Origin: Bacteriovorax sp. BAL6_X
GTDB taxonomy: Bacteria; Bdellovibrionota; Bacteriovoracia; Bacteriovoracales; Bacteriovoracaceae
DNA: 64,000 nucleotides
Reading direction: 5' to 3'
Assembly (NCBI RefSeq): GCF_000443995.1
Contig: NZ_AUMC01000003.1
Coordinates: 558,001-622,000, forward strand
Each line of letters begins with the position of its first letter. Position 1 is the stretch's first letter. Below the pieces are notes generated by a model. It searched no databases. It saw only the letters and a list, made by a program, of their open reading frames with translations, and was not told the origin of the DNA. Shown here piece after piece: positions 1 through 64,000 of this stretch. Both the position numbers and the translations under genes were made by a program.

Positions 1-354
1 CTCTGTAATTGCCCCTTTTAGGTAAGAGTCAATATAGAATTGGTGATTAATGTGAATGAACTCCACACCGATGGCAAATTGATAGTCGCTCTTTGCTAAG
101 ATGCGAATGATACGCTCGAGGTTTCTCGTGCTTTGATCAAAAGTGTGAAAGTCGCCAAGGTAGATAATATCAGAAGAATCAATAGAGTCGTATAATTGAC
201 TTACGCTTGATTTTTGAAATTCACGGCGTGCATAGCGCTGTTGATCTTGTCGATATTTCTTTAGTAGAGGCGTGGGCTCTCCTTCAAGAGAGTTGGCCTT
301 ATTTTTAAAATAGCGGTAGATACTCCTGTGAGTCTCATCGGCTTTCAATTGCAT
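1..354 (-). CDS. ChaN-like protein, N-terminal part (cut by window edge)
   Basis: Reading leftward from an ATG at 354, the frame stays open for 118 codons to the window edge, with an in-frame stop just upstream of the ATG. The translation contains YLGDFHTFDQSTRNLERI followed by GVEFIHINHQFYIDSYLKG. This matches the GExHd...Q and E...Q..lD.yl.G pattern of the ChaN / haem-binding-uptake (Tiki superfamily) domain. Here the usual Glu of the first motif is Asp. The gene starts 15 bp after the stop of the 942-residue gene and is probably co-transcribed with it. The family has been linked to haem or iron uptake and to peptidase-like folds. Substrate and full length cannot be judged from this fragment. 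Confidence 0.7.
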   Translation of the reverse strand, partial: MQLKADETHRSIYRYFKNKANSLEGEPTPLLKKYRQDQQRYARREFQKSSVSQLYDSIDSSDIIYLGDFHTFDQSTRNLERIIRILAKSDYQFAIGVEFIHINHQFYIDSYLKGAITE

Positions 355-369
355 AAGTCTATGATATCA

Positions 370-3198
370 CTAATTATTTATTTGACCAATAATGATATTA
401 TTTAGAGTGTTATTAATAAGAGCAAATGTTTCATTTACGTTTTGAGCAACTTGATCTTGCTCAGTTAGTAATGAGTTAAGCTCGGCGGCAGCAGGCACTT
501 CAAGTGATTGAATAATTGTTGATATTGGAGTTCCAACAGCGCTAGTAAGAATGAATTGAATAAATTGCAGAAGTTGAATTTCACCGTGTAGGTTAAGAAC
601 TTCAGTATCATTAGAGATTAGTCTAAGCTTTGTTGTGTGTTCAGACTTTTCAAAGATTGCACTCGTTAGCGGAAGGTGAATATCGCTTCTTTCACTAATT
701 AGGGTTTCAAGATAAATGTCTTGATTGTTTGGATAGATTGGGGTCTTTGGTAGAGCGACAATCTTACTAATTAGAGTATTTGAAGAATAGTCGTACTTCA
801 TCTGAACCTTTCCACTATTTACTTGATCACGATAGTTACCAATGATGATTTTTAGATGAGAAAGGATACAGCTTGTATGCCAAGGCCAGCGCTTAGCAAG
901 TAGATTGATATTATCAACCTTAGATGCAAGTTTTTGCGTATATACTGAGAAGTCTGTTTTCAGGATATCTTCTTTTGAAAGAGTGATATCTTGTAGAGAC
1001 TCAATATGGTGAGTTGGTAAGAATTCTGTCTTTTCTAGGAACTTTGGAATTAACATGGCATTTAGTTTTGCCTTGGTCTTCTTTAGCCCACCATTGAAAG
1101 TAAGTTGAGTAATTTGTTTACCAATTGTTGTCTTAAAAAACTCTCTAAATAGATTGATATTTAGATTTGAGATCTTAGGAAGAAGTCCAAAATATTGGAA
1201 GTAAGCATTTCCGTACTCTTCAATCTTCGCCTTTAGAGAATCAATTGTCGTAAGCTCAAGCTTAATATCATTCTCATTCGTGAAATCAACAATTAGTAGA
1301 TATGGGTAGCGCTCTTGTGGGTTTAAATTGAAACCTAAAAGATCGTAATTCTCATCTTCACGATAATTTGAAAGAGACTCAACACTGAAGAACTGGTCAA
1401 AAGGAATACAGCTCTTAGTTAGGTTTTTGAAGTATTGTGGGTGAGTGATCTTGTCACTCTCACTATTATTACTTAAAAGCTTCCCGTTTAGGATAGCATC
1501 CTGATGGAATTCAAATGATAGTCCACACTTTGTTTCATTTGAGAAAAGTGGAGCATCAATGGCCTTCTTATTTGCGAATAACTTGTCAATTTCTTCAACG
1601 AAGAAATCAAACTTAGAAAAGTGAGTGAGGTCACCATTCATATTTACAGATAGGCATGACTCTTTTAGTAAAGTGGAATTTACATCCGGGTTACCAAAGA
1701 TATCTAATTTATTTTCAACAACACGTTTTGAGAAGATATAGAAGTAGCGAGGAATTTCTCCCTTGCCCTTAAGTCCTTCTAGATTAAAGCGCATTAGTAG
1801 CTTGTACTGTTTAAATAGTGCTTCGTTCTTTGCTGCATGTGAAGGAACGAAAAGCTTCTGGTTAGAGAAGACATACATATAACCACTATTAGAAAGATGC
1901 TCCCCATTTTGCATAATATTTGTAATGAGGTAGTGGTGTGGGTTTTTCTTAGGAATATTTACTAAGTTAACAAGTATTCTATCGTAGATACTTTGCTGAA
2001 CTTCTGTTGCATCTAGTAGCGCAAATTGTCCGCTTGCAGTGATTCTCGACTTATTCGACTTTTGCTTAAAGAGTGAAACGATTAAAGAAATAGGATCTTT
2101 ATTTTGTTTTGGAGCAAGGTTAACTAAGAAAGTCATAAATTGAATTTCTTGGAATATCTTTAAATATTGCCCGTTTACATAGTTGTCGCCTCTAAACTCC
2201 GGACAGATGATTTCTTGCCATGCTTCTGTCGAGTTATTTTCTTGAGCAATCCAGTGAGAGATAGTCAGAGAATTAAGGAAGTTTCCTGTAAATAGAGTAC
2301 TTAAGCACTGTGGTTGTGCATTAAAGTTGAAGTATCCACCATGGTTTTCAATCCACTTTGGAAAATTGATTAAGAGGTTATTAATCATTAGACCAGAGTT
2401 ACGATTACTAAAAGCGTGAGAGTACTTATCCGTTTCATTGTGGAATAGAACTACTGATAGCTCGTTTGGAATTTCATGATTTAAAACTTTAAAGAACTCT
2501 ATTGGGTTAAGGTCTTTAAGAATTGAGCTAAGCTCTAGAATACTGTCACCAAAATTTTCATTCGGTCTAAACCAGCTGTACTCATTAGTTCCAAGAGCAC
2601 GACTCGACAATTCACGAGAGCTTGAAACTTTAAAGATCTTACTTAGTGTTGAGTTTGGATTTAAAATCTCATTTTTAGTAAGAGTCTTTGAGTAGAAAGA
2701 GCTCAGTTGAGTTAGAAAGCGAACCTTTAAGATATAGACGCTAATAGAACGAAGGCAGTAAACTTTTAAAAAGTCCTGGATGCACTCGTGACTTGGGCCG
2801 CTCTTGTCATCAAGTTGTGCCCAAAATTGGTTAAAGTCGCTAACTCCCTCAGGGTGAATACCATTGTGAGTCGTATATTCTATAAATTCTTGAAAAAGTG
2901 ATTGTTTAAGACTGCGGTTGCGGTTTTTAAAAGACTTAACTTGTGTCTTAGCTTCAGTAAAAAGTTCGAAAACGATCTTTTTGAACTTCATACTTCCCTT
3001 AGTTAATAAACTTTCACCACGCCATTTAGGAATGATGTGATCACTAACAAGGAATTCTCCACTTTGGATAGAAGGAACAGGTGTAGGTCCGCCTGCAGTT
3101 GCTGCATGCTTTTGTACCTCAAGGCTTTCTGCCTCGGCACTAGGTTCAGGAATATTGTTAATCAGCCAGTTCTTAGCTGAAAACGATGAATCTTTCAC
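370..3198 (-). CDS. Unknown 942-residue protein
   Basis: A long uninterrupted frame starting at ATG 3198. I do not recognise a family. There is no convincing signal peptide or membrane segment, so it is probably cytoplasmic. The N-terminal ~60 residues look disordered and rich in Ala, Glu and Pro. The rest is mixed alpha/beta with many Asn, Lys and Leu. The central part (roughly residues 380-500), with KGEIPRYFYIFSKR near its end, faintly recalls the distal part of N6-adenine methylase-like proteins, but no catalytic NPPY-type motif is visible, so I do not assign that function. It heads a probable two-gene operon with the ChaN-like gene and is divergent from the acidic repeat protein. Confidence 0.8.
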   Translation of the reverse strand: MKDSSFSAKNWLINNIPEPSAEAESLEVQKHAATAGGPTPVPSIQSGEFLVSDHIIPKWRGESLLTKGSMKFKKIVFELFTEAKTQVKSFKNRNRSLKQSLFQEFIEYTTHNGIHPEGVSDFNQFWAQLDDKSGPSHECIQDFLKVYCLRSISVYILKVRFLTQLSSFYSKTLTKNEILNPNSTLSKIFKVSSSRELSSRALGTNEYSWFRPNENFGDSILELSSILKDLNPIEFFKVLNHEIPNELSVVLFHNETDKYSHAFSNRNSGLMINNLLINFPKWIENHGGYFNFNAQPQCLSTLFTGNFLNSLTISHWIAQENNSTEAWQEIICPEFRGDNYVNGQYLKIFQEIQFMTFLVNLAPKQNKDPISLIVSLFKQKSNKSRITASGQFALLDATEVQQSIYDRILVNLVNIPKKNPHHYLITNIMQNGEHLSNSGYMYVFSNQKLFVPSHAAKNEALFKQYKLLMRFNLEGLKGKGEIPRYFYIFSKRVVENKLDIFGNPDVNSTLLKESCLSVNMNGDLTHFSKFDFFVEEIDKLFANKKAIDAPLFSNETKCGLSFEFHQDAILNGKLLSNNSESDKITHPQYFKNLTKSCIPFDQFFSVESLSNYREDENYDLLGFNLNPQERYPYLLIVDFTNENDIKLELTTIDSLKAKIEEYGNAYFQYFGLLPKISNLNINLFREFFKTTIGKQITQLTFNGGLKKTKAKLNAMLIPKFLEKTEFLPTHHIESLQDITLSKEDILKTDFSVYTQKLASKVDNINLLAKRWPWHTSCILSHLKIIIGNYRDQVNSGKVQMKYDYSSNTLISKIVALPKTPIYPNNQDIYLETLISERSDIHLPLTSAIFEKSEHTTKLRLISNDTEVLNLHGEIQLLQFIQFILTSAVGTPISTIIQSLEVPAAAELNSLLTEQDQVAQNVNETFALINNTLNNIIIGQINN

Positions 3199-3419
3199 TT
3201 CGCCTGTTGTTCCATATAATAATTAGACAATCCTCAAAACTTTAAGATGGTTAACATTCTAAACTATGTAAGGAAAGTCGTGTGTTGCGTCTTTAATTTG
3301 GTAGTAAAATATAACGATGGGCATTCATCTTGTCATGCTTAAAAATAGAAATTCTCGACTTAAGTACCTTAAGGGGTTGATTTTATTACGGTGTTTATTT
3401 CTTAAAGTTTCTGTCATCT

Positions 3420-4223
3420 GTGTCGAAAAGCACAAGTGATATTAGATCAATAGACGGAGTTTATATGGTTGGAAATAAACCACAAGATGCAGCAGCAAAA
3501 AGTGTAGAAACTGGATTTTCTGAAAATGAATTAGATGACATCATGGCAGAATTCGCAAGTCTCGACAAAGAACTAACTGGACAGCTTGACCAGGTACCTG
3601 TTGAAGAAGTTGTTGCGGAAGTAAATCCTCTAGATGAAATGATGGCAGAGGCAAACCCACTAGACGAGATGGTAGCCGAAGTAAGTCCCGTTGACGAAAG
3701 CGAAGAAGGACCTGCACAAATCGTTGCTCAAGAAGATATTGAAGAAGTTGTTGCTGGTGACTCTAACCCAACTCTTGAAGAGGTTTTTTCTGAAGGGTTT
3801 GATGAGGAAGAAATGGATGCCATCATGAGGGATCTTGAAGAAATCGACGCTACATCACCTGAGACAACTCTTGAAATGGAAGAAACTGCTGAAACAACAA
3901 TGATAAAAGATGAAGACAATGAAAATGTTCTTGTGATAAATCAAGCGCATAAAGAAACTCCTGCTCCTGCTTTTACTCAAGTACCAACAGGTGCAGACAG
4001 TGGAGAAGTTGCATTTAGTGCAGCAGGTAATATGAATTTTAATGTAAACTTGACGATTGCTGGATCGCAAGCAACATTAAGTGTGGTTGACGGCCACTTT
4101 ACTCTAACAATGAATGGTGTGGACGTCTCAATCACGGAAGAAGGCTTTAAGGCCTGTATCGAAGGTGGGGCCAATTTTAATATTCCTCTTCCGTCGGCCG
4201 ATGAAGCGAAGAAAGTCGCTTAA
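3420..4223 (+). CDS. Acidic repeat protein with C-terminal beta domain, unknown function
   Basis: The product has up to 267 residues and no signal peptide. Residues ~30-160 are strongly acidic and contain a decayed tandem repeat, read as NPLDEMMAEA, NPLDEMVAEV, SPVDES. The final ~70 residues alternate hydrophobic and polar positions (FNVNLTIAGSQATLSVVDG and onward), suggesting a small beta-sheet domain. The listed start is GTG 3420. An in-frame ATG at 3465 has GGAG six bases upstream and may be the true start, giving 252 residues. The gene lies 28 bp before rsmD, so the two may be co-transcribed. No family is recognised. The build, an acidic linker plus a terminal domain, suggests a protein-binding role, which is only inference. 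Confidence 0.75.
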   Translation: MSKSTSDIRSIDGVYMVGNKPQDAAAKSVETGFSENELDDIMAEFASLDKELTGQLDQVPVEEVVAEVNPLDEMMAEANPLDEMVAEVSPVDESEEGPAQIVAQEDIEEVVAGDSNPTLEEVFSEGFDEEEMDAIMRDLEEIDATSPETTLEMEETAETTMIKDEDNENVLVINQAHKETPAPAFTQVPTGADSGEVAFSAAGNMNFNVNLTIAGSQATLSVVDGHFTLTMNGVDVSITEEGFKACIEGGANFNIPLPSADEAKKVA

Positions 4224-4251
4224 TATTTTATTAATGATTAAAAGGTTATAA

Positions 4252-4833
4252 ATGGCCATAAATATACTTGGTGGGCATGCTCGAGGGCATGCCCTTTTTG
4301 TTCCCCCTGAATCTATTACTCGTCCAACGAGTGTAATGCTTCGTCGTAAATTTTTTGATGCTCACCAAGACTTAACAAATTGTCTCTTTGTGGATCTATT
4401 TGCAGGTAGTGGAGCAATGGGGTTTGAAGCCTTATCAAGAGGTGCAAAAAAAGTCGTATTAGTTGACGATCATCCAAAAGTTCTTAATGTTTTAAAAAAG
4501 AACAAGGCACAAATTTCAAAAAAATTAGATACCGCTGATTTGTCGATAATTAAGCAAAAGGCACAAGCGTACCTTAAAACAAGTTTGTCTTACTTAGAGT
4601 CAACCTCAGATGAATTCGATGAAAGTTATATTTTCATCGATCCGCCATACGAATTAAAAGATGTCTACTTAGAATGTCTCAAAATGCTTAAAGAATCTTC
4701 ATTTTCTGGAGAAATTTGGATCGAGTCTGATCGCCAAAAAGGAATTCTTGAAGCTGACTTAAAAAAACATTCTCTTACATTTTCGAAAGTCTACAAGCAA
4801 GGTACGAGTTATATCGCAAAAATTGCATTGTAA
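4252..4833 (+). CDS. rsmD: 16S rRNA (guanine(966)-N(2))-methyltransferase RsmD
   Basis: RsmD uses S-adenosylmethionine to methylate N2 of G966 in 16S rRNA on the assembling 30S subunit. At 193 residues it has normal family length. It shows the N-terminal GGHARG and RPT segments, the SAM-binding loop VDLFAGSGAMGFEALSRGA (residues ~46-64) and the catalytic DPPY tetrad in FIDPPYE. The neighbour is coaD, 51 bp downstream; rsmD-coaD is a very widespread bacterial pairing, which supports both assignments. The weak AAAGG element before ATG 4252 is the only ribosome site visible. Confidence 0.95.
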   Translation: MAINILGGHARGHALFVPPESITRPTSVMLRRKFFDAHQDLTNCLFVDLFAGSGAMGFEALSRGAKKVVLVDDHPKVLNVLKKNKAQISKKLDTADLSIIKQKAQAYLKTSLSYLESTSDEFDESYIFIDPPYELKDVYLECLKMLKESSFSGEIWIESDRQKGILEADLKKHSLTFSKVYKQGTSYIAKIAL

Positions 4834-4884
4834 TCCGGTGTCGTATAAAATTGATTTAAATTTATAAGAGGAATTAGGTACTCA

Positions 4885-5364
4885 ATGAAAAGAGCAATTT
4901 ACCCAGGAACATTTGATCCTTTCACAAATGGTCACAAAGATATCTTAATGAGGTCATTAACTGTATTTGATGAAGTCATTATTCTTGTTGCCCATAATCG
5001 TAATAAGAAACCTCTTTTTACGGCAGAAGAGCGAGTTGAAATGTTAAAAGAAACATTTCAACAAGAGTCTCGAATCAAGGCAGACAAGTGGGAAGGTTTA
5101 ATCGTCGACTATGCCAAAGCAAACGACATAGGCTCGATCATTAGAGGATTAAGACCAACTGGTGATTTTGAAGCAGAATTTCAAATGGCCTCGATGAATA
5201 AAAGACTATATCCGGAAATCGAAACAGTTTTCTTTATTACTGAAAGAGACAATTACTATGTTTCAAGCTCTCTCGTAAAAGAGATTCACAAACATGGAAA
5301 AGTTATCAAGGAATTTGTTCCTGACACAATTTATAATTGGATTGCTAAAAAAGGGAAAATCTAA
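4885..5364 (+). CDS. coaD: Phosphopantetheine adenylyltransferase CoaD
   Basis: CoaD catalyses the penultimate step of coenzyme A synthesis, joining 4'-phosphopantetheine and ATP to give dephospho-CoA. The 159-residue product begins with the class signature YPGTFDPFTNGHKDI (the nucleotidyltransferase TxGH motif). It also has IIRGLRPTGDFEAEFQMA and the distal YYVSSSLVKEI motif containing the SSS-type ATP loop. Length and all motifs are normal. The stop codon overlaps the ATG of the next gene by one base (TAATG), indicating translational coupling with the aminotransferase. Confidence 0.97.
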   Translation: MKRAIYPGTFDPFTNGHKDILMRSLTVFDEVIILVAHNRNKKPLFTAEERVEMLKETFQQESRIKADKWEGLIVDYAKANDIGSIIRGLRPTGDFEAEFQMASMNKRLYPEIETVFFITERDNYYVSSSLVKEIHKHGKVIKEFVPDTIYNWIAKKGKI

Positions 5365-6590
5365 TGAATGTTTCTAAACGTTCTCAAGAAATTAACGAAA
5401 GTATTACTTTAAAACTTAATGCTAAGGCCGTTGCCATGGCACAAGAAGGGAAGAAAGTTTATAACTTAACAGCTGGCCAGCTCCCTTATCGTCCACCGAG
5501 AGAGCTAGTTGAGTCAATTAGGGGAGAGTTAGATTTTCTTAAAAGTTTTCAATATAGCCCTGTTGCAGGTGATAGTGAGTTACTAGAGAAAATTATTGAT
5601 TACGTTGAAACTTCTCGCGGAATTAGCTTTGATGAGTTTGATCATAACTTTAAAGCAGTTGTTGGAAACGGTGGTAAACATGTGCTTGCTAATATCTTTG
5701 CGAGTATTGTAGATCCTGGTGATGAAGTTATTGTCTTTGCACCATATTGGATATCTTACCCACAAATGATTTCTCTTAACGGGGGAGTTCTTAAAGTAGT
5801 TAAAGCATCTGTCTTTAACGCGTTTGAGCCAGATCTTGAAGAGTTAAAAGAATTAATTAATGATAAGACTAAGGCGATTGTTTTAAATAGCCCTAACAAT
5901 CCTTCGGGGATTTTTTATAATGAAAAGTGGATGAAGAAATTTGCTGAAATAGTAAAGCCTTTTGAAAATACTTTTATAATCTCTGATGAAATTTACTACG
6001 AGTTAAATTATTACGACCCTAAACCAAGATACTTCTATCAGTATGATCGCGAGCTTTTATCACGTACAATCATTGTCGATGGAATTTCGAAAAGTTTGGC
6101 CGCAACTGGTTTAAGACTTGGCTATTGTATTGCTCACGAAGAAATTATTGATGCGATAAAAAAAATACAGGGACATACTGCTTCGGGCTCTTGTTCACTT
6201 ATTCAACGTGCTCTTCTTCGCTATAATATGAATCATGTTGATGAATATTTAACTCCTGTTAAAAAACATCTTCGTGAAAATGCGCAAGTTTTAAGAGAAG
6301 TTCTTAGAGAGTATAAATTAGAGAAATGTTGGTATCAGGTTTCTGCCGCATTCTACTTTCTTTTTGACTTCTCTAGTGCTCCGGTAATTAACAGGTTCAA
6401 GGAGTCAGACACAGATTTGACCGATTACTCTGTTGAAATTTGTGAGCAGATTCTTGAGCAAAAAGGTGTGGCAATGGTTCCAAGTGGAGACTTTGGTTTG
6501 CCAAATTGTGCAAGAATCTCTCTCGTTCTGCCAAAAGAGGACTTTAGAGACGCCATTGTGACTTTAGCCGAGTTTTTAACTCAGGAATAG
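5364..6590 (+). CDS. Class I/II pyridoxal-phosphate aminotransferase (aspartate aminotransferase-like)
   Basis: A fold-type I PLP enzyme of 408 residues. It contains NSPNNPSG (substrate and PLP loop), ISDEIYYEL (the Asp that contacts the pyridine nitrogen), and VDGISKSLAATGLRLGY, in which the first Lys is the expected Schiff-base residue and the later Arg belongs to the phosphate site. The C-terminal ARISLV carries the Arg expected to bind the substrate carboxylate. The family includes aspartate aminotransferases of subgroup I-beta/gamma and related enzymes, so the amino acid used cannot be fixed from sequence. It is translationally coupled to coaD (TAATG). Confidence 0.9.
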   Translation: MNVSKRSQEINESITLKLNAKAVAMAQEGKKVYNLTAGQLPYRPPRELVESIRGELDFLKSFQYSPVAGDSELLEKIIDYVETSRGISFDEFDHNFKAVVGNGGKHVLANIFASIVDPGDEVIVFAPYWISYPQMISLNGGVLKVVKASVFNAFEPDLEELKELINDKTKAIVLNSPNNPSGIFYNEKWMKKFAEIVKPFENTFIISDEIYYELNYYDPKPRYFYQYDRELLSRTIIVDGISKSLAATGLRLGYCIAHEEIIDAIKKIQGHTASGSCSLIQRALLRYNMNHVDEYLTPVKKHLRENAQVLREVLREYKLEKCWYQVSAAFYFLFDFSSAPVINRFKESDTDLTDYSVEICEQILEQKGVAMVPSGDFGLPNCARISLVLPKEDFRDAIVTLAEFLTQE

Positions 6591-6654
6591 AGCACAAAGA
6601 TTGGTATCTGATTCCCACTATTAATTAAAGACTAAGTTAAGAGATAATTAAGCT

Positions 6655-7656
6655 GTGAATAAGCTAATTGTTTTCAGTATTTATCTCTTAATATCTCTTA
6701 CGATCTTCACCTCATGTGGTGCTGACGATGATGTCGAGTTAGAAAGAAGTTATCTTTCTGTCGAAGATTATTTGTCATCAGGGGATTGCGATAAGGCATT
6801 ATCAAAGATGCTTTCCATAAAAGAGCAAAGTGGAGATGCCAATTACTATAAGCTTCTTGCTTCATCTTACGCCTGTAAAGCTGGCTTTTCTGTTACTGAT
6901 TTCTTTCTAAATGAAATTACAAAAATCACAACTGGAGCTGATCTTCTAAGCTCAATGTCAACTTTTACAATGGCACAGTCCATGACTGATATTGATGACC
7001 TTTCCTATTATTATTTAGGACTGGCAATCGAAGTTCTCACATATTCAGGGGGAATGGGACCTGCGACTAAAGACCCTTCGGCCACTCTTCGAGAAGCAAC
7101 TTTTGGAAGCTATGGAGCAGCTGATATAAATTCATTTCTTATGTATATGCTATTTGTTCGAAATGGTATGAGTATGGCATTTTTTGGTAATTCTGATGTG
7201 GCAGGAACGAAAGGGGCAGGTGCGATTGGAACAAATGAATGCCTCTTCGCTTATTCATATTTCGGTGATGGTGATCTTGATGCTTACATTCAAGCGGGCG
7301 GGGTAACTGGAGCATGTGATGATGGAGCTGATACTGGGAGTGTGGCCTTAACAAATGGAGACTCAAGCCTTCATCTTAATCGTGCATGTGGTTTGGTAAC
7401 GGACTTTAATAATTTATTAGATGTTCTTGAAAATATCTCGCTAGGAGATATTACAGATGTAGATTTAGCAACATTATTAGCTGATATCAGTGCTGTCAGA
7501 CAGGACTTTGTTGATAATGTAATAACACCTAAAGGTTTTTCTAATAGTCTTGTGACTGTAAAAAATCAATCTCAATGTGTAACAGATTTTACAGGAAGTG
7601 AACTTCAAATTGCTTATTATATGGCAGCATTACTTGAAACACTTCACTCAAGGTAG
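6655..7656 (+). CDS. Predicted lipoprotein, unknown function
   Basis: Starts at GTG 6655 and encodes 333 residues. The N-terminus is a lipoprotein signal: a hydrophobic run ending in IFTSC, followed by GADDD. Asp residues right after the lipidated Cys are an inner-membrane retention signal in enterics, but the rule is not proven here. Residues ~35-130 look alpha-helical and TPR-like (ALSKMLSIKEQSGDANYYKLLASSY in two overlapping helices). Three or four further cysteines occur in the second half. The gene ends three bases before the next outer-membrane protein gene, so the pair is probably an operon and may work together at the envelope. Confidence 0.8.
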   Translation: MNKLIVFSIYLLISLTIFTSCGADDDVELERSYLSVEDYLSSGDCDKALSKMLSIKEQSGDANYYKLLASSYACKAGFSVTDFFLNEITKITTGADLLSSMSTFTMAQSMTDIDDLSYYYLGLAIEVLTYSGGMGPATKDPSATLREATFGSYGAADINSFLMYMLFVRNGMSMAFFGNSDVAGTKGAGAIGTNECLFAYSYFGDGDLDAYIQAGGVTGACDDGADTGSVALTNGDSSLHLNRACGLVTDFNNLLDVLENISLGDITDVDLATLLADISAVRQDFVDNVITPKGFSNSLVTVKNQSQCVTDFTGSELQIAYYMAALLETLHSR

Positions 7657-7659
7657 ATA

Positions 7660-8793
7660 ATGAAGAGTTTGCTTAAGGTTCTATTCATCACTATCTTGAC
7701 GATTCAGACAATGGGGTTTGAGAAGTTTTTCTTAGGACAGAGTCCTCGGGCATTGCTAATGGGGAATGCATGGATGGGACTTGCCAATCAAGATTCATTT
7801 ACAATCTTCTATAATCCAGCAAGCCTTGGGGCGAATTATGATATCGACTTATCGCCAATTAATCTCACTCTTGCAGGGCCTAATGCAATTGATGATATGG
7901 ATCGTTTCACAGACCTGCCAAGTGATGCGGCAGGAATTGCAAATCAGTTAATGGGATATCCTCTTTACTTAGAGGCATCAAATATTTCAACTATTAAAGC
8001 ACATCACTTTTCATTTTCATATTTTACTAAGAACCGTGCCAATGTTGTTTTGAAAAATCGTGTTAATCCTGCTTTCAATGTTGATTATTCGTATGATCGA
8101 GGATTTATTACAGGATTTGCTTTTAACATTATTGGAGGCAGTAGAAATAAACAGAAAAAGAAAATCATGACTGGTCAGCGTCTTTCTGTTGGGTATTCAT
8201 TTAAATATCTAACAAGAGAGGGGACACGTGATAGGTTTGATATTTTCTCTACGAATATCATCACAAAAATTGAAAATGGCCTAGGCTCGATTGATGAAAT
8301 TAAGGATACATTTGGTTTCTCTAAAGGCTCAGGATCTGGACATGATATTGGTATTGAATACGCCAACGGATGGGGAAATACTGAGCTTGTAGCATCCATG
8401 GCAATCTTAGATATTGGTGATACCTATTTTAAAAAGACAGAAGGTGATGGAGAAGTCCCTCGCATCGCAATGGCCGTTAATACTGGGCTTGCGCTAAAAC
8501 AAGACTGGAAAGTATTTGATTACTCGCTGGCACTAGATATAAAGCCAATTAATCAAGGTCATGAGTTCGGCCGTATGATTCACTTTGGGGCCCAGTTAAA
8601 TATTCCTTTCTTTGGCTTCTTTGCTGGCCTTGGAGAAGGTTATCTCAATTATGGAGCCGAGTTACGTCTATGGCCTGTTACGATTACTGCTGGATTTAAC
8701 AATGTTGAAATTGGTTCTAGTTATCAAGAGACAAAAGGTGATCGCCTTTTCGTCTTTATTTCTTTATTTGATACATCTATGGATATTTTTTAG
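7660..8793 (+). CDS. Outer-membrane beta-barrel protein, PorV/UPF0164-like
   Basis: A 377-residue protein with an N-terminal hydrophobic segment (residues 3-18). It then has GQSPRALLMGNAWMGLANQD and FYNPASLG, the hallmark N-terminal pattern of the PorV/PorQ/UPF0164 branch of FadL-like barrels. The remainder alternates in the manner of beta strands, with Gly- and aromatic-rich turns, and ends SLFDTSMDIF with a terminal Phe, as expected for BAM-dependent barrels. It follows the lipoprotein gene after three bases. The substrate is unknown. In Bacteroidetes, PorV serves type IX secretion, but no type IX genes are visible here. Confidence 0.8.
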   Translation: MKSLLKVLFITILTIQTMGFEKFFLGQSPRALLMGNAWMGLANQDSFTIFYNPASLGANYDIDLSPINLTLAGPNAIDDMDRFTDLPSDAAGIANQLMGYPLYLEASNISTIKAHHFSFSYFTKNRANVVLKNRVNPAFNVDYSYDRGFITGFAFNIIGGSRNKQKKKIMTGQRLSVGYSFKYLTREGTRDRFDIFSTNIITKIENGLGSIDEIKDTFGFSKGSGSGHDIGIEYANGWGNTELVASMAILDIGDTYFKKTEGDGEVPRIAMAVNTGLALKQDWKVFDYSLALDIKPINQGHEFGRMIHFGAQLNIPFFGFFAGLGEGYLNYGAELRLWPVTITAGFNNVEIGSSYQETKGDRLFVFISLFDTSMDIF

Positions 8794-8841
8794 GCTTTTG
8801 GTTGAGTTTCATGACGCGTAAAGGTGAACGGCCCTTTTTCT

Positions 8842-8871
8842 TTGACATCCCTTTTTACCATAACTTAAAAT
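8842..8871 (+). promoter_or_regulatory. Putative sigma-70 promoter of phoH
   Basis: TTGACA at 8842-8847 and TAAAAT at 8866-8871 are separated by 18 bp, about 50 bp upstream of the phoH start. This is the best -35/-10 match in the gap after the barrel gene. Confidence 0.5.
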
Positions 8872-8920
8872 TTAATTAAGAGAGGATTCCTCCCATAATC
8901 TTAATGTCATGGAGGGCATT

Positions 8921-10234
8921 TTGACACGTAAAACCTTTGTTCTCGATACTAACGTATTACTATTTGATCCTAATGCTATTAACAAATTTGGTCCTAACGA
9001 CGTCTTTATTCCACTAGTTGTTGTGGAAGAAGTAGACCGTTTTAAGAAAGATCAAAATGAGAATGGGCGTAACGCTCGCTACTTCTCAAGAATCATTGAT
9101 GACCTTCGCAAGAAGGGCTCACTTATGGATGGTGTTGAGCTAGACAATGGTGGAACTCTAATTATCTCTGTCGATAAAACGATTGAAAATCAACATGAGA
9201 CAATTGACTTAACAATTAATGATAATTTAATTCTTGCTTCTGCAATTTTCTTAAAAGAGCAGGGTGAAGATGTTGTTCTGATTACGAAGGACATTAATTT
9301 AAGAATTAAATCTGATATCTTAGGCATCAATGCTGAAGACTATGGAATGAAAGATATTAAGCTTGAGGAAATCTACTCGGGTTACCGCTTTCTTCCTCTA
9401 GCAAAAGATAAGCTTGAAGAATATGAAAAGAATCGCTTCTTACAACTTGAAAATTGGGAAGAGCTTGAGATTTTTCCAAATGAATATTTAGTTGTTCACG
9501 AAGAAGGAAATGATAGAAGAAGACTTCTAGGGCGATTTTCAAAAAGTAAACTAGGAATCGTTCCTCTAATCCCAATGAGAGAAGGGGTTTGGGGAATCTA
9601 TCCAAAAAATATGGAACAACAATTTGCACTTGATGCTCTTCTTAACGATGATATCAAGTTAGTGTCACTTGTTGGTAAGGCCGGTACAGGTAAAACACTT
9701 TTGGCAATTGCCGCAGGTCTTGAAATGACAATTAATCAAGAAAAGTATTCAAGACTTCTTGTCTCTCGTCCGATTCAACCAATGGGGAAAGATCTTGGTT
9801 ATCTTCCAGGTGATGTTAACGATAAGCTAGGTCCTTGGATGCAACCAATCTTTGATAATATGGATTTTCTATTTGATCAAAGAAGAGCAGGAACAAGTTC
9901 TTCTTATGTTGATTTAATGGATCACGGACTTCTTCATATTGAACCACTAACTTATATTCGTGGTCGTTCTATTCCTGGTCAGTACCTAATCGTTGATGAG
10001 GCACAAAACCTTTCTCCACACGAAGTTAAAACAATTGTAACTCGTGCCGGTGAGGGAACTAAAATCATCCTCACAGGTGATCCTCAACAGATCGATAGTC
10101 CATACCTTGATGAAATTAACAACGGGCTAAGCTATGTTGTTGAAAGACTAAAAACAGAAGAGATCATCTCTCATACGAAGTTAACTGTTGGCGAGCGTTC
10201 AGCGCTTTCTGAAACAGCTTCAAAATTACTTTAA
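8921..10234 (+). CDS. PhoH family protein: PIN domain plus PhoH ATPase
   Basis: This is the PhoH2-type arrangement. The N-terminal PIN nuclease domain (about 130 residues) has FVLDTNVLLFDP, with later acidic residues in EEVDRFKKD and LTINDNLIL. The C-terminal PhoH ATPase has Walker A GKAGTGKT and Walker B YLIVDEAQNL, then LTGDPQQID. Known homologues are RNA helicase/nucleases. The first in-frame ATG is 8909, but the only strong ribosome site (GGAGGG, 8911-8916) overlaps that codon and is well placed for the TTG at 8921, so I chose TTG (437 residues; 441 from the ATG). The PilZ gene follows after 14 bp. Confidence 0.9.
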   Translation: MTRKTFVLDTNVLLFDPNAINKFGPNDVFIPLVVVEEVDRFKKDQNENGRNARYFSRIIDDLRKKGSLMDGVELDNGGTLIISVDKTIENQHETIDLTINDNLILASAIFLKEQGEDVVLITKDINLRIKSDILGINAEDYGMKDIKLEEIYSGYRFLPLAKDKLEEYEKNRFLQLENWEELEIFPNEYLVVHEEGNDRRRLLGRFSKSKLGIVPLIPMREGVWGIYPKNMEQQFALDALLNDDIKLVSLVGKAGTGKTLLAIAAGLEMTINQEKYSRLLVSRPIQPMGKDLGYLPGDVNDKLGPWMQPIFDNMDFLFDQRRAGTSSSYVDLMDHGLLHIEPLTYIRGRSIPGQYLIVDEAQNLSPHEVKTIVTRAGEGTKIILTGDPQQIDSPYLDEINNGLSYVVERLKTEEIISHTKLTVGERSALSETASKLL

Positions 10235-10248
10235 TAGAGGAATAGCGA

Positions 10249-10812
10249 GTGTCGAGAGCTAATCGTCAACATTTAAGAGCACCTGTAAATCAAGAGATGC
10301 TCTATCTTTGCGATGACTATGTTTTAAAAGGCCGCTGTTCTAATATTTCCGAAGGTGGAATGTTAATTACCGATATGGGGCGCGTACCAACAAGTACGCG
10401 CTTTCATACTATGGTATCACTTATACAATATCCAGAATTTTCAAAATTGAGTTCTCAAAAGTTAATTAGCATAGATCACAGTGCCTTTGAAATCGAAGTC
10501 ATTCGCTGTGAAGTTGATATTGTTCGCTCATTTGATGGGCTATCAGAAGTTGAAAAAATCTTGCTACCATCAATTGGTGCTAAATTCTCGCACGTATCTT
10601 CTGGGAATATGGCACTTATTCGCTCTTATGTGACTACATTCTCAAAGAATATGATCTATCTTTTAACTCAATTTGAAAATTCATCAAAAAAAAATGGAAA
10701 TATTGTTCACCTCAGAAAGACGGCCTCTCTTCTTGGTTATGATTCACAGATAAAGCTGCCACTTCTAAGGGCCAAGGTGCTTCATGATTACCAATCTTTA
10801 GAATCTCTTTAG
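10249..10812 (+). CDS. PilZ domain protein
   Basis: A GTG start at 10249 preceded by GAGG gives 187 residues. The N-terminal part carries the PilZ signature: an Arg-containing segment (RQHLRAPV) followed ~20 residues later by CSNISEGGML, matching the [D/N]xSxxG cyclic-di-GMP motif. The first motif is RxxxR with the second Arg at LRAPV. PilZ proteins usually bind c-di-GMP and control motility, adhesion or secretion. No effector domain is fused, so it is probably an adaptor. It lies 14 bp after phoH. Confidence 0.8.
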   Translation: MSRANRQHLRAPVNQEMLYLCDDYVLKGRCSNISEGGMLITDMGRVPTSTRFHTMVSLIQYPEFSKLSSQKLISIDHSAFEIEVIRCEVDIVRSFDGLSEVEKILLPSIGAKFSHVSSGNMALIRSYVTTFSKNMIYLLTQFENSSKKNGNIVHLRKTASLLGYDSQIKLPLLRAKVLHDYQSLESL

Positions 10813-11049
10813 AATTTCTTACTGATTGTCTAACCTAAATGACTAATATTACACAGTTTATTTTATTCATAAATAAAGTTCTTATAATTTAAATAGTTTT
10901 TACCGATAACTCTTATATGACCATGTGTAATCAATAGATTACAGCTGAATGACAATAATTATTGACGACTATTTTAAGTTGAAACTTACTTTCGTCTATA
11001 AGTGGTTGTTATTTATTTGGATAAAAATATCAGGGTATGATTTTCTGAG

Positions 11050-14000
11050 ATGAATTTTATTAATTTAGTAAACATTTTCTGTGTCTTCTTAGTGGTGTTG
11101 GCCACTAGTTCTTGTAATTCTAAGATTATTTTGAGCATTGATGAAGACTTATTCGTTTCTGAGTTAATGTTAACCAGTGATGATGGCGGTGATGAGATTC
11201 TCTCTGAAGAAATCGTTGTAACCAGAGGCGCTGCCTTTAATATGTATTCATTTGTTGGTAATCAGCACTCGAAGGAAAAGAAGCTAGTAAGTTGGGAACT
11301 AGAGTCAGGAAGTGCTCTTCTTGCAGAGGATGATACTCAGAAAGCAGTTGCAATTACAGCTCTTACTAATGGACAAGTTAGGGTTAAAGCACGCCTTAAT
11401 AATTCTCTTTCTAAGTCTGTTGTAATTAATTTTATAGATAATCAAGTCTCGTTAAAGAGATTATCACTTGAAACATTTAATGGTGCTTTAGATATTAATG
11501 CTTCTTATGTAGGCGATCTAAATGATAATTCAGTGGCAACTGCTTATCTTTGTAATGAAACTAATTCGACAAATTGTGATCCTTTGAGTGGGAATAGTTT
11601 TGCACTTAATAAAGCTGCTCCAAATTTTGGTGAGACTTTAATTAACTTATCGCCTACATATAACCCAGGTGATTTAGTACGTGTAAGGGTTGTTGCAAGT
11701 GATCCTGATGGTGAAATTGTGGATACCCTAGAGTCTGTTGTAGAGTTATCTGCGCAACCTTCAAGTTATTCTATTCCATCTTTTGATATTGAGTCGATTA
11801 GCTTTTCTCAACTTTATACTAATATTTCTGATGCAAATAATACTATTGTGAATATTTCAGATGCAGATGATATTCTTAAATATTGTTTGATTGAAAATGA
11901 TTCTACAAAGCCAAATTCAACTGCCAGTGGTAGCTGTGGTGGCCAAGATTGGTCTACTAGCATGCCAGTATCCCTAGTTATGAGTGGTGTTGAAGGAGAT
12001 AGGGATATTTACTTATGGGTTGCTGATAAATTTGATTCAATAAATACGACTACAATTACTGATTCTATTATCGTTGACAATACTATCCCTGGTCTAGTTT
12101 CAAATATTAGTCTAGGTGCCGTTAATAATGACTTATCTATTTCTCCAAGCTTGACTTGGGCGACTGATGCTATTGATTTACATAGTGGCATTCAAAAATA
12201 TCAGGTTCGTCTATTAAGAAATAGTGACTCGGTTGAGATTGTTGCTTGGACTGACTTTATAAATGGTGAGAACTTTACGGGCCTTAGCTTAGCAATGGAT
12301 ACACAGTATGATTATGAAATTCGTGCAATTGATAATGCTGGAAATATTGGAAACTCGACGGTTGCCTCCTTTGTTACAGCATCTCAAATCGGTGATCCGA
12401 CATTAAGTATACAGGGTTCTAATAGTGGCTCTTCAGTTTATGTAAATTTAAGTGACTCGCAAAATGTAGATTTAACTATTGGTAATATTTCTGATGCTGA
12501 TAAATTTTGTCTTGTCGAAGACAGCTCCACTAAGCCAAGTAGTGTATCTAATTCGAGCTGTAACGGAGGAGCTTGGTTATCGACAGCTCCTGTTGGACAT
12601 ACCTTCTCTCTAGGCGATGGAAGTCGTAGTTTATATCTTTGGGTTGCAAATTCTTTTAATGTTATAAATTTAAATCCTGTAAGTGATTCAATTATTATAG
12701 ATACATCTGTACCAACATCTATTTCAGGATTGAGTTTAACTTCTGTACCTACTAATTTGACTGAATCTCCAATTATTTCCTGGTCATCAGACTCGAATGA
12801 TACAACTTCAGGTTTATCTCATTATGAAGTTAGATTAGAAAAAAGTAGTGATAATAATACTGTTGTAGATTGGACTGCTTTTACTAAAGGAAATCGATTA
12901 TCGGGCCTATCATTAGAGAATTTTACTAATTATCGAATATTAATTAGATCAATTGATAATGCTGGAAATTACTCTTTAACTGTAAGTGATACATTTACAA
13001 CAAACTCAACTATTTCCACTCCTACTTTAGAGTTAACTGCCTTAAACTCACTATCTAATGATTATGTGAATATTGGTGATAGTTATCAAGTATCACTAAA
13101 TATATCAAATAACTCAGATGCTGTAGATTATTGTATATCAGAGGGGCAGACAACACGACCAAGCTCAACGGCAAATGGAACTTGTGATGGTGGGAACTGG
13201 CAAACAATTACTCCTACAAATTATACATTTTCAGCTGGTGAGGGGAGTCGTGAGCTTTATTTATGGGTAGCAAATAGTGATGACGTAATAAGTACAGTCG
13301 TGGCAAGTGATGCTATCTTTGTCGATAATATAGCTCCCGTTAACATTACAGGTACAACACTAGGTGCAGTTGGTACTGACTTAAGTGTTAGTCCAACAGT
13401 TTCATGGACGACTGATGGAAGTGATTCTGGTTCAGGTGTTGAACATACCATTTTCCGATTAATTCGTGATTCTGATTCATTTGAGATGGTTACATGGCAG
13501 GAGCTAACTAATGGAAGCTCTTTTTCTGGTCTATCTCTTGCGGGGAGTACAACTTATAGTATTGAGTATAAAACAGTTGATCAGGCAAGTAATGAAAGTA
13601 GTGTTGAGAGCTTAACTTTTACAACTCCTTCAATGATGGGGAACCCAAGTATATTATTAAGTTCTCCAAGTACTGCATCCACTAATTTTATAAATGGTAG
13701 TGACCTAGGGGTTGCTAATGTAGTATTAGGATCAATTGAAGATGCGGTGAAGTTTTGTCTTTCACAGGCCCAGGACTCAGCTCCTGCTTCTACAGCAAAT
13801 GGTACATGTGACGGAGGGAATTGGTCGATAGCTGAACCTTCAAGTATTTCTTTATCTGCTGGAGATGGTAATAAAACTGTTTATATTTGGGTTGCAAATT
13901 CTGGGGATGAGATAAACCCTAATGTTACTTCTAGCTCAATTACAAGAGATGATACAGGGCCTACGAGTGTCTCAGGTTTAAGTGTAGGGGGAGTTGGAGC

Positions 14001-17000
14001 TACTCTGACTTCAACACCAGTAATATCTTGGACGACTGATTCTACAGACTTAACAAGTGGAGTATCACATTACGAAGCAAGACTCATATTGACTAGTAAT
14101 TCAAGTGTTGTTTCTGATTGGGCAACCTTTTCAAATAATTCTACGATAGATTCATTATCTCTTTCATATAATACAGAGTATACGGTTGAAGTTAGGTCCC
14201 ATGATAATGCTGGAAATATTGGTACCAGTTCAAGTGTTAATTTTACGACTGCGGATACAATTGCTGATCCAACAATGTCACTTTCGTCTGCAGATACCTC
14301 TTCAACAAATTTCATAAACTTTGTTGATGCTAATACTGCTCAGCTCTTAATCGGAAATGACTCAGATGCTAGCTTATATTGTATTTCTGAGGGACAGACT
14401 ACTGCTCCAGTTTCAACATCAAGTGGAACATGTGATGGTGGCGATTGGAGTGGAACGAAACCTGTTTCATACACATTCTCTTCAACACAAGGTGTTCGAA
14501 CTCTTTATATTTGGGTTGCAAATAGTTTCGGTGTTATTAACTCTGGTGTAATTAGTGACACTATTTCAAATGATACTGTTTCTCCGACACCTATTTCAGG
14601 TTTATCTTTAGGAGCTATTCCAAATACTCTAACACAGTCACCAGATATTTCTTGGAGTGGAAATGGGACTGATGTGACATCTGGCATTGCGGCACATGAA
14701 GTACGACTCGTTCGAGTCTCTGATAGCGCTACAATTGTTGATTGGGTAGACATTGTCAATGGGGATTCTCTTACTAGCTTATCATTAGATAATAATACTC
14801 AATACTCGGTTCAAATTCGTCCACGAGATAATGCCGGAAATAAAGGTTCTTTTGAAAATATTAATTTTACGACGAACGCAACTCTAGTTGATCCAACGCT
14901 TTCTTTAGATGCATCAAACACAGGCTCTACTGATTATGTAAATTCAACAGACTCTAATTTAGTTGATGTCGTAATAGGAAATAACTCAGATGTAGTAAAG
15001 TACTGCTTAAGTGAGTCTAATACAACAAAGCCTAGTAGTACTGTAAGTGGAAGTTGTGATGGTGGAGATTGGTCGATTTCTGTCCCAACACAATTCACTT
15101 TTGATGCAACAGAAGGTAATCGAGTACTATATCTTTGGGTCGCCAACTCCGAAGATATTATAAATGATGGGCCTGTTAGTAATAGTATTATCGTGGATAG
15201 AGTTATCCCTACTGACTTAAGTGGTTTAAGCACTGGACCTGTTGGAGCAAGCTTTTCTGAAACTCCAACTATCAATTGGGTTACAAATGCGACTGATGCA
15301 ACTTCTGGCCTAAGCCATTATGAAGCGAGAGTTATCGAACTACCAAATACAAGTATTAGTAGTTGGCAGACAATTCTAAATGGTGGCTCTATTAGTGGCC
15401 TGAGTTTATCTAGTGATACAAATTATCGCATTGAGATACGAGCTCATGATCTTGCTGGAAATATTGGAAATGTACTTTTTACTGATTTTACATCGGCCGA
15501 TACAATTAATGATCCTAGTTTAGATCTTAGCTCGGGGGATACATTATCTACTGCTTACTTAAATATTTCTGACTCAAATACAGCACAAGTTCTAATTGGT
15601 AATGATACAGATGCTACTAGCTATTGTTTAAGTGAATCAAACTCAACTAAACCTAGCTCAATTGCAAATGGTACTTGTGATGGAGGTAACTGGAGCTCAA
15701 GCGCACCAACTTCAAAATCATTATCAATAGGAGAAGGAACAAAGACATTATACCTTTGGGTCGCTAATAGTTATGGTGTAATTAATAATGGCCCAATAAG
15801 TGATTCAATAATTGTTGATAATACAGTTCCAACGAATATTTCGGGAATGTCTCTTGGAACAGGTACTGGTAACTTAACTACTACACCAACTGTTTCATGG
15901 ACAACGGACTCGACAGATGGAATTTCTGGCCTATCTCATTATGAATTGAGGTTAGTGAAGGATGATGACTCTACTGAGGTTGTATCTTGGCTAACTTTCG
16001 TAAAAGGAAATAACTTATCAGGACTGAGTCTTGATAATATGGAGACCTATCGTTTTGAAGTCCGTTCAGTAGATAATTCAGGTAATAAAACGACTGTGAC
16101 ATCAGCTACCTTTACAACTAATTCAACAATTACTGATCCTACTTTTAGTATAACAGCTTCCAATACTTCTTCTACTTCGTACTTGAATACGACGGATAGT
16201 ATGCAAGTGAATGTGTCTTTATCTAATATTTCAGATGCTGTTAAATTTTGCTTAAGTGAGTCCGATTCAACACCTCCTTTGAGTACAAATTCTGGTAGTT
16301 GTGATGGCGGTGATTGGCTTGTTTCTGCTCCTACAAATTATACCTTTTCTTCAGGAGAGGGAAATCGCACAATTTATGCATGGGTAGCAAATAGTGATGA
16401 TGTTATTAATACAGGTAGCGTTAGTGATACGATTTATATTGATACTATTGCTCCTTCAAATATTTCAGGTACTACTTTAGGTGCGATTCCAAATAATCTA
16501 TCTGAAACACCTAGTCTTTCATGGACTGGTGACGGTGTCGATTCAGGAAGTGGCCTTGCCTCTACTTCTGTTCGTTTAGTTGACTCTAGTGACACTGAGA
16601 TTGTTCCTTGGACAAGCTTTACGACAGGGAGTAATTTTACTGGTTTAAGTCTTAGTGGTAATTCCGATTATACTTATGAATATAAAACAATTGATAATGC
16701 TGGTAACGAATCAATAATATCAAGTGTTCAGTTTACGACAATATCTCCAATTGCAGATCCTACATTAGAACTCTTCTCTTCTTTAACTACGTCGACTGTA
16801 TATATTAATATTAACGATAGTAAAGTTGCAGATTTAAATTTAACTAATATAGATGATGCAACAAAGTATTGCCTAAGTGAGACGCAGTCATCTAAGCCTG
16901 CTTCTACAAACTCTGGTACATGTGGTGGAGGGGATTGGCTCCTTTCTACTCCGTCAACTTACACCTTATCTGGTGGAGATGGGACGAAGGTCGTTTATAT

Positions 17001-20000
17001 TTGGGTTGCTAATGCAACAGATGAAATAAATAATGGAGTATCTAGTGATTCAATAATTTTGGATGAAACAATTCCAACTACAACGTCTTCTCTTATCTTA
17101 GGAAGTGTTGAAAATCGTCTAGATCGTACTCCAATTGTAAACTGGACGACAAATGCGATAGATGATAATGGAATTGATTATTATCAATCTCGTATAGTGA
17201 AAACAAGTGATTCAAGTACCTTTCAAGACTGGTCTAATTTCACAAAAAATACTCATATCTCAGGTCTCTCTCTTGAGAATCATACTGAGTATAGAGTTGA
17301 AATTCGTGCAGTGGATAATGCTGGTAATATCGGCGCTTCAGTTTCTTCAAATTTTACGACAAATGTAACAATAGATGACCCAACAAATTTTAAATTATCA
17401 TCTTCTGGTGGAAATGATTTCTGGCTAAATGCTACTCATAGTAATACAGCAGTTGTTTCTTTTACTGAGCCTTCTGGAGTTGATCTTTATTGTCTTAGTG
17501 AGACTCAAAGCTCTAAACCAGTTAGTACTGCAAACGGCACTTGTGGAGGAGGCAATTGGCAAAGTCTCAAACCAACGTCAATTAGTTTAGTTGCTAGTGA
17601 AGGTTTACATACTGCATACCTTTGGATTGCGAATTCTTCAGGAATTATTAATTCAAATCAAGTTTCAGCTTCAATTAGTATCGATAACACTTCTCCTGTA
17701 AATGTTTCGTCACTATCAATTGGTGCTGTGACTGAGGTTTACGCAACTCCTGACTTTAATTGGGGGACCGGCCCTAGTGATGCTACTTCTGGTGTTAGTG
17801 AAGTTCAAATTAAAGTTACGAACTCTGGATCAGATGTCATTGCTTGGACTACTGCTACAAATGGAATTTCATTAGCATTTCCGAGTGCTGAAGAGAATAC
17901 GGATTATACAATTTGGGCAAGAACGATAGATGTTGCGGGTAATATAAGTAGCTCAAGTGGAGTTTCATACACAACTCCTTTCTTTGTTAAGGATATAAGT
18001 TTATCAACAACATCGATATCAAATATGGATGTTGATACAAGTGGTCCTGGGGCAACACATACAGTTACAGTCACAAATACTGGGAATATCGAATTTAGTG
18101 GTATTACTTCTCGCCTTGAAAGTGATTTTATGATTTTTGAAATCGTTTCAGATAACTGTGATGGAGTAACTGTTTCCGTAGGTGGAACGTGTACAATTGA
18201 TGTAAGGGCGAATCCATATCGAAATGGTGCTTATAGTGGAACTCTTTATGTAGCAATCGAGAATAATGAATACTCTGTTGCTTTAAGTGGAGAGGCAACT
18301 AATATGCCTGATTTTTATGGGCCACTTGCAATTAATAATGATCAATCGGATTCTTCAACTTCAACAGTCGCTAGTCCTGGTCAAAGTTATCAATATATTC
18401 ATAATGTAAAAGACGGACCGAACAGAATTATTATTGTAAGCGCGACTTCCGATTGGATGAGTACTCCAAATGCTAAGTTCAATGGAACAACTATGACTTT
18501 AATTAGTTCTGTTTCTAGTGGATTTGGAAATAAAGTTAGATTATTTTACACTATTAACCCTCCTGTGGGTGACGGTGTTATTGAAATTACTGGTACAAAT
18601 AGTACAAGTGGTGCCTCTCAAGCTTATACCTTTTATAACGTTGATCAATCAAATCCTGTTAGTTCTGTACAATCAGATACAGCATCAAACGGTTCTGGGC
18701 AGGTAACTATTCCTTTACTTGATCATAAAGTCTCTGTTGTTGCCGTTGGTGGTAGTGATAGAACGGCATCTTCAGACATTACTCCTGAGATTGAATCTCA
18801 TTATACTGAAGGTGAGTATATTGGAATGTTTGTATATCGTGGCCCTTCATCAATTTCGCCAACTTTCTCATATGGTTCAAGTGATGATATCGCCATTGCA
18901 TCAGTGGTTTTAAATGGGCTTGAAAATTCAGCATCTTTAAACTCAAGCCCTAAGACTATTACTGATTTTGATATTCTTACTGGCTCAAGTTATGGACCAA
19001 CACATACGATTACTATTTCAAATTTAGGGGGAGCTGCTAGTAGTGTAATTCAATCTCCGGTTATCTCTGGTGATGATACATTCGTAGAAGTTGTCGCGGA
19101 TAATTGTGTAGGTAATACAATAGCTTCTGGTAGTAGCTGTACTATTGATGTTAGACCTAAATCATTTGGAAACACAAGTTATGGTGCACATATATTATTT
19201 TCAGATAGTAACTTGGAGACCAGTACTAAAATATTGGGAGAAGCATCTGGATTTGAAGCAGATATTAATGTTAAGTTAGATAACTCAACTACGACTACGG
19301 CAAGTTACACATCAGGATCACAATCTTCATTTTCTCATACTGTTGGAGATTTTAATAATCGCCTTTTAGTTGTTTCGCTAAATCAGGTCTCAAACTCATC
19401 TATCAATGCTGTTACATTTATGGGGATAAATTTAACACAACTCGATAAACAAAGTTTTCAACCAACTTCTAATTATGCGCGCTCGGAGACATGGTATCTT
19501 GTTAATCCACCAGTAGGAGCGGGAACTATTAATGTAACATCTTCGATGTCTGCAAATACCTCTATTGTTGCCAGAAATTTCTATTCAGTCGATCTAGATA
19601 ACCCGATCGAATTAATTGAAGGAAAAGTTGATAATACAAGTCCAACTAGCCTTGATGAAACCTTGGAGTCTTCTGCAACAGATTTTATGATGTTTAATCT
19701 TGCGTCGAATAGTTCTAGTATATCTTTTTCTTCAAATCTTATACCGGTAGACAGCAGATTTGTTTCTTGGAATTCACAAATAGGACTCACTCAATTACTA
19801 TTTCAAAAGGGTGGGCTTAATTCTTATCAATTTACTCCAAGCTCTACTGCCTCTTCTATTGCTTATCAAGCGATTAGAATTAATAGTGCTTTAAATACTA
19901 CTTCTCTTAGAATTTCTGCGACAAGTAGTTTTGATCTTTCAGGTGGAAACACTAGTAGTACGATTCAATACTCAGTAAGAAATAATGGTGGTGTTACTTC

Positions 20001-20847
20001 ATCAATTCTTAATGCAGCAACTATTGATAGTGGAATGTCTTATTATAATATTATAACAGATAATTGTAGTGGTATTTCCCTTGCTGCTGGCGAGTCTTGT
20101 ATTCTTGATGTTGAAGCGTCGACAGTGGCAAATGGAACGTTAAATGGTCAAATCTCTATTGATGATGGTGTATTTTCATCAAGTAGAGCCTTAAGTACTG
20201 TTGCATCAGGACACGCAAATGATTTATTTCCATCTTATGATGATTTAAATTTTACTAAGGCCAACTTTTCTTCTAGTTCAACATCTTATACTCAGTCTCA
20301 TACAATCGCGGCAGGTAATAATCGATTATTAGTTGTGAATGTAGTAGGACACTTTAATATATTAAATTTTACAAGTATTACTTATGGTGGAGTCCCACTA
20401 ACTCGACTTGATACAAGAACGCAGAGTTCAGGGGCAAAAACTGAAATATGGTATCTTATTAATCCAAGTGTTGGGACTGATGATATTGTAATAAATGTTA
20501 ACAATTCTTCTTTTGATATTGCAATGATGGCCTCTAATTTTACAAATGTTCATCAATCAACACCATTTGATCTAACTACAAAAGGTGGAGGACAGAGTAA
20601 TCTTTCTGTATCAGTTAATAACTCAGAAATGCAGTATTCATTTATATCAATTGGTAGAGGAGACAATATTGATGTTATAGAATCTCATACTCCATTAGCT
20701 CGTGACTTTATTGAGACTGATAATTCAGATAATGGCCTAACAATGTTGATTTATCCAGATAACTTTGTTGAGAATGTTGACGTGGATCTTGATTTTGATT
20801 ACGGTGCGTATATAAAAACTTCCATTAATAGTATTTACTATCCATAA
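11050..20847 (+). CDS. Giant repetitive surface lipoprotein / putative adhesin (3265 residues)
   Basis: The N-terminus is a lipoprotein signal ending LATSSC. Residues ~40-140 resemble a bacterial Ig-like domain. From ~237 to ~2313 there are ten tandem repeats of about 208 residues. Each has a Cys pair in a YCLSE...G-T-C-GG-W pattern, then LWVANS, IIVDNT.P..ISGLSLG, SWTTDSTD..SGLSHYE.RL and a fibronectin III-like end (Y.vEIRAVDNAGN). The marker P..ISGLSLG recurs every 618-624 bp from ~12087 to ~17692. After 2313 come three copies of a ~320-residue composite: a choice-of-anchor D (ASPM/hydin-like) domain with an N/DNC...C pair, then a beta domain with NRLLVV and EIWYLINP.VG. It ends at a strong hairpin. 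Adhesion to prey or surfaces is inferred from architecture only. Confidence 0.9.
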   Translation: MNFINLVNIFCVFLVVLATSSCNSKIILSIDEDLFVSELMLTSDDGGDEILSEEIVVTRGAAFNMYSFVGNQHSKEKKLVSWELESGSALLAEDDTQKAVAITALTNGQVRVKARLNNSLSKSVVINFIDNQVSLKRLSLETFNGALDINASYVGDLNDNSVATAYLCNETNSTNCDPLSGNSFALNKAAPNFGETLINLSPTYNPGDLVRVRVVASDPDGEIVDTLESVVELSAQPSSYSIPSFDIESISFSQLYTNISDANNTIVNISDADDILKYCLIENDSTKPNSTASGSCGGQDWSTSMPVSLVMSGVEGDRDIYLWVADKFDSINTTTITDSIIVDNTIPGLVSNISLGAVNNDLSISPSLTWATDAIDLHSGIQKYQVRLLRNSDSVEIVAWTDFINGENFTGLSLAMDTQYDYEIRAIDNAGNIGNSTVASFVTASQIGDPTLSIQGSNSGSSVYVNLSDSQNVDLTIGNISDADKFCLVEDSSTKPSSVSNSSCNGGAWLSTAPVGHTFSLGDGSRSLYLWVANSFNVINLNPVSDSIIIDTSVPTSISGLSLTSVPTNLTESPIISWSSDSNDTTSGLSHYEVRLEKSSDNNTVVDWTAFTKGNRLSGLSLENFTNYRILIRSIDNAGNYSLTVSDTFTTNSTISTPTLELTALNSLSNDYVNIGDSYQVSLNISNNSDAVDYCISEGQTTRPSSTANGTCDGGNWQTITPTNYTFSAGEGSRELYLWVANSDDVISTVVASDAIFVDNIAPVNITGTTLGAVGTDLSVSPTVSWTTDGSDSGSGVEHTIFRLIRDSDSFEMVTWQELTNGSSFSGLSLAGSTTYSIEYKTVDQASNESSVESLTFTTPSMMGNPSILLSSPSTASTNFINGSDLGVANVVLGSIEDAVKFCLSQAQDSAPASTANGTCDGGNWSIAEPSSISLSAGDGNKTVYIWVANSGDEINPNVTSSSITRDDTGPTSVSGLSVGGVGATLTSTPVISWTTDSTDLTSGVSHYEARLILTSNSSVVSDWATFSNNSTIDSLSLSYNTEYTVEVRSHDNAGNIGTSSSVNFTTADTIADPTMSLSSADTSSTNFINFVDANTAQLLIGNDSDASLYCISEGQTTAPVSTSSGTCDGGDWSGTKPVSYTFSSTQGVRTLYIWVANSFGVINSGVISDTISNDTVSPTPISGLSLGAIPNTLTQSPDISWSGNGTDVTSGIAAHEVRLVRVSDSATIVDWVDIVNGDSLTSLSLDNNTQYSVQIRPRDNAGNKGSFENINFTTNATLVDPTLSLDASNTGSTDYVNSTDSNLVDVVIGNNSDVVKYCLSESNTTKPSSTVSGSCDGGDWSISVPTQFTFDATEGNRVLYLWVANSEDIINDGPVSNSIIVDRVIPTDLSGLSTGPVGASFSETPTINWVTNATDATSGLSHYEARVIELPNTSISSWQTILNGGSISGLSLSSDTNYRIEIRAHDLAGNIGNVLFTDFTSADTINDPSLDLSSGDTLSTAYLNISDSNTAQVLIGNDTDATSYCLSESNSTKPSSIANGTCDGGNWSSSAPTSKSLSIGEGTKTLYLWVANSYGVINNGPISDSIIVDNTVPTNISGMSLGTGTGNLTTTPTVSWTTDSTDGISGLSHYELRLVKDDDSTEVVSWLTFVKGNNLSGLSLDNMETYRFEVRSVDNSGNKTTVTSATFTTNSTITDPTFSITASNTSSTSYLNTTDSMQVNVSLSNISDAVKFCLSESDSTPPLSTNSGSCDGGDWLVSAPTNYTFSSGEGNRTIYAWVANSDDVINTGSVSDTIYIDTIAPSNISGTTLGAIPNNLSETPSLSWTGDGVDSGSGLASTSVRLVDSSDTEIVPWTSFTTGSNFTGLSLSGNSDYTYEYKTIDNAGNESIISSVQFTTISPIADPTLELFSSLTTSTVYININDSKVADLNLTNIDDATKYCLSETQSSKPASTNSGTCGGGDWLLSTPSTYTLSGGDGTKVVYIWVANATDEINNGVSSDSIILDETIPTTTSSLILGSVENRLDRTPIVNWTTNAIDDNGIDYYQSRIVKTSDSSTFQDWSNFTKNTHISGLSLENHTEYRVEIRAVDNAGNIGASVSSNFTTNVTIDDPTNFKLSSSGGNDFWLNATHSNTAVVSFTEPSGVDLYCLSETQSSKPVSTANGTCGGGNWQSLKPTSISLVASEGLHTAYLWIANSSGIINSNQVSASISIDNTSPVNVSSLSIGAVTEVYATPDFNWGTGPSDATSGVSEVQIKVTNSGSDVIAWTTATNGISLAFPSAEENTDYTIWARTIDVAGNISSSSGVSYTTPFFVKDISLSTTSISNMDVDTSGPGATHTVTVTNTGNIEFSGITSRLESDFMIFEIVSDNCDGVTVSVGGTCTIDVRANPYRNGAYSGTLYVAIENNEYSVALSGEATNMPDFYGPLAINNDQSDSSTSTVASPGQSYQYIHNVKDGPNRIIIVSATSDWMSTPNAKFNGTTMTLISSVSSGFGNKVRLFYTINPPVGDGVIEITGTNSTSGASQAYTFYNVDQSNPVSSVQSDTASNGSGQVTIPLLDHKVSVVAVGGSDRTASSDITPEIESHYTEGEYIGMFVYRGPSSISPTFSYGSSDDIAIASVVLNGLENSASLNSSPKTITDFDILTGSSYGPTHTITISNLGGAASSVIQSPVISGDDTFVEVVADNCVGNTIASGSSCTIDVRPKSFGNTSYGAHILFSDSNLETSTKILGEASGFEADINVKLDNSTTTTASYTSGSQSSFSHTVGDFNNRLLVVSLNQVSNSSINAVTFMGINLTQLDKQSFQPTSNYARSETWYLVNPPVGAGTINVTSSMSANTSIVARNFYSVDLDNPIELIEGKVDNTSPTSLDETLESSATDFMMFNLASNSSSISFSSNLIPVDSRFVSWNSQIGLTQLLFQKGGLNSYQFTPSSTASSIAYQAIRINSALNTTSLRISATSSFDLSGGNTSSTIQYSVRNNGGVTSSILNAATIDSGMSYYNIITDNCSGISLAAGESCILDVEASTVANGTLNGQISIDDGVFSSSRALSTVASGHANDLFPSYDDLNFTKANFSSSSTSYTQSHTIAAGNNRLLVVNVVGHFNILNFTSITYGGVPLTRLDTRTQSSGAKTEIWYLINPSVGTDDIVINVNNSSFDIAMMASNFTNVHQSTPFDLTTKGGGQSNLSVSVNNSEMQYSFISIGRGDNIDVIESHTPLARDFIETDNSDNGLTMLIYPDNFVENVDVDLDFDYGAYIKTSINSIYYP

Positions 20848-20860
20848 AGTTAAAGTCAAA

Positions 20861-20884
20861 AAGGCCCATCTTTGGATGGGCCTT
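20861..20884. terminator. Bidirectional rho-independent terminator
   Basis: A perfect 10-bp inverted repeat (AAGGCCCATC / GATGGGCCTT) with a TTTG loop, flanked by A and T runs. It lies between the ends of the convergent giant gene and the 103-residue gene. Confidence 0.85.
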
Positions 20885-20922
20885 AAAACAAAAATAAAAA
20901 GAGAAGAATATAAAGAACAAAA

Positions 20923-21234
20923 CTATAGTTTTGCTTTTATGGAATATTTTAAATCCTTGATAGTTGCTAGAAGATACTTATCAATAGGTGATTCATTATC
21001 AAGGATGCGGCTTTTGAATTCAGCTGTTAGCTGGTCAACTTTAATAAGCAGATCGTTATTAATTACATCATCATTGTTGATTTCTGCCACAAGAGAATTC
21101 GTCTCATTGATTAGGGCAGAGAAGTCTAGCTTAGAGAAATAGTCTCTTTGAACAGCACTTTCACAACGGTTAACTTTGTCATTCTTAAATGCGTTGAAAC
21201 TGATAACTTTATTCTGTGTGATTGAATTTAACAT
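20923..21234 (-). CDS. Small unknown cytoplasmic protein (103 residues)
   Basis: The ATG at 21234 is preceded by GGAG nine bases upstream, and the frame ends near the shared terminator at 20861-20884. The product has no signal peptide or membrane segment. It is charged and predicted mostly helical (FSALINETNSLVAEINNDD; a second helix around LLIKVDQLTAEFKSRILD) with one Cys. I recognise no family. An 88-codon frame on the opposite strand (20876-21142) starts inside the terminator without a ribosome site, so I prefer this strand. Confidence 0.6.
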   Translation of the reverse strand: MLNSITQNKVISFNAFKNDKVNRCESAVQRDYFSKLDFSALINETNSLVAEINNDDVINNDLLIKVDQLTAEFKSRILDNESPIDKYLLATIKDLKYSIKAKL

Positions 21235-21311
21235 TTAGCGGTACTCCAATAATCAATTACTGTTCATTTATTTTCACAAGTTTTGTGAACAGGCTGGATT
21301 ATGGAGGAACT

Positions 21312-21342
21312 GGCCCGTGCTGTAAACTCAAATTGACGGGCC
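21312..21342 (+). terminator. Isolated hairpin with rightward T-run
   Basis: GGCCCGT (21312-21318) pairs with ACGGGCC (21336-21342) across a 17-base loop, and a T-rich stretch follows on the plus strand. Both adjacent genes run leftward, so it does not fit their 3' ends as a normal terminator. It may end a small rightward transcript or be chance. Confidence 0.35.
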
Positions 21343-21369
21343 TTGTAATTTTTTCTGAGTATAATGATT

Positions 21370-21981
21370 TTAGACGTTTACGTCTCTTTTCTTCCACTTT
21401 GAGACGATGACTCCAAGAATTACAGCAAGTGCGACTGCACCAATCACGTAATTACTCTTCTTAATATATTCAATGGCCGTCTCACCAAATTTATAATAAA
21501 CCGTGAAGTAGACCACACATGAAATCGACGCGGCCAAGAGGTCTGAGAGCGCAAATTTCCAAGCATTCATTCGCCCTAGCCCTGCTGATAAGAAAAGCGC
21601 ATTCCTAAATCCAAATGGAACAAAGCGACCAAAGATTAGAGTAAAAACTCCATACTTCTTAAAGAAGGCGTTCACCGTATCAAGGCGCTCCGGTGTTACC
21701 ATTGATGCGAAAAACTTTATACCAAATATTTTAGGGCCAAGGTAGCGTCCAATAAATCCGTAGCAAATTAAATCCGATAGGTAGGCTCCAAGGAATACAC
21801 CGATAAAAAGTGGGTAGAGATATTCTGGGTTCTTTGCGGCTAGAATGGCCGAAGTAAATAACATGAGATCTTCTGAAATAGGAATATTAAATCCCGCTAA
21901 GAGAAGTAAACCAAAAATTATGAACGGTGCCATGTGAACGTGAGTGTTGATATAGAGCATGATCTGATCAATGAATTCCAT
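21370..21981 (-). CDS. DedA family membrane protein
   Basis: An integral inner-membrane protein of the DedA/SNARE-associated superfamily; members act in lipid-carrier recycling and envelope homeostasis. Seen here are a hydrophobic N-terminal segment, the FNIPISEDLMLFTSAIL re-entrant region, GAYLSDLICYGFIGRYLG, and the conserved FGRFVPFGFRN motif followed by two C-terminal membrane helices. The frame extends to an ATG at 21996, but AGGAG lies directly before the second ATG at 21981, so I start there (203 residues). The charged tail KWKKRD is cytoplasmic-like. It is monocistronic as far as the sequence shows. Confidence 0.88.
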   Translation of the reverse strand: MEFIDQIMLYINTHVHMAPFIIFGLLLLAGFNIPISEDLMLFTSAILAAKNPEYLYPLFIGVFLGAYLSDLICYGFIGRYLGPKIFGIKFFASMVTPERLDTVNAFFKKYGVFTLIFGRFVPFGFRNALFLSAGLGRMNAWKFALSDLLAASISCVVYFTVYYKFGETAIEYIKKSNYVIGAVALAVILGVIVSKWKKRDVNV

Positions 21982-22099
21982 TTTATCTCCTAGCATAATT
22001 TTTAAAAAAATTAGATTAAGAATATCCTAATTTGATTCAATATGCATTAGTTATCAGCGCATTTTTCCTCCCTCATATTACTACTACTTCTCTGGTATT

Positions 22100-22849
22100 A
22101 TGAGTCCCGTGAAAAAGAGAATATTGAGATCACTCATTATTTTTTATATTGGTTTAAATACAAATCAAGTATATGGAAAAAACTTGGACTTCTTTCTAAA
22201 GTCTAAAGGGGATAACCATAATTACTTTATTCAAACCTCTGCTTCTCTTGGTATGTTTAAAGAAAAGACGTCTAACCAAGTTTTAAAAACTCAAAAAAAT
22301 TCTCCAATGACATTAACTGCGGGACTTTCTTACTTTCCATCGTCAATAGAAAAACTTTCAATTGTTGCCTTAGGTAGTATTTCCTACCTTGTAGGCTCAG
22401 AGGTTGAAAGCGATAGTGGTAGTACTTTCTCAAATAACTTAAAGCTAAAGCCAGAGCTGGGAGCGAGCCTTTACGCACATAAGTCTTATACTCATCGTAA
22501 TTCCACTGGTTTCTTCGGTGGAGTGGATTACGAATTATTTAATGTTTATAAATCAAATGAACTCTTAAACGGAGGAAATCTTGATTTTGAAACGAAGCGC
22601 ATCTACTATGGAACGATAGGCTTAACTTTTGCACAAAAATTGATTACACCATTTGTTTTTAATTTAAGCTTTTCTCAATCGATAAATTCGCAAAGAGGGC
22701 TAAGTGGCCAGCGTTATCAAATCAATTATAGTCAAAAATATAGTGAGAATATGTGGTATCACATCTTTACTAAGCGACATGAATTAAAAAATGATTATCG
22801 ACAACTAAGTATCACTCGCTTGGGAATCGGAGTAGGATTTTATTATTAA
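22100..22849 (+). CDS. Putative outer-membrane beta-barrel protein
   Basis: 249 residues with a basic N-terminus and a short hydrophobic signal (SLIIFYIGLNTNQVYG, probable cleavage after VYG). The rest alternates polar and hydrophobic residues, with strand-like segments such as LTAGLSYFPSS, TGFFGGVDYEL and YYGTIGLTFAQK. It ends in GVGFYY, and a terminal aromatic residue is the usual BAM signal. This suggests a 10-12-stranded barrel, but no family is recognised. ATG 22100 lacks a clear ribosome site and GTG 22109 is an alternative. A strong terminator follows immediately. Confidence 0.72.
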   Translation: MSPVKKRILRSLIIFYIGLNTNQVYGKNLDFFLKSKGDNHNYFIQTSASLGMFKEKTSNQVLKTQKNSPMTLTAGLSYFPSSIEKLSIVALGSISYLVGSEVESDSGSTFSNNLKLKPELGASLYAHKSYTHRNSTGFFGGVDYELFNVYKSNELLNGGNLDFETKRIYYGTIGLTFAQKLITPFVFNLSFSQSINSQRGLSGQRYQINYSQKYSENMWYHIFTKRHELKNDYRQLSITRLGIGVGFYY

Positions 22850-22851
22850 AA

Positions 22852-22873
22852 AAGGCCCTCATTAGAGGGCCTT
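22852..22873. terminator. Bidirectional rho-independent terminator
   Basis: A perfect 9-bp inverted repeat (AAGGCCCTC / GAGGGCCTT) with a 4-base loop, A-run on the left and T-rich on the right. It separates the convergent barrel and peroxiredoxin genes. Confidence 0.85.
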
Positions 22874-22888
22874 CATATTTCTCGCTAA

Positions 22889-23491
22889 TTATAGCTTGTT
22901 GAAATATTCTTGTGATCCTTTTGGATCTGGCTTCATTGTATCAGCACCTTTTGTCCAACCAGCAGGACAAACTTCTCCGTGCTTAGCTGTAAATTGGTAT
23001 CCATCTACAAGTCTTGCAACTTCTTCAACATTTCTACCAACTGAAAGATTGTTGATTGAAACGTGTTGAACGATGTTATTGTCATCGATGATATAAGTTG
23101 CTCTAAATGCAACGTCACCTGATGGCATAAGTGCACCGTATGACTTAGAAACTTCTTTAGTTAGGTCTTCTAAGATTGGGAAGTTGATATCACCAAGTCC
23201 ACCTTCGTTTCTTGATTGCTTAGTCCAAGCCAGGTGAGAGAAAGCTGAGTCAACAGAACAAGCGATAACTTCACAGTTAAGGTCTTTGAAAAGTTGAACT
23301 TTATCAGAAAATGCTGTGATTTCTGTTGGACATACAAATGTAAAGTCTAGTGGGTAAAAGAAAAGAACTTTCCACTTTCCTTTGAAGTCTGAAAGTGAAA
23401 TTTCTTTGATTTCACCATTTACTACTGCGTTACCTTTGAATTCTGGTGCCGCTTTTGAAACTAATGATGTTGGGTAAACTGTTTCAGTCAT
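22889..23491 (-). CDS. 2-Cys peroxiredoxin (AhpC/Prx1 type)
   Basis: Reduces peroxides with thiol chemistry in the cytoplasm. Length is 200 residues. The peroxidatic Cys54 lies in FYPLDFTFVCPTE and the resolving Cys175 in HGEVCPAGW, the typical 2-Cys Prx1/AhpC-C arrangement. The GG-L-G-type sequence (NEGGLGDINFP) and a C-terminal YF-containing tail are also present, features associated with overoxidation-sensitive peroxiredoxins. CAGGAG lies upstream of ATG 23491. No AhpF or thioredoxin partner gene is adjacent. The 285-bp gap to clpP must hold both divergent promoters. Confidence 0.95.
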   Translation of the reverse strand: MTETVYPTSLVSKAAPEFKGNAVVNGEIKEISLSDFKGKWKVLFFYPLDFTFVCPTEITAFSDKVQLFKDLNCEVIACSVDSAFSHLAWTKQSRNEGGLGDINFPILEDLTKEVSKSYGALMPSGDVAFRATYIIDDNNIVQHVSINNLSVGRNVEEVARLVDGYQFTAKHGEVCPAGWTKGADTMKPDPKGSQEYFNKL

Positions 23492-23776
23492 AATATTCTC
23501 CTGTTTTCTGCTCGTATAACTATTGAATAGTTTATAAATTCTTGCGCTAAATTAAACCGCAGGGCCAGGGGAAATTCAAGACCTGCAATGTTAAAATTCA
23601 TTCATCTTTTTGTAAAAAAGAGAAGAAATGAGTAAATAATTTCAGTTGCTTAAGCTGGAATTTAATCACAAAATCGCAAATATTTATCTAAAGATATAGT
23701 CCCAACCCACCGAAATGCTGAATGCAATAGACAAATTTATTGGAAAAGAGTCCAAATATATATCTAGGGAGAAAAA

Positions 23777-24388
23777 ATGATGGATCCAAAGGCACATATA
23801 CCTAACCCAATTGTTATTGAGCAAACGGCTAGAGGTGAGAGACAATATGACATTTATTCAAGACTACTTCTTGATCGTATTGTTTTTTTAGGTACACAAG
23901 TTAATGACACGGTTGCCAACCTACTTATTGCTCAGATGATGTTTCTAGAGCAGAGTAATCCAGAAGATCCAATTCATTTCTATATCAATTCACCTGGTGG
24001 TAGTGTTTATGCTGGACTCGGTATTTATGATATTATGCAGCACGTTTCTTGCCCAGTTTATACATACTGTGTAGGTCTTGCGGCATCAATGGGCTCACTG
24101 CTTCTAACAGCAGGGGAGAAGGGACACCGTTATTCTCTACCACACTCTAGAATCATGATTCACCAACCTCTTGGTGGAGCTCAAGGTCAGTGTTCTGATA
24201 TTCAGATTCAGGCAAATGAAATTCAAACATTAAAAGACCAACTAAATGGTATCTACATTAAGCACTCGTCAGTTGATATGACGATGGAGAAGATTGTTGC
24301 AGCAACTGATCGTGACAACTACCTATCTCCACAGGATGCAATTGAGCTAGGTATTATTGATGGTGTTATTGAATCTAATAAGAAGTAA
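23777..24388 (+). CDS. clpP: ATP-dependent Clp protease proteolytic subunit ClpP
   Basis: The serine peptidase of the Clp complex, a tetradecamer fed by ClpX. The triad is visible: Ser104 in AASMGS, His129 in RIMIHQP and Asp178 in DRDNYLS, with spacing equal to the E. coli enzyme. Length (203) is normal. GGGAG precedes ATG 23777. The order clpP-clpX-lon matches the common bacterial arrangement, though no trigger factor gene lies upstream. Confidence 0.98.
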
Positions 24389-24428
24389 GATATAATTCTA
24401 TTTTAGAATTAAAACTAAAGGACAATGA

Positions 24429-25736
24429 ATGACTAAAAAAGATGGATCATACAATAGTTCACTTTCTTGTAACTTCTGTGGGAAGTCTCAAAAAGAAGTT
24501 AAAAAGCTAATTGCAGGACCTGGTGTTTATATCTGTGATGAGTGTATTGAATTGTGTAATGAAATCATTTATGAAGATACGGTTAAGTCTGTTTCTAAGG
24601 CCGCTCTCGATAATGTACCAAAGCCACATGAGATTAAGCTTCATTTAGATCAGTATGTAATTGGTCAAGACAGAGCAAAGAAAATTATCTCAGTAGCCGT
24701 TCATAATCACTATAAGAGAATTGCCCACGGTGATACGAAGAGAAAAGATGATTCAGTAGAGCTTGCAAAGTCAAATATTCTACTAGCCGGGCCAACTGGT
24801 TCCGGTAAGACTCTTATTGCTCAATCACTGGCAAAGTTCTTAAATGTACCATTTGCAATTGCTGATGCGACTTCACTAACTGAAGCGGGTTATGTAGGGG
24901 AGGACGTTGAGAATATTATTCTTAATCTCCTTCAAGCATGTGACTACGATGTTGAAAGAGCTGAGCGCGGTATCGTTTATATTGATGAGATCGATAAGAT
25001 TGCACGTAAGTCAGAAAACCCATCGATTACAAGAGACGTTTCTGGTGAAGGTGTACAGCAAGCACTTCTAAAACTAGTTGAAGGTACTGTTGCTTCTGTT
25101 CCTCCAAAAGGTGGACGTAAGCATCCTCAACAAGAATTTATCCAAGTTAACACAAAGAATATTCTCTTCGTAGTTGCTGGTGCTTTCGTAGGGCTTGATA
25201 AAATTATTGAAAAACGTATGACGAAAAGGCCAATGGGACTTGTTGCAAAACAAACTGTTGACGCTGAAGAGTCTGTTATTCAAAAGCTTGGTGGTATTGA
25301 AGCAGAAGACTTAACGAAGTTTGGACTAATTCCTGAATTTATCGGACGTCTTCCTGTAAACGCACTTCTTGAAGAGTTAGATGAAGACGCACTTGTGTCG
25401 ATTCTAACTGAACCGAAGAATGCGATTACTAAACAATATCAAAAACTATTTGAGTTTGATGGAATTGAGCTAGAATTCGAAGAAGAAGCTCTTAAAGCTA
25501 TTGCACAAACAGCACTTACTAGAAAGACTGGTGCTCGTGGACTTCGTGCCATTATCGAGCAAACAATGCTTGAAGTAATGTATGATGTTCCTGCAAACGA
25601 TAAGGCAAATAAAGTTGTGATCACTGCTGCTTCAATTGCAGGTAAGGAATCACCACGTGTTGAAGAGGGCCCTAGAAAAGAGAAAACTTCAGCGAGCTCA
25701 ACTTTAGAAGCTAAGAAAGATATCGAATCTGCTTAA
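24429..25736 (+). CDS. clpX: ATP-dependent Clp protease ATP-binding subunit ClpX
   Basis: An AAA+ unfoldase that recognises tagged substrates and threads them into ClpP. The N-terminal zinc-binding domain has CNFCGKS and CDECIELC. Walker A is AGPTGSGKT, Walker [10 protein letters not shown], followed by the [19 protein letters not shown] segment, a pore-loop GYVG in AGYVGED, and sensor-2 GARGLR. Length is 435. The C-terminal ~30 residues (from KESPRVEEG) form a charged extension of the kind often variable in the family. It starts 40 bp after clpP and is followed by a hairpin. Confidence 0.98.
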
Positions 25737-26073
25737 GAGTTAATTATTAAAAAACTAATAAATAGAATAAGAGGGCCAGGCATTTCGCTTGGCCCTTGTT
25801 CGTTTAAGCGGTGTAGAAATTACACTACATCTCAAATGTCAGTTTTTTTTAGCTAACCGGCCTATACTTATCGGATACCTTAAGTGCTTGTAAATATAGG
25901 CCTATGCACTGTGAATTTATTGAGGGGCATAAGATTCCGACCAAAAAAAGTTTCAAAATATTTATAGGTTCTTGATACAATTTATAAAAGGGTTAGAGAT
26001 TAGACATGAAGTCTTCCCATCTTTACCTTTTCCCAGAATTTTTTTGACAAGTATTAATAGTGCAGGAGGTGCT
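25737..26073 (+). other. Intergenic region between clpX and lon
   Basis: About 340 bp. It contains a clpX terminator, a palindrome ATAGGCCTAT near 25899-25908 and AT-rich candidate promoter sequence before lon. An in-frame extension of lon (from 25972) exists but lacks a ribosome site. I see no gene, and no convincing heat-shock operator (CIRCE or sigma-32 type). Confidence 0.5.
25773..25795 (+). terminator. Terminator after clpX
   Basis: GGGCCA pairs with TGGCCC around an ~11-base loop, followed by TTGTTCGTTT. Moderate strength. Confidence 0.6.
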
Positions 26074-28482
26074 ATGTCAGACAAGAAGTCAACTGAGTCG
26101 AAGAGCCTACCGTTACTTCCGCTAAGAGACATGATTATTTTTCCACACATGGTTGTTCCACTATTTGTAGGAAGAGAGAAGTCAATCAACGCCCTTGAGG
26201 AAGCATCAAAAAATGGTAACGAGCTTTTTCTAGTTACACAAAAGGATGCGAGTATCCTAAACCCAGATCGTGAAGATGTTTACAACGTAGGAACTGTTGT
26301 AAATATTATTCAAATGCTACGTCTTCCAGATAATACAGTAAAAGTACTTATCGAAGGGAAGTACAGAGCAACAATCGAGGAATTTGAAGCAAGAACAGAA
26401 GGTTACTGGGCAGAAGTAACTAAGTGTGTTCCAGCTGTTCCTGAACAAGTAAAGATTGAAGCTACGGTAAGATCGATTAAAAATGTATTCGAACAATACG
26501 TGAAGCTTAATAAGAGAATTCCACCAGAATTACTTATGAGCATTTCATCAATCACTGATCCATCAAGATTAGCTGATATTATTGTTGCACACCTTTCAAT
26601 GAAGATTCCTGAGAAGCAGGAGATCTTAGAAGCGGTGGATATTGAAGCACGTCTTCAACTTCTTCTTGAAAAAATGCAAGGAGAGATCGAGATTATTAAC
26701 GTTGAGAGAAGAATAAGAACTCGCGTTAAATCTCAAATGGAAAAATCTCAAAAAGAGTACTACTTAAATGAGCAAATGAACGCTATTCAAAAAGAGCTTG
26801 GACAAAAAGATGAGAAATCTGAAGTTCAAGAAATGGAAGAGCGTCTAGCTAAGAAAGTAATGCCTGAAGAAGCTGTTACTAAAGTACAAAAAGAGATTAA
26901 GAAACTTAAGTCAATGTCTCCAATGTCAGCTGAGTCTGCGGTTGTGAGAAACTATATTGATTGGATGCTTTCTCTTCCATGGGGAGAGTATACAGAAGAT
27001 AACAATGATGTAACTCATGCAAGAACAGTTCTTGATGATCATCACTTTGGAATGAAAGATGTTAAAGAAAGAATTCTTGAGCATCTTGCAGTAAGAAGTC
27101 TTGTTGGTTCAGAAGGAAAGGGAACGATCCTTTGTCTAGCAGGTCCTCCAGGTGTTGGTAAAACATCAATTTGTCAGTCACTTGCTGAATCACTAGGAAG
27201 AAAGTTTGAAAGAGTTTCTCTTGGTGGTGTTAGAGATGAATCTGAAATTCGTGGTCACCGTCGTACATACGTAGGTGCAATGCCAGGGAAGATCATCACT
27301 GCACTTAAGAAAGCAGGGACATCAAATCCAGTTATCCTTTTAGATGAAATCGATAAGATGACATCTGATATGAGAGGGGACCCCGCTGCAGCAATGTTAG
27401 AGGTACTAGACCCAGCTCAAAATAAGAACTTCGGTGATCACTATATTGAAGTTGAGTACGATCTATCAAAAGTAATGTTTGTTATGACAGCAAACGATCT
27501 AGGACAAATTCCTGGTCCACTAAGAGATAGAATGGAGATCATTAACCTTGCTGGTTACACTCCAATTGAAAAAACTCAGATTGCTAAGAAGTACCTTGCA
27601 CCACGTGCATGGAAAGACAATGGACTAAACGATTACGAATACTCAATCTCTGAAAATACAATCATGGAAGTTGTTCGTGGTTATACGAAAGAAGCTGGTG
27701 TTCGTGGACTTGAAAGACAGTTCAATACTATCGCAAGAAAGATTGCAACTGATGTTGTGACGAAGAATGTTGAGAAAGGTAAGAAGTTCTCAATCTCTTC
27801 AAAGCAAGTTCAGAAATATCTTGGTCCAGTTAAGTTTGATGACAATGTAATTGAAGAACAACCAGAAGTAGGATTAGTTAATGGTCTAGCGTATACTTCA
27901 GTTGGTGGTTGTCTTCTACATATTGAAGTTATCGCAGTTCCTGGTAAGGGTGGTATCCAAATCACTGGTAAGTTAGGTGAGGTAATGACTGAATCTGCTA
28001 AAGCAGCAATGAGCTATGTTCGCTCAATCGCTGGCCGTCTTGGTATTGATCAAGAGTGGTTTGAAAAGCATGATATTCATATTCATGCACCTGAAGGGGC
28101 AACGCCAAAAGATGGCCCTTCTGCAGGGATCACAATGGTTACAGCGATTACTTCAGCAATCTCTGGAATCCCTGTAAGGCAAGATGTTGCCATGACAGGT
28201 GAGGTGACAATTAGAGGTCGTGTTCTTCCAATTGGTGGCCTAAAAGAGAAAATGCTTGCAGCTAAGCAAGCAGGAGTAAAAACAGTTGTTATTCCTGAAA
28301 AGAATAGAAAAGATCTTCTTGAGATCCCACCGGAAATCAAGCAAGGATTATCAATTCATCCTGTTTCACATGTTGAAGATGTACTGAAACTAGCTCTAAA
28401 CTTAACAGAGCCAGAGAAGTTCATGCAGCATGTAGGGCTGAAGGTTATTGACTCTGGGAAAGGGATGGAAGTGGCTAACTAA
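26074..28482 (+). CDS. lon: ATP-dependent protease Lon (LonA)
   Basis: A soluble AAA+ serine protease that degrades misfolded and regulatory proteins. The product has 802 residues from ATG 26074, which has a perfect AGGAGGT at 26064-26070; the open frame upstream of this is not used. Domains in order: the N-terminal LON substrate domain ([20 protein letters not shown]), coiled-coil, AAA+ with Walker [10 protein letters not shown] and Walker [10 protein letters not shown], then the protease domain with catalytic Ser683 in DGPSAGITM and Lys726 in GLKEKM (43 residues apart, as in E. coli). A strong terminator follows. Confidence 0.98.
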
Positions 28483-28522
28483 GCTGCTTGCCTCCTATTA
28501 TAAAATTAATACTTGTTAAATC

Positions 28523-28551
28523 AGGCCCTGCATATGCGGGGCCTTTTTTAT
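28523..28551 (+). terminator. Rho-independent terminator after lon
   Basis: A hairpin AGGCCC-TGCATATGCG-GGGCCT followed by seven Ts. The loop region itself is self-complementary (GCATATGC), extending the stem. Confidence 0.92.
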
Positions 28552-28610
28552 TTCAAGAGGTTATAAAAATATCAATTTATGACGTATAATAGATAGAAAT
28601 AGGAGTTGAT

Positions 28611-28835
28611 ATGTCCAAGAAGTTTCTAATTATCCCTTTATTACTAATGACAAGTAATGCATTCAGCTTACCTAAGAACTTTGGGTATCGTTCAAGACTA
28701 AAGGCCTGCATCGACAAGGCCGTAAATTCTGATTGTGACTATCAAGTAAAGGGGAAGTCTATAAGCGGTGAGTGCCGTGAGGCAAAGAAAGGTAAGAGGC
28801 TTATTTGTGTTAATTTAGATAAGCTCGAAAAATAA
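28611..28835 (+). CDS. Small secreted protein with four cysteines (74 residues)
   Basis: ATG 28611 is preceded by AGGAG seven bases upstream. Residues 1-19 form a signal peptide (KK, then LIIPLLLMTSNAFS). The mature ~55-residue chain is basic and contains four cysteines (ACIDKAVNSDC, GEC, LIC), likely two disulfides in the periplasm. No family is recognised. The gene has its own terminator and no operon partners. Confidence 0.75.
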   Translation: MSKKFLIIPLLLMTSNAFSLPKNFGYRSRLKACIDKAVNSDCDYQVKGKSISGECREAKKGKRLICVNLDKLEK

Positions 28836-28858
28836 AAACACCTCTTTCGAAGTGTTTT
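28835..28858. terminator. Bidirectional terminator between small secreted gene and asnB
   Basis: AAAACACCT and AAGTGTTTT form an imperfect 9-bp stem with T-runs on both strands. It overlaps the stop of the 74-residue gene and abuts the asnB stop codon. Confidence 0.8.
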
Positions 28859-30439
28859 TTATTCTCCTGAAGCACCGTAATTAGGTAAAACTCGCGCTGA
28901 TGGATCATCAACCTGACAGTTTTCCCACTCTTTATTAGGCATCCAAAAGTCTGTAATAAGGCCTGAAAGCCCTGGAAAGTGCTCTTCAAAGAGATCACGA
29001 TACATAAGAGATTCTTTCGTAAATGGAGTCGCATACGGATATTTTTCACTCGCTTTAGATAGCTCCTCTTCGCTATATTTCTCTCCTGCAAGTGCCTTAA
29101 GCCAATCAACCATATCGTGCCCAACAGCGTCTGAGAAGGCCGCTTTTTCACGCCATAGAATTTCATTAGGAAGATAACCACTATGATCAAAAGCTTTTCT
29201 AAGAAGAAATTTCCCTTCTCCTGACCAATTCATTTTAAGCTCTGGTGCAATTCCCATAACGTACTCGATAAAGGCCTTGTCACTAAAAGGGACACGCGCT
29301 TCAAGCGAGTGAGAACTTATCGAGCGATCTGCTCTTAGTACATCATAGAGATATAATTCGTGAACACGTTTTTGAGCTTCCTTTTGGAACTCAAGAGGAC
29401 TAGGTGCAAAGTCAGTGTACTTATAGCCAAATAGTTCATCACTAACTTCTCCTGTTAGAACAACCTTAACATCAGTTTTTTCACGTATGTACTTACATAC
29501 AAGTGACATACCCATTGAAGCTCGAATTGTAGTGATATCCCATGTTTCAAGCTTATGAACAAGCTCCCTTAAGTGTTCAAATGCTTCCTCTTTTGTGAAG
29601 ATGACTTCATGGTGCTCACTACCGAGGTAGTCAGCAACAATTCGTGCATATTTTAAATCAATTGGATTTGTATCAATTCCAACGGCAAATGTTTTAATTG
29701 GGCGATCACTAAGTTTTGCTGCAATGGCACATACTAGCGATGAATCAAGACCACCTGAAAGGAGGAAGCCTACCGGAGCATCAGCATCAAGCCGCTTTCT
29801 CACTCCTTCAACTAAGTGATCGTGAATCCCCTGATAAACGGCCTCTAAATCTTCTTTTTCACGAGGTTTAATCTCTCGAACATCAAAGTATGGTGTAAAT
29901 TCACCATCGGCATAATAGTGTCCTGGTGGAAATGGTTTGATATCTTTACATAGACCTTGTAGCGCCTTTACTTCACTGGCAAAAGCAATTTTTCCATCTT
30001 CAGGCCCATATCCATAAAAGAGGGGACGAATACCAATTGGGTCTCGTCCTGCATAGTATTTACCTTCGCGTTCAATAACAAAAGCGAACTCCCCATCAAG
30101 AGACATAAGAAGTTTTTTAATACCGTACTCTTCAAAGATTGGAATAATGACTTCACAGTCTGAATCTGATTTAAACTCATAACGATCAATATAGTCAGTT
30201 TTTAAAATACGGTGGTTGTAGATTTCGCCGTTGCAGACTAGGTGTGTTTGAGACTTTGAGATAAAAGGTTGAGAGCCGGCTTCACTTAGATCCATGATGG
30301 CCAGGCGGTGAAAGCCCATCGTTCCTTGCGCTAATTGATGGATGGCCCTTTGATCTGGCCCGCGGTGAGAGATAAGATCAAACTTCTCTTCAAACTCTTT
30401 TTCTTCAACTTTTCCGGTAAAAACACTAAAACCACACAT
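28859..30439 (-). CDS. asnB: Asparagine synthase (glutamine-hydrolysing) AsnB
   Basis: Makes asparagine from aspartate, ATP and glutamine. The N-terminal glutaminase uses Cys2 as nucleophile. The frame reaches an ATG at 30451, but the mature Cys must follow the initiator Met, and GGAGG lies five bases before the ATG at 30439, whose product begins MCGFSVF. The start is therefore 30439 (526 residues). Also visible are SHRGPDQR, ARDPIGIRPLFYG, and the synthetase ATP-pyrophosphatase loop SGGLDSSL. Length is normal for the asnB family. It is divergent from an AsnC-type regulator, which suggests control by that protein. Confidence 0.95.
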   Translation of the reverse strand: MCGFSVFTGKVEEKEFEEKFDLISHRGPDQRAIHQLAQGTMGFHRLAIMDLSEAGSQPFISKSQTHLVCNGEIYNHRILKTDYIDRYEFKSDSDCEVIIPIFEEYGIKKLLMSLDGEFAFVIEREGKYYAGRDPIGIRPLFYGYGPEDGKIAFASEVKALQGLCKDIKPFPPGHYYADGEFTPYFDVREIKPREKEDLEAVYQGIHDHLVEGVRKRLDADAPVGFLLSGGLDSSLVCAIAAKLSDRPIKTFAVGIDTNPIDLKYARIVADYLGSEHHEVIFTKEEAFEHLRELVHKLETWDITTIRASMGMSLVCKYIREKTDVKVVLTGEVSDELFGYKYTDFAPSPLEFQKEAQKRVHELYLYDVLRADRSISSHSLEARVPFSDKAFIEYVMGIAPELKMNWSGEGKFLLRKAFDHSGYLPNEILWREKAAFSDAVGHDMVDWLKALAGEKYSEEELSKASEKYPYATPFTKESLMYRDLFEEHFPGLSGLITDFWMPNKEWENCQVDDPSARVLPNYGASGE

Positions 30440-30501
30440 GAGAACCTCCATATTATTAGTTATGTTCGGATTTTTTTAATAATTTCTCAATATTGAACAC
30501 T

Positions 30502-30518
30502 AATAACTATGAGTTATT
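30502..30518. promoter_or_regulatory. Candidate AsnC-type operator
   Basis: AATAACT-ATG-AGTTATT is a perfect 7-bp inverted repeat with a 3-base centre. It lies between divergent asnB and the AsnC-type gene, 50 bp before the latter's start. Lrp/AsnC proteins bind imperfect palindromes of about 15 bp, so this is a natural candidate; binding is inferred. Confidence 0.5.
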
Positions 30519-30567
30519 TAATAAATGACCTAAAATAGTGACAGATTAATAATTTAAGGGGTGGGTT

Positions 30568-31029
30568 GTGGCCGATAACTACGAAATTGATAGTATTGAT
30601 AAGAAGATCATTAAGCTTATGGAAAAGGATGCCCGTATGCCATTTCTTGAAATGGCCCGAAAAATAGGGGTTTCTGGCGGAACAATCCATCAGCGAGTTG
30701 AAAAACTAAGAGAGGCCGGTGTTATAATTGGAAGCACAATCAAAGTCGACTATTCTAAGCTAGGTCATAATGTTGTGGTTCTCTTGGGTCTTCACTTAGT
30801 TAATGCACGCGATATCCACAAGGTTATCGATAAGCTTGAGAAGATGGATGAGATCGTTGAAGCTTATTATACTACTGGTGACTACGCTCTTATTGTAAAA
30901 ATCATTGTTAAAGACATTAATCATTTTCACGAATTTCTTATTGGAAAAATTCAAATGATTAAAGAGATTCAATCAACTGAATCTTTTATTAGCTTAAAAC
31001 AAGTTATAAACAAGAGTTTAAATGTTTAG
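30568..31029 (+). CDS. Lrp/AsnC family transcriptional regulator
   Basis: 153 residues from GTG 30568, preceded by AAGGGG. The N-terminal winged HTH reads DKKIIKLMEKDARMPFLEMA then GVSGGTIHQRVEKLREAGVI. The C-terminal RAM/ligand domain contains EAYYTTGDYALIVKI, with the GDYD-like signature GDYA. Length and layout are the same as E. coli AsnC. It is divergent from asnB, so it probably senses asparagine and regulates asnB; this comes from context and family and is not proven. Its stop overlaps the convergent permease gene by four bases. Confidence 0.92.
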   Translation: MADNYEIDSIDKKIIKLMEKDARMPFLEMARKIGVSGGTIHQRVEKLREAGVIIGSTIKVDYSKLGHNVVVLLGLHLVNARDIHKVIDKLEKMDEIVEAYYTTGDYALIVKIIVKDINHFHEFLIGKIQMIKEIQSTESFISLKQVINKSLNV

Positions 31030-31835
31030 TGCCCTAAGTATGTAAGAGTCTTCTTTACAGCTATCCCAATTAATAGAAGAGCAAAAAGTTTTTTAAGAAT
31101 AGCTTGATTGGCAACACTTGATATCCTTGCTCCAAACTTAGTAAAAAAGAAGCTTGCGATAGAAATTCCTAAGAATGCCGGTAAGTAGATATATCCAAGG
31201 GAATACTCTGGCGTGGCCTTGTCTAGGCCATTATAAACATAGAATGAACTACTGAAAAGTGCAATTGGAATTCCTAGAGAAGCTGAAATGGCCACAGCAT
31301 TTTTCATCTGATAACCACGCCATGTAAGAAAAGGAACGCTAATTGTTCCTCCGCCAATCCCAAGAACTGATGACTTAAGGCCTATGATAAAGCCTGTGAA
31401 ATTAAATAAGAAATTTGAAGTTTCTTTTGGTTCTTCAACCTTGGATTTGTAAAAAATCATCTTTAATGAAACGAGATAGAGATAGCAAATAAAGATAAAC
31501 TCTAGGGTTTGGGCCTTTACTATATTAACGAGATAGGCACCAAAACTTATTCCGACAATCATTGGCACTAAGAATTTCTTTGTAATATCAAAGAGAAGAT
31601 TTCCCATATTATAATGTCTGAGAGTTGAAGCGCTTGCGGTAATAACAATTGTAGCAAGGGAAGTCCCTAGGGCCATATACATTCTAATATCTGGTGAGAA
31701 ACCTTGTTTTTGAAATAAGAATAATAGGGTTGGAACAATGACAACACCTCCTCCAATGCCAAAAAGGCCAGAGAGTGTTCCAACAAATGCACCAACGAGT
31801 AAGTATAGTAAGAAAATCATGCTAACAATATGCAC
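31026..31835 (-). CDS. TauE/SafE family membrane permease
   Basis: An inner-membrane transporter of ~8 helices, 269 residues from GTG 31835 (an ATG at 31820 is also possible; neither has a strong ribosome site). The two internal repeats each carry the family motif: GTLSGLFGIGGGVVIVP near the N-terminus and SSVLGIGGGTISVPFL in the middle. The family exports sulfite, sulfoacetate or other organosulfur anions. The substrate here is unknown and no sulfur genes are adjacent. It overlaps the AsnC-type gene tail-to-tail. Confidence 0.9.
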   Translation of the reverse strand: MHIVSMIFLLYLLVGAFVGTLSGLFGIGGGVVIVPTLLFLFQKQGFSPDIRMYMALGTSLATIVITASASTLRHYNMGNLLFDITKKFLVPMIVGISFGAYLVNIVKAQTLEFIFICYLYLVSLKMIFYKSKVEEPKETSNFLFNFTGFIIGLKSSVLGIGGGTISVPFLTWRGYQMKNAVAISASLGIPIALFSSSFYVYNGLDKATPEYSLGYIYLPAFLGISIASFFFTKFGARISSVANQAILKKLFALLLIGIAVKKTLTYLGH

Positions 31836-32004
31836 CCATAAATGAGCTTAGACAAGAAGTATACTTGTTCATTATTGTCGGAAATCGACCTGAAATCATT
31901 GATTACTCGAGGAATATTCTCTCTTAGGTCTGCGTCAACGCAAAAGTTGCCATATGCTTATTTTAAAGGCTTTTAATGAGAAAATAGAGGGTAGTGAGGA
32001 CCTT

Positions 32005-35000
32005 ATGAATCTATTTAAAAATAAAACAAAAAAGAATCAGCCTGAAACAAAATCTATCGTCGAAATTGAAATGAGTCAGGCCAACTTAGAACTTCAAATT
32101 AGTGAAGAAAGACAGCTAATTGGAGAATATGAAGAGATAAATAAATCACTAAGAAAAGAAGTTGAGTTACAAAAGATCAAGCTTCAAAAAACCGAAATTG
32201 AATTATCGAGATTGCAAAGTACTCTTACTGATGAGTATGCAGATAAGGAGATTCTTGAAAAGAGAATTGAAAAGATCCAACAGCTAAATAGTGAACAAGA
32301 AGGACAGCTAAAGGAGTTGTTAGAAGAAAAGCAATTGATTATAAGCTCCATTGTCCAGCTGAAGAAACAAGTTGAAGAGATCAACAATTCACATCGTTCA
32401 AACTTAGATGAATTAGGTCGCATCAGAGTTGAGCTAGGAAATTTAAAAGGTGAGGAACTCTCTCTTAAAAATAAGGCATCTGTTTTAAATGGAGATAAGG
32501 CCTTTAATATGGATACACGTTCTCACTTACAAGTAGAAATAAATGAAGCTAAGAAGAGAATTTCTAAATTAAGATTAGTAATTGAAGAAGATAATAACAC
32601 GCTTAAAAAATGTGATTCAAATATCGTAGAACTTGAAAATGAAAGACTTAAGTTAGATGCTGAGATTTCTGAACTTATTGAAAAAACACAAGAGGTTGTC
32701 GAAAAAAAGCATAATGAGAATATAAAACTTGAGAAACTAACGTTGCAAGTTCAAGACGTTAGAAGTGAGAAGTTGAATTTAGAAAAGCATCTCGAGTTAC
32801 AACTTTTAGATTTAAAGGTTGTTGCTTCAAAACAGGCCAAATTAAATCAAGATATTATCTCTGTTGAAACATCGATTAAGAAGCTAGAGAGAGAGTCTGA
32901 ATCACTACGTACACAAGAAATGAGTGAGCTTGAAATAGTATCAGGACTTGAATCTGAAATTTCTTCTAGAGAAAAGAAGAAACAGGAGCTATTACAGGAT
33001 ATTCAGCTGTTAAAAATTGAGTCTCAAAATTTCAAAGACAAGATCGAAGAAAACAATATTAATTCGGAAAATTTAGAAAAACAAATCAGTGAGCTAAAAG
33101 AGACAGAGAGTGTTTCTCTTATTGAAATTGATCGTCTCGATAGAGAATATAAGAAAACGAAGAAGGAATATGACACTGTCTTAGCACAATCACTTTCTCT
33201 TGAAAAAATTGTTCAAAACTATCAAAGTGAAGTTGAACGACTAGATTCTAGTGTTGAAGAACTTTTAACAAAGAAGCATAAGGCTATTTTAAATAATGAA
33301 AATCGTGAAGTGAAGATAACTTCTTTGCAAAAACAAATTGAAGAGGGAAGTCATCGAATTAGCGAAATTCGACTTGAACTACAAGATTTAAAAGGCCGTG
33401 ATGTTGAAGCAAGACAAACACTGATTGACCTCGGACTCGAACATAAGAATGTTGAATACCAAAAACTAGTACTTCAAGATCAAGCCGAAAATTTAAGAAA
33501 AAGTATCGAATTACTAAATACTAAAATTGAAAAGTCGCAAACTGCGTTTGAGCTACTAAATTCTGATTGTGAGTCTCAAAATAACTTAATTAAACAATTA
33601 GCTGATGATGAAAATGCACTGAGTGAAACTAATAATGAGTTACTTTTAAAGATTGGAAGTCTAAAGGGGCGCATTCAAATTGGTGACAATCGTATTGAAG
33701 TCAAAGGTTTAGAAATCGAGGAACTTGCTAAGGAGAATCAACGTCTTAACAACATTTCAGAGAGCTTATGTGACAAACTGAATAAGACAGTTCGTATGAT
33801 TGAATCTTTAGACGCTAAGATATCAACATTTGAGGGACAAATTAAGGCCCTTGATTTTGAAATTAATGCAAATCAAGTTTCATATGATGAGGCGCTATTA
33901 AAGATTAAAGAAATGGACTCAAAAACTCTTAATCTTAAGGATAAAGTTCTACGTAAGTCAGATGAACTTAAAAGTCTTACTTCATTACGCAAGAAATTTG
34001 AAAGACTGGCCAATAAGAAGACCTCTTCGGTTGAAAATATGAAGACTGAGCTAGATGAATTAAATAAGGGGATAGAATCTGAGTCGAGACTTTATACAGA
34101 AACACTTTCTAGGAAAAGGGAACTCGATGATGAGCTAACTTCTCTAAGTCTTGAGGTATCACAGCGACAAGAAAAATCTAAAAAACTACAATCTGAAATC
34201 TCTTCAATTGAGGCAATGATAGAAAGCGATGAAAGAACTATTCTACAATTAGAAGATTCTATTGTTAATCAAGGAGAAGTTCTAGAAAGACTAGAAAGCT
34301 CTCGTTTAAGCCTATTAGAGCAACATAAGGATTTAAATAATCAACAAATCGTCAGCAACGAAGAACTTACTAAAGTTGAAAATGATTGTTACTCTCTTAG
34401 GGTATCACTTTCTGATCTTGAAAAAGAAATGAATGATATTGAAACAAATTTAGAAGCAAATATTCTTCGTAAGATTCAATTAAATGAAGAAGCAAAGAAG
34501 CTAGAAAAGGATATACGATTTGCTAAGGCCGATATCGTTAAGTTAAATAGTGAAAATGAGAAAAGTGTAAGTGAGCTAAAGACTGTTGAAGAATTTCATA
34601 AAGAAAAGCTAGAGCTCCTGCAAATTGAGCTTGACGAAAAAGAACTGGTTTCGAATGAGCATCTAACTCGCCAAGGTATGCTTACTGAAGCAAAGAACTT
34701 ATTAAGTTCAGTTGAAGGTGAACTAAGTGATGTTCTTTCAGAAAAAGAACTTCTAACAACTGGAATTACTAATTCAAAAAAATTAAAAGGTGAGGTACTT
34801 CTAAGAAAAGATGAGTTAGAAGAAGAGATTTCTAGTATAAAAGATGAAAATAGAGAAAACCGTCATATCCTTTCTGGTCTATCTCTTGAAATATCTAGTT
34901 TAAAGAATGAATGTAGTCATCTTGAAATAAGCTACAATGAAGAATTAGAGAAGTCTAAATCAATTGTTAAGTCTATTGATATATTAAGAAACCAAGCTAG

Positions 35001-35475
35001 AGATCTAAAGACTAAGCAAATAAACGAACAGAAGCAATTAGATACTTTAAAGGAAAATATTCAACCAGCAGTTGATGAATTGGCATTTGTTGAAAGACAA
35101 GTAGAAGCAGGGGCTCTTTTAAATAAACTGGAAGTTGCACTTTCTCGTGTTGAATTTGATGCAAATCTCTATGCTGAGGATGATGCTTTAATTCTTATTC
35201 GCGAAGAGAATATTCTTTTAAATATTTCAAACTATCTCGAATCTCTTCCATTTGTTTTCTCTAAGATTAATGAAGTGAAGGTTAATTTAACATCTGAGGA
35301 AGCGATTGCAATTACTGCTCGAGGTGAATTGCGTTGTGATACTGAGCTAACAAAAGAGTTATTAAGAGATAATGTAAAAGGGAAGTTTAAAAAAGGGCTT
35401 CGTTTTAAAATTTCTAATGAACAGATAAAAGTTGAGATTTTAACAAAAGAAAAAAGCCTAGGCGCAAGGGCCTAG
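32005..35475 (+). CDS. Large coiled-coil protein, unknown function (1156 residues)
   Basis: From ATG 32005 (GAGGA five bases upstream; the frame extends back to 31954 without a ribosome site). Residues ~20-1020 are almost uninterrupted heptad sequence rich in Glu, Lys, Leu and Ser, a very long coiled coil like SMC arms. There is no Walker A or ABC signature, so it is not an SMC ATPase. No signal peptide or membrane helix is seen. The last ~130 residues (from LAFVERQVEAGALLNKLEVAL) form a separate globular domain I do not recognise. A structural, scaffold or cell-shape role is inference. The terminator hairpin starts inside the last codons. Confidence 0.8.
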   Translation: MNLFKNKTKKNQPETKSIVEIEMSQANLELQISEERQLIGEYEEINKSLRKEVELQKIKLQKTEIELSRLQSTLTDEYADKEILEKRIEKIQQLNSEQEGQLKELLEEKQLIISSIVQLKKQVEEINNSHRSNLDELGRIRVELGNLKGEELSLKNKASVLNGDKAFNMDTRSHLQVEINEAKKRISKLRLVIEEDNNTLKKCDSNIVELENERLKLDAEISELIEKTQEVVEKKHNENIKLEKLTLQVQDVRSEKLNLEKHLELQLLDLKVVASKQAKLNQDIISVETSIKKLERESESLRTQEMSELEIVSGLESEISSREKKKQELLQDIQLLKIESQNFKDKIEENNINSENLEKQISELKETESVSLIEIDRLDREYKKTKKEYDTVLAQSLSLEKIVQNYQSEVERLDSSVEELLTKKHKAILNNENREVKITSLQKQIEEGSHRISEIRLELQDLKGRDVEARQTLIDLGLEHKNVEYQKLVLQDQAENLRKSIELLNTKIEKSQTAFELLNSDCESQNNLIKQLADDENALSETNNELLLKIGSLKGRIQIGDNRIEVKGLEIEELAKENQRLNNISESLCDKLNKTVRMIESLDAKISTFEGQIKALDFEINANQVSYDEALLKIKEMDSKTLNLKDKVLRKSDELKSLTSLRKKFERLANKKTSSVENMKTELDELNKGIESESRLYTETLSRKRELDDELTSLSLEVSQRQEKSKKLQSEISSIEAMIESDERTILQLEDSIVNQGEVLERLESSRLSLLEQHKDLNNQQIVSNEELTKVENDCYSLRVSLSDLEKEMNDIETNLEANILRKIQLNEEAKKLEKDIRFAKADIVKLNSENEKSVSELKTVEEFHKEKLELLQIELDEKELVSNEHLTRQGMLTEAKNLLSSVEGELSDVLSEKELLTTGITNSKKLKGEVLLRKDELEEEISSIKDENRENRHILSGLSLEISSLKNECSHLEISYNEELEKSKSIVKSIDILRNQARDLKTKQINEQKQLDTLKENIQPAVDELAFVERQVEAGALLNKLEVALSRVEFDANLYAEDDALILIREENILLNISNYLESLPFVFSKINEVKVNLTSEEAIAITARGELRCDTELTKELLRDNVKGKFKKGLRFKISNEQIKVEILTKEKSLGARA

Positions 35476-35479
35476 GCTT
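35454..35479. terminator. Terminator overlapping the end of the coiled-coil gene
   Basis: AAGCCTAGGC pairs with GCCTAGGCTT (10 bp, 6-base loop), with an A-run on the left. The stop codon of the coiled-coil gene lies inside the right arm. It also serves the convergent secreted-protein gene ending at 35486. Confidence 0.8.
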
Positions 35480-35485
35480 ATAATA

Positions 35486-36067
35486 CTATCGACAATAAGG
35501 GATATCGTATTTCTTTGTGAAAACTTGTTTGTACTCTCTGTCTCCACGTCTTCTGTTGCGGATAACTTCTTTTTTTAGAGTGATTTCTGATGTTTGGTTT
35601 TGTCGATAAACTGTTTTAACCATTCGACAGTTTCTATCTTTTCTCCCAAAACAAACTTTTTCTTCTTTTTCTACCTCTATTGGATATGTAAGAATTTTAG
35701 AACCAACGACGATGTCTTTATAACGATTACCATCCTTGCTACCACCAAGCCATACTCTCTTATAGACTGGATACTCTGAAATCGATTGGATTTGATCATT
35801 ATTAATACAAACGTCAAAGATAGAAATATGTCTACCTAGGTAAGCAACATCTCCATCTAGTTTTAAATCGTAGTTTTTCTTTACATACTTTCTAATAGTC
35901 TTCCAGTCGTACTGTTTTAACTCTGTAAGATCGTCGACACCGCCGACAATTCCACCAGTACCGGCATCAACGCCACCATTATTTCTATTTAATGCACTAA
36001 TTCCACCTGTTCCTGCGACTGTGTTTAATGCAATTCCTAGAAATAATATTGCAATTATTGACTTCAT
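35486..36067 (-). CDS. Secreted four-Cys paralogue A' (regulator-linked)
   Basis: 193 residues with signal peptide (MKSIIAILFLGIALNTVAG). A Gly-rich segment (TGGI..., GGVDAGTGGIVGG) precedes the domain shared by five proteins in this locus: W-x-x-I...V, L-x-G/S-x-x-V-x-V/L-GR, a Cys in IFDVC, a P-[IV]-Y segment, VG-x-x-x-L-[TS]-[YF]-P, a CFGRKDRNC pair and a final P-[YA]-C. It belongs to class A, with the GGS...RY.DIVVG and CFG-DRNC variants. It starts nine bases after the stop of the upstream HTH regulator, so the two are one operon. Function unknown; periplasmic or extracellular by signal. Confidence 0.85.
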   Translation of the reverse strand: MKSIIAILFLGIALNTVAGTGGISALNRNNGGVDAGTGGIVGGVDDLTELKQYDWKTIRKYVKKNYDLKLDGDVAYLGRHISIFDVCINNDQIQSISEYPVYKRVWLGGSKDGNRYKDIVVGSKILTYPIEVEKEEKVCFGRKDRNCRMVKTVYRQNQTSEITLKKEVIRNRRRGDREYKQVFTKKYDIPYCR

Positions 36068-36076
36068 TATAAAACC

Positions 36077-36880
36077 TTATTCCTTTCTCATTGTGTCAGT
36101 GGCCATGAATGTGAATGTTTTTATATCACCTAACATGCCTTCTTTTTTAGTTACTTCAATCTTTTTGTAAAATGCTTCCTGATCGATTTTTAGCCATGCT
36201 CGGTAACCTTCTGGACTTAGTCCTTCAGCATAGAATGCAATTAGGTTTTTTTCGGCGAGATCAACATCTTGAGTCTTTACATATTTCTCAACTAAGTTGA
36301 GTCCAAGCCTTTTTACAAGCTTCGGTGAAAACTCTATTTGCTTGTCACCAGTTGTGTACATATTTGTCTTAGTTAGCTTAAGGACGCCAAGGTCTAGCAT
36401 ACGATCTGCAGTTTCTGCTCCGCTCATTCCATAACGATATTGAATATACTCATTCGTAATAGGGGACATTGAAGCGAGACAGTAAATCTCTGCAAAAACC
36501 TTATCGTAGAACATTTCCTTATTAGCTTCTTCGCTATATTCAAGATTTCCTACTGTTGAAATAGGAGATTTCTTTTGAATTTCATTTGCAACTTTTTCAG
36601 GAAGATTCTTTAAAAGTAGGCCACCGTTTGGGCTATCAATTAAGCAAGTATATAGTCTTACAAGAGTTTGATAACCTGGCCTATTTTCTTGAGCTAATAG
36701 ACGCTTTAGCGTTCTTTGGTGAATACCAGACTTTTCTGAAAGTTTACGAAGTCCAATAGATTCACTTCTAAATTGCTTTAGGTGTGATTCTAAATCTAGA
36801 GCAACTTGCTCTTTGAGCCCTAGTGAAGGAATGGCCTTCTCTTGCAACTCATTGATTATATTGGAGTTTTCTTCTCTCAT
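36077..36880 (-). CDS. HTH regulator paralogue 1 of the secreted-protein locus
   Basis: 267 residues, no signal peptide. Residues ~43-77 form a helix-turn-helix (GLRKLSEKSGIHQRTLKRLL, then ENRPGYQTLVRLY). A second, winged-helix-like region lies at ~130-190 (PITNEYIQYRYGMSG...LGVLKLTKTNMYTTGD), and a C-terminal helical domain ends FTFMATDTMRKE. The layout recalls the TIGR02147/DUF4423 regulators of Fibrobacter and Bdellovibrio, but the N-terminus differs and I do not assert membership. It is co-linear, same-length and clearly homologous with the gene at 38339-39142. GAGG precedes the ATG. The linked gene A' follows after nine bases. Confidence 0.8.
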   Translation of the reverse strand: MREENSNIINELQEKAIPSLGLKEQVALDLESHLKQFRSESIGLRKLSEKSGIHQRTLKRLLAQENRPGYQTLVRLYTCLIDSPNGGLLLKNLPEKVANEIQKKSPISTVGNLEYSEEANKEMFYDKVFAEIYCLASMSPITNEYIQYRYGMSGAETADRMLDLGVLKLTKTNMYTTGDKQIEFSPKLVKRLGLNLVEKYVKTQDVDLAEKNLIAFYAEGLSPEGYRAWLKIDQEAFYKKIEVTKKEGMLGDIKTFTFMATDTMRKE

Positions 36881-36952
36881 TTTGCCTCAAGTATTTTTGG
36901 CGATCTTACCACTTTTCATAATTTTATTCATTTAAGCAGTAAAAATTACAAA

Positions 36953-37018
36953 GGCCGAAGCAGTGCCTCGGCCAATAGTTTTATTTATAGTGAGCGCCTC
37001 TTAGGGAAAGGCGCTCAC
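36953..37018 (-). terminator. Double hairpin downstream of secreted gene A
   Basis: A strong 10-bp stem (GTGAGCGCCT at 36990-36999 with AGGCGCTCAC at 37009-37018) is followed, reading leftward, by a second stem (GGCCGAAG / CCTCGGCC, one mismatch, 36953-36973) and a T-rich run. It ends transcription of A before the regulator gene. Confidence 0.75.
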
Positions 37019-37036
37019 CTAGGCCCAAGCTTATAA

Positions 37037-37534
37037 CTAGTTACAAGCTGGGATTTCGAAAGACTTAGCGAAAAGTACTTCTACTTTGTCATCGTGATCA
37101 CGTCCACCACGACGAGTAACTTCTGAAACAGTGATATCTCTAACAACTGGTTGAGTTTCCATTTTAGTTACAGTTTTACAGTTTCTGTCTTCTTTACCAA
37201 AACAGATCTTTCTTGTTACTTCTCTTGAGATTGGGAAAGTTAGTGTTTCGTAACCAACAACGATATCTTCGTATCTGTCACCACCATTACGGCTTCCACC
37301 GATCCACTTTCTTTCATAGATTGGGTACTGGCTTAGAGTAACAAAGTTATCACCTTCAACACAAACGTCAAATGCAGTAACGATACGGCCAACAAATACT
37401 GAGTACCCTGAAGAAATCTCTAGGCTTGGGTTAGCTTTAACTTCAGCTCTAATTGTATCCCATGAGTCATTTGCAGATAGTGCAAAAGATGAAACGCTTA
37501 GTAGTGCAGCAGCAAGTGCGATAATTTTTTTCAT
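37037..37534 (-). CDS. Secreted four-Cys paralogue A (stand-alone)
   Basis: The frame opens at 37561, but GGAGG lies just before the ATG at 37534, giving 165 residues. Signal peptide MKKIIALAAALLSVSSFALS, then directly NDSWDTIRAEV without the Gly-rich insert of the regulator-linked copies. It is class A: KWIGGSRNGGDRYEDIVVG, CFGKEDRNC and terminal IPAC. The protein is identical to the one encoded at 39965-40462, and the DNA is identical over 536 bp including the ribosome site. It has its own upstream elements and terminator, so it is a single-gene unit. Function unknown. Confidence 0.87.
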   Translation of the reverse strand: MKKIIALAAALLSVSSFALSANDSWDTIRAEVKANPSLEISSGYSVFVGRIVTAFDVCVEGDNFVTLSQYPIYERKWIGGSRNGGDRYEDIVVGYETLTFPISREVTRKICFGKEDRNCKTVTKMETQPVVRDITVSEVTRRGGRDHDDKVEVLFAKSFEIPACN

Positions 37535-37573
37535 AAATTCCTCCGATTTGTTTGTTATCAAAAATTGATTTAT
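37038..37573. repeat. 536-bp perfect direct repeat, copy 1
   Basis: Base-for-base identical by eye to 39966-40501 (offset 2928 bp). It covers the whole coding region of A except its stop codon's first minus-strand difference (TAG versus TAA), the ribosome site and ~40 bp of leader. Identity stops abruptly: one mismatch, 15 more matches, then clear divergence. Confidence 0.95.
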
Positions 37574-37591
37574 TAATTTCTATATTTTTAA

Positions 37592-37603
37592 AGTTGCTTT
37601 GAT
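37592..37603 (-). promoter_or_regulatory. Conserved 12-bp upstream element (gene A)
   Basis: Plus-strand AGTTGCTTTGAT, 58 bp upstream of the A start. The same element (AGTTGTTTTGAT) occurs 57 and 56 bp before A2 and B. It is probably part of their promoters or an activator site. Confidence 0.5.
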
Positions 37604-37668
37604 GAAATGAAATTAATTTGATTGATATAAGGTGACAATCTCTTTAACGGAAATGGGCATTTTTATCA

Positions 37669-37713
37669 GACATTGTCCTTATTCTTTATTTTTGTCATGA
37701 CAAATGGACAAAT
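37669..37713. promoter_or_regulatory. Candidate operator cluster upstream of gene A
   Basis: Contains GACATTGTCC (37669-37678), a perfect 14-bp palindrome TTTGTCATGACAAA (37691-37704) and GGACAAAT (37706-37713), ~135-180 bp before the A start. GACATTGTCC and GGACAAAT recur at the same distance before A2. Confidence 0.5.
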
Positions 37714-37733
37714 CAGTATAGTTTAATACAAAA

Positions 37734-37757
37734 AAAGGGCCGCTTGTGCGGCCCTTT
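37734..37757. terminator. Terminator downstream of B'
   Basis: A perfect 10-bp stem AAAGGGCCGC / GCGGCCCTTT with a TTGT loop and an A-run at the left, which is a T-run for the leftward B' transcript. Confidence 0.88.
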
Positions 37758-37776
37758 GATTTATTTTGTTTGAATT

Positions 37777-38337
37777 TTATTGGCAGTATGGAATGATGTA
37801 TTCCTTCTTAAAGTGGTCTTGCTCGACTTCTCTAGGTCTATCACTATTTGGTCTATAAACAATAACTTTCTTCACTTTAACGTTTTTAATTGTTTCTGTT
37901 GATACCTCTTTCTTAACTTCACGACATCGCTTTCCGTTATTATTACAAACCTTTTGGCGTGTTGTGTAGTTTATTGGATATGTTAAATACTTGCTTCCAA
38001 CAATTTCAGTTTTAAAACCATCTTTGTCAGCACCGTAATGACTTTTCCCAACATATCTTGTTTTATAGATAGGAAACTTTCTTGTCGTTTGAATTTCGTC
38101 ACCATTTAAACAAGTTTCAAAAATACTTACAGGTCTTGATACAAAGACAGTTGTACCCTCAAGCTTAACGTCAAAATTTCTCTTTGTTACATCGAGAATT
38201 CTTTGCCAAGAAGTTTGCGGCCCAAGCTTTGAGAAATCATCCTTAGTAGGTTTAGGGCCTCCTGAGACGCCACCAACGCCAGCATATATCGACATTGTCG
38301 AAATGATAGCTATTAATTTTATTATATTATTCTTCAT
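37777..38337 (-). CDS. Secreted four-Cys paralogue B' (regulator-linked)
   Basis: 186 residues from ATG 38337, one base after the regulator's stop codon; the frame also opens at 38349 inside the regulator. Signal peptide MKNNIIKLIAIISTMSIYAG, then a Gly-rich segment (VGGVSGGPKP) like that of A', then the shared domain. It is class B: YVGKSHYGADKDGF, IVGSKYLTYP, and CNNNGKRC in place of the CFG-DRNC of class A. The mature part is basic and ends IPYCQ. It is tightly coupled to HTH regulator 2. Function unknown; exported by signal. Confidence 0.85.
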   Translation of the reverse strand: MKNNIIKLIAIISTMSIYAGVGGVSGGPKPTKDDFSKLGPQTSWQRILDVTKRNFDVKLEGTTVFVSRPVSIFETCLNGDEIQTTRKFPIYKTRYVGKSHYGADKDGFKTEIVGSKYLTYPINYTTRQKVCNNNGKRCREVKKEVSTETIKNVKVKKVIVYRPNSDRPREVEQDHFKKEYIIPYCQ

Positions 38338-38338
38338 A

Positions 38339-39142
38339 TTACTTCTCATTCAAAGTGTCTGTTACCATAAAAGTAAAAGCTCTCTTTGCTCCTTTTGATT
38401 TGTCTTCATTTGCAATTGCAATTTTTTCCTCAAATGCCTTTGCATCTACTTGCAGCCATCGATCATAAGCTTCTTCACTTAACCCATCAGCGAAAAAGGC
38501 GATGATATTTTCTCCGAATGACTCCGCATTTTGTACTTTGCTGTACTTTTCAATTAATGATAGTCCTAAACGCTTTAAGGTTTTAGCACTAAAATTTGCT
38601 TGGTTTTCACCTAGGCTATAGTGACCACTTTTCGTGACTCTGAGGGCCTTCATTTCAATCATTTTTTCTACTGTTAGCATTCCACTCATTCCGTAACGAT
38701 ATTGTATTAACTCGTTAGTTATAGGCGCGCATGCCGCTAGTATATATATCTCAGCAAAAGTACGATCGTAACTCATCTGAGTTTCGATATCTTGATGATA
38801 TTGTATTTTTTCTGAGACTTTATTTGGATTGCATTTCTTTATTTCATTTCGAATGACTTCTGGGACAAGTTCTAAGAGTAGGGACTCGTTGCTTGTATTA
38901 AAAATGACTCGATAGATTTTATAAAGTGTTTGATATGTAGGCTTATTCTCTTTTGCCAGGATTCGATAAAGTGTTCTTTCACTAACTCCTGTTTTTTCAG
39001 AAAAAAGACGAACACCAATTTTTACGCTCTTATACTCATCTAGTTTTTTTGCTAGATCTAAGCTAACTTGCTCAATAAGTGCTAGGGGCGCATGAGATAA
39101 TTGTGGGGTGTTCATTTTATCCATAGAAAGCTTGAATAGCAT
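38339..39142 (-). CDS. HTH regulator paralogue 2 of the secreted-protein locus
   Basis: 267 residues if the first ATG is used (ATGs at 39124 and 39115 are alternatives; no ribosome site decides). It aligns without gaps to the gene at 36077-36880: HTH at ~43-77 (GVRLFSEKTGVSERTLYRIL), shared PITNE-IQYRYGMSG block, SLIEKYSKVQ, and the C-terminal FTFMVTDTLNEK. Paralogous genes of equal length, each followed directly by a secreted-protein gene, show that the regulator-target pair was duplicated as a unit. No signal peptide. Ligand and DNA site unknown. Confidence 0.8.
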   Translation of the reverse strand: MLFKLSMDKMNTPQLSHAPLALIEQVSLDLAKKLDEYKSVKIGVRLFSEKTGVSERTLYRILAKENKPTYQTLYKIYRVIFNTSNESLLLELVPEVIRNEIKKCNPNKVSEKIQYHQDIETQMSYDRTFAEIYILAACAPITNELIQYRYGMSGMLTVEKMIEMKALRVTKSGHYSLGENQANFSAKTLKRLGLSLIEKYSKVQNAESFGENIIAFFADGLSEEAYDRWLQVDAKAFEEKIAIANEDKSKGAKRAFTFMVTDTLNEK

Positions 39143-39180
39143 GAGTCGAATCTGTTATCTACTCATGCTATAAAAAGTAT

Positions 39181-39212
39181 AGCTTAAGTACCTTAGGGAA
39201 AATACTTAAGCT
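39181..39212 (-). terminator. Terminator downstream of gene B
   Basis: AGCTTAAGTA (39181-39190) pairs perfectly with TACTTAAGCT (39203-39212). On the minus strand the stem is followed by a short T-rich run. It lies between B and regulator 2. Confidence 0.65.
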
Positions 39213-39222
39213 ATTGAATTTA

Positions 39223-39723
39223 TTAGTTACAAGCTGGGATTACGTATTCTTTAGTGAATAATGTTTTCTTGATCGTACGATCGTTTGATCCAACATTTCT
39301 TCTAACTACTTCTTTTACAGATACGTTCTTAGTAAGGTTTTGGTTAACTGTGTAAGCAACTCTTTTACAGTTCTTGTCACGGTTATTACATACTTGCTTG
39401 TATGAAGTATAAGTAGTTGGGTAAGAAAGGATTTCGTAACCAACGATTACTGATGCGTATCCATCTTCGTCAGCTTCTGGGTGAGTTTTTCCAACTTTAA
39501 CGATTTCGTAGATTGGGAATTCTCTAGTAGTAACAAATTGGTCACCGTCTAGACATACGTCAAATGAACTTACTGGACGACCAACAAATACAGTTGTTCC
39601 TGAAATCGATAGATCATAATCAGCAGAAACTTCAGCTCTGATTGTATCCCATGAATCATTTGCAGATAGTGCAAAAGATGAAACGCTTAGTAGTGCAGCA
39701 GCAAGTGCGATAATTTTTTTCAT
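39223..39723 (-). CDS. Secreted four-Cys paralogue B (stand-alone)
   Basis: 166 residues from ATG 39723, directly preceded by GGAGG (the frame opens at 39747). Signal peptide and first mature residues (MKKIIALAAALLSVSSFALS, NDSWDTIRAEV) are identical to A. The interior is class B: VGKTHPEADEDGY, IVGYEILSYP, CNNRDKNC. The C-terminus returns to the A-type IPACN. Conserved ends with a different middle make the gene look mosaic. It has its own terminator and upstream element. Function unknown. Confidence 0.87.
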   Translation of the reverse strand: MKKIIALAAALLSVSSFALSANDSWDTIRAEVSADYDLSISGTTVFVGRPVSSFDVCLDGDQFVTTREFPIYEIVKVGKTHPEADEDGYASVIVGYEILSYPTTYTSYKQVCNNRDKNCKRVAYTVNQNLTKNVSVKEVVRRNVGSNDRTIKKTLFTKEYVIPACN

Positions 39724-39734
39724 AAATTCCTCCG
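39656..39734. repeat. 79-bp leader cassette shared with genes A and A2
   Basis: Identical over 79 bp to the corresponding parts of A and A2: ribosome site, start codon, signal peptide codons and first mature codons. Identity at silent positions shows recent common origin or conversion, although the rest of the gene is strongly diverged. Confidence 0.8.
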
Positions 39735-39778
39735 GTTTATTAGACATTCATTTAATATTTGAAGCCTTTAATTAATTA

Positions 39779-39790
39779 AGTTGTTTTGAT
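39779..39790 (-). promoter_or_regulatory. Conserved 12-bp upstream element (gene B)
   Basis: AGTTGTTTTGAT on the plus strand, 56 bp before the B start, matching A and A2. A single GGACAA half-site (about 39855-39860) lies further upstream. Confidence 0.5.
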
Positions 39791-39920
39791 GTAGAGGTTA
39801 TATTTTTGACGAAAGAAGATGTCTAAAAAACACAAAGAATATTTAAATTTTCTCGGACAACGGCAGTAGAGCGGGGAATTTTAACTGTCATGAGTAGGAA
39901 GATGACAGTAGAAAAAGAAA

Positions 39921-39942
39921 AGGCCGAGCATAAACTCGGCCT
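39921..39942 (-). terminator. Terminator downstream of gene A2
   Basis: AGGCCGAG / CTCGGCCT stem with a 6-base loop. On the minus strand it is followed by TTTTCTTTTTC. Confidence 0.85.
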
Positions 39943-39964
39943 CAACTTTTATATGTACTTGATA

Positions 39965-40462
39965 TTAGTTACAAGCTGGGATTTCGAAAGACTTAGCGAA
40001 AAGTACTTCTACTTTGTCATCGTGATCACGTCCACCACGACGAGTAACTTCTGAAACAGTGATATCTCTAACAACTGGTTGAGTTTCCATTTTAGTTACA
40101 GTTTTACAGTTTCTGTCTTCTTTACCAAAACAGATCTTTCTTGTTACTTCTCTTGAGATTGGGAAAGTTAGTGTTTCGTAACCAACAACGATATCTTCGT
40201 ATCTGTCACCACCATTACGGCTTCCACCGATCCACTTTCTTTCATAGATTGGGTACTGGCTTAGAGTAACAAAGTTATCACCTTCAACACAAACGTCAAA
40301 TGCAGTAACGATACGGCCAACAAATACTGAGTACCCTGAAGAAATCTCTAGGCTTGGGTTAGCTTTAACTTCAGCTCTAATTGTATCCCATGAGTCATTT
40401 GCAGATAGTGCAAAAGATGAAACGCTTAGTAGTGCAGCAGCAAGTGCGATAATTTTTTTCAT
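39965..40462 (-). CDS. Secreted four-Cys paralogue A2 (identical to A)
   Basis: From ATG 40462 (GGAGG just upstream; the frame opens at 40504) it encodes 165 residues identical to gene A at 37037-37534: same signal peptide, class A motifs and terminal IPACN. Only the stop codon differs (TAA here, TAG in A). It is the first gene of the leftward series A2, B, regulator 2, B', A, regulator 1, A', with its own promoter region and terminator. Two identical expressed copies may raise dosage or serve as conversion donors; both are inference. Confidence 0.87.
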   Translation of the reverse strand: MKKIIALAAALLSVSSFALSANDSWDTIRAEVKANPSLEISSGYSVFVGRIVTAFDVCVEGDNFVTLSQYPIYERKWIGGSRNGGDRYEDIVVGYETLTFPISREVTRKICFGKEDRNCKTVTKMETQPVVRDITVSEVTRRGGRDHDDKVEVLFAKSFEIPACN

Positions 40463-40501
40463 AAATTCCTCCGATTTGTTTGTTATCAAAAATTGATTTA
40501 T
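39966..40501. repeat. 536-bp perfect direct repeat, copy 2
   Basis: Identical to 37038-37573. Recombination between the two copies would delete 2928 bp, removing gene B, regulator 2, B' and one A copy. Confidence 0.95.
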
Positions 40502-40518
40502 CAATTTCTATATTTTTT

Positions 40519-40530
40519 AGTTGTTTTGAT
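40519..40530 (-). promoter_or_regulatory. Conserved 12-bp upstream element (gene A2)
   Basis: AGTTGTTTTGAT on the plus strand, 57 bp before the A2 start. See the matching elements before A and B. Confidence 0.5.
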
Positions 40531-40595
40531 AAGGAGAAATTAATCTAGTTGAAATAGGCCGTAAATTTTTTCTCTGTTTGAACACTAATTCGTCC

Positions 40596-40654
40596 GACAT
40601 TGTCCAATTGTAACAAGTTCTTCAGGACAAATTGGTTAGAAATAGGACAAATGG
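40596..40654. promoter_or_regulatory. Candidate operator cluster upstream of A2
   Basis: GACATTGTCC (40596-40605), then two GGACAAAT sites (40625-40632 and 40645-40652), starting 134 bp upstream of A2. Apart from these, the terminator at 40764 and the 12-bp element, I see nothing in the 350-bp gap 40463-40814. Confidence 0.5.
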
Positions 40655-40763
40655 ATTGTATTGAGAATCTAAATTTAAAAAGTATTATTAATACAGAGTA
40701 TATTGAAGAACTAATTTTAATGATGCTGATTTTAAAAGTAGGTAGATTTTAGACAAAAAAAAA

Positions 40764-40779
40764 GAACTCTTTAGAGTTC
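40764..40779 (-). terminator. Terminator of the tRNA-Val transcript
   Basis: GAACTCT-TT-AGAGTTC stem preceded on the plus strand by nine As, which is a T-run for the leftward tRNA transcript. Confidence 0.85.
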
Positions 40780-40814
40780 CGATTTTTTCTTTTGAATTTA
40801 TACCACAAAAAAAG

Positions 40815-40890
<76 letters not shown>

Positions 40891-40977
40891 TCCGATTTGA
40901 AGTGGAGTTAGAATAAGGATTTCACTCTCACTTGTCAATACTATTTTTAAAAAAAGTTTAATTTTTTTAAAACAAAA

Positions 40978-41000
40978 AAGGCCTCTAAATAAGAGGCCTT
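40978..41000. terminator. Terminator after folE2
   Basis: AAGGCCTCT / AGAGGCCTT stem with a 5-base loop, A-run at left (T-run for the minus strand). It separates folE2 from the downstream tRNA. Confidence 0.85.
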
Positions 41001-41009
41001 TATACTTGT

Positions 41010-41948
41010 TTAAATTTTTGGATTTTCTTTTCTGATGTATCCAACAGCATTGTGACTGTGAAGACTTTCTAAGTGCTCAACCTTAGCTTGCCAGTCTAGA
41101 ATCTCTTCAGCAGAGTTTAAAACCTCAGAGATTCGTCTCGTTGAGTGCTCAACGAACATTGGGTTATCACCATTAAGGATAGCGAATGCCTGCTCATCAA
41201 GTCTCTTAACTAGAGATTGAGTTTCTGTTGGAAGAGCAATTCTCATAAGATCAACTAGATCTTCAAGATGGAAGTTAGACTCCGCCTTATAAGTTGCAGT
41301 GATTGTCGCAACAGATCTTTGAGAGTGAGCAGAAGCAATACCACTTCCTTCAGTTGTCTCTCCATTTCTATACTGTTCTTCGTACTGCTTCGACATTGAA
41401 AGAGAACATGGACAAGTTGATGAATATTCGTATTCCATTGTTAGGTTGATTAGAGGAATCCCATCACGTCCTTCAACACCTTCCATTGATACTTTATAGT
41501 ATTGCCATCCCCAGTTTCCTGACTTTAATGACTGTTGCTTAACAGGGTAGTTAAAGTCCAGCGTTAGGTGAGCTTGAGGAATTAAAGGTTCAGTATCGTA
41601 GTCACGAAGATCTGTACGATATCTTCTAAGTACTGTTGCAAAGAATTGATTGTTTACATTCTTTTCTAATCCTTCGGCCTGAAGGATATTACAGAAGCGA
41701 GACATATTTGCACCTGTCTTGTGTGCTTCTAAGAATACGAACATAGATGCTTGTGCGTCTGTTGATCTAACAGTTCCGTCTCTGTGTTCAAAATTTAAAG
41801 GGATTCGAAATCTTTCAATACCAACTTTTGGAATGGCGATATGAACTTCATTAGCTGTCTTTTGAAAGTCATTTAAACCTGTTTCATCTTTGATTTGGCA
41901 ATTTAGGATATCTTCGCGGCTATTTCTTAGCGCTTCGATGTTTTTCAT
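41010..41948 (-). CDS. folE2: GTP cyclohydrolase FolE2 (type IB)
   Basis: Converts GTP to 7,8-dihydroneopterin triphosphate, the first step of folate (and sometimes queuosine) synthesis. 312 residues. Family markers seen: VHIAIPKVGIERFRIP, the metal-binding Cys in SSTCPCSLSMSKQYEE, and the ASAHSQRS segment with the conserved His. Unlike zinc-dependent FolE, type IB enzymes can work with other metals and are often induced under zinc limitation. The promoter contains a palindrome within the -35/-10 spacer (see that entry), so it is probably repressor controlled. AAGGA precedes the ATG. Confidence 0.95.
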   Translation of the reverse strand: MKNIEALRNSREDILNCQIKDETGLNDFQKTANEVHIAIPKVGIERFRIPLNFEHRDGTVRSTDAQASMFVFLEAHKTGANMSRFCNILQAEGLEKNVNNQFFATVLRRYRTDLRDYDTEPLIPQAHLTLDFNYPVKQQSLKSGNWGWQYYKVSMEGVEGRDGIPLINLTMEYEYSSTCPCSLSMSKQYEEQYRNGETTEGSGIASAHSQRSVATITATYKAESNFHLEDLVDLMRIALPTETQSLVKRLDEQAFAILNGDNPMFVEHSTRRISEVLNSAEEILDWQAKVEHLESLHSHNAVGYIRKENPKI

Positions 41949-42003
41949 AGTGTGTCCTTTTGTTCCTTATGCAGAGGTAGGTGTGGTCCAACCTTTGGTT
42001 TTA

Positions 42004-42032
42004 TTAATAATAGCACGTTTTAACGTGTTCAA
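42004..42032 (-). promoter_or_regulatory. folE2 promoter with embedded operator palindrome
   Basis: On the minus strand, TTGAAC (42032-42027) and TATTAA (42009-42004) are spaced 17 bp. The spacer is largely filled by the inverted repeat CACGTT-TT-AACGTG (42014-42027, plus strand). A repressor bound there would block polymerase. The implied leader is ~50 bases. The regulator is unknown. Confidence 0.55.
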
Positions 42033-42189
42033 GCACTTTTGGCAAACGACCTCCGTAGTAATTATAAGACTATACAGTGTTTGTATAGGTTCTTTATGAA
42101 CGTAAGTTACTGAATTTTGGGAAATTACCTCATTTAATAAGCTTATTTTTTCTAAATAAGGTAAAATAGAATGTGACGAGGAGCTTGAT

Positions 42190-42399
42190 ATGAAGGAAAG
42201 ATCCCTAAGAGTCGAGAATTTCATCAGATATTTTGGTGAAATTGAGGACGTCAAAAAACAGATTGAGTGTTGCCCTAAATGTGGGGCCAAGTTCACTGTG
42301 ACTCATTTGGCCGATCATGACAACCTCTACATCCATGAAGAGGTGACTTGTGAGAATTGTACTTATGGTACAGAGGAAACACTTCATATCCTAAATTAG
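42190..42399 (+). CDS. Small zinc-ribbon protein (69 residues)
   Basis: ATG 42190 is preceded by GAGGAG. The product has two CxxC pairs (CCPKCGAKF and VTCENCTYG) about 25 residues apart, the layout of a zinc ribbon, with a helical N-terminus (LRVENFIRYFGEIEDVKKQIE). There is no signal peptide. It is 14 bp upstream of the membrane-anchored protein gene, so the two are probably co-transcribed. Antisense frames here lack ribosome sites and are taken as shadows. Family and function are not recognised. Confidence 0.75.
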   Translation: MKERSLRVENFIRYFGEIEDVKKQIECCPKCGAKFTVTHLADHDNLYIHEEVTCENCTYGTEETLHILN

Positions 42400-42413
42400 T
42401 TTAAGGAAGAATA

Positions 42414-43247
42414 GTGAAGCCAACATTAATTATTGCTGTCATCGCCAGCCTAGGAGCTGGTTTTCTTATTGGAAAATCTCAAATACCAAAACCTAAAATT
42501 CAAATCAAAGAAGTCGAAGTTATTAAAGAAAAGAAAGTTGAAGTGATTAAGGAAGTTCCCGTCATTGATAAAACCGGGGACGAAGCTTTAGCAAAGGCCT
42601 TTACATTATTCTTAGCGGCCCTTGGACTTGAGAAAGTAAAGGTTCAAGAAGATGAAGTTAAAGAGATCATGAAAGACCCAACGGACTTTATTGCTCGAAA
42701 CTCGTTAAAAGAAAAACTGACTCCACAAAAAGATGAGCGCAATGAAGAAAGTCGCTGGGGGATGCCTCGTCAGGCGTCTGGCATGAGTATTTCTAAGAAT
42801 GAGAGCGCGTATAAAAAGGTCAGATTTTCTCCTATTCCTGCTATATCTGAACCAACTGTTTTTATAGCAAAGTCGAAAGTCATTAATGATGCGAAAGAGC
42901 TACAAAAAATTAATGGATCTTATTCAGGTCAGATTAATTTTTTTGATGGAAAGTACAAAGGTCAAAGACATCGCCTTGTTTTAAATGTCGACTATTTCGC
43001 CTCTGATGATGGTAAGGGGACTGACGGGCAGTCTGAAATTCTCTTATATGATGAGAGTGGAAAGAATTATTCTCACTCTCGTGGAACTGGTGGTAATCGT
43101 AATATTTTAAATGGTGAAGACGGCTCTTTTATTATCAAAATTGTCGACAATAATTTCATTCACTTTGTGACAAAGTATGGAATGAAGATGGCAAATTATT
43201 ACGACGATGGAAAGCTTGTTGGAATTGCCAAACTTAGCGAAAATTAA
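42414..43247 (+). CDS. Membrane-anchored unknown protein (277 residues)
   Basis: GTG start at 42414 preceded by AAGGA. Residues 4-20 are a hydrophobic anchor or signal ([16 protein letters not shown]). A charged stalk with a repeated VEVIKE motif follows, then a helical segment rich in Lys and Glu, a low-complexity linker, and a C-terminal beta-rich domain from ~170 ([30 protein letters not shown]). It is probably tethered to the inner membrane with the C-terminal domain in the periplasm. No family is recognised. It follows the zinc-ribbon gene and overlaps arsH tail-to-tail by four bases. Confidence 0.75.
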
Positions 43248-43894
43248 TTCTTACGTTCACTATAGCGATCAACTAGAAAATCAGCTTGATCTCTTGTCAG
43301 GTAGGTAAAGCGCATAAGCTCTTCCATGACATCGACGACACGGTCACGAAAACTTGATTCTTTCATGGCACCATCTTCTTCAAATTCTTGATAGGCCTTA
43401 GCTACAGAGGATTGGTTTGGAATGGTAATCATACGCATCCATCGGCCAAGAATTCTCATATTATTAACAGCATTAAAACTTTGTGAGCCACCGCTAACTT
43501 GCATGACGGCCAGAGTCCTTCCTTGTGTCGGGCGAACAGCGCCAATTGATAGAGGAATCCAATCAATTTGTGTCTTCATTAGCCCCGACATATTTCCATG
43601 TAGCTCAGGAGATGACCAAACTTGTCCTTCAGACCAAAGGCTAAGCTCTCTTAACTCTTTTACTTTTGGATGCTCAACTGAGCGGTCATAGTCATAAACT
43701 GGAAGGCCATCAGGGTTAAAGAACCTCACTTCAGCTCCCATATGCTCAAGGATTTTTCCGGCTTCTTCAGCAAGTAGCCTTGAGTATGAGCGCTCTCTTA
43801 GTGAACCATAGAGAATAAGGATACGTGGTTTATGCTCAGATGGTTTCGTCTCTGGTGCTTTTAAATTAAATTTTTCGCTTTCTAAATACTTCAT
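43244..43894 (-). CDS. arsH: ArsH-type NADPH-dependent FMN reductase
   Basis: A flavoprotein of the ArsH group; members reduce quinones or oxidise trivalent methylarsenicals. It has the FMN-binding [16 protein letters not shown] and the ArsH-typical [28 protein letters not shown] and [20 protein letters not shown]. The ATG at 43894 overlaps the acr3 stop (TAATG), so I use it in preference to the upstream ATG 43906 (216 versus 220 residues). It is the last gene of the arsenic operon, translationally coupled to acr3. Confidence 0.93.
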
Positions 43895-44904
43895 TAGTAT
43901 CTCCACTTATTTGCAATCTTAACGAGGCTTAACATGACGGGGACCTCAATTAGTACCCCCACTACAGTTGTTAGGGCCGCTCCTGAATTAAGTCCAAATA
44001 GTGCAATGGCAACGGCCACGGCAAGTTCAAAGAAATTACTGGCCCCAATCATTGAACCAGGGGATAAAATATTATGTGGTAAGCACATCTTACGACCAAT
44101 TCCCCAGCTCACAAAGAAGATAAAGTAAGTCTGAATTGTTAGAGGAATGGCAATGAGAAGAATATGCATTGGGTTCGCTAGAATTTTTTCTCCCTGAAAG
44201 GCAAAAAGAAGAATAAGTGTTGTTAAAAGTGCAACAATGGAAATAGGCTTAAGTCTTGCCATAAAGACTTCGCTAAACCATTTCATACCAAATCTTTTGA
44301 TTAGGACTTTATTTGCGATATAGCCAGCAAGTAGTGGAATCACTACGAAGATTACAACTGAGCTAATGAGAGTGTCGTATGGAATTGAAATACTTGTGAC
44401 ACCTAATAGGAATTGAACAATTGGTATGAAGGCCACAAGGAGAATTAAGTCATTTATGGCAACTTGAACGAGAGTGTATTCTGGATCGCCCTTTGTTAAA
44501 TATGACCAAACAAAGACCATTGCCGTACAAGGTGCGGCTCCTAGAAGAATGGCACCTGCGATATATTCTTGTGCAAGCTCTGGACTTAAATAAGCTGCAT
44601 AAATTTTTGAGAAGAATAACCATGCAAAGAAGGCCATGGTAAAAGGTTTTATAAGCCAGTTGATAATCACTGTTAGACTTAGGCCTTTTGGGTTCTTTCC
44701 AACATCTGCGATGGAGTTGAAATCAATTTGGACCATCATAGGAAAAATCATAAGCCACACAAGAATAGCAACAGGTATATTTACTGTGGCAATATTCATG
44801 TCACTTAAAACAGTTATTGATGTTCCAAGAAACTTGCCTAGAACGATTCCAGCTACAATACAGATTGTTACCCAAATACTTAAATAGCGTTCAAAAAATC
44901 CCAT
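43894..44904 (-). CDS. acr3: Arsenite efflux permease Acr3
   Basis: Exports As(III) through the inner membrane (bile/arsenite/riboflavin transporter superfamily), powered by proton motive force. 336 residues with ~10 helices. The functional Cys126 lies in [13 protein letters not shown], the family signature; [16 protein letters not shown] and [12 protein letters not shown] are also typical. The gene begins one base after the arsC stop and its stop overlaps arsH, so arsC, acr3 and arsH form a tight operon behind the MerR-type gene. Confidence 0.96.
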
Positions 44905-44905
44905 C

Positions 44906-45322
44906 TTATATTCTCTCTTCTAAAGTTAAAATTGTCTCTTTTATTTCATCTCTCACACGACGATAGACTTTAAGTATTTCTTCTTCGTCACTAAGGTCCT
45001 TTGTTAGGCGAGGAGGATCATCAAAACCGATATGAATGATCTTGCCACCTGGAAAGTAGGGACAATTCTCATTGGCGTCACTACAAACTGTGATAACGAT
45101 ATCCATTTTTACGTCTAGTTCGTCAGTTGTATTTGATGTGTGAGTTGAAATATCAACACCAACTTCTTTCATCACTTTGATGGCATAGGGATTGAGTCCG
45201 TGTTTTTTTGTTCCTGCCGAATAGAAGTTATACTTGTCGCCTTTTAGGGCCTTGCCCCAGCCTTCGGCCATTTGAGATCGACAAGAATTTCCAGTGCAAA
45301 GAAATAGGATATTCTTTTTCAT
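44906..45322 (-). CDS. arsC: Arsenate reductase ArsC (thioredoxin-coupled type)
   Basis: Reduces arsenate to arsenite in the cytoplasm. 138 residues of the low-molecular-weight phosphatase fold. The P-loop is CTGNSCR (Cys9 to Arg15) and the redox pair Cys80 and Cys87 lies in [10 protein letters not shown]. This is the same three-cysteine relay as Staphylococcus pI258 ArsC (10, 82, 89), so thioredoxin is the expected reductant. It overlaps the end of the regulator gene by four bases. Confidence 0.96.
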
Positions 45323-45735
45323 TTTCTTTTCTTTGTTGATAGAAAGCAGTCAAGAATTGGGCAGTCACTAAGCGGCTGACTTTCATCAACACAGCAAGTG
45401 GCAAGTCCTTGAAGGGACTTCTTCATCTTCTTTAGGTCTTTTATCTTTTCATTTATTTCATTAATTTTAGCTTCTGTTTTGGAGAGAACGTCACTGCACT
45501 TTGCGTGATTCTTTATCCTAAGGTCTAAGAGCTCCTTTGTTTCACTTAATGTGAAGCCAAGCTCTTGTGACCTTTTAATAAATTTAATTCTAGTGATGTA
45601 CTCATCAGGGTAGTACCTGAAAGCACCTTGCTTTTTAGGTTGAATAAGAATGCCTTTTCGCTCATAAAAGCGAATGGTTTCAAGATTAACACCGGAGGCA
45701 TCGGCCAGTTTTCCTATGGTCAGTTGTGTTTTCAT
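45319..45735 (-). CDS. MerR family regulator (mercury-type cysteines) of the ars operon
   Basis: Winged [24 protein letters not shown] and a long dimer helix. Counting from the first ATG (45741), cysteines are 82, 116, 117, 127 and 132; Hg(II)-binding MerR has 82, 117 and 126. It is the first gene of an arsenic operon with no mer genes, where an ArsR repressor would be usual. The ligand may be arsenite or another soft metal(loid). The upstream promoter's -10 box abuts ATG 45741, so that codon would not be transcribed; the second ATG, 45735, falls at the expected transcription start and is used here (138 residues, apparently leaderless). Confidence 0.88.
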
Positions 45736-45741
45736 TTTCAT

Positions 45742-45773
45742 AATATACAGTCTGTACTATAGTACGGAGTCAA
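45742..45773 (-). promoter_or_regulatory. MerR-type promoter of the ars operon
   Basis: On the minus strand, TTGACT (45773-45768) and TATATT (45747-45742) are 20 bp apart (19 if GTATAT is the -10). A perfect 12-bp palindrome GTACTATAGTAC (45754-45765) fills the spacer. An overlong spacer holding a dyad is the hallmark of MerR-activated promoters. Confidence 0.78.
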
Positions 45774-45971
45774 GTACGTCGATACTTTTGGCACTTTCAA
45801 TGACTTAGAAGTCAAATTTTAATAAAATTCACCAAATCTATTCAAAAGTGGGATCCATACAGCTTGAAAATGACGTTTTGATGCTAAAAATGCAGATATC
45901 GCACGAAAAAATACTCATTTTGATTATCTCGGCTTTCTAAGTATCTGAAAGTGCTAAAAGTATCGACGTAC
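45774..45971. mobile_element. MITE-like element with 26-bp terminal inverted repeats
   Basis: The outer 26 bp at left (45774-45799, starting GTACGTCGATACTTTT) and right (45946-45971, ending AAAAGTATCGACGTAC) are inverted copies with one mismatch. Similarity continues inward through ACTTAGAA. The ~146-bp interior has no gene. Ends flanked by TA, or GTAC, duplications would fit an IS630/Tc1-type or similar transposase acting in trans. It sits between the ars promoter and the pyrC stop. No second copy is visible in this window. Confidence 0.6.
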
Positions 45972-45983
45972 CAAATACAATAT

Positions 45984-47309
45984 TTACTTTCCACGTACAA
46001 TTGGTTGGGCCTGAACCTTAAAAGCCTTTCCATGCTCCATTGCAACTTGTCCGCTAACAATTGTATAAGTCGGCGTTCCTTGAACTTCCATTCCATTAAA
46101 TGGAGTCCATCCAACTTTCGATGCCTGATCTTCATTTTTAATTGTGAATTTTTTATTCATATCAAGGATTGTGAGGTCTCCGTCCAAACCTTCTTTAATA
46201 AAACCTTTATTGAGTTTGAAAAGACTCGCTGGATTTTCTGCAAGGTAAGTTACGATATCAGAAAGATTTAAGCGGCCTGCTTCAACGTGAGTTAGCATCA
46301 CTGGCAGCATCGTTTGGACTCCTGGCATACCTGAAGGAGATGCTGGGTACGGTTGATCCTTTTCTTCTAAAGTGTGAGGAGCGTGATCACTACCAAAGAC
46401 ATCGATGACACCATTTTTTAGTCCTTCCCAAAGTCCATCTGTATGATCCTTGGTACGGATTGGTGGATTCATCTGAGCAAGAGTTCCAAGCTTGTCATAG
46501 ATATCTGGAGCAAAGAGAGTCAGGTGTTGAGGTGTGACCTCTATTGTACAATGTTCTTTTTGGTCTTTTAAAAATTCAATTTCATCTTTTGTTGTAAGGT
46601 GAAGGATGTGAACCTTTCGTCCTGCTTTTTTTGCAACTTCGATAATCATCTTTGTTGATTCAAGGGCCGTCTGGGCATCACGCCATTTATAGTGAGCGTG
46701 AACGTCACCATTGGCATTGTCACGAATGGCAACATTGGCGTGAAGTCTTTCTTCACTTTCACTGTGAACTGAAATATGACAATCAAGAGTTTTAAAGATC
46801 TCAACTAATTTATCTGTATCATAGAGAAGAAGATCCCCTGTAGAGCTTCCTAGAAAGATTTTTACTCCAGAACAGCCAACCATATCTTGAGACTTTATAA
46901 GTTCATCTAAATTCTTTCCACTTGCTCCAATGAAGAAGCCAAAGTTGGCGTAAGATGTTTCTTTGGCGATATCAACTTTAACTTGAGTTGCCTCAACACT
47001 TGTTGTTGCAGGCTTGGTATTTGGCATCTCAAAGAAGGTGCAAATTCCACCAAGAACAGCAGCTTTTGAGCCATGGGCTATATCTTCTTTATGAGTGAGA
47101 CCTGGCTCTCTAAAATGAACTTGTGAGTCGATAAGCCCAGGTAGGATATCGAGTCCTTGTGCGTCAATTACTCTAGTCGCATTTGAGAGCTCATCTTCAT
47201 TAAATTTAGCTAATTTTACTATCTTACCGTCTTTAATCCCGATATCTTCTTGCCAGCTTTTTTGTGAAGAGTGTAGAGTGCCGTTTTTGATGATGAGGTC
47301 GAATTTCAT
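45984..47309 (-). CDS. pyrC: Dihydroorotase (class I)
   Basis: Cyclises carbamoyl-aspartate to dihydroorotate in pyrimidine synthesis; a zinc amidohydrolase. Visible: LPGLIDSQVHFREPG (metal His-x-His-type site in VHF plus the substrate Arg), MPNTKPATT, metal-site HILHLTTKDE, and GSDHAPHTLEEK with the catalytic Asp. The frame extends back to 47396, overlapping cysS, but homology begins at MKFDLIIKNG, so the start is ATG 47309 (441 residues), normal for class I. Other cyclic amidases (allantoinase, hydantoinase) are related, but MPNT favours dihydroorotase. It is divergent from cysS. Confidence 0.92.
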   Translation of the reverse strand: MKFDLIIKNGTLHSSQKSWQEDIGIKDGKIVKLAKFNEDELSNATRVIDAQGLDILPGLIDSQVHFREPGLTHKEDIAHGSKAAVLGGICTFFEMPNTKPATTSVEATQVKVDIAKETSYANFGFFIGASGKNLDELIKSQDMVGCSGVKIFLGSSTGDLLLYDTDKLVEIFKTLDCHISVHSESEERLHANVAIRDNANGDVHAHYKWRDAQTALESTKMIIEVAKKAGRKVHILHLTTKDEIEFLKDQKEHCTIEVTPQHLTLFAPDIYDKLGTLAQMNPPIRTKDHTDGLWEGLKNGVIDVFGSDHAPHTLEEKDQPYPASPSGMPGVQTMLPVMLTHVEAGRLNLSDIVTYLAENPASLFKLNKGFIKEGLDGDLTILDMNKKFTIKNEDQASKVGWTPFNGMEVQGTPTYTIVSGQVAMEHGKAFKVQAQPIVRGK

Positions 47310-47365
47310 GACAGTTTTCCCTTTTTCGGTTATTCTATCTGCATAAAAAAATAGAGGAGTTGATA

Positions 47366-48826
47366 GTGTCACTAGTAGTTTACAATACTTTAACAAAGAA
47401 GAAAGAAACTTTTACGCCGTTAGAAGAAGGCAAAGTTAAGCTTTATCTTTGTGGGCCAACAGTTTATGGGCCACTCCATATTGGAAACTTTAGAGGGCCG
47501 ATCTTTTTCAACTTCGCAAGAAACTGGATGGAGCATATCGGATACGATGTTAACTTCGTTTATAACTATACTGATGTTGATGACAAGATCATTAATAAGG
47601 CCAATGAGGAAGGTGTTGATTCACTTGAAATTTCAGAGCGCTATATAAAATACTTTCAAGAAGACTTTGGACGTCTAGGGCTTCGTCCTCATACACATAA
47701 TCCAAAAGTAACAGATTATATCCCTCAAATCATTGAGTACGTTCAAGGCATTATTGATAATGGTATGGCCTATGTTGTTGACGGAGAAGTTTTCTACGAG
47801 ACAACAAAGCTTGATTCATATGGAGAGTTATCGGGCGTAAATCTAGACGAATTAAATTCGGGAGAGCGAGTCGAAGTCGACGAGCGAAAGAAAGACCCAA
47901 AGGACTTCGTTCTTTGGAAGCCTGCTAAACCAGGTGAGCCGTCATGGGATTCACCATGGGGGAAAGGTCGCCCAGGTTGGCATATTGAATGTTCGGCCAT
48001 GATTAAATCAATTCTTGGAAAATCAATTGATATTCACGGTGGTGGTATTGATTTAATCTTCCCACATCATGAAAACGAAATTGCTCAAGGTGTAGGATGT
48101 AATTCATGTAAGTACGTAAATTATTGGATGCATAATAACTTCATCAATATGAGTGGTGAGAAGATGAGTAAGTCCCTTGGGAATATCATCACAGCTCGCG
48201 CATTCATGGATGAGTATCACCCAGAAGTTTTAAAATACATTATGCTTTCAACTCACTATCGTTCGATGCTTGATGTAACAGATGAAAAAATTGATCAGGC
48301 CTTTAGTGGAGCGATTAGAGTTTATCGCGCTCTTCAAGTGGCAAAGCATGTTGCGACTTTTACAACTAATGAAAGTGCAAAAGTTAATAAGAAACTTGCA
48401 GAAGATCTAAAGCGTCTGGATGCTAAAATTCTAAAAGCATGTAATGATGATTTTAATACAAGTGAGATGATGTCGGCTATCTATGAAGCAGTTAAGACAT
48501 TTAATGCTCTTAATCTTGAAAAGAAAGCAAAGGATGTGAACTCGGCACCTACAGCTATCGCATTTGGCAAATGGATTGCTAAGTATGGAAAGATGAGTGC
48601 TCTATTTGCTATGGATCCAGAGCAATTCTTAAATGAGATTAAAGAAGTTCAAATCAGAAGAAAGGGAATTGCACTTGATAAAGTGGAAGAGCTTCTTGCA
48701 AAGCGTGCGGATGCTCGTGCTGCAAAAGACTGGGACGCTGCTGATGCTGCCCGCGATGAATTAAACGCTCTCGGGATTGATTTCCAAGAAAGTGGTGATG
48801 AGGTTACTTGGTCAGTACGTGTCTAA
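47366..48826 (+). CDS. cysS: Cysteinyl-tRNA synthetase CysS
   Basis: A class I synthetase that charges tRNA-Cys. It has the zinc-site Cys in LYLCGPTVYG, HIGH-type motif PLHIGNFRG, GWHIECSAM and HHENEIAQ (further zinc ligands), and the KMSKS loop GEKMSKSLGN. The C-terminal anticodon region is complete. GAGGAG (47354-47359) is six bases before GTG 47366, so I start there (486 residues) and not at the TTG 47360. Confidence 0.97.
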   Translation: MSLVVYNTLTKKKETFTPLEEGKVKLYLCGPTVYGPLHIGNFRGPIFFNFARNWMEHIGYDVNFVYNYTDVDDKIINKANEEGVDSLEISERYIKYFQEDFGRLGLRPHTHNPKVTDYIPQIIEYVQGIIDNGMAYVVDGEVFYETTKLDSYGELSGVNLDELNSGERVEVDERKKDPKDFVLWKPAKPGEPSWDSPWGKGRPGWHIECSAMIKSILGKSIDIHGGGIDLIFPHHENEIAQGVGCNSCKYVNYWMHNNFINMSGEKMSKSLGNIITARAFMDEYHPEVLKYIMLSTHYRSMLDVTDEKIDQAFSGAIRVYRALQVAKHVATFTTNESAKVNKKLAEDLKRLDAKILKACNDDFNTSEMMSAIYEAVKTFNALNLEKKAKDVNSAPTAIAFGKWIAKYGKMSALFAMDPEQFLNEIKEVQIRRKGIALDKVEELLAKRADARAAKDWDAADAARDELNALGIDFQESGDEVTWSVRV

Positions 48827-48871
48827 TGGCCGAACACCAATTGTAATTGTTTCTTAAAAGACCTTAATATC

Positions 48872-48919
48872 CTCTCCTTGTGGTAATTTTATTTAAATAC
48901 ACGACTAACACGAGGAGAG
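48872..48919 (+). promoter_or_regulatory. Leader hairpin that can sequester the ribosome site of the next gene
   Basis: CTCTCCTTGTG (48872-48882) can pair over all 11 positions (one U-G) with CACGAGGAGAG (48909-48919), which contains the Shine-Dalgarno of the gene at 48926. The loop is 26 bases and AU-rich. It may control translation, provided the transcript starts upstream of 48872. Confidence 0.45.
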
Positions 48920-48925
48920 ATTCTT

Positions 48926-49426
48926 ATGAAAAATCTAGTGATTTCAATATCTTTAGTGCTTTTATCATCAAGTTCGATGGCCCAGATTAACTCAAAGCAA
49001 TTTGTGGACTGCTTTGTTAAGGCCACAAATGAAGTAATTGCTGACCTTCATGTAAATGGTTCTAAGAGTAAGAAGAAGAGGCTTTGTAACGAGCTTTCGC
49101 AAGAGATGATTGATCGCCTTATCGAAAAATTCACAGTGATTGAAGGTGGGGAACTTAAGTATTACTCGGCAGATAGTATGGGTAAAGAGCGTATGATTGA
49201 TATTTATGACTATATTAAAGATGATATGAGTTGCTATGGAGATGCTGTCGAAGGACAGGGAGGATCTTTATTTGGTGCACTTGCTAATTCATTTTCTTAT
49301 AATAAGAATTTAAAATTAACCGATATGGCCCTTGATAAAATGGCCGGTCAAGATCTATGGGATAAGGCATTTAGCCCAAGTATCTACAGAAACTTGAATG
49401 ATTTAGATTTATCATACTGCAAGTAA
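48926..49426 (+). CDS. Secreted protein, unknown function (166 residues)
   Basis: ATG 48926 with GAGGAG upstream. Signal peptide MKNLVISISLVLLSSSSMA, cleavage expected before QINSK. The mature ~147 residues are mostly helical and contain four cysteines (VDCF, RLC, SCYG and the penultimate residue), likely paired in the periplasm. A Gly-rich turn (EGQGGSLFGALANSF) lies in the middle. No family is recognised. Translation may be regulated by the leader hairpin. Confidence 0.78.
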   Translation: MKNLVISISLVLLSSSSMAQINSKQFVDCFVKATNEVIADLHVNGSKSKKKRLCNELSQEMIDRLIEKFTVIEGGELKYYSADSMGKERMIDIYDYIKDDMSCYGDAVEGQGGSLFGALANSFSYNKNLKLTDMALDKMAGQDLWDKAFSPSIYRNLNDLDLSYCK

Positions 49427-49474
49427 GCTTAAGCTTTACTTGGCACAAATAGAGGAAGCAAATACAATACTAGA

Positions 49475-51595
49475 ATGAATCGATTTATCCTACTATTGAG
49501 CTTCCTCTTTTGTTTTCAATCTTTTGCAAAACAAGTTAATACTGCCCTAGTCGTTAGTGGTGGTGTCTCCCTTGGTTCTTATGAGGGTGGATTTCTAAGT
49601 TACCTAACTGAATTTGAAAAATTAAATTATCAAGCACAACGTACTCCGCAAATTTACGCAGGAGCATCTGCTGGTAGTATAAATGCTCTTATTACTTTTC
49701 TTGAAGCTGGGAGAGCTAGTGGGGGAGAGTATATCGTTAAGGATTCGCTATTTTGGCGACTTTGGGTTCCACTAGGAATTGATCGATTGGCCGATTATAA
49801 ACAAATGTCCATGACAAATTTCTTATCTAAGAAACCTATTCAAGCAATGTATCAAGATGCTCGTAATATTTGGAATGAAGGATTACGAGCTGATATCGAT
49901 ATTGTTTTTGGAGTAACTCTTACTCAGAAGAAGCCTGAAATTATTGAAGTTTATAAAGGTGGAAGAAAGTTTCCTCAAATGTTAAATGAGGCCATCTTTC
50001 GTATTCGTGGACGTGGACAAGGGAAAGCTCCCATTATTGAAAATTATCCAATAGCGACAAACTCTACGAGACAAATTTACTTACCATTTACTAAGAATCA
50101 AAATGAAAATTTATCAAAACTTCTACAAGTTATTGAAGCATCTGGTGCCTTCCCTTTGGCCTTCAAGCCTGTCGATATAGAGTATTGTAAGTATAAAGAC
50201 TTTAAAAGAAAAAAGTCTTGTCCAAAGAAATCGATTAAGAAGAGAACTTTTATCGATGGTGGTATGTTTAATAATATCCCACTAACCATTGTAAATAAGG
50301 TATCAAAACACAAAGTCGCCAAGGATAATTTACTTCTAATCATTGATCCAAGTGATGAGCACTTACTTTATGAAACACGAGAATTTCAGGGGAATGGCAA
50401 AGAAGTTGCAAAGTATGTTCTTGATATTTTTGACAGCTTCATTGGGACGGCCCGTTCTCGTGAGACTATCGCTTTTTATGAGTCACCGAGTTTCTCTAAT
50501 TCGATGAGCTCCACAGTCTCTCTACCGTTGGCCTCTTCTCCTATGTATGCTTTCTTTGGATTTTTTGAAGAAGACTTTAGACGTTTCGATTTTTTAATTG
50601 GTTATGCTGATTCTAAAAAATTCACGAGTGACTATATTAAGAAGAATCACTTTGGACGAAGTTTTAAGATGCCTTCTCATATTCAGTTTGACCAAGATGA
50701 AACGTGTATTGTGAATATCGTTGAATCAAAGGACTTTGATCACATTTGTCTTAATAAACTGAATAAGAATTTAAAAACAATTCTTAGGGTTTCAGTCGCG
50801 AAGGTTATTGAAAATTGTGAGCAAGGACTAGAGCTAAAACTATGTAATAGGAAAGAGTCGTTGAAGCAGAGTCGTTTATTTGAAGGCCGTTATGAAGAAT
50901 TTAAATTCAAAGAAAATGAAAATGTTACACAATACACTTTAAGAAAACTTAAGGATGAGCGCTTCCTTTTTAACGAGCTACATAAAACAGAAAAGCGGAT
51001 TAATCGAAGTGATGCTCCTTATTTAGTGATAAACAAATTACATACTGCAATCGAGTCATATACTGACAAGCTAAGTAGCACTGAAAAATTTGTTGCTAAA
51101 CTTGGTTCGAAAGCCTACCTCGACTCCATTTTTTATATTCCCTACGATTCTTACCTTTCTATTGATTTGGGAACACTTACAGAAATTTCATACTCTCGCG
51201 CTTTTGATGACTACTCTCGTGAGATAAAGAGTTGGCGCTGGAGTGTTGGCTTTATGTTAAATTCGGTAATGGACTTTCAAGAATCTAAGGATGATGACAA
51301 TGTGTTTATCCCCAATATCGGAATCGAAAAAACGATGTTGAGTTGGTCAGATGAAGGTTTACAAGTTTCATTAGGGCTACGTGGCGGTTATATGTTTTCA
51401 AGCGCTGATAAATACGGTTCATCTTATTGTGAGACGGCCCGTGCAAACTTTAAGGCCTGCTCTGGAATTTACGGCCAGTTCTATCCACTTTTTACGATTT
51501 ATGAAAAAGTAAGAATTAAGCCATTCGTACACTATATTCAGGCGAAAGAGAATAAAGAATTTGGAACAGGTCTTGAGCTAGGGCTTAACCTTTAG
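49475..51595 (+). CDS. Patatin-like phospholipase with C-terminal barrel-like region
   Basis: 706 residues with a signal peptide (FILLLSFLFCFQSFA). The patatin domain occupies ~20-290: oxyanion loop VSGGVSLGSYEGG, nucleophile Ser65 in GASAGS and catalytic Asp261 in FIDGGMFNN, the Ser-Asp dyad of patatin lipases. The middle is charged. From ~550 to the end, strand-like stretches (SWRWSVGFMLNSV, QVSLGLRGGYMFSS, FGTGLELGLNL) suggest an outer-membrane barrel, like patatins of the PlpD/type Vd group, although no POTRA domain is evident. It may act on prey or host lipids, which is speculative. Its 3' end overlaps lgt by 11 bp, convergent. Confidence 0.88.
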   Translation: MNRFILLLSFLFCFQSFAKQVNTALVVSGGVSLGSYEGGFLSYLTEFEKLNYQAQRTPQIYAGASAGSINALITFLEAGRASGGEYIVKDSLFWRLWVPLGIDRLADYKQMSMTNFLSKKPIQAMYQDARNIWNEGLRADIDIVFGVTLTQKKPEIIEVYKGGRKFPQMLNEAIFRIRGRGQGKAPIIENYPIATNSTRQIYLPFTKNQNENLSKLLQVIEASGAFPLAFKPVDIEYCKYKDFKRKKSCPKKSIKKRTFIDGGMFNNIPLTIVNKVSKHKVAKDNLLLIIDPSDEHLLYETREFQGNGKEVAKYVLDIFDSFIGTARSRETIAFYESPSFSNSMSSTVSLPLASSPMYAFFGFFEEDFRRFDFLIGYADSKKFTSDYIKKNHFGRSFKMPSHIQFDQDETCIVNIVESKDFDHICLNKLNKNLKTILRVSVAKVIENCEQGLELKLCNRKESLKQSRLFEGRYEEFKFKENENVTQYTLRKLKDERFLFNELHKTEKRINRSDAPYLVINKLHTAIESYTDKLSSTEKFVAKLGSKAYLDSIFYIPYDSYLSIDLGTLTEISYSRAFDDYSREIKSWRWSVGFMLNSVMDFQESKDDDNVFIPNIGIEKTMLSWSDEGLQVSLGLRGGYMFSSADKYGSSYCETARANFKACSGIYGQFYPLFTIYEKVRIKPFVHYIQAKENKEFGTGLELGLNL

Positions 51596-52364
51596 TCACA
51601 GGCTTATAAAGAACTAAGATAAGTCCAACAATAATAAGTGGGATACTTAGTATTTGTCCCATATTAAGTGCCATGCCTTGTTCAAATGCAACTTGGTTTT
51701 CTTTAAAGAATTCCACAAAAAAGCGCCAAGAGAATCCTCCAATAAAAATGATTCCTAGGAAGCGCCCAGATTGCCACTTATTGTGATACTTTGAATAGAG
51801 GTAGTAAACAAGTCCGGAAATGGCAAAGAAGCCAAGTGCTTCATAGAGCTGAGTTGGGTGGCGAGCAATATTATCTGCGCGAACAAATTTAAATGCCCAT
51901 GGAAGATTTGTTGGATGTCCAAAGATCTCAGAATTCATGAGGTTTCCAAGTCTAATAAATCCACCGGTCATAAGGGCCGGCGCCGCAACGAGATCAAGAA
52001 GCCACATTAGAGGAACATCTTTAACTCTTTTTTTGAAGGCATAAATTGAAGCGATAACACCAAGGAAGCCTCCGTGGCTTGCTAGTCCACCTTTCCATAC
52101 ATAGAGAATCTCTAGTGGATTATTTAAATAATAACCTGGCTCATAAAAGAGACAGTGACCTAGACGAGCGCCTACGACGCAGCCAACGATCATATAATTT
52201 AAAAGTGAGCTAACTTCGTCTGTTGTAAAGTTTTTTTCTTTGATAAGGTAGCGGCGACAATAGCGCTCACCAATAAAGAAACCAACGATAAACATTAGTG
52301 AGTAATAACGAACAGCAATCGGTCCGATTCTAAATATTTCTGGATCAACATTCCATGTAATCAT
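51585..52364 (-). CDS. lgt: Prolipoprotein diacylglyceryl transferase Lgt
   Basis: Transfers diacylglycerol from phosphatidylglycerol to the lipobox Cys of prolipoproteins in the inner membrane, the first step for the lipoproteins seen in this window. 259 residues with about seven helices. Conserved features: YSLMFIVGFFIG, GARLGHCLFYEP, WKGGLASHGGFLG and the Lgt signature GGFIRLGNLMNSEIFG with its essential Arg and Asn, then HPTQLYEA. Length is normal. Confidence 0.96.
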   Translation of the reverse strand: MITWNVDPEIFRIGPIAVRYYSLMFIVGFFIGERYCRRYLIKEKNFTTDEVSSLLNYMIVGCVVGARLGHCLFYEPGYYLNNPLEILYVWKGGLASHGGFLGVIASIYAFKKRVKDVPLMWLLDLVAAPALMTGGFIRLGNLMNSEIFGHPTNLPWAFKFVRADNIARHPTQLYEALGFFAISGLVYYLYSKYHNKWQSGRFLGIIFIGGFSWRFFVEFFKENQVAFEQGMALNMGQILSIPLIIVGLILVLYKPVTKG

Positions 52365-52421
52365 ATACTTATTGTATGATGATAGTGTAGGTTTTACACT
52401 TACTTTTTATTTTTAATTCTT

Positions 52422-54458
52422 ATGCAAGACGTTAATACACTAAACGCTAAACATTATTGCCAAGTAGCAGTTGATTATCCAAAACTTCCAAGTGTCCTAA
52501 CATATAAGACACTTGGTGAGGAAATTCCTGTTGGTACCCTCGTGGAAGTCCCTCTCGGCCGAAGAAAGGCCAAGGGTGTTGTTGTGCCATTTACGATCTC
52601 ACAAAAAGAATTAGAAGAGACGATTTCTAAGTATAAGCTTAGGCCAATAAATGAAGTTCTTGCTCCAGAGTTTTCTTTATCTGAAAGTGAGATGAAGCTT
52701 TATGATTGGATGTCTCGTTACTATCACTATAATCTTGGACGACTTGCTTGGGATTGCTTACCTAAAATCTTAAAACGGCCACGTGAAGTCGAAACTCAAT
52801 TTGGAGATAATCAAGACTTTGAGCATGAATTATCTCCGCTACAAAAACCTATTTATGAAAGTATCAATGCAAAGCTTGATCTTGGTTTTGATCGCTTTCT
52901 CGTTCATGGTGTGACCGGATCTGGTAAAACTTTAATCTATCTTCACTTGATTAAGAATGTGTTAAAGAAAGGAAAAAGTGTTCTTTTCTTGCTTCCTGAA
53001 ATTAATTTAACGCCTCAATTTATGGAGACGTTTAAAAAATACTTAGACTGTCCTATTCTTCCTTACCATTCTGGAGTAACACCTTCTCACAAAAATGCAA
53101 TTTGGAAATTTCTAAAGAAATCAGACCGGCCAGTGTTGTTAATGGGAGTACGTTCAAGTGTATTTCTACCAGTTGAAAATCTCGGTCTTGTTATTGTTGA
53201 TGAGGAGCACGATAGTTCATTTAAACAAACAGATCGTTGTCCATATAATGGGCGTGATGTGGCAATTAAGAAAGCACAGCTTTTTAATGCTCCAGTTGTT
53301 CTTGGAAGTGCAACACCTTCTCTTGAAAATTATTATACTTTTTCAAAACTTAAGCCGGAGAATTACTTCTCTCTTGAAAAAAGAGTTGCAGGAAGTTTTC
53401 CTGAAATTGAACTATTGGATTCTCGCTCACACGGAGCAAAGAAAGATATGGATGCATTATCAATTTGGCCTTTTGAAAAGAGGTCAATTGATATGATTAG
53501 TGAGGCCATAGATAGAAAGGAGCAAGTACTTGTCTTTGTTAATCGTCTTGGTTTCTCTAACTATCTTCAATGTCGTAGTTGTGGTTATAAATTTGAAGAC
53601 CCCAATACAGGTGTTCCACTAAGATATTTTAAAAATAAAAATATACTCTCAAGTTCTCATTCAGATTATCAAATTCCGCGACCTGAGATTTGTCCTGAAT
53701 GTGGAAATATGAATCTTCTGCAAAAAGGCTTTGGTACAGAAAGACTGCAAGAGGTCTTACAAGATTTTTTTCCGACTAAGAAAATTGAGAGGTTTGATCG
53801 CGATGAGATCACAAATCTTGATAAACTTGAAGATAAGCTTACGCGCTTTCATAAAGGTGAAATTGATATTTTTGTTGGAACCCAAATGCTCTCTAAAGGT
53901 CACAACTTCAAGAAGGTTAATCTCGTTTTGATATTGGGAACAGATTCAATGTTAAACTTCCCTGATTTTAGGGCCATGGAAAAAGCTTACCAGATGATTG
54001 TGCAAATCCTTGGACGGGCCGGACGCTATTCAAATCACGCTAAGGTTGCTATTCAAACGATGCTTCCTGATAATACAATGTTTGACTTTATCAAGTCACA
54101 TAGCTTCTCTGGCTTTTATGATTTTGAATTAACGACGCGAGAATTCGGTCTTTTTCCTCCGTTTACAAAGATGGCCAATATTCATGTTTCAGGTAGAAAT
54201 CGTGATAAGATTATTGCCAATCTCTCAAGTGAGATTCATAAGCTACGTGCTCTCATGGACCAACTTGGTATTGATGGCCAGGTTTGGGGCCCTACTCCTG
54301 CTATGATTGAAAGGCGTGCGAATATGTTCACGTGGAGTATGTCTTTGATGTGTAAGAATGGGGGAGAGCTCAATAAGGTCTTGCAGATTTTTCGCGCCCA
54401 AAATAAGATCGACTATTCTTTTTCGGTGAAAATTGATGTGGATCCAATAGATACTTAA
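52422..54458 (+). CDS. priA: Primosomal protein N' (replication restart helicase PriA)
   Basis: Restarts stalled forks by 3'-5' helicase action and loading of the primosome. The N-terminal 3'-DNA-end domain is followed by Walker A GVTGSGKT and DEEHDSSFKQ. The zinc-binding insert keeps only Cys384/387 (CRSC) and Cys424/427 (CPEC), which match the outer pairs (zinc site 1) of E. coli PriA. The four inner cysteines of site 2 are absent, replaced by a Cys-free stretch. Helicase motifs after this (GFGTERL, DRDE, GTQMLSKGH, QILGRAGR) are intact. 678 residues. Confidence 0.95.
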   Translation: MQDVNTLNAKHYCQVAVDYPKLPSVLTYKTLGEEIPVGTLVEVPLGRRKAKGVVVPFTISQKELEETISKYKLRPINEVLAPEFSLSESEMKLYDWMSRYYHYNLGRLAWDCLPKILKRPREVETQFGDNQDFEHELSPLQKPIYESINAKLDLGFDRFLVHGVTGSGKTLIYLHLIKNVLKKGKSVLFLLPEINLTPQFMETFKKYLDCPILPYHSGVTPSHKNAIWKFLKKSDRPVLLMGVRSSVFLPVENLGLVIVDEEHDSSFKQTDRCPYNGRDVAIKKAQLFNAPVVLGSATPSLENYYTFSKLKPENYFSLEKRVAGSFPEIELLDSRSHGAKKDMDALSIWPFEKRSIDMISEAIDRKEQVLVFVNRLGFSNYLQCRSCGYKFEDPNTGVPLRYFKNKNILSSSHSDYQIPRPEICPECGNMNLLQKGFGTERLQEVLQDFFPTKKIERFDRDEITNLDKLEDKLTRFHKGEIDIFVGTQMLSKGHNFKKVNLVLILGTDSMLNFPDFRAMEKAYQMIVQILGRAGRYSNHAKVAIQTMLPDNTMFDFIKSHSFSGFYDFELTTREFGLFPPFTKMANIHVSGRNRDKIIANLSSEIHKLRALMDQLGIDGQVWGPTPAMIERRANMFTWSMSLMCKNGGELNKVLQIFRAQNKIDYSFSVKIDVDPIDT

Positions 54459-54461
54459 TTT

Positions 54462-55055
54462 ATGGTTACAAAAATATTAACTAGTTTCGTCTTTATTATT
54501 GCACCACTTTGTTATTCTCCTGGGCCAGCAAATGTAACTTTGGCCGGACTTGGTGGCACTTATAGCTTTAAGAAAACACTGCCTTTTATCCTTGGACTTT
54601 GGTTTTCGACAATTTCCGGTCTTTTGATTTGTCTCTATGGTGCGACTGATTTCATCATGAAGCATGAGAAGATAATGGCATACTTACCAATCTTTGGTGC
54701 TTTATACCTTTTCTATATGGCCTACAAGAGTCTTAGGAGTGTGAAGAAAGTAAAGGTTAATACCGAAGAAGAAAACTCGAAAGGTCCATCCTTTTTGGAG
54801 GGAGTAATTTTTCAGGCCCTCAATCCTAAGTTCTTAGTTTTCACAATCAGTGTTTACTCACCTTTTTTAAATGAAGGAAAGCTCTTTCTTACTCTTTTTA
54901 GTGCAGTCCTATTTTTTGGCGGGGCCAGTGCTCATTTACTGTGGTTCTTTATGGGCAATCGCTTGGCGCATATTCTTGGTGGTAAGAAGGCCCAATTCTT
55001 CTTTAGTTTTTTACTCGTTGCAGTAGGGCTATGGATGATCTCAACTACTTTTTAA
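54462..55055 (+). CDS. LysE/RhtB family amino-acid exporter
   Basis: An inner-membrane efflux protein of 197 residues and ~6 helices. The signature PGPANV follows the first helix, and the second half contains FLEGVIFQALNPKFLVF (the conserved NPK of the family). Members export amino acids such as lysine, homoserine or threonine, sometimes quorum signals; the substrate cannot be read from sequence. The gene starts four bases after the priA stop, so it is probably co-transcribed. Confidence 0.88.
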   Translation: MVTKILTSFVFIIAPLCYSPGPANVTLAGLGGTYSFKKTLPFILGLWFSTISGLLICLYGATDFIMKHEKIMAYLPIFGALYLFYMAYKSLRSVKKVKVNTEEENSKGPSFLEGVIFQALNPKFLVFTISVYSPFLNEGKLFLTLFSAVLFFGGASAHLLWFFMGNRLAHILGGKKAQFFFSFLLVAVGLWMISTTF

Positions 55056-55158
55056 CATACTGATATTACAAAAGTTTCTAGTTTAGATTTATAACTTGGA
55101 AATTTATTTTATTTATAAAATGCTTGCTAAATCTAAATAACGCAAGTAGATATAGGGC

Positions 55159-56625
55159 ATGGACAAAACACCTGCTCGCTTTTCATTTATTATTCCAATC
55201 GTTATGGGGGTCGTGCTTACTTCAAGCTTTTTTGTCTTAGGGATTGCTGCTTATCGTATCCATAGTAATCAAGAAAAAGTGCGTTTTGAAAACGATCGAG
55301 AAATTATCTCAAGACAAATCGTCGACTCTTTAAAGCTTCCAATTTGGAATCTAAATAAAGAGTATATTCAAAAAATCTCAAATGTTTTTGTAAACTCTAG
55401 TGATCAAACTGTTACATCAATTACTGTAAAAGATGAGGGGAGTAATCTTTTAAGTCATATCTCGCTTGTAGAAGCAGCGGCCCCTAAATTTGTTAATCCT
55501 GAAGTTAGTATCGAACGATTTGATGTATTATATGAAGGTAGAATGATAGGTAGTGTTGAGATTATATTCTCAAATCGTTTAAATGCTATTTATGTCCATA
55601 ATATAATGAAGATGATTGTAATGTGGTTTCTTTCCGGTTTAATCTTATCTTTGATTGTTACTTCAATTGCATATTATTACTTTTTCTTTAATCCTTTAAA
55701 ACACTTTGTAAATCGAATTAGCCTTATAACGAGTGGGGACTTTCGACCTATCCGAGAAAAGTTTGCACTTAATGAATTATCTTTTTTTGCAAAGACTTTA
55801 AATAAGACTCTAAAAGAAATTATTCTTAGAGATGAGAAGCTAAAGAACTACAATGTGGAACTTGAAGCTACAGTTAGTAAACGCACACAAGAGCTATATG
55901 AACAAAGAGAGAGAAGTCATGAATCTGAAAGACTTGCGGCCCTAGGGCAAATGGCCGCAGGTATTGCTCATGAAATTAATAATCCTTTATTTGTTATTCT
56001 AGGTAATCTTAATCGTCTGAAAAAGTGTGTTAGTGGGGATAAGTGTGAATACGTCCTTGAAAAAGTAGAAGTCGCAGCAGATCGAATCACTGAAATTGTA
56101 AAAAGTATGTCGACCATGTCAAGAGATGGACAGAAAGACTTAAAAACAGTCATTCGATGCGAGGAACTCGAGTCAATTGTCTTAGCTATTTGTAAAGGGC
56201 GTTTGGCCGAAAAAGAAATTGGCCTAAGTTTTCATTATGACAAGAGTTCGCAAGGAAACCTTATTTATGCAAATAAAACACAGATTAGTCAGGTTCTTGT
56301 AAACTTAATCAATAATTCTATTGATGCAGTTGAAGACCTTATTGAGCGCCATATAAAAGTTGAAATTAAACAAGATTTTGAAAATCTATATATTGAAGTT
56401 ATCGATAGTGGAAAAGGGATAGACCCTCGTATTGAAAGTCGAATCATGGAACCTTTTTATACAACAAAAGATGTCAATAAGGGAACTGGCCTGGGGCTGA
56501 GCCTATCCTATGAAATGATGTTAAATAATGATGGCTATTTAAAATATGATCCAAAAGCAGAGAATACAAAATTTATTATCTCTCTACCAAGATATAGTGG
56601 AGGTATGAGTGAACTCCTTCATTAA
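55159..56625 (+). CDS. Membrane sensor histidine kinase
   Basis: 488 residues. Transmembrane helices at ~9-32 and ~150-177 enclose a ~115-residue periplasmic sensor. A HAMP-like linker and coiled coil (to ~255) follow. The dimerisation/phosphoacceptor domain has His271 in GIAHEINNP, the NtrB-like subtype. The ATPase domain has the N box NLINNSIDAVE, G1 DSGKGIDPR and G2 KGTGLGLSLSYE. There is no receiver domain, and no response regulator lies within this window. The 3' end overlaps a periplasmic binding-protein gene by 17 bases, which suggests the two act in one sensing pathway. Confidence 0.92.
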   Translation: MDKTPARFSFIIPIVMGVVLTSSFFVLGIAAYRIHSNQEKVRFENDREIISRQIVDSLKLPIWNLNKEYIQKISNVFVNSSDQTVTSITVKDEGSNLLSHISLVEAAAPKFVNPEVSIERFDVLYEGRMIGSVEIIFSNRLNAIYVHNIMKMIVMWFLSGLILSLIVTSIAYYYFFFNPLKHFVNRISLITSGDFRPIREKFALNELSFFAKTLNKTLKEIILRDEKLKNYNVELEATVSKRTQELYEQRERSHESERLAALGQMAAGIAHEINNPLFVILGNLNRLKKCVSGDKCEYVLEKVEVAADRITEIVKSMSTMSRDGQKDLKTVIRCEELESIVLAICKGRLAEKEIGLSFHYDKSSQGNLIYANKTQISQVLVNLINNSIDAVEDLIERHIKVEIKQDFENLYIEVIDSGKGIDPRIESRIMEPFYTTKDVNKGTGLGLSLSYEMMLNNDGYLKYDPKAENTKFIISLPRYSGGMSELLH

Positions 56626-57340
56626 GTTTCTAATTGCTTTCTCCTTTTCAATTTCTATTTTTGCGATAAAAGATATTCTCGTCGGAGCCTATCATTTCCC
56701 ACCTTTTTACATAAAAAAACATGGGGCACAAAGTGGAGTTTTATTTGAAATAATTGAAGAACTTAATAAAGTTCAAAATAAGTACCGTTTTAAAATTATC
56801 GAAACATCTGCCAGGCGTCGCTATCGAGACTTTACATCAAATCAGTTTGATATGATTCTCTTTGAAAGCCCTAAGTGGGGCTGGAGAGAGCGTCATATTG
56901 ATTATGTGATGACTCCTCCTTTCTCATTTGGTGGTGAAAAAGTTATTGCGTTGAAAGAAGGTCGAAATCAGACTTACCTAAAGCAGCTAGAGAAGAAAAC
57001 GATTTTGTTATTTGATGGTTACCATTATGGTTTTCTCGATTATAAAATAAATAAAAAATTTGATGCTAAGATAATTTATACTAACTCTCATGAGGGTAAT
57101 ATTCTCAGCCTACTTAAAGGTAGAGGTGATATTGCCATTGTTACGGAATCATATTTAAATATTTTCTTTGAAAAAAATAGTGAAGTTAGGGAAAAACTCA
57201 TTATCTCTGAGCATTATGATCAAAAATATGATCACCGTGTCCTTCTAACAAAATCTTCAAGAATCTCTAAAGATATGGTGATGAGCCTTTTAAGACAAAT
57301 AAAAGATAGGTCTTGTTGTCGTAAATTATTTAAATTTTAA
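56609..57340 (+). CDS. Periplasmic solute-binding protein (SBP family 3-like)
   Basis: GTG 56609 with GGAGG at 56599-56603 and a signal peptide (FIKFLIAFSFSISIFA). The 243-residue product begins the mature part with ILVGAYHFPPFYIK and has GVLFEIIEELNK, the opening pattern of family 3 extracellular solute-binding proteins. The later GRGDIAIVTESYLNIFF matches the segment that usually reads GRVDAVV.D. No ABC transporter genes are nearby. The overlap with the histidine kinase gene suggests it delivers a ligand signal to that sensor, which is inference. Confidence 0.82.
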   Translation: MNSFIKFLIAFSFSISIFAIKDILVGAYHFPPFYIKKHGAQSGVLFEIIEELNKVQNKYRFKIIETSARRRYRDFTSNQFDMILFESPKWGWRERHIDYVMTPPFSFGGEKVIALKEGRNQTYLKQLEKKTILLFDGYHYGFLDYKINKKFDAKIIYTNSHEGNILSLLKGRGDIAIVTESYLNIFFEKNSEVREKLIISEHYDQKYDHRVLLTKSSRISKDMVMSLLRQIKDRSCCRKLFKF

Positions 57341-58683
57341 TTTAATTCATACATTAGCAACTCACTAAAGCGCTCTTTCGAGCGTCTCCATGCTTTAGCA
57401 TCTTTACGAAGTTGTTCATTCTTTAGGGAGTTTTCCCCCATAAGTAATTTACGTTTTTTTGGACTATTGATCATAATACAAAATGTTACGGGGTCTGCTT
57501 CAAAGCTTCTTCCACAAATATTGTAGACATAGTCAAGGCTTCCTGTTTTATAACGATACTTTTCAAAACCTGATTTTGTTAAGTACTTCCTGTGAAGAGA
57601 GCCACTATGACCAGTAATTGAAAGTAGGTTTATAAAGTAGTGATTACCAAATTTCTTATATGCATTTTTGCTAATAAAATTTACGACGTCCTGTGCTCGC
57701 ATTTCAATGTCAACACTTAGACCAGAGCTATTAGTAATATCTCCCTTAACTGGTAGTTTTAAATCCTTAACCATTTTTTGGGCAGCATCTTTCAGGTTAT
57801 CTTTCTTAGTGGCTTTTAAAACTAAGGTTTCGATAAAGAGATTATTTGAGTACTCAAGAGAGAGCTTCACCATATCCAAAGATGTAACAGAGTAGATTGA
57901 ATTTAATATTTTTGACTTAGTAAATTTATCTTCAAAAGCAATACCGTTTGTTTCTATTCCCGCCGTCTTAAGGTGATTGTGGAAGTAATGGGCATTAAAT
58001 AGAAGCGAATTTCTCAAAGGAACTTCTAGAAAGTAATTATCTGTTTTTGAATAGATCCATTCTTCTTTTTTACTATTGTTAAGATGACGAAAACCTTCTC
58101 CTGGACCTAGTTTCTCAGTCGCTTTGGTTACACTGAGGCCATCGTGAATTGGAAAAAACTCTTTATTGTCACGGCCAATAGACTTGAAGCGATTAAAGTT
58201 AATATTTAGGCCTGAAATACTTTGGTTATAAGGCTGATCGTCAAGGCCAACATTTCCGATGCGACTTAAATTGACAAAGTTATTGATGATAACGAGTCTT
58301 CCTTGAATCTTTTTTATACCCGCCGCTTTCACGGCGTCAATAAGATCAAAAACTTGGGCCGTAAGCAAGTAGGGATCACCTGAAGTACTTAGGATAAGAT
58401 CGCCTTTGAGTACTCCATTTGTGATGTGGCCACGAGTAGCGATTGTCGTTTTAAAACGGTAGTCTGTTCCTAGTTTATCGAGGATATAGAAGGCTGAGAA
58501 AATTTTGAAAATAGATGCGGGAATGAATGTATTCTTTGTATCAAATGATCTTGACTTGCCGCTATCCCATTCTAAAAAATAGCTTAATTCGTCACCTTTA
58601 TCTAAAAATTCTTTCTTTAATTTATCAACTGAGTTTGTAGCAATAGCAGCTAGAGAAAATATAAATAGAACCAAGTACTTCAT
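57337..58683 (-). CDS. dacB: D-alanyl-D-alanine carboxypeptidase/endopeptidase (PBP4, peptidase S13)
   Basis: A periplasmic peptidoglycan hydrolase. 448 residues with a short N-terminal signal (YLVLFIFSLAAIATN). Active-site motifs: SxxK in PASIFK (Ser57, Lys60), an S-x-x-type motif in NSSGLSV, and KTG in YRYKTGSLDYV. The SGDPYLL segment is typical of S13 enzymes. Predatory bacteria use several PBP4-type enzymes to remodel prey walls, but a housekeeping role is equally possible. The start overlaps the yidD stop by four bases. Confidence 0.9.
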   Translation of the reverse strand: MKYLVLFIFSLAAIATNSVDKLKKEFLDKGDELSYFLEWDSGKSRSFDTKNTFIPASIFKIFSAFYILDKLGTDYRFKTTIATRGHITNGVLKGDLILSTSGDPYLLTAQVFDLIDAVKAAGIKKIQGRLVIINNFVNLSRIGNVGLDDQPYNQSISGLNINFNRFKSIGRDNKEFFPIHDGLSVTKATEKLGPGEGFRHLNNSKKEEWIYSKTDNYFLEVPLRNSLLFNAHYFHNHLKTAGIETNGIAFEDKFTKSKILNSIYSVTSLDMVKLSLEYSNNLFIETLVLKATKKDNLKDAAQKMVKDLKLPVKGDITNSSGLSVDIEMRAQDVVNFISKNAYKKFGNHYFINLLSITGHSGSLHRKYLTKSGFEKYRYKTGSLDYVYNICGRSFEADPVTFCIMINSPKKRKLLMGENSLKNEQLRKDAKAWRRSKERFSELLMYELN

Positions 58684-58919
58684 TTATGTCCATCCTTATG
58701 ACTGTAGTCTGGAGTTACGGGATCATATCCACCCTTGGCCCATGGGTGACAACTAAGAATGCGTTTAGTCGTTTTCCAAAAAGCGATATGCAAAGGCAAT
58801 TTACTGAAGGCCTCTATGCCATATTGAGAGCATGTTGGCGTATAGCGACAATTAGACCCGAGAAATGGGGAGATTGCCAGTTGGTAAAAGCGGATTAATT
58901 TGACGAAAACGTATCTCAT
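58680..58919 (-). CDS. yidD: Membrane protein insertion efficiency factor YidD
   Basis: 79 residues of the UPF0161/YidD family. The conserved core YQLAISPFLGSNCRYTPTCS and the motif HPWAKGGYDPVT are complete, including the three conserved cysteines. The amphipathic N-terminus associates with the inner membrane. The gene usually sits between rnpA and yidC; here it precedes dacB with a four-base overlap and is separated from the nth gene by a short divergent region. Confidence 0.95.
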   Translation of the reverse strand: MRYVFVKLIRFYQLAISPFLGSNCRYTPTCSQYGIEAFSKLPLHIAFWKTTKRILSCHPWAKGGYDPVTPDYSHKDGHK

Positions 58920-58988
58920 TACGCGTTATTTTAGCATTTTCATGGATAATTTGCTAAATTTTTGTGGTTCAAATTAATAGGAAAGAAG

Positions 58989-59639
58989 ATGTTAAAACAA
59001 GAAAGAGCAAACTATATTGTTGAGGCGCTTGAGAAGCTTTATCCAGAAACTCCAACGCCCCTAGATCATACGAATGAGTTCACACTGCTAATTGCTGTTC
59101 TATTGTCAGCACAGTGTACTGATGAACGAGTTAACCAAGTAACACCGGCCCTTTTTACAAAGGCCGACAATGCACGTGATATGATGAAATTAACACAAGA
59201 AGAGATCAAGGAAATCATTAAGCCTTGTGGACTTTCTCCTCGAAAATCGAAGGCGATTTATGATCTTTCTCGCATACTTGTTAATGAACATGAGGGAGAG
59301 GTTCCTGCAAGCTTTGAGGAGCTTGAGAAGCTTCCTGGGGTTGGGCATAAAACTGCTTCTGTTGTTATGGCACAGGCCTTTGATGTTCCAGCGTTTCCAG
59401 TTGATACTCATATTCATAGACTTGCTCAGCGTTGGGGCCTAACTAAGGGCAAGAACGTTGATCAGACAGAGGCTGACTGTAAAAAGCTATTTCCAAGAGA
59501 CCTTTGGAACAAACTTCATTTGCAAATCATCTTCTATGGACGCGAGTATTGTAAGGCAAGATCATGTTTTGGACTTGAATGTCCAATTTGCCGCCATGTT
59601 TATCCAAACCGTAAATCAAAAGTTGAGACTAAAAAATGA
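58989..59639 (+). CDS. nth: Endonuclease III (DNA glycosylase/AP lyase) with atypical cysteine cluster
   Basis: Removes oxidised pyrimidines in base-excision repair. From ATG 58989 (AGGAAAG upstream; the frame extends to a TTG at 58962) it has 216 residues. The helix-hairpin-helix LPGVGHKTA with Lys121 and the catalytic Asp139 in VDTHIHR are in the same relative positions as E. coli Lys120/Asp138. The C-terminal cysteines are 188, 193, 198 and 201 (C-x4-C-x4-C-x2-C), not the canonical C-x6-C-x2-C-x5-C of the 4Fe-4S loop, so cluster binding is uncertain. It overlaps the next gene by four bases. Confidence 0.94.
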   Translation: MLKQERANYIVEALEKLYPETPTPLDHTNEFTLLIAVLLSAQCTDERVNQVTPALFTKADNARDMMKLTQEEIKEIIKPCGLSPRKSKAIYDLSRILVNEHEGEVPASFEELEKLPGVGHKTASVVMAQAFDVPAFPVDTHIHRLAQRWGLTKGKNVDQTEADCKKLFPRDLWNKLHLQIIFYGREYCKARSCFGLECPICRHVYPNRKSKVETKK

Positions 59640-60313
59640 GAGTTACACGAATTAATGACTTCGATATTTTATTACAAGAGGGGAGCACTAAAAAATCTAT
59701 TATTGTTCTCCATGGCTATGGGGCAAGCTTTCAAGACTTAGCACCTCTTTATCAGTATCTTGATCCTAAGGATGAATTCAATTGGTACTTTGTTGATGGA
59801 CCAATGAAAGTCGATATTGGTATGGGGATGAAGGGAAGCGCATGGTTTCCAATTGATATGGTAGGACTTCAGCAGGCATCAATGGAGGGTCGTATCGAGG
59901 ATTTCTTCTCTCAAAGTGTTCCAGATGGGATTGAAGATATGCGTGAGCGACTTATTCATCTTATTAAGGAAATTAAGAAAAATAGTCATGAAGTGTACTT
60001 AGGGGGATTCTCTCAAGGATCAATGATGAGTCTTGCGATTGCTTATAAAGAACCAGAGTTGATTGAGCGTTTATTTCTTTTATCATCAACTCTATTTGAT
60101 GAAGGGCATGTCGCGGAGAATACGAAACACATCAGGCATATTCCAATTTTTCAATCCCATGGAAGTGTAGACCCTGTTCTGCCATTTTTCTTGAGCGAGA
60201 AACTTAAGACTTATCTTGAGAAGGTTGATGAATATGAGTTTCATCCATTTCAAGGTGGGCATGAGATTCCAATGCCTGTGATTCAAAAGTTAAAAACATT
60301 CTTGGAGAAATAG
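59636..60313 (+). CDS. Phospholipase/carboxylesterase family hydrolase
   Basis: An alpha/beta hydrolase of 225 residues, no signal peptide. HGYGASFQDL forms the oxyanion loop. The nucleophile is in GGFSQGSMMS, and the acid and histidine are in SHGSVDPVLPF and QGGHEIP, giving the full Ser-Asp-His triad in the usual order. This places it in the abhydrolase_2 (YpfH/carboxylesterase) group. The substrate is unknown. ATGA overlap with nth indicates translational coupling. Confidence 0.88.
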   Translation: MRVTRINDFDILLQEGSTKKSIIVLHGYGASFQDLAPLYQYLDPKDEFNWYFVDGPMKVDIGMGMKGSAWFPIDMVGLQQASMEGRIEDFFSQSVPDGIEDMRERLIHLIKEIKKNSHEVYLGGFSQGSMMSLAIAYKEPELIERLFLLSSTLFDEGHVAENTKHIRHIPIFQSHGSVDPVLPFFLSEKLKTYLEKVDEYEFHPFQGGHEIPMPVIQKLKTFLEK

Positions 60314-60317
60314 AATT

Positions 60318-61121
60318 ATGTTAAGCGGAAATATACGCAAGATGAAAACATCTCTTGAAGATGGTTTAGCTCATTATCACCTACCTTTAGGGGATGAGCT
60401 ACTTTATATGAATGATCTTTTAGGAAAGAAAATCAAGCTAAGCTTTGATGGTCAGATTAACTCCGTTTATTCTGGAGAGTTAATTAAGAAGTCTTACTCT
60501 CAAGGCTACTCTTATAAGGAAATGATCACTCTTGCACAATGTGATACTTGTATTGTTAAGCCAGAGCTTTGCCACTATCACAAAGGAACTTGCCGTGAAC
60601 CGAAGTGGGGAGAAGAGCATTGTATGATTCCACACTATGTGTACCTTGCGGTTTCTAGTCATGTAAAAGTGGGAATTACAAGACACACACAGATTCCTAC
60701 TCGTTGGATCGATCAGGGCGCATCATATGCTCTACCAATTTTAGAAGTTCCAGATCGAAAGACTTCGGGGGAAATCGAAGTGGAGATTGCTAAGGCATTC
60801 TCAGATAAGACTAATTGGCGAAAGATGCTAATGAATGAAGTTGCAGATGAAGATCTCGAAATGCTACGAGATCAAATCTATGATGACTTTGCAGATATTA
60901 TAGATAGCTTTGGCCTTGATGATATAGAAGAAGATATTACTCATATTGATTACCCTGTGATCGAATACCCAACTAAAGTTAAATCTATAGGCTTTGATAA
61001 GAATCCTGTCATTGAGGGGACTTTAATGGGAATTAAAGGTCAGTATTTAATTTTAGATACTGGATGTGTAAATATGAGAAAGCACGGTGGTTACTTTTTA
61101 AATGTCGAGCTCGACGTCTAA
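60318..61121 (+). CDS. DUF2797 family protein
   Basis: 267 residues. A Cys/His-rich block (CDTCIVKPELCHYHKGTC, EPKWGEEHC) is followed by HYVYLAVSSHVKVGITR, PTRWIDQGAS and GEIEVEIAKAF. This is the arrangement of DUF2797, whose KVGITR...RWIDQGA region resembles a GIY-YIG-like core; that resemblance is my inference. No signal peptide. It starts four bases after the esterase stop and continues the nth-led operon. The function of the family is unknown to me. Confidence 0.85.
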   Translation: MLSGNIRKMKTSLEDGLAHYHLPLGDELLYMNDLLGKKIKLSFDGQINSVYSGELIKKSYSQGYSYKEMITLAQCDTCIVKPELCHYHKGTCREPKWGEEHCMIPHYVYLAVSSHVKVGITRHTQIPTRWIDQGASYALPILEVPDRKTSGEIEVEIAKAFSDKTNWRKMLMNEVADEDLEMLRDQIYDDFADIIDSFGLDDIEEDITHIDYPVIEYPTKVKSIGFDKNPVIEGTLMGIKGQYLILDTGCVNMRKHGGYFLNVELDV

Positions 61122-61466
61122 TCCACATTCTTTTGCATGTACTAGAACCATGCTCTTTACTTCTCTAGTCGAAACAATATAGTCAAGTAAGGAGAATTTT
61201 TGAGCTAAAGGAAGTGCACAACCATTATCGCATTTTGCGTCGGAGGTAATGATATTTACGTTCTCAACTGGTTTTGTATTTTGGAAACTTGCGATCCACT
61301 TAAAGTGCTCAAGTATTTTATTAGAAATATTCTGAGTGATCTCAGGACGACTTTCTAAACTGAAAAGAAAACGACCTGTATCTTTTTGGCGGCCATTTAC
61401 TAATATATGAATGACGCCTTTTTCTTTTAGATGTAGACTATTACTTAAACATTTTGGACAAAACAT
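61098..61466 (-). CDS. Small Cys-rich unknown protein with zinc ribbon-like N-terminus
   Basis: 122 residues starting MFCPKCLSN, a CxxC typical of half a zinc ribbon, with a second pair later (AKCDNGC) and a single Cys near the C-terminus. Otherwise predicted alpha/beta (GVIHILVNGRQ, SLLDYIVSTREV). AAGGA lies upstream of the ATG. Its 3' end overlaps the DUF2797 gene by 24 bp in convergent orientation. No family is recognised. Confidence 0.7.
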   Translation of the reverse strand: MFCPKCLSNSLHLKEKGVIHILVNGRQKDTGRFLFSLESRPEITQNISNKILEHFKWIASFQNTKPVENVNIITSDAKCDNGCALPLAQKFSLLDYIVSTREVKSMVLVHAKECGLDVELDI

Positions 61467-61529
61467 TACTTTTCCTTAAATTTAAGTATAATTATAAAAG
61501 CTAAATAAAAATTAATCAAAGGGTAAAAT

Positions 61530-62381
61530 ATGGAGCCAATTAAGAGAGCGATTCCTATGCGTGATGGTGTAAAGCTATACACTGAAGTGGTTGAGCACGG
61601 GGCAAAGTACTGGCTAATAGCGACTCATGGGATAGGGGAGCATTTAGGGCGACATAAATACCTGCAAGAAATTTTTGGCTTTGATGTTAATATCTTCCAA
61701 TATGATCTACGTGGCCATGGACGAAGTGGTGGTGAGAAAGCTTATATCGACCCATTTGAGCAGTATATGCTAGACCTTGAGGACTGTCTTAAGTATTTAA
61801 GAGAGAATTATAAAATGGAAGACTATATTCTCTATGGCCACTCGATGGGGGCCCTTATTACATGTGGCTTTACACAAAATAATTTAAAAGAAGATTTTTA
61901 CCCAAGAGCAATTATAGTCAATGCTCCACCTGTTGGTGTTGGTGGCCCATTTGCTGTTGCCGTTAATAAGGTTAAGGGGAATATTTTTAATAAATTAGCT
62001 TCTATAAAAATGTCGATACCGCTAGGTGGCCTTGTGGATTTAAATACTCTTTCTCATCGAAATAAGGTGATAGAGGAATTTAAAAATGATCCTTTTAATC
62101 TCCAAAAGCTGCACACAAAACTCCTATTAGAAATGGTTGCTTGCAGTAAGAGAGTTTTTTCAAAGCCAATTAATAGTAAAGTTGAAAAGCATATTTCTTA
62201 TGGAACAGCAGACAAATTAATTAGTGTTCCCGAGCTTGAAAAGTATTTAGCAGAAATTGATACAAGTTTTGCAGTGACTAAAATTGAAGGTGCACGACAC
62301 GAACAATACCAAGAAATTGAAAAGTATCGAACTCCATACTTTAACTACCTTAGGGATCTCGTTAAAAAAATAATATTTTAG
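61530..62381 (+). CDS. Alpha/beta hydrolase, monoacylglycerol lipase-like
   Basis: 283 residues of the Hydrolase_4 (serine aminopeptidase S33/monoglyceride lipase) group. HGIGEHLGRH forms the oxyanion region, and FQYDLRGHGRSGG is characteristic. The nucleophile is in LYGHSMGALI, and the acid and His are in GTADKLISVPE and GARHEQYQE. No signal peptide, so it is cytoplasmic. It may release fatty acids from glycerides, relevant if lipids are scavenged. It is convergent with the amidotransferase gene (four-base overlap). Confidence 0.88.
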   Translation: MEPIKRAIPMRDGVKLYTEVVEHGAKYWLIATHGIGEHLGRHKYLQEIFGFDVNIFQYDLRGHGRSGGEKAYIDPFEQYMLDLEDCLKYLRENYKMEDYILYGHSMGALITCGFTQNNLKEDFYPRAIIVNAPPVGVGGPFAVAVNKVKGNIFNKLASIKMSIPLGGLVDLNTLSHRNKVIEEFKNDPFNLQKLHTKLLLEMVACSKRVFSKPINSKVEKHISYGTADKLISVPELEKYLAEIDTSFAVTKIEGARHEQYQEIEKYRTPYFNYLRDLVKKIIF

Positions 62382-63043
62382 TGATCGTTAACATAGTCGA
62401 TAAAGTTCTTTATAACTTTATGTCCACCTTCATAAGCGTCCTTTAGTTCTTGCTCTGTTAAGTTCATTTCGATATGGCCTTCAACAAAGTCCTGAGATGC
62501 TTCAGGGTGACCTTGGAAGCTAAAGAAGGGAAGTGTTTCATGAGCAATTCCATCAAGAAAACAGTCATCAGATGTTGCAAGATGAATAAAGCCTCTTGGT
62601 AGCTCCTTGACTTCATAGTGGTGAGTGATGAAGAGACTGAACTCTTCGTCTTTTTTGAAACCAAATTTGTCAGTAAGCACTTTCGATTTTCTTATTCCTT
62701 CAAATAGTTGGTTATCTGGTTTTACCATGTCGACCTTTGAACCAAAAATATCCGCTATAAGCTGATGTCCAAAACAGATTCCCATAATTGGAATATTCTT
62801 TTCTAGTTTTTCTTTCATGCGTTTTGCTAGATCAACTTGCCAATCAAGTCTTTGATAAACATTTGAGTCTGAACCGAAGATGATATAGCCACTGGCATCT
62901 TCAATCTTATCGAGTGAACTACATCCAAATTGTGATACCCAGTGATATGTCGTAGGTATATTGAAGTTTTGAATCATTTGATTCATGCAGTTATATGATG
63001 GTTTTGCAATTGCGCAGTCGATTATTGCTATTGGCCTCTTCAT
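62378..63043 (-). CDS. Class I glutamine amidotransferase domain protein
   Basis: 221 residues. Nucleophile Cys90 lies in GICFGHQLIADIFG, and the His/Glu of the triad are in SFQGHPEASQDF. This stand-alone GATase1 resembles the GuaA N-terminal-like group that includes YfeJ-type proteins and gamma-glutamyl hydrolases; the acceptor is unknown. No partner synthetase is adjacent. The first ~40 residues (IAIIDCAIAKPSYNCM) are typical of the subgroup's start. Confidence 0.88.
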   Translation of the reverse strand: MKRPIAIIDCAIAKPSYNCMNQMIQNFNIPTTYHWVSQFGCSSLDKIEDASGYIIFGSDSNVYQRLDWQVDLAKRMKEKLEKNIPIMGICFGHQLIADIFGSKVDMVKPDNQLFEGIRKSKVLTDKFGFKKDEEFSLFITHHYEVKELPRGFIHLATSDDCFLDGIAHETLPFFSFQGHPEASQDFVEGHIEMNLTEQELKDAYEGGHKVIKNFIDYVNDH

Positions 63044-63456
63044 GGGGAATCCTTAAAAACTGGTCAAAATAGTGTCAATTTGGAATGCTTAATTTATCAA
63101 AATTGTTAAAAAGCTAAAAGAGCTTTATCGTAAAAAGAAGTCGTGTTTAGTTGGTTTTGATAGAGCGAAACTTCCACAGGAATTTGGCACTTTTATATTA
63201 ATTCTTCTAAGTATCAGTATTTTCTAAGTTTAAAGAATTAGAATTAGATAATATTTGGAAAATTTCTAAGTTGCTAAGAGTTCGTCAGTATCAAACGTGA
63301 ATTCAATATCTTTCGATTATATAAAGAATCCACAAGAAAGACTCTTTGTTGACTTGGGCCAAAAGTCTAATTTTATATAAAATCTAATTAAAAACAGGTT
63401 AAAGTTAAGGCAAGATTTTACCGATAAATAAATTAAGATTAATTTGGGGGGATATC
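63044..63456. other. 413-bp intergenic region
   Basis: AT-rich and apparently gene-free. The best promoter candidate for the next gene is TTGACT (63349-63354) with TTTATA (63372-63377), spacer 17. A small AAAGCT/AGCTTT stem lies near 63110-63125. No RNA gene or repeat was recognised. Confidence 0.5.
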
Positions 63457-63930
63457 TTGTCAACTGCCAAGAAATTAGATCAAGACAATATTGAGAAGCC
63501 AGTTGCTTCTGCTGAAGTGCCGCAGGTTTCAAGTTCTAATGATGAAGGCCCATCTAATATTTTAGAGTTCTCAATTACTAAGCAGATTAAGGATGTTGAT
63601 TTATCAAAGTTAGGAGAAAACTCTGAGGAGAGTACTAGTAGCTTGAACAATCTTGATCTTGCAGCAAAGCCGGTTGGTGAGATTACTCATACTCAAATTC
63701 TAAACCTTGCAAAGAGTTCAACTGAAGTGGACGTGCTTGAAGCACAAGTGAAGCTTATTGCTCTTTTTGTATCTGAGGCCAGATTGCTTGAGGGCGAGCT
63801 GAATAAGTATATTCACGCTATTCACAAACAAAGTCCACAATCAAAGAAGTATCTTCTTCAAATGAGAAAAGTGGTAAAAGACTTCTCTAATATTGAAAAG
63901 ATTCTCGAGAAGGCCAGATCTGTAAAATAA
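63457..63930 (+). CDS. Unknown small cytoplasmic protein (157 residues)
   Basis: TTG start at 63457 behind a run of six Gs (63446-63451), an acceptable ribosome site. The N-terminal ~80 residues are acidic, Ser-rich and probably disordered. The C-terminal ~75 residues are helical (VLEAQVKLIALFVSEARLLEGELN, then KKYLLQMRKVVKDFSNIEKIL). No membrane segment or signal peptide. I recognise no family. A tail-to-tail neighbour may begin just downstream. Confidence 0.7.
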   Translation: MSTAKKLDQDNIEKPVASAEVPQVSSSNDEGPSNILEFSITKQIKDVDLSKLGENSEESTSSLNNLDLAAKPVGEITHTQILNLAKSSTEVDVLEAQVKLIALFVSEARLLEGELNKYIHAIHKQSPQSKKYLLQMRKVVKDFSNIEKILEKARSVK

Positions 63931-63938
63931 GCCGAAAG

Positions 63939-64000
63939 TTAGCGACTAGCTATCTGAAGTAGCTTCTCTTCTTTTGATTTCTTAGAGTCTTTGTCTTTCT
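63939..64000 (-). CDS. Possible C-terminal end of a leftward gene (cut by window edge)
   Basis: Reading leftward from the edge, one frame gives KDKDSKKSKEEKLLQIASR and then TAA at 63941-63939. The Lys/Glu-rich composition is like many protein tails, but only 20 codons are visible. Confidence 0.35.
   Translation of the reverse strand, partial: KDKDSKKSKEEKLLQIASR

What the first reader, a model, noticed from the sequence alone, without database searches (positions are those of the whole stretch)
35486..40462. Duplicated three-gene modules: stand-alone secreted protein, HTH regulator, regulator-linked secreted protein
Seven consecutive leftward genes read as A2, [B, regulator 2, B'], [A, regulator 1, A']. 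All five small proteins share a signal peptide and a four-Cys domain. Within each bracket the secreted proteins are of the same class: A-type has GGS..RY.DIVVG with CFG-DRNC, and B-type has GK[ST]..AD.DG with CNN...C. The linked copies A' and B' both have a Gly-rich insert after the signal peptide and follow their regulator within a few bases. The two regulators are equal-length paralogues. So a complete regulator-plus-two-effector unit was duplicated and then diverged as a set. I know of no described system with this layout; it could be a variable surface or secreted effector family.
Basis: partly seen in the sequence, partly recalled or inferred. Interest (0 to 1): 0.85.

Follow-up and report, generated by a model that had tools for sequence, protein, structure and literature searches.

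The report
Regulator cassettes with secreted glycine-motif partners
Predatory bacteria of this phylum carry many copies of an undescribed gene cassette, in which a DNA-binding regulator is followed at once by a gene for a small exported glycine-rich protein or peptide and apparently controls an abundantly made secreted protein; two copies sit side by side here.

Summary
The layout is real: leftward genes A2, [B, regB, B'], [A, regA, A']. Corrections: A2 and A are DNA-identical over the coding part (gene conversion), and the class pairing is not simple co-duplication.

The unit is one case of a cassette found across Bdellovibrionota. All 59 regulators checked in the order are followed within about 20 nt by a gene for a signal-peptide-like protein; 51 carry a Gly motif just after the signal peptide (about 1 of 190 background proteins). 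In 13 Bdellovibrio-family loci the linked gene shrinks to 39-49 codons, signal peptide plus Gly peptide, with the peptide under purifying selection. A stand-alone secreted protein, often of the linked protein's domain family, lies upstream. Its promoter carries GGACA/TGTCC sites, often two 30-32 bp apart (25 of 59 and 17 of 19 loci; 0.3 expected each). Half-site spacing follows the regulator clade.

Best explanation: the regulator controls the stand-alone gene through these sites; the exported Gly-motif product is its signal, feedback or assembly partner (inferred). The layout recalls RRNPP peptide signalling, but no TPR domain was detected, so it is not a member. No published description was found.

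The parts
39965..40462 (-). A2: stand-alone secreted four-Cys protein, 165 aa
   Evidence: identical to A at all coding bases
40596..40629 (-). predicted operator upstream of A2, TGTCC-N20-GGACAATGTC type
   Evidence: 1 mismatch to TGTCA-N20-GACAWTGTC
39223..39723 (-). B: stand-alone secreted four-Cys protein, 166 aa
   Evidence: strong GGAGG, high codon bias; no canonical operator upstream
39179..39214 (-). terminator-like hairpin between B and regB
38339..39142 (-). regB: XRE-type HTH plus winged-helix-like regulator; the one orthologous to the regulators of single-module relatives
   Evidence: 59-69% identity to G015, G020 and G003, 51% to G007; tree; model
37777..38337 (-). B': regulator-linked secreted protein with Gly motif, 186 aa
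   Evidence: start +1 nt after the regB stop; model pLDDT 80
38257..38280 (-). Gly motif of B' (GVGGVSGG), just after the signal peptide
   Evidence: sequence; conserved in linked genes only
37669..37702 (-). predicted operator upstream of A: TGTCA-N20-GACAATGTC
   Evidence: only perfect match in the genome; same element in relatives
37037..37534 (-). A: stand-alone secreted four-Cys protein, 165 aa
36953..36973 (-). terminator-like hairpin between A and regA
36077..36880 (-). regA: paralogous regulator, long branch
   Evidence: 47% to regB
35486..36067 (-). A': regulator-linked secreted protein with enlarged Gly-rich segment, 193 aa
   Evidence: start +9 nt after the regA stop
35939..36013 (-). 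Gly-rich segment of A' (GTGGIS...GTGGIVGG)
   Evidence: sequence

Best explanation
A Bdellovibrionota gene cassette with three parts. (1) A regulator of about 250-300 aa, an XRE-type HTH with a winged-helix-like C-terminal part, is made at ordinary level. (2) It binds GGACA/TGTCC sites, often two 30-32 bp apart, upstream of the stand-alone gene and switches expression of that abundant, exported, disulphide-rich beta protein. (3) The gene directly behind the regulator exports a Gly-motif product: a bare 18-19 aa peptide in Bdellovibrio, and a peptide fused to a secreted domain (often the stand-alone's own domain) in Bacteriovoracales. I propose that the Gly-motif product is the cassette's own signal or feedback partner. 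In this window the cassette exists twice (A and B), plus an extra stand-alone copy (A2) kept identical to A by gene conversion. Shown by sequence: gene order, close linkage, Gly motif, conserved peptide, site enrichment, clade-specific spacing, codon bias. Inferred: that the regulator binds these sites, the sign of regulation, export, and the role of the Gly product.
For: 59 of 59 regulators followed within -20..+21 nt by a signal-peptide-like ORF, 51 with the Gly motif, against 4 of 191 background ORFs of which 3 belong to such cassettes. 20 of 20 further loci in other families of the phylum have a Gly-motif ORF there, in 13 of them 39-49 codons only, with the mature part changing almost only at synonymous positions. 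Palindromic GACA/TGTC sites upstream in 25 of 59 loci (0.3 expected) and 17 of 19 phylum loci (0.33 expected); spacing class follows regulator clade; only A and A2 match the full element in the genome at 0-1 mismatch. Stand-alone genes show high-expression codon bias. Stand-alone and linked share the domain in several unrelated families.
Against: No binding or expression data. 34 of 59 loci have no strict palindrome, B among them. The wider half-site spacing was recognised on the same Bdellovibrio set that it was counted on. Spacing tracks only three clades, so few independent events. How an exported product would act on a cytoplasmic regulator is unknown. Signal peptides were judged by hydrophobicity, not by SignalP.
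Confidence: 0.55

Rival explanations
1. Structural partnership: the stand-alone protein is the major and the linked protein the minor or anchoring subunit of one envelope or extracellular assembly; the Gly motif is an attachment or assembly element. The regulator only sets amounts.
For: Linked and stand-alone share the domain in several families; pair-specific loops in the A/B family; codon bias suggests a major and a minor product.
Against: In Bdellovibrio the linked gene has no domain at all, and the pair effect is absent in the HFQ family. It does not explain why the minor part is always tied to the regulator rather than to the major gene.
Confidence: 0.25
2. Toxin-antitoxin or effector-immunity unit: the regulator is an antitoxin-like HTH, or the linked protein is an immunity homologue of the stand-alone effector.
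For: Weak HTH resemblance of regB to HI1420-type addiction-module antidotes (below cut-off); paired homologous secreted proteins of which the linked one evolves faster.
Against: Both products are exported and have no toxin-like domain in Pfam, NCBIfam or PDB searches; a bare Gly peptide in Bdellovibrio fits neither part; many unrelated domains share the layout.
Confidence: 0.07
3. Variable secreted or surface family: repeats serve antigenic or ligand diversification by gene conversion, and the regulators are incidental neighbours.
For: A and A2 are identical while their flanks differ, and B shares their 5' end at DNA level.
Against: Conversion here homogenises rather than diversifies. Five relatives have one module without spare copies. 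Every regulator studied has its secreted partner, so the association is not incidental.
Confidence: 0.08

Closest known systems
RRNPP peptide quorum-sensing systems (Rgg, Rap, NprR, PlcR, PrgX; Firmicutes), signature in PMC10075063
   Same: HTH regulator of 250-500 aa with a small signal-peptide ORF directly next to it; in Bdellovibrio that ORF is 39-49 codons.
   Different: No TPR domain found in the regulators; in this window the partner is a 186-193 aa protein; different phylum; a third gene with shared domain; no evidence of re-import.
TIGR02147 / DUF4423 (PF14394) regulators
   Same: HTH plus C-terminal domain of similar length, same genomes, also followed or flanked by a secreted protein with a GNGG[DG] motif.
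   Different: No significant family hit for the window's regulators; profile comparison weak (p = 0.0012, probability 19.5%).
XRE-family repressors (lambda cI, SinR, restriction controller C proteins)
   Same: N-terminal DNA-binding fold (Foldseek best E 0.08, probability up to 1.0); palindromic sites upstream of the presumed target.
   Different: Extra C-terminal part of about 180 residues and the constant exported partner gene.

Membership tests
RRNPP quorum-sensing system | Propeptide of 10-100 aa | tested here: not met
   186 and 193 aa in this window; met in the 13 Bdellovibrio-family loci, 39-49 aa
RRNPP quorum-sensing system | Propeptide exported by the Sec route | tested here: inconclusive
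   Signal-peptide-like N-termini in all loci read, judged by hydrophobicity only; SignalP not available
RRNPP quorum-sensing system | Receptor of 250-500 aa | tested here: met
   267 aa both; about 245-309 aa across loci
RRNPP quorum-sensing system | TPR repeats in the receptor | tested here: not met
   No TPR hit in Pfam for 17 members or; model shows HTH and winged-helix-like part
RRNPP quorum-sensing system | Receptor and propeptide genes adjacent | tested here: met
   -20 to +21 nt in all 59 loci
RRNPP quorum-sensing system | Mature peptide is imported and binds the receptor | not testable with these tools
   needs an experiment
TIGR02147 / DUF4423 regulators | Score over the curated cut-off of TIGR02147 or PF14394 | tested here: not met
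   No hit for regA or regB; profile comparison to true members weak
HI1420-type addiction module antidote | Score over the curated cut-off | tested here: not met
   regB 21.2 bits (cut-off 27) in Pfam and 18.7 (53.7) in NCBIfam, HTH part only

The most novel reading that the evidence does not exclude
Bdellovibrionota use a peptide-signalling system unrelated to RRNPP: each regulator co-encodes an exported Gly-rich peptide (bare in Bdellovibrio, carried on a tagged secreted protein in Bacteriovoracales) that acts back on the regulator to set the output of a very abundant secreted protein, with several parallel cassettes of distinct specificity per genome.
Probability: 0.3. Interest if true: 0.9.

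Novelty: new variant of a known kind. Interest (0 to 1): 0.75.

Why it matters
Predatory bacteria are full of unannotated secreted proteins with no known control. This gives a family of regulators outside Pfam and NCBIfam, a predicted binding site, a predicted highly expressed secreted output with no detected sequence or fold relative in the PDB, and an easily overlooked 40-codon gene in Bdellovibrio with a clear test. If the Gly peptide is a signal, it would be peptide communication in Gram-negative predators.

Tried and rejected
Pfam, NCBIfam and PDB sequence searches of the secreted proteins: nothing. Foldseek and VIA-align of the B' model (pLDDT 80; alignment of only 6 sequences): no match; this does not prove a new fold. 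Recent gene conversion as cause of the A/A' likeness: rejected, synonymous codon sharing within loci 0.50, equal to cross-locus 0.50. Pair matching as a rule for all families: not significant in the HFQ type. Short linked ORF in Bdellovibrio as a dead remnant: rejected by the synonymous excess in the mature part. Gly pattern as a genome-wide DNA search: both linked genes are among 17 hits, but the pattern is not enriched over its reversed control. Operator pattern with 2 mismatches is noise: 46 hits against 81 for the reversed control. Literature: TIGR02147 0 papers, DUF4423 1 paper with a table entry only; further searches found no description.

Full report
Observation. From 40462 leftward: A2, B, regB, B', A, regA, A'. 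The five secreted proteins align with four invariant Cys. The A and B class motifs hold, and only the regulator-linked copies A' and B' have a Gly-rich segment after the signal peptide. regA and regB share 47% identity over 245 residues. The linked genes start +9 and +1 nt after their regulator.

What was missed in the window. A2 and A are identical over the whole coding part. Identity falls to 27/30, 22/30 and then about half over successive 30-bp blocks upstream, and is lost after the stop codon. This is the mark of gene conversion between diverged flanks. B shares the signal-peptide region at codon level (29 of 31 shared residues with the same codon, against 11 of 23 between B and the G003 gene). 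The three stand-alone genes have 57-61% C-ending codons in the two-fold and Ile sets (window median 31%), second only to a peroxiredoxin-like ORF; regulators and linked genes lie near the median. Terminator-like hairpins follow A2, B, B', A and A', so regulator and linked gene probably form a transcript of their own.

Relatives. The best-matching relatives hold a single module in the same order and of the B kind: G003 (same genus), G015, G020 and G007, and G059. Named records place the group in Bacteriovoracaceae/Halobacteriovoraceae. Searching 129 genomes of the order with the regulator profile gave a match in 66. I fetched and read the neighbourhoods of 59 distinct regulators. In all 59 an ORF with a signal-peptide-like start begins between -20 and +21 nt of the regulator stop, often with an ATGA overlap. 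In 51 it has a motif such as AGVGGIAGG or AGGDYGGGP soon after the signal peptide. Among 191 signal-peptide-like ORFs elsewhere in these loci only 4 matched; two were linked genes read with another start and one resembled the Gly-motif partners of DUF4423 regulators.

Stand-alone partner. Upstream, on the same strand or divergent, there is often a secreted protein without the Gly motif. In several unrelated domain families it belongs to the same family as the linked one: the A/B type, a 'HFQ..STWV' type, and in G233 a 'VCNGGESG' type in which the two domains are almost the same. For the A/B family, stand-alone and linked domains fit within a locus better than across loci (0.477 against 0.363 identity; 1 of 5040 permutations), most of all in the two loops. 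Same-residue codons are no more shared within than across loci (0.50 each), so recent conversion is not the cause. The HFQ family does not show the effect (70 of 720), so I do not generalise it. Linked genes have the longer branch in six of seven pairs.

Control region. Comparing upstream sequences revealed [TC]GTCA-N20-GACAnTGTC before A, G003, G015 and G007, N21 in G020, a variant in G059, and one mismatch in A2. B lacks it. In the own genome only A (0 mismatch) and A2 (1 mismatch) match this well; with two mismatches the pattern is noise. Other regulator clades have related palindromes: GACATGTC (N0) in the HFQ clade, often twice 31-32 bp apart, and GACAnnTGTC (N2) in the clade I call YDV. 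Overall 25 of 59 upstream regions hold GACA-N0..2-TGTC against 0.3 expected, at most 3 in 200 shuffles. The spacing class follows the regulator clades (100/100, 99/94 and 100/100 support); this rests on three clades, not on many independent events. In a second set from other families of the phylum, 17 of 19 upstream regions have such sites, half-sites either touching or 9-12 bp apart, against 0.33 expected, and in nine loci two sites lie 30-32 bp apart. The wider spacing was recognised on this same set, so that count is partly post hoc. That the regulator binds these sites is inferred from this, not shown.

Bdellovibrio. One genome of the phylum set is a single contig of 3,782,950 bases, the length I remember for B. 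bacteriovorus HD100 (memory, not checked here). In 13 loci of that family the stand-alone gene is present and the linked gene is only 39-49 codons long, for example MKHFISLLLLIILAASQGAARGGGSAGGSGNSSPKNGSNK, overlapping or nearly touching the regulator's end. Between related genomes the part from GGG on changes almost only at synonymous positions (10 synonymous to 2 or 1 non-synonymous codons in the two most diverged HD100-like pairs), while the signal peptide changes more freely. So the conserved core of the linked gene is signal peptide plus Gly peptide, and the Gly segment is not merely a linker for the domain.

Regulator and folds. The model of regB (8 sequences, pLDDT 76) has an N-terminal XRE-type HTH and a winged-helix-like part. 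Pfam and NCBIfam do not recognise the family above cut-off. Relationship to TIGR02147/DUF4423 is suggested by layout and a weak profile match (p = 0.0012, probability 19.5%) but not shown. In the same genomes TIGR02147 regulators too tend to be followed or flanked by a secreted protein with GNGG[DG]. The secreted domain (B' model, pLDDT 80) has no detectable relative in the PDB by sequence or fold.

History of the two modules. regA and regB lie in one clade with the five single-module regulators, regA as a long early branch and regB with G020 and G003. Holding regA and regB together costs 10 log units, p-AU 0.09. A pairs with A' rather than with B (85/88).

Mechanism. Best reading: the regulator acts at the paired sites to control a very abundant secreted protein, and the co-encoded exported Gly-motif product is its signal, feedback or assembly partner. 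Steps shown by sequence: order, linkage, motif, peptide conservation, site enrichment, codon bias. Steps inferred: binding, sign of regulation, export, role of the Gly product. Compared with RRNPP systems (five-part signature in PMC10075063), the Bdellovibrio-type cassette meets size of peptide, size of regulator and adjacency, and probably export, but not TPR repeats; the window's own linked proteins also fail the size rule. It is therefore not an RRNPP member, though it may work like one.

Noticed in passing
L160-L193 (own genome and relatives): TIGR02147/DUF4423 regulators in these genomes are also often followed within a few bases (or faced) by a secreted protein with a GNGG[DG]-type motif, so a second regulator family shows the same habit.
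   Followed up: partly
G000:C10:385206-386610 (L006, L161) and L031, L032, L033, L036: Distant relatives of the A/B secreted proteins (SDSWDTI..., more Cys) stand directly before a TIGR02147 regulator that is followed by a roughly 320 aa secreted protein with GNGGG or GNGSG: stand-alone plus regulator plus Gly-motif partner in the other regulator family.
   Followed up: partly
39724-39960 (upstream of B): B, the orthologue of the single-module stand-alone genes, lacks the canonical operator that A and A2 have, and regA rather than regB has the deviating recognition helix: wiring between the two modules may be crossed.
   Followed up: partly
38291-38299: A GACATTGTC palindrome lies inside the start of the B' gene, a possible extra site.
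   Followed up: no
40815-40890: tRNA-Val (tac) directly before the A2 gene region; whether the locus entered here was not tested.
   Followed up: no
11050-20847: A single ORF of 3265 codons in the window.
   Followed up: no
L036:2782-7387: In one Halobacteriovorax MAG cassettes of the two regulator families lie next to each other.
   Followed up: no
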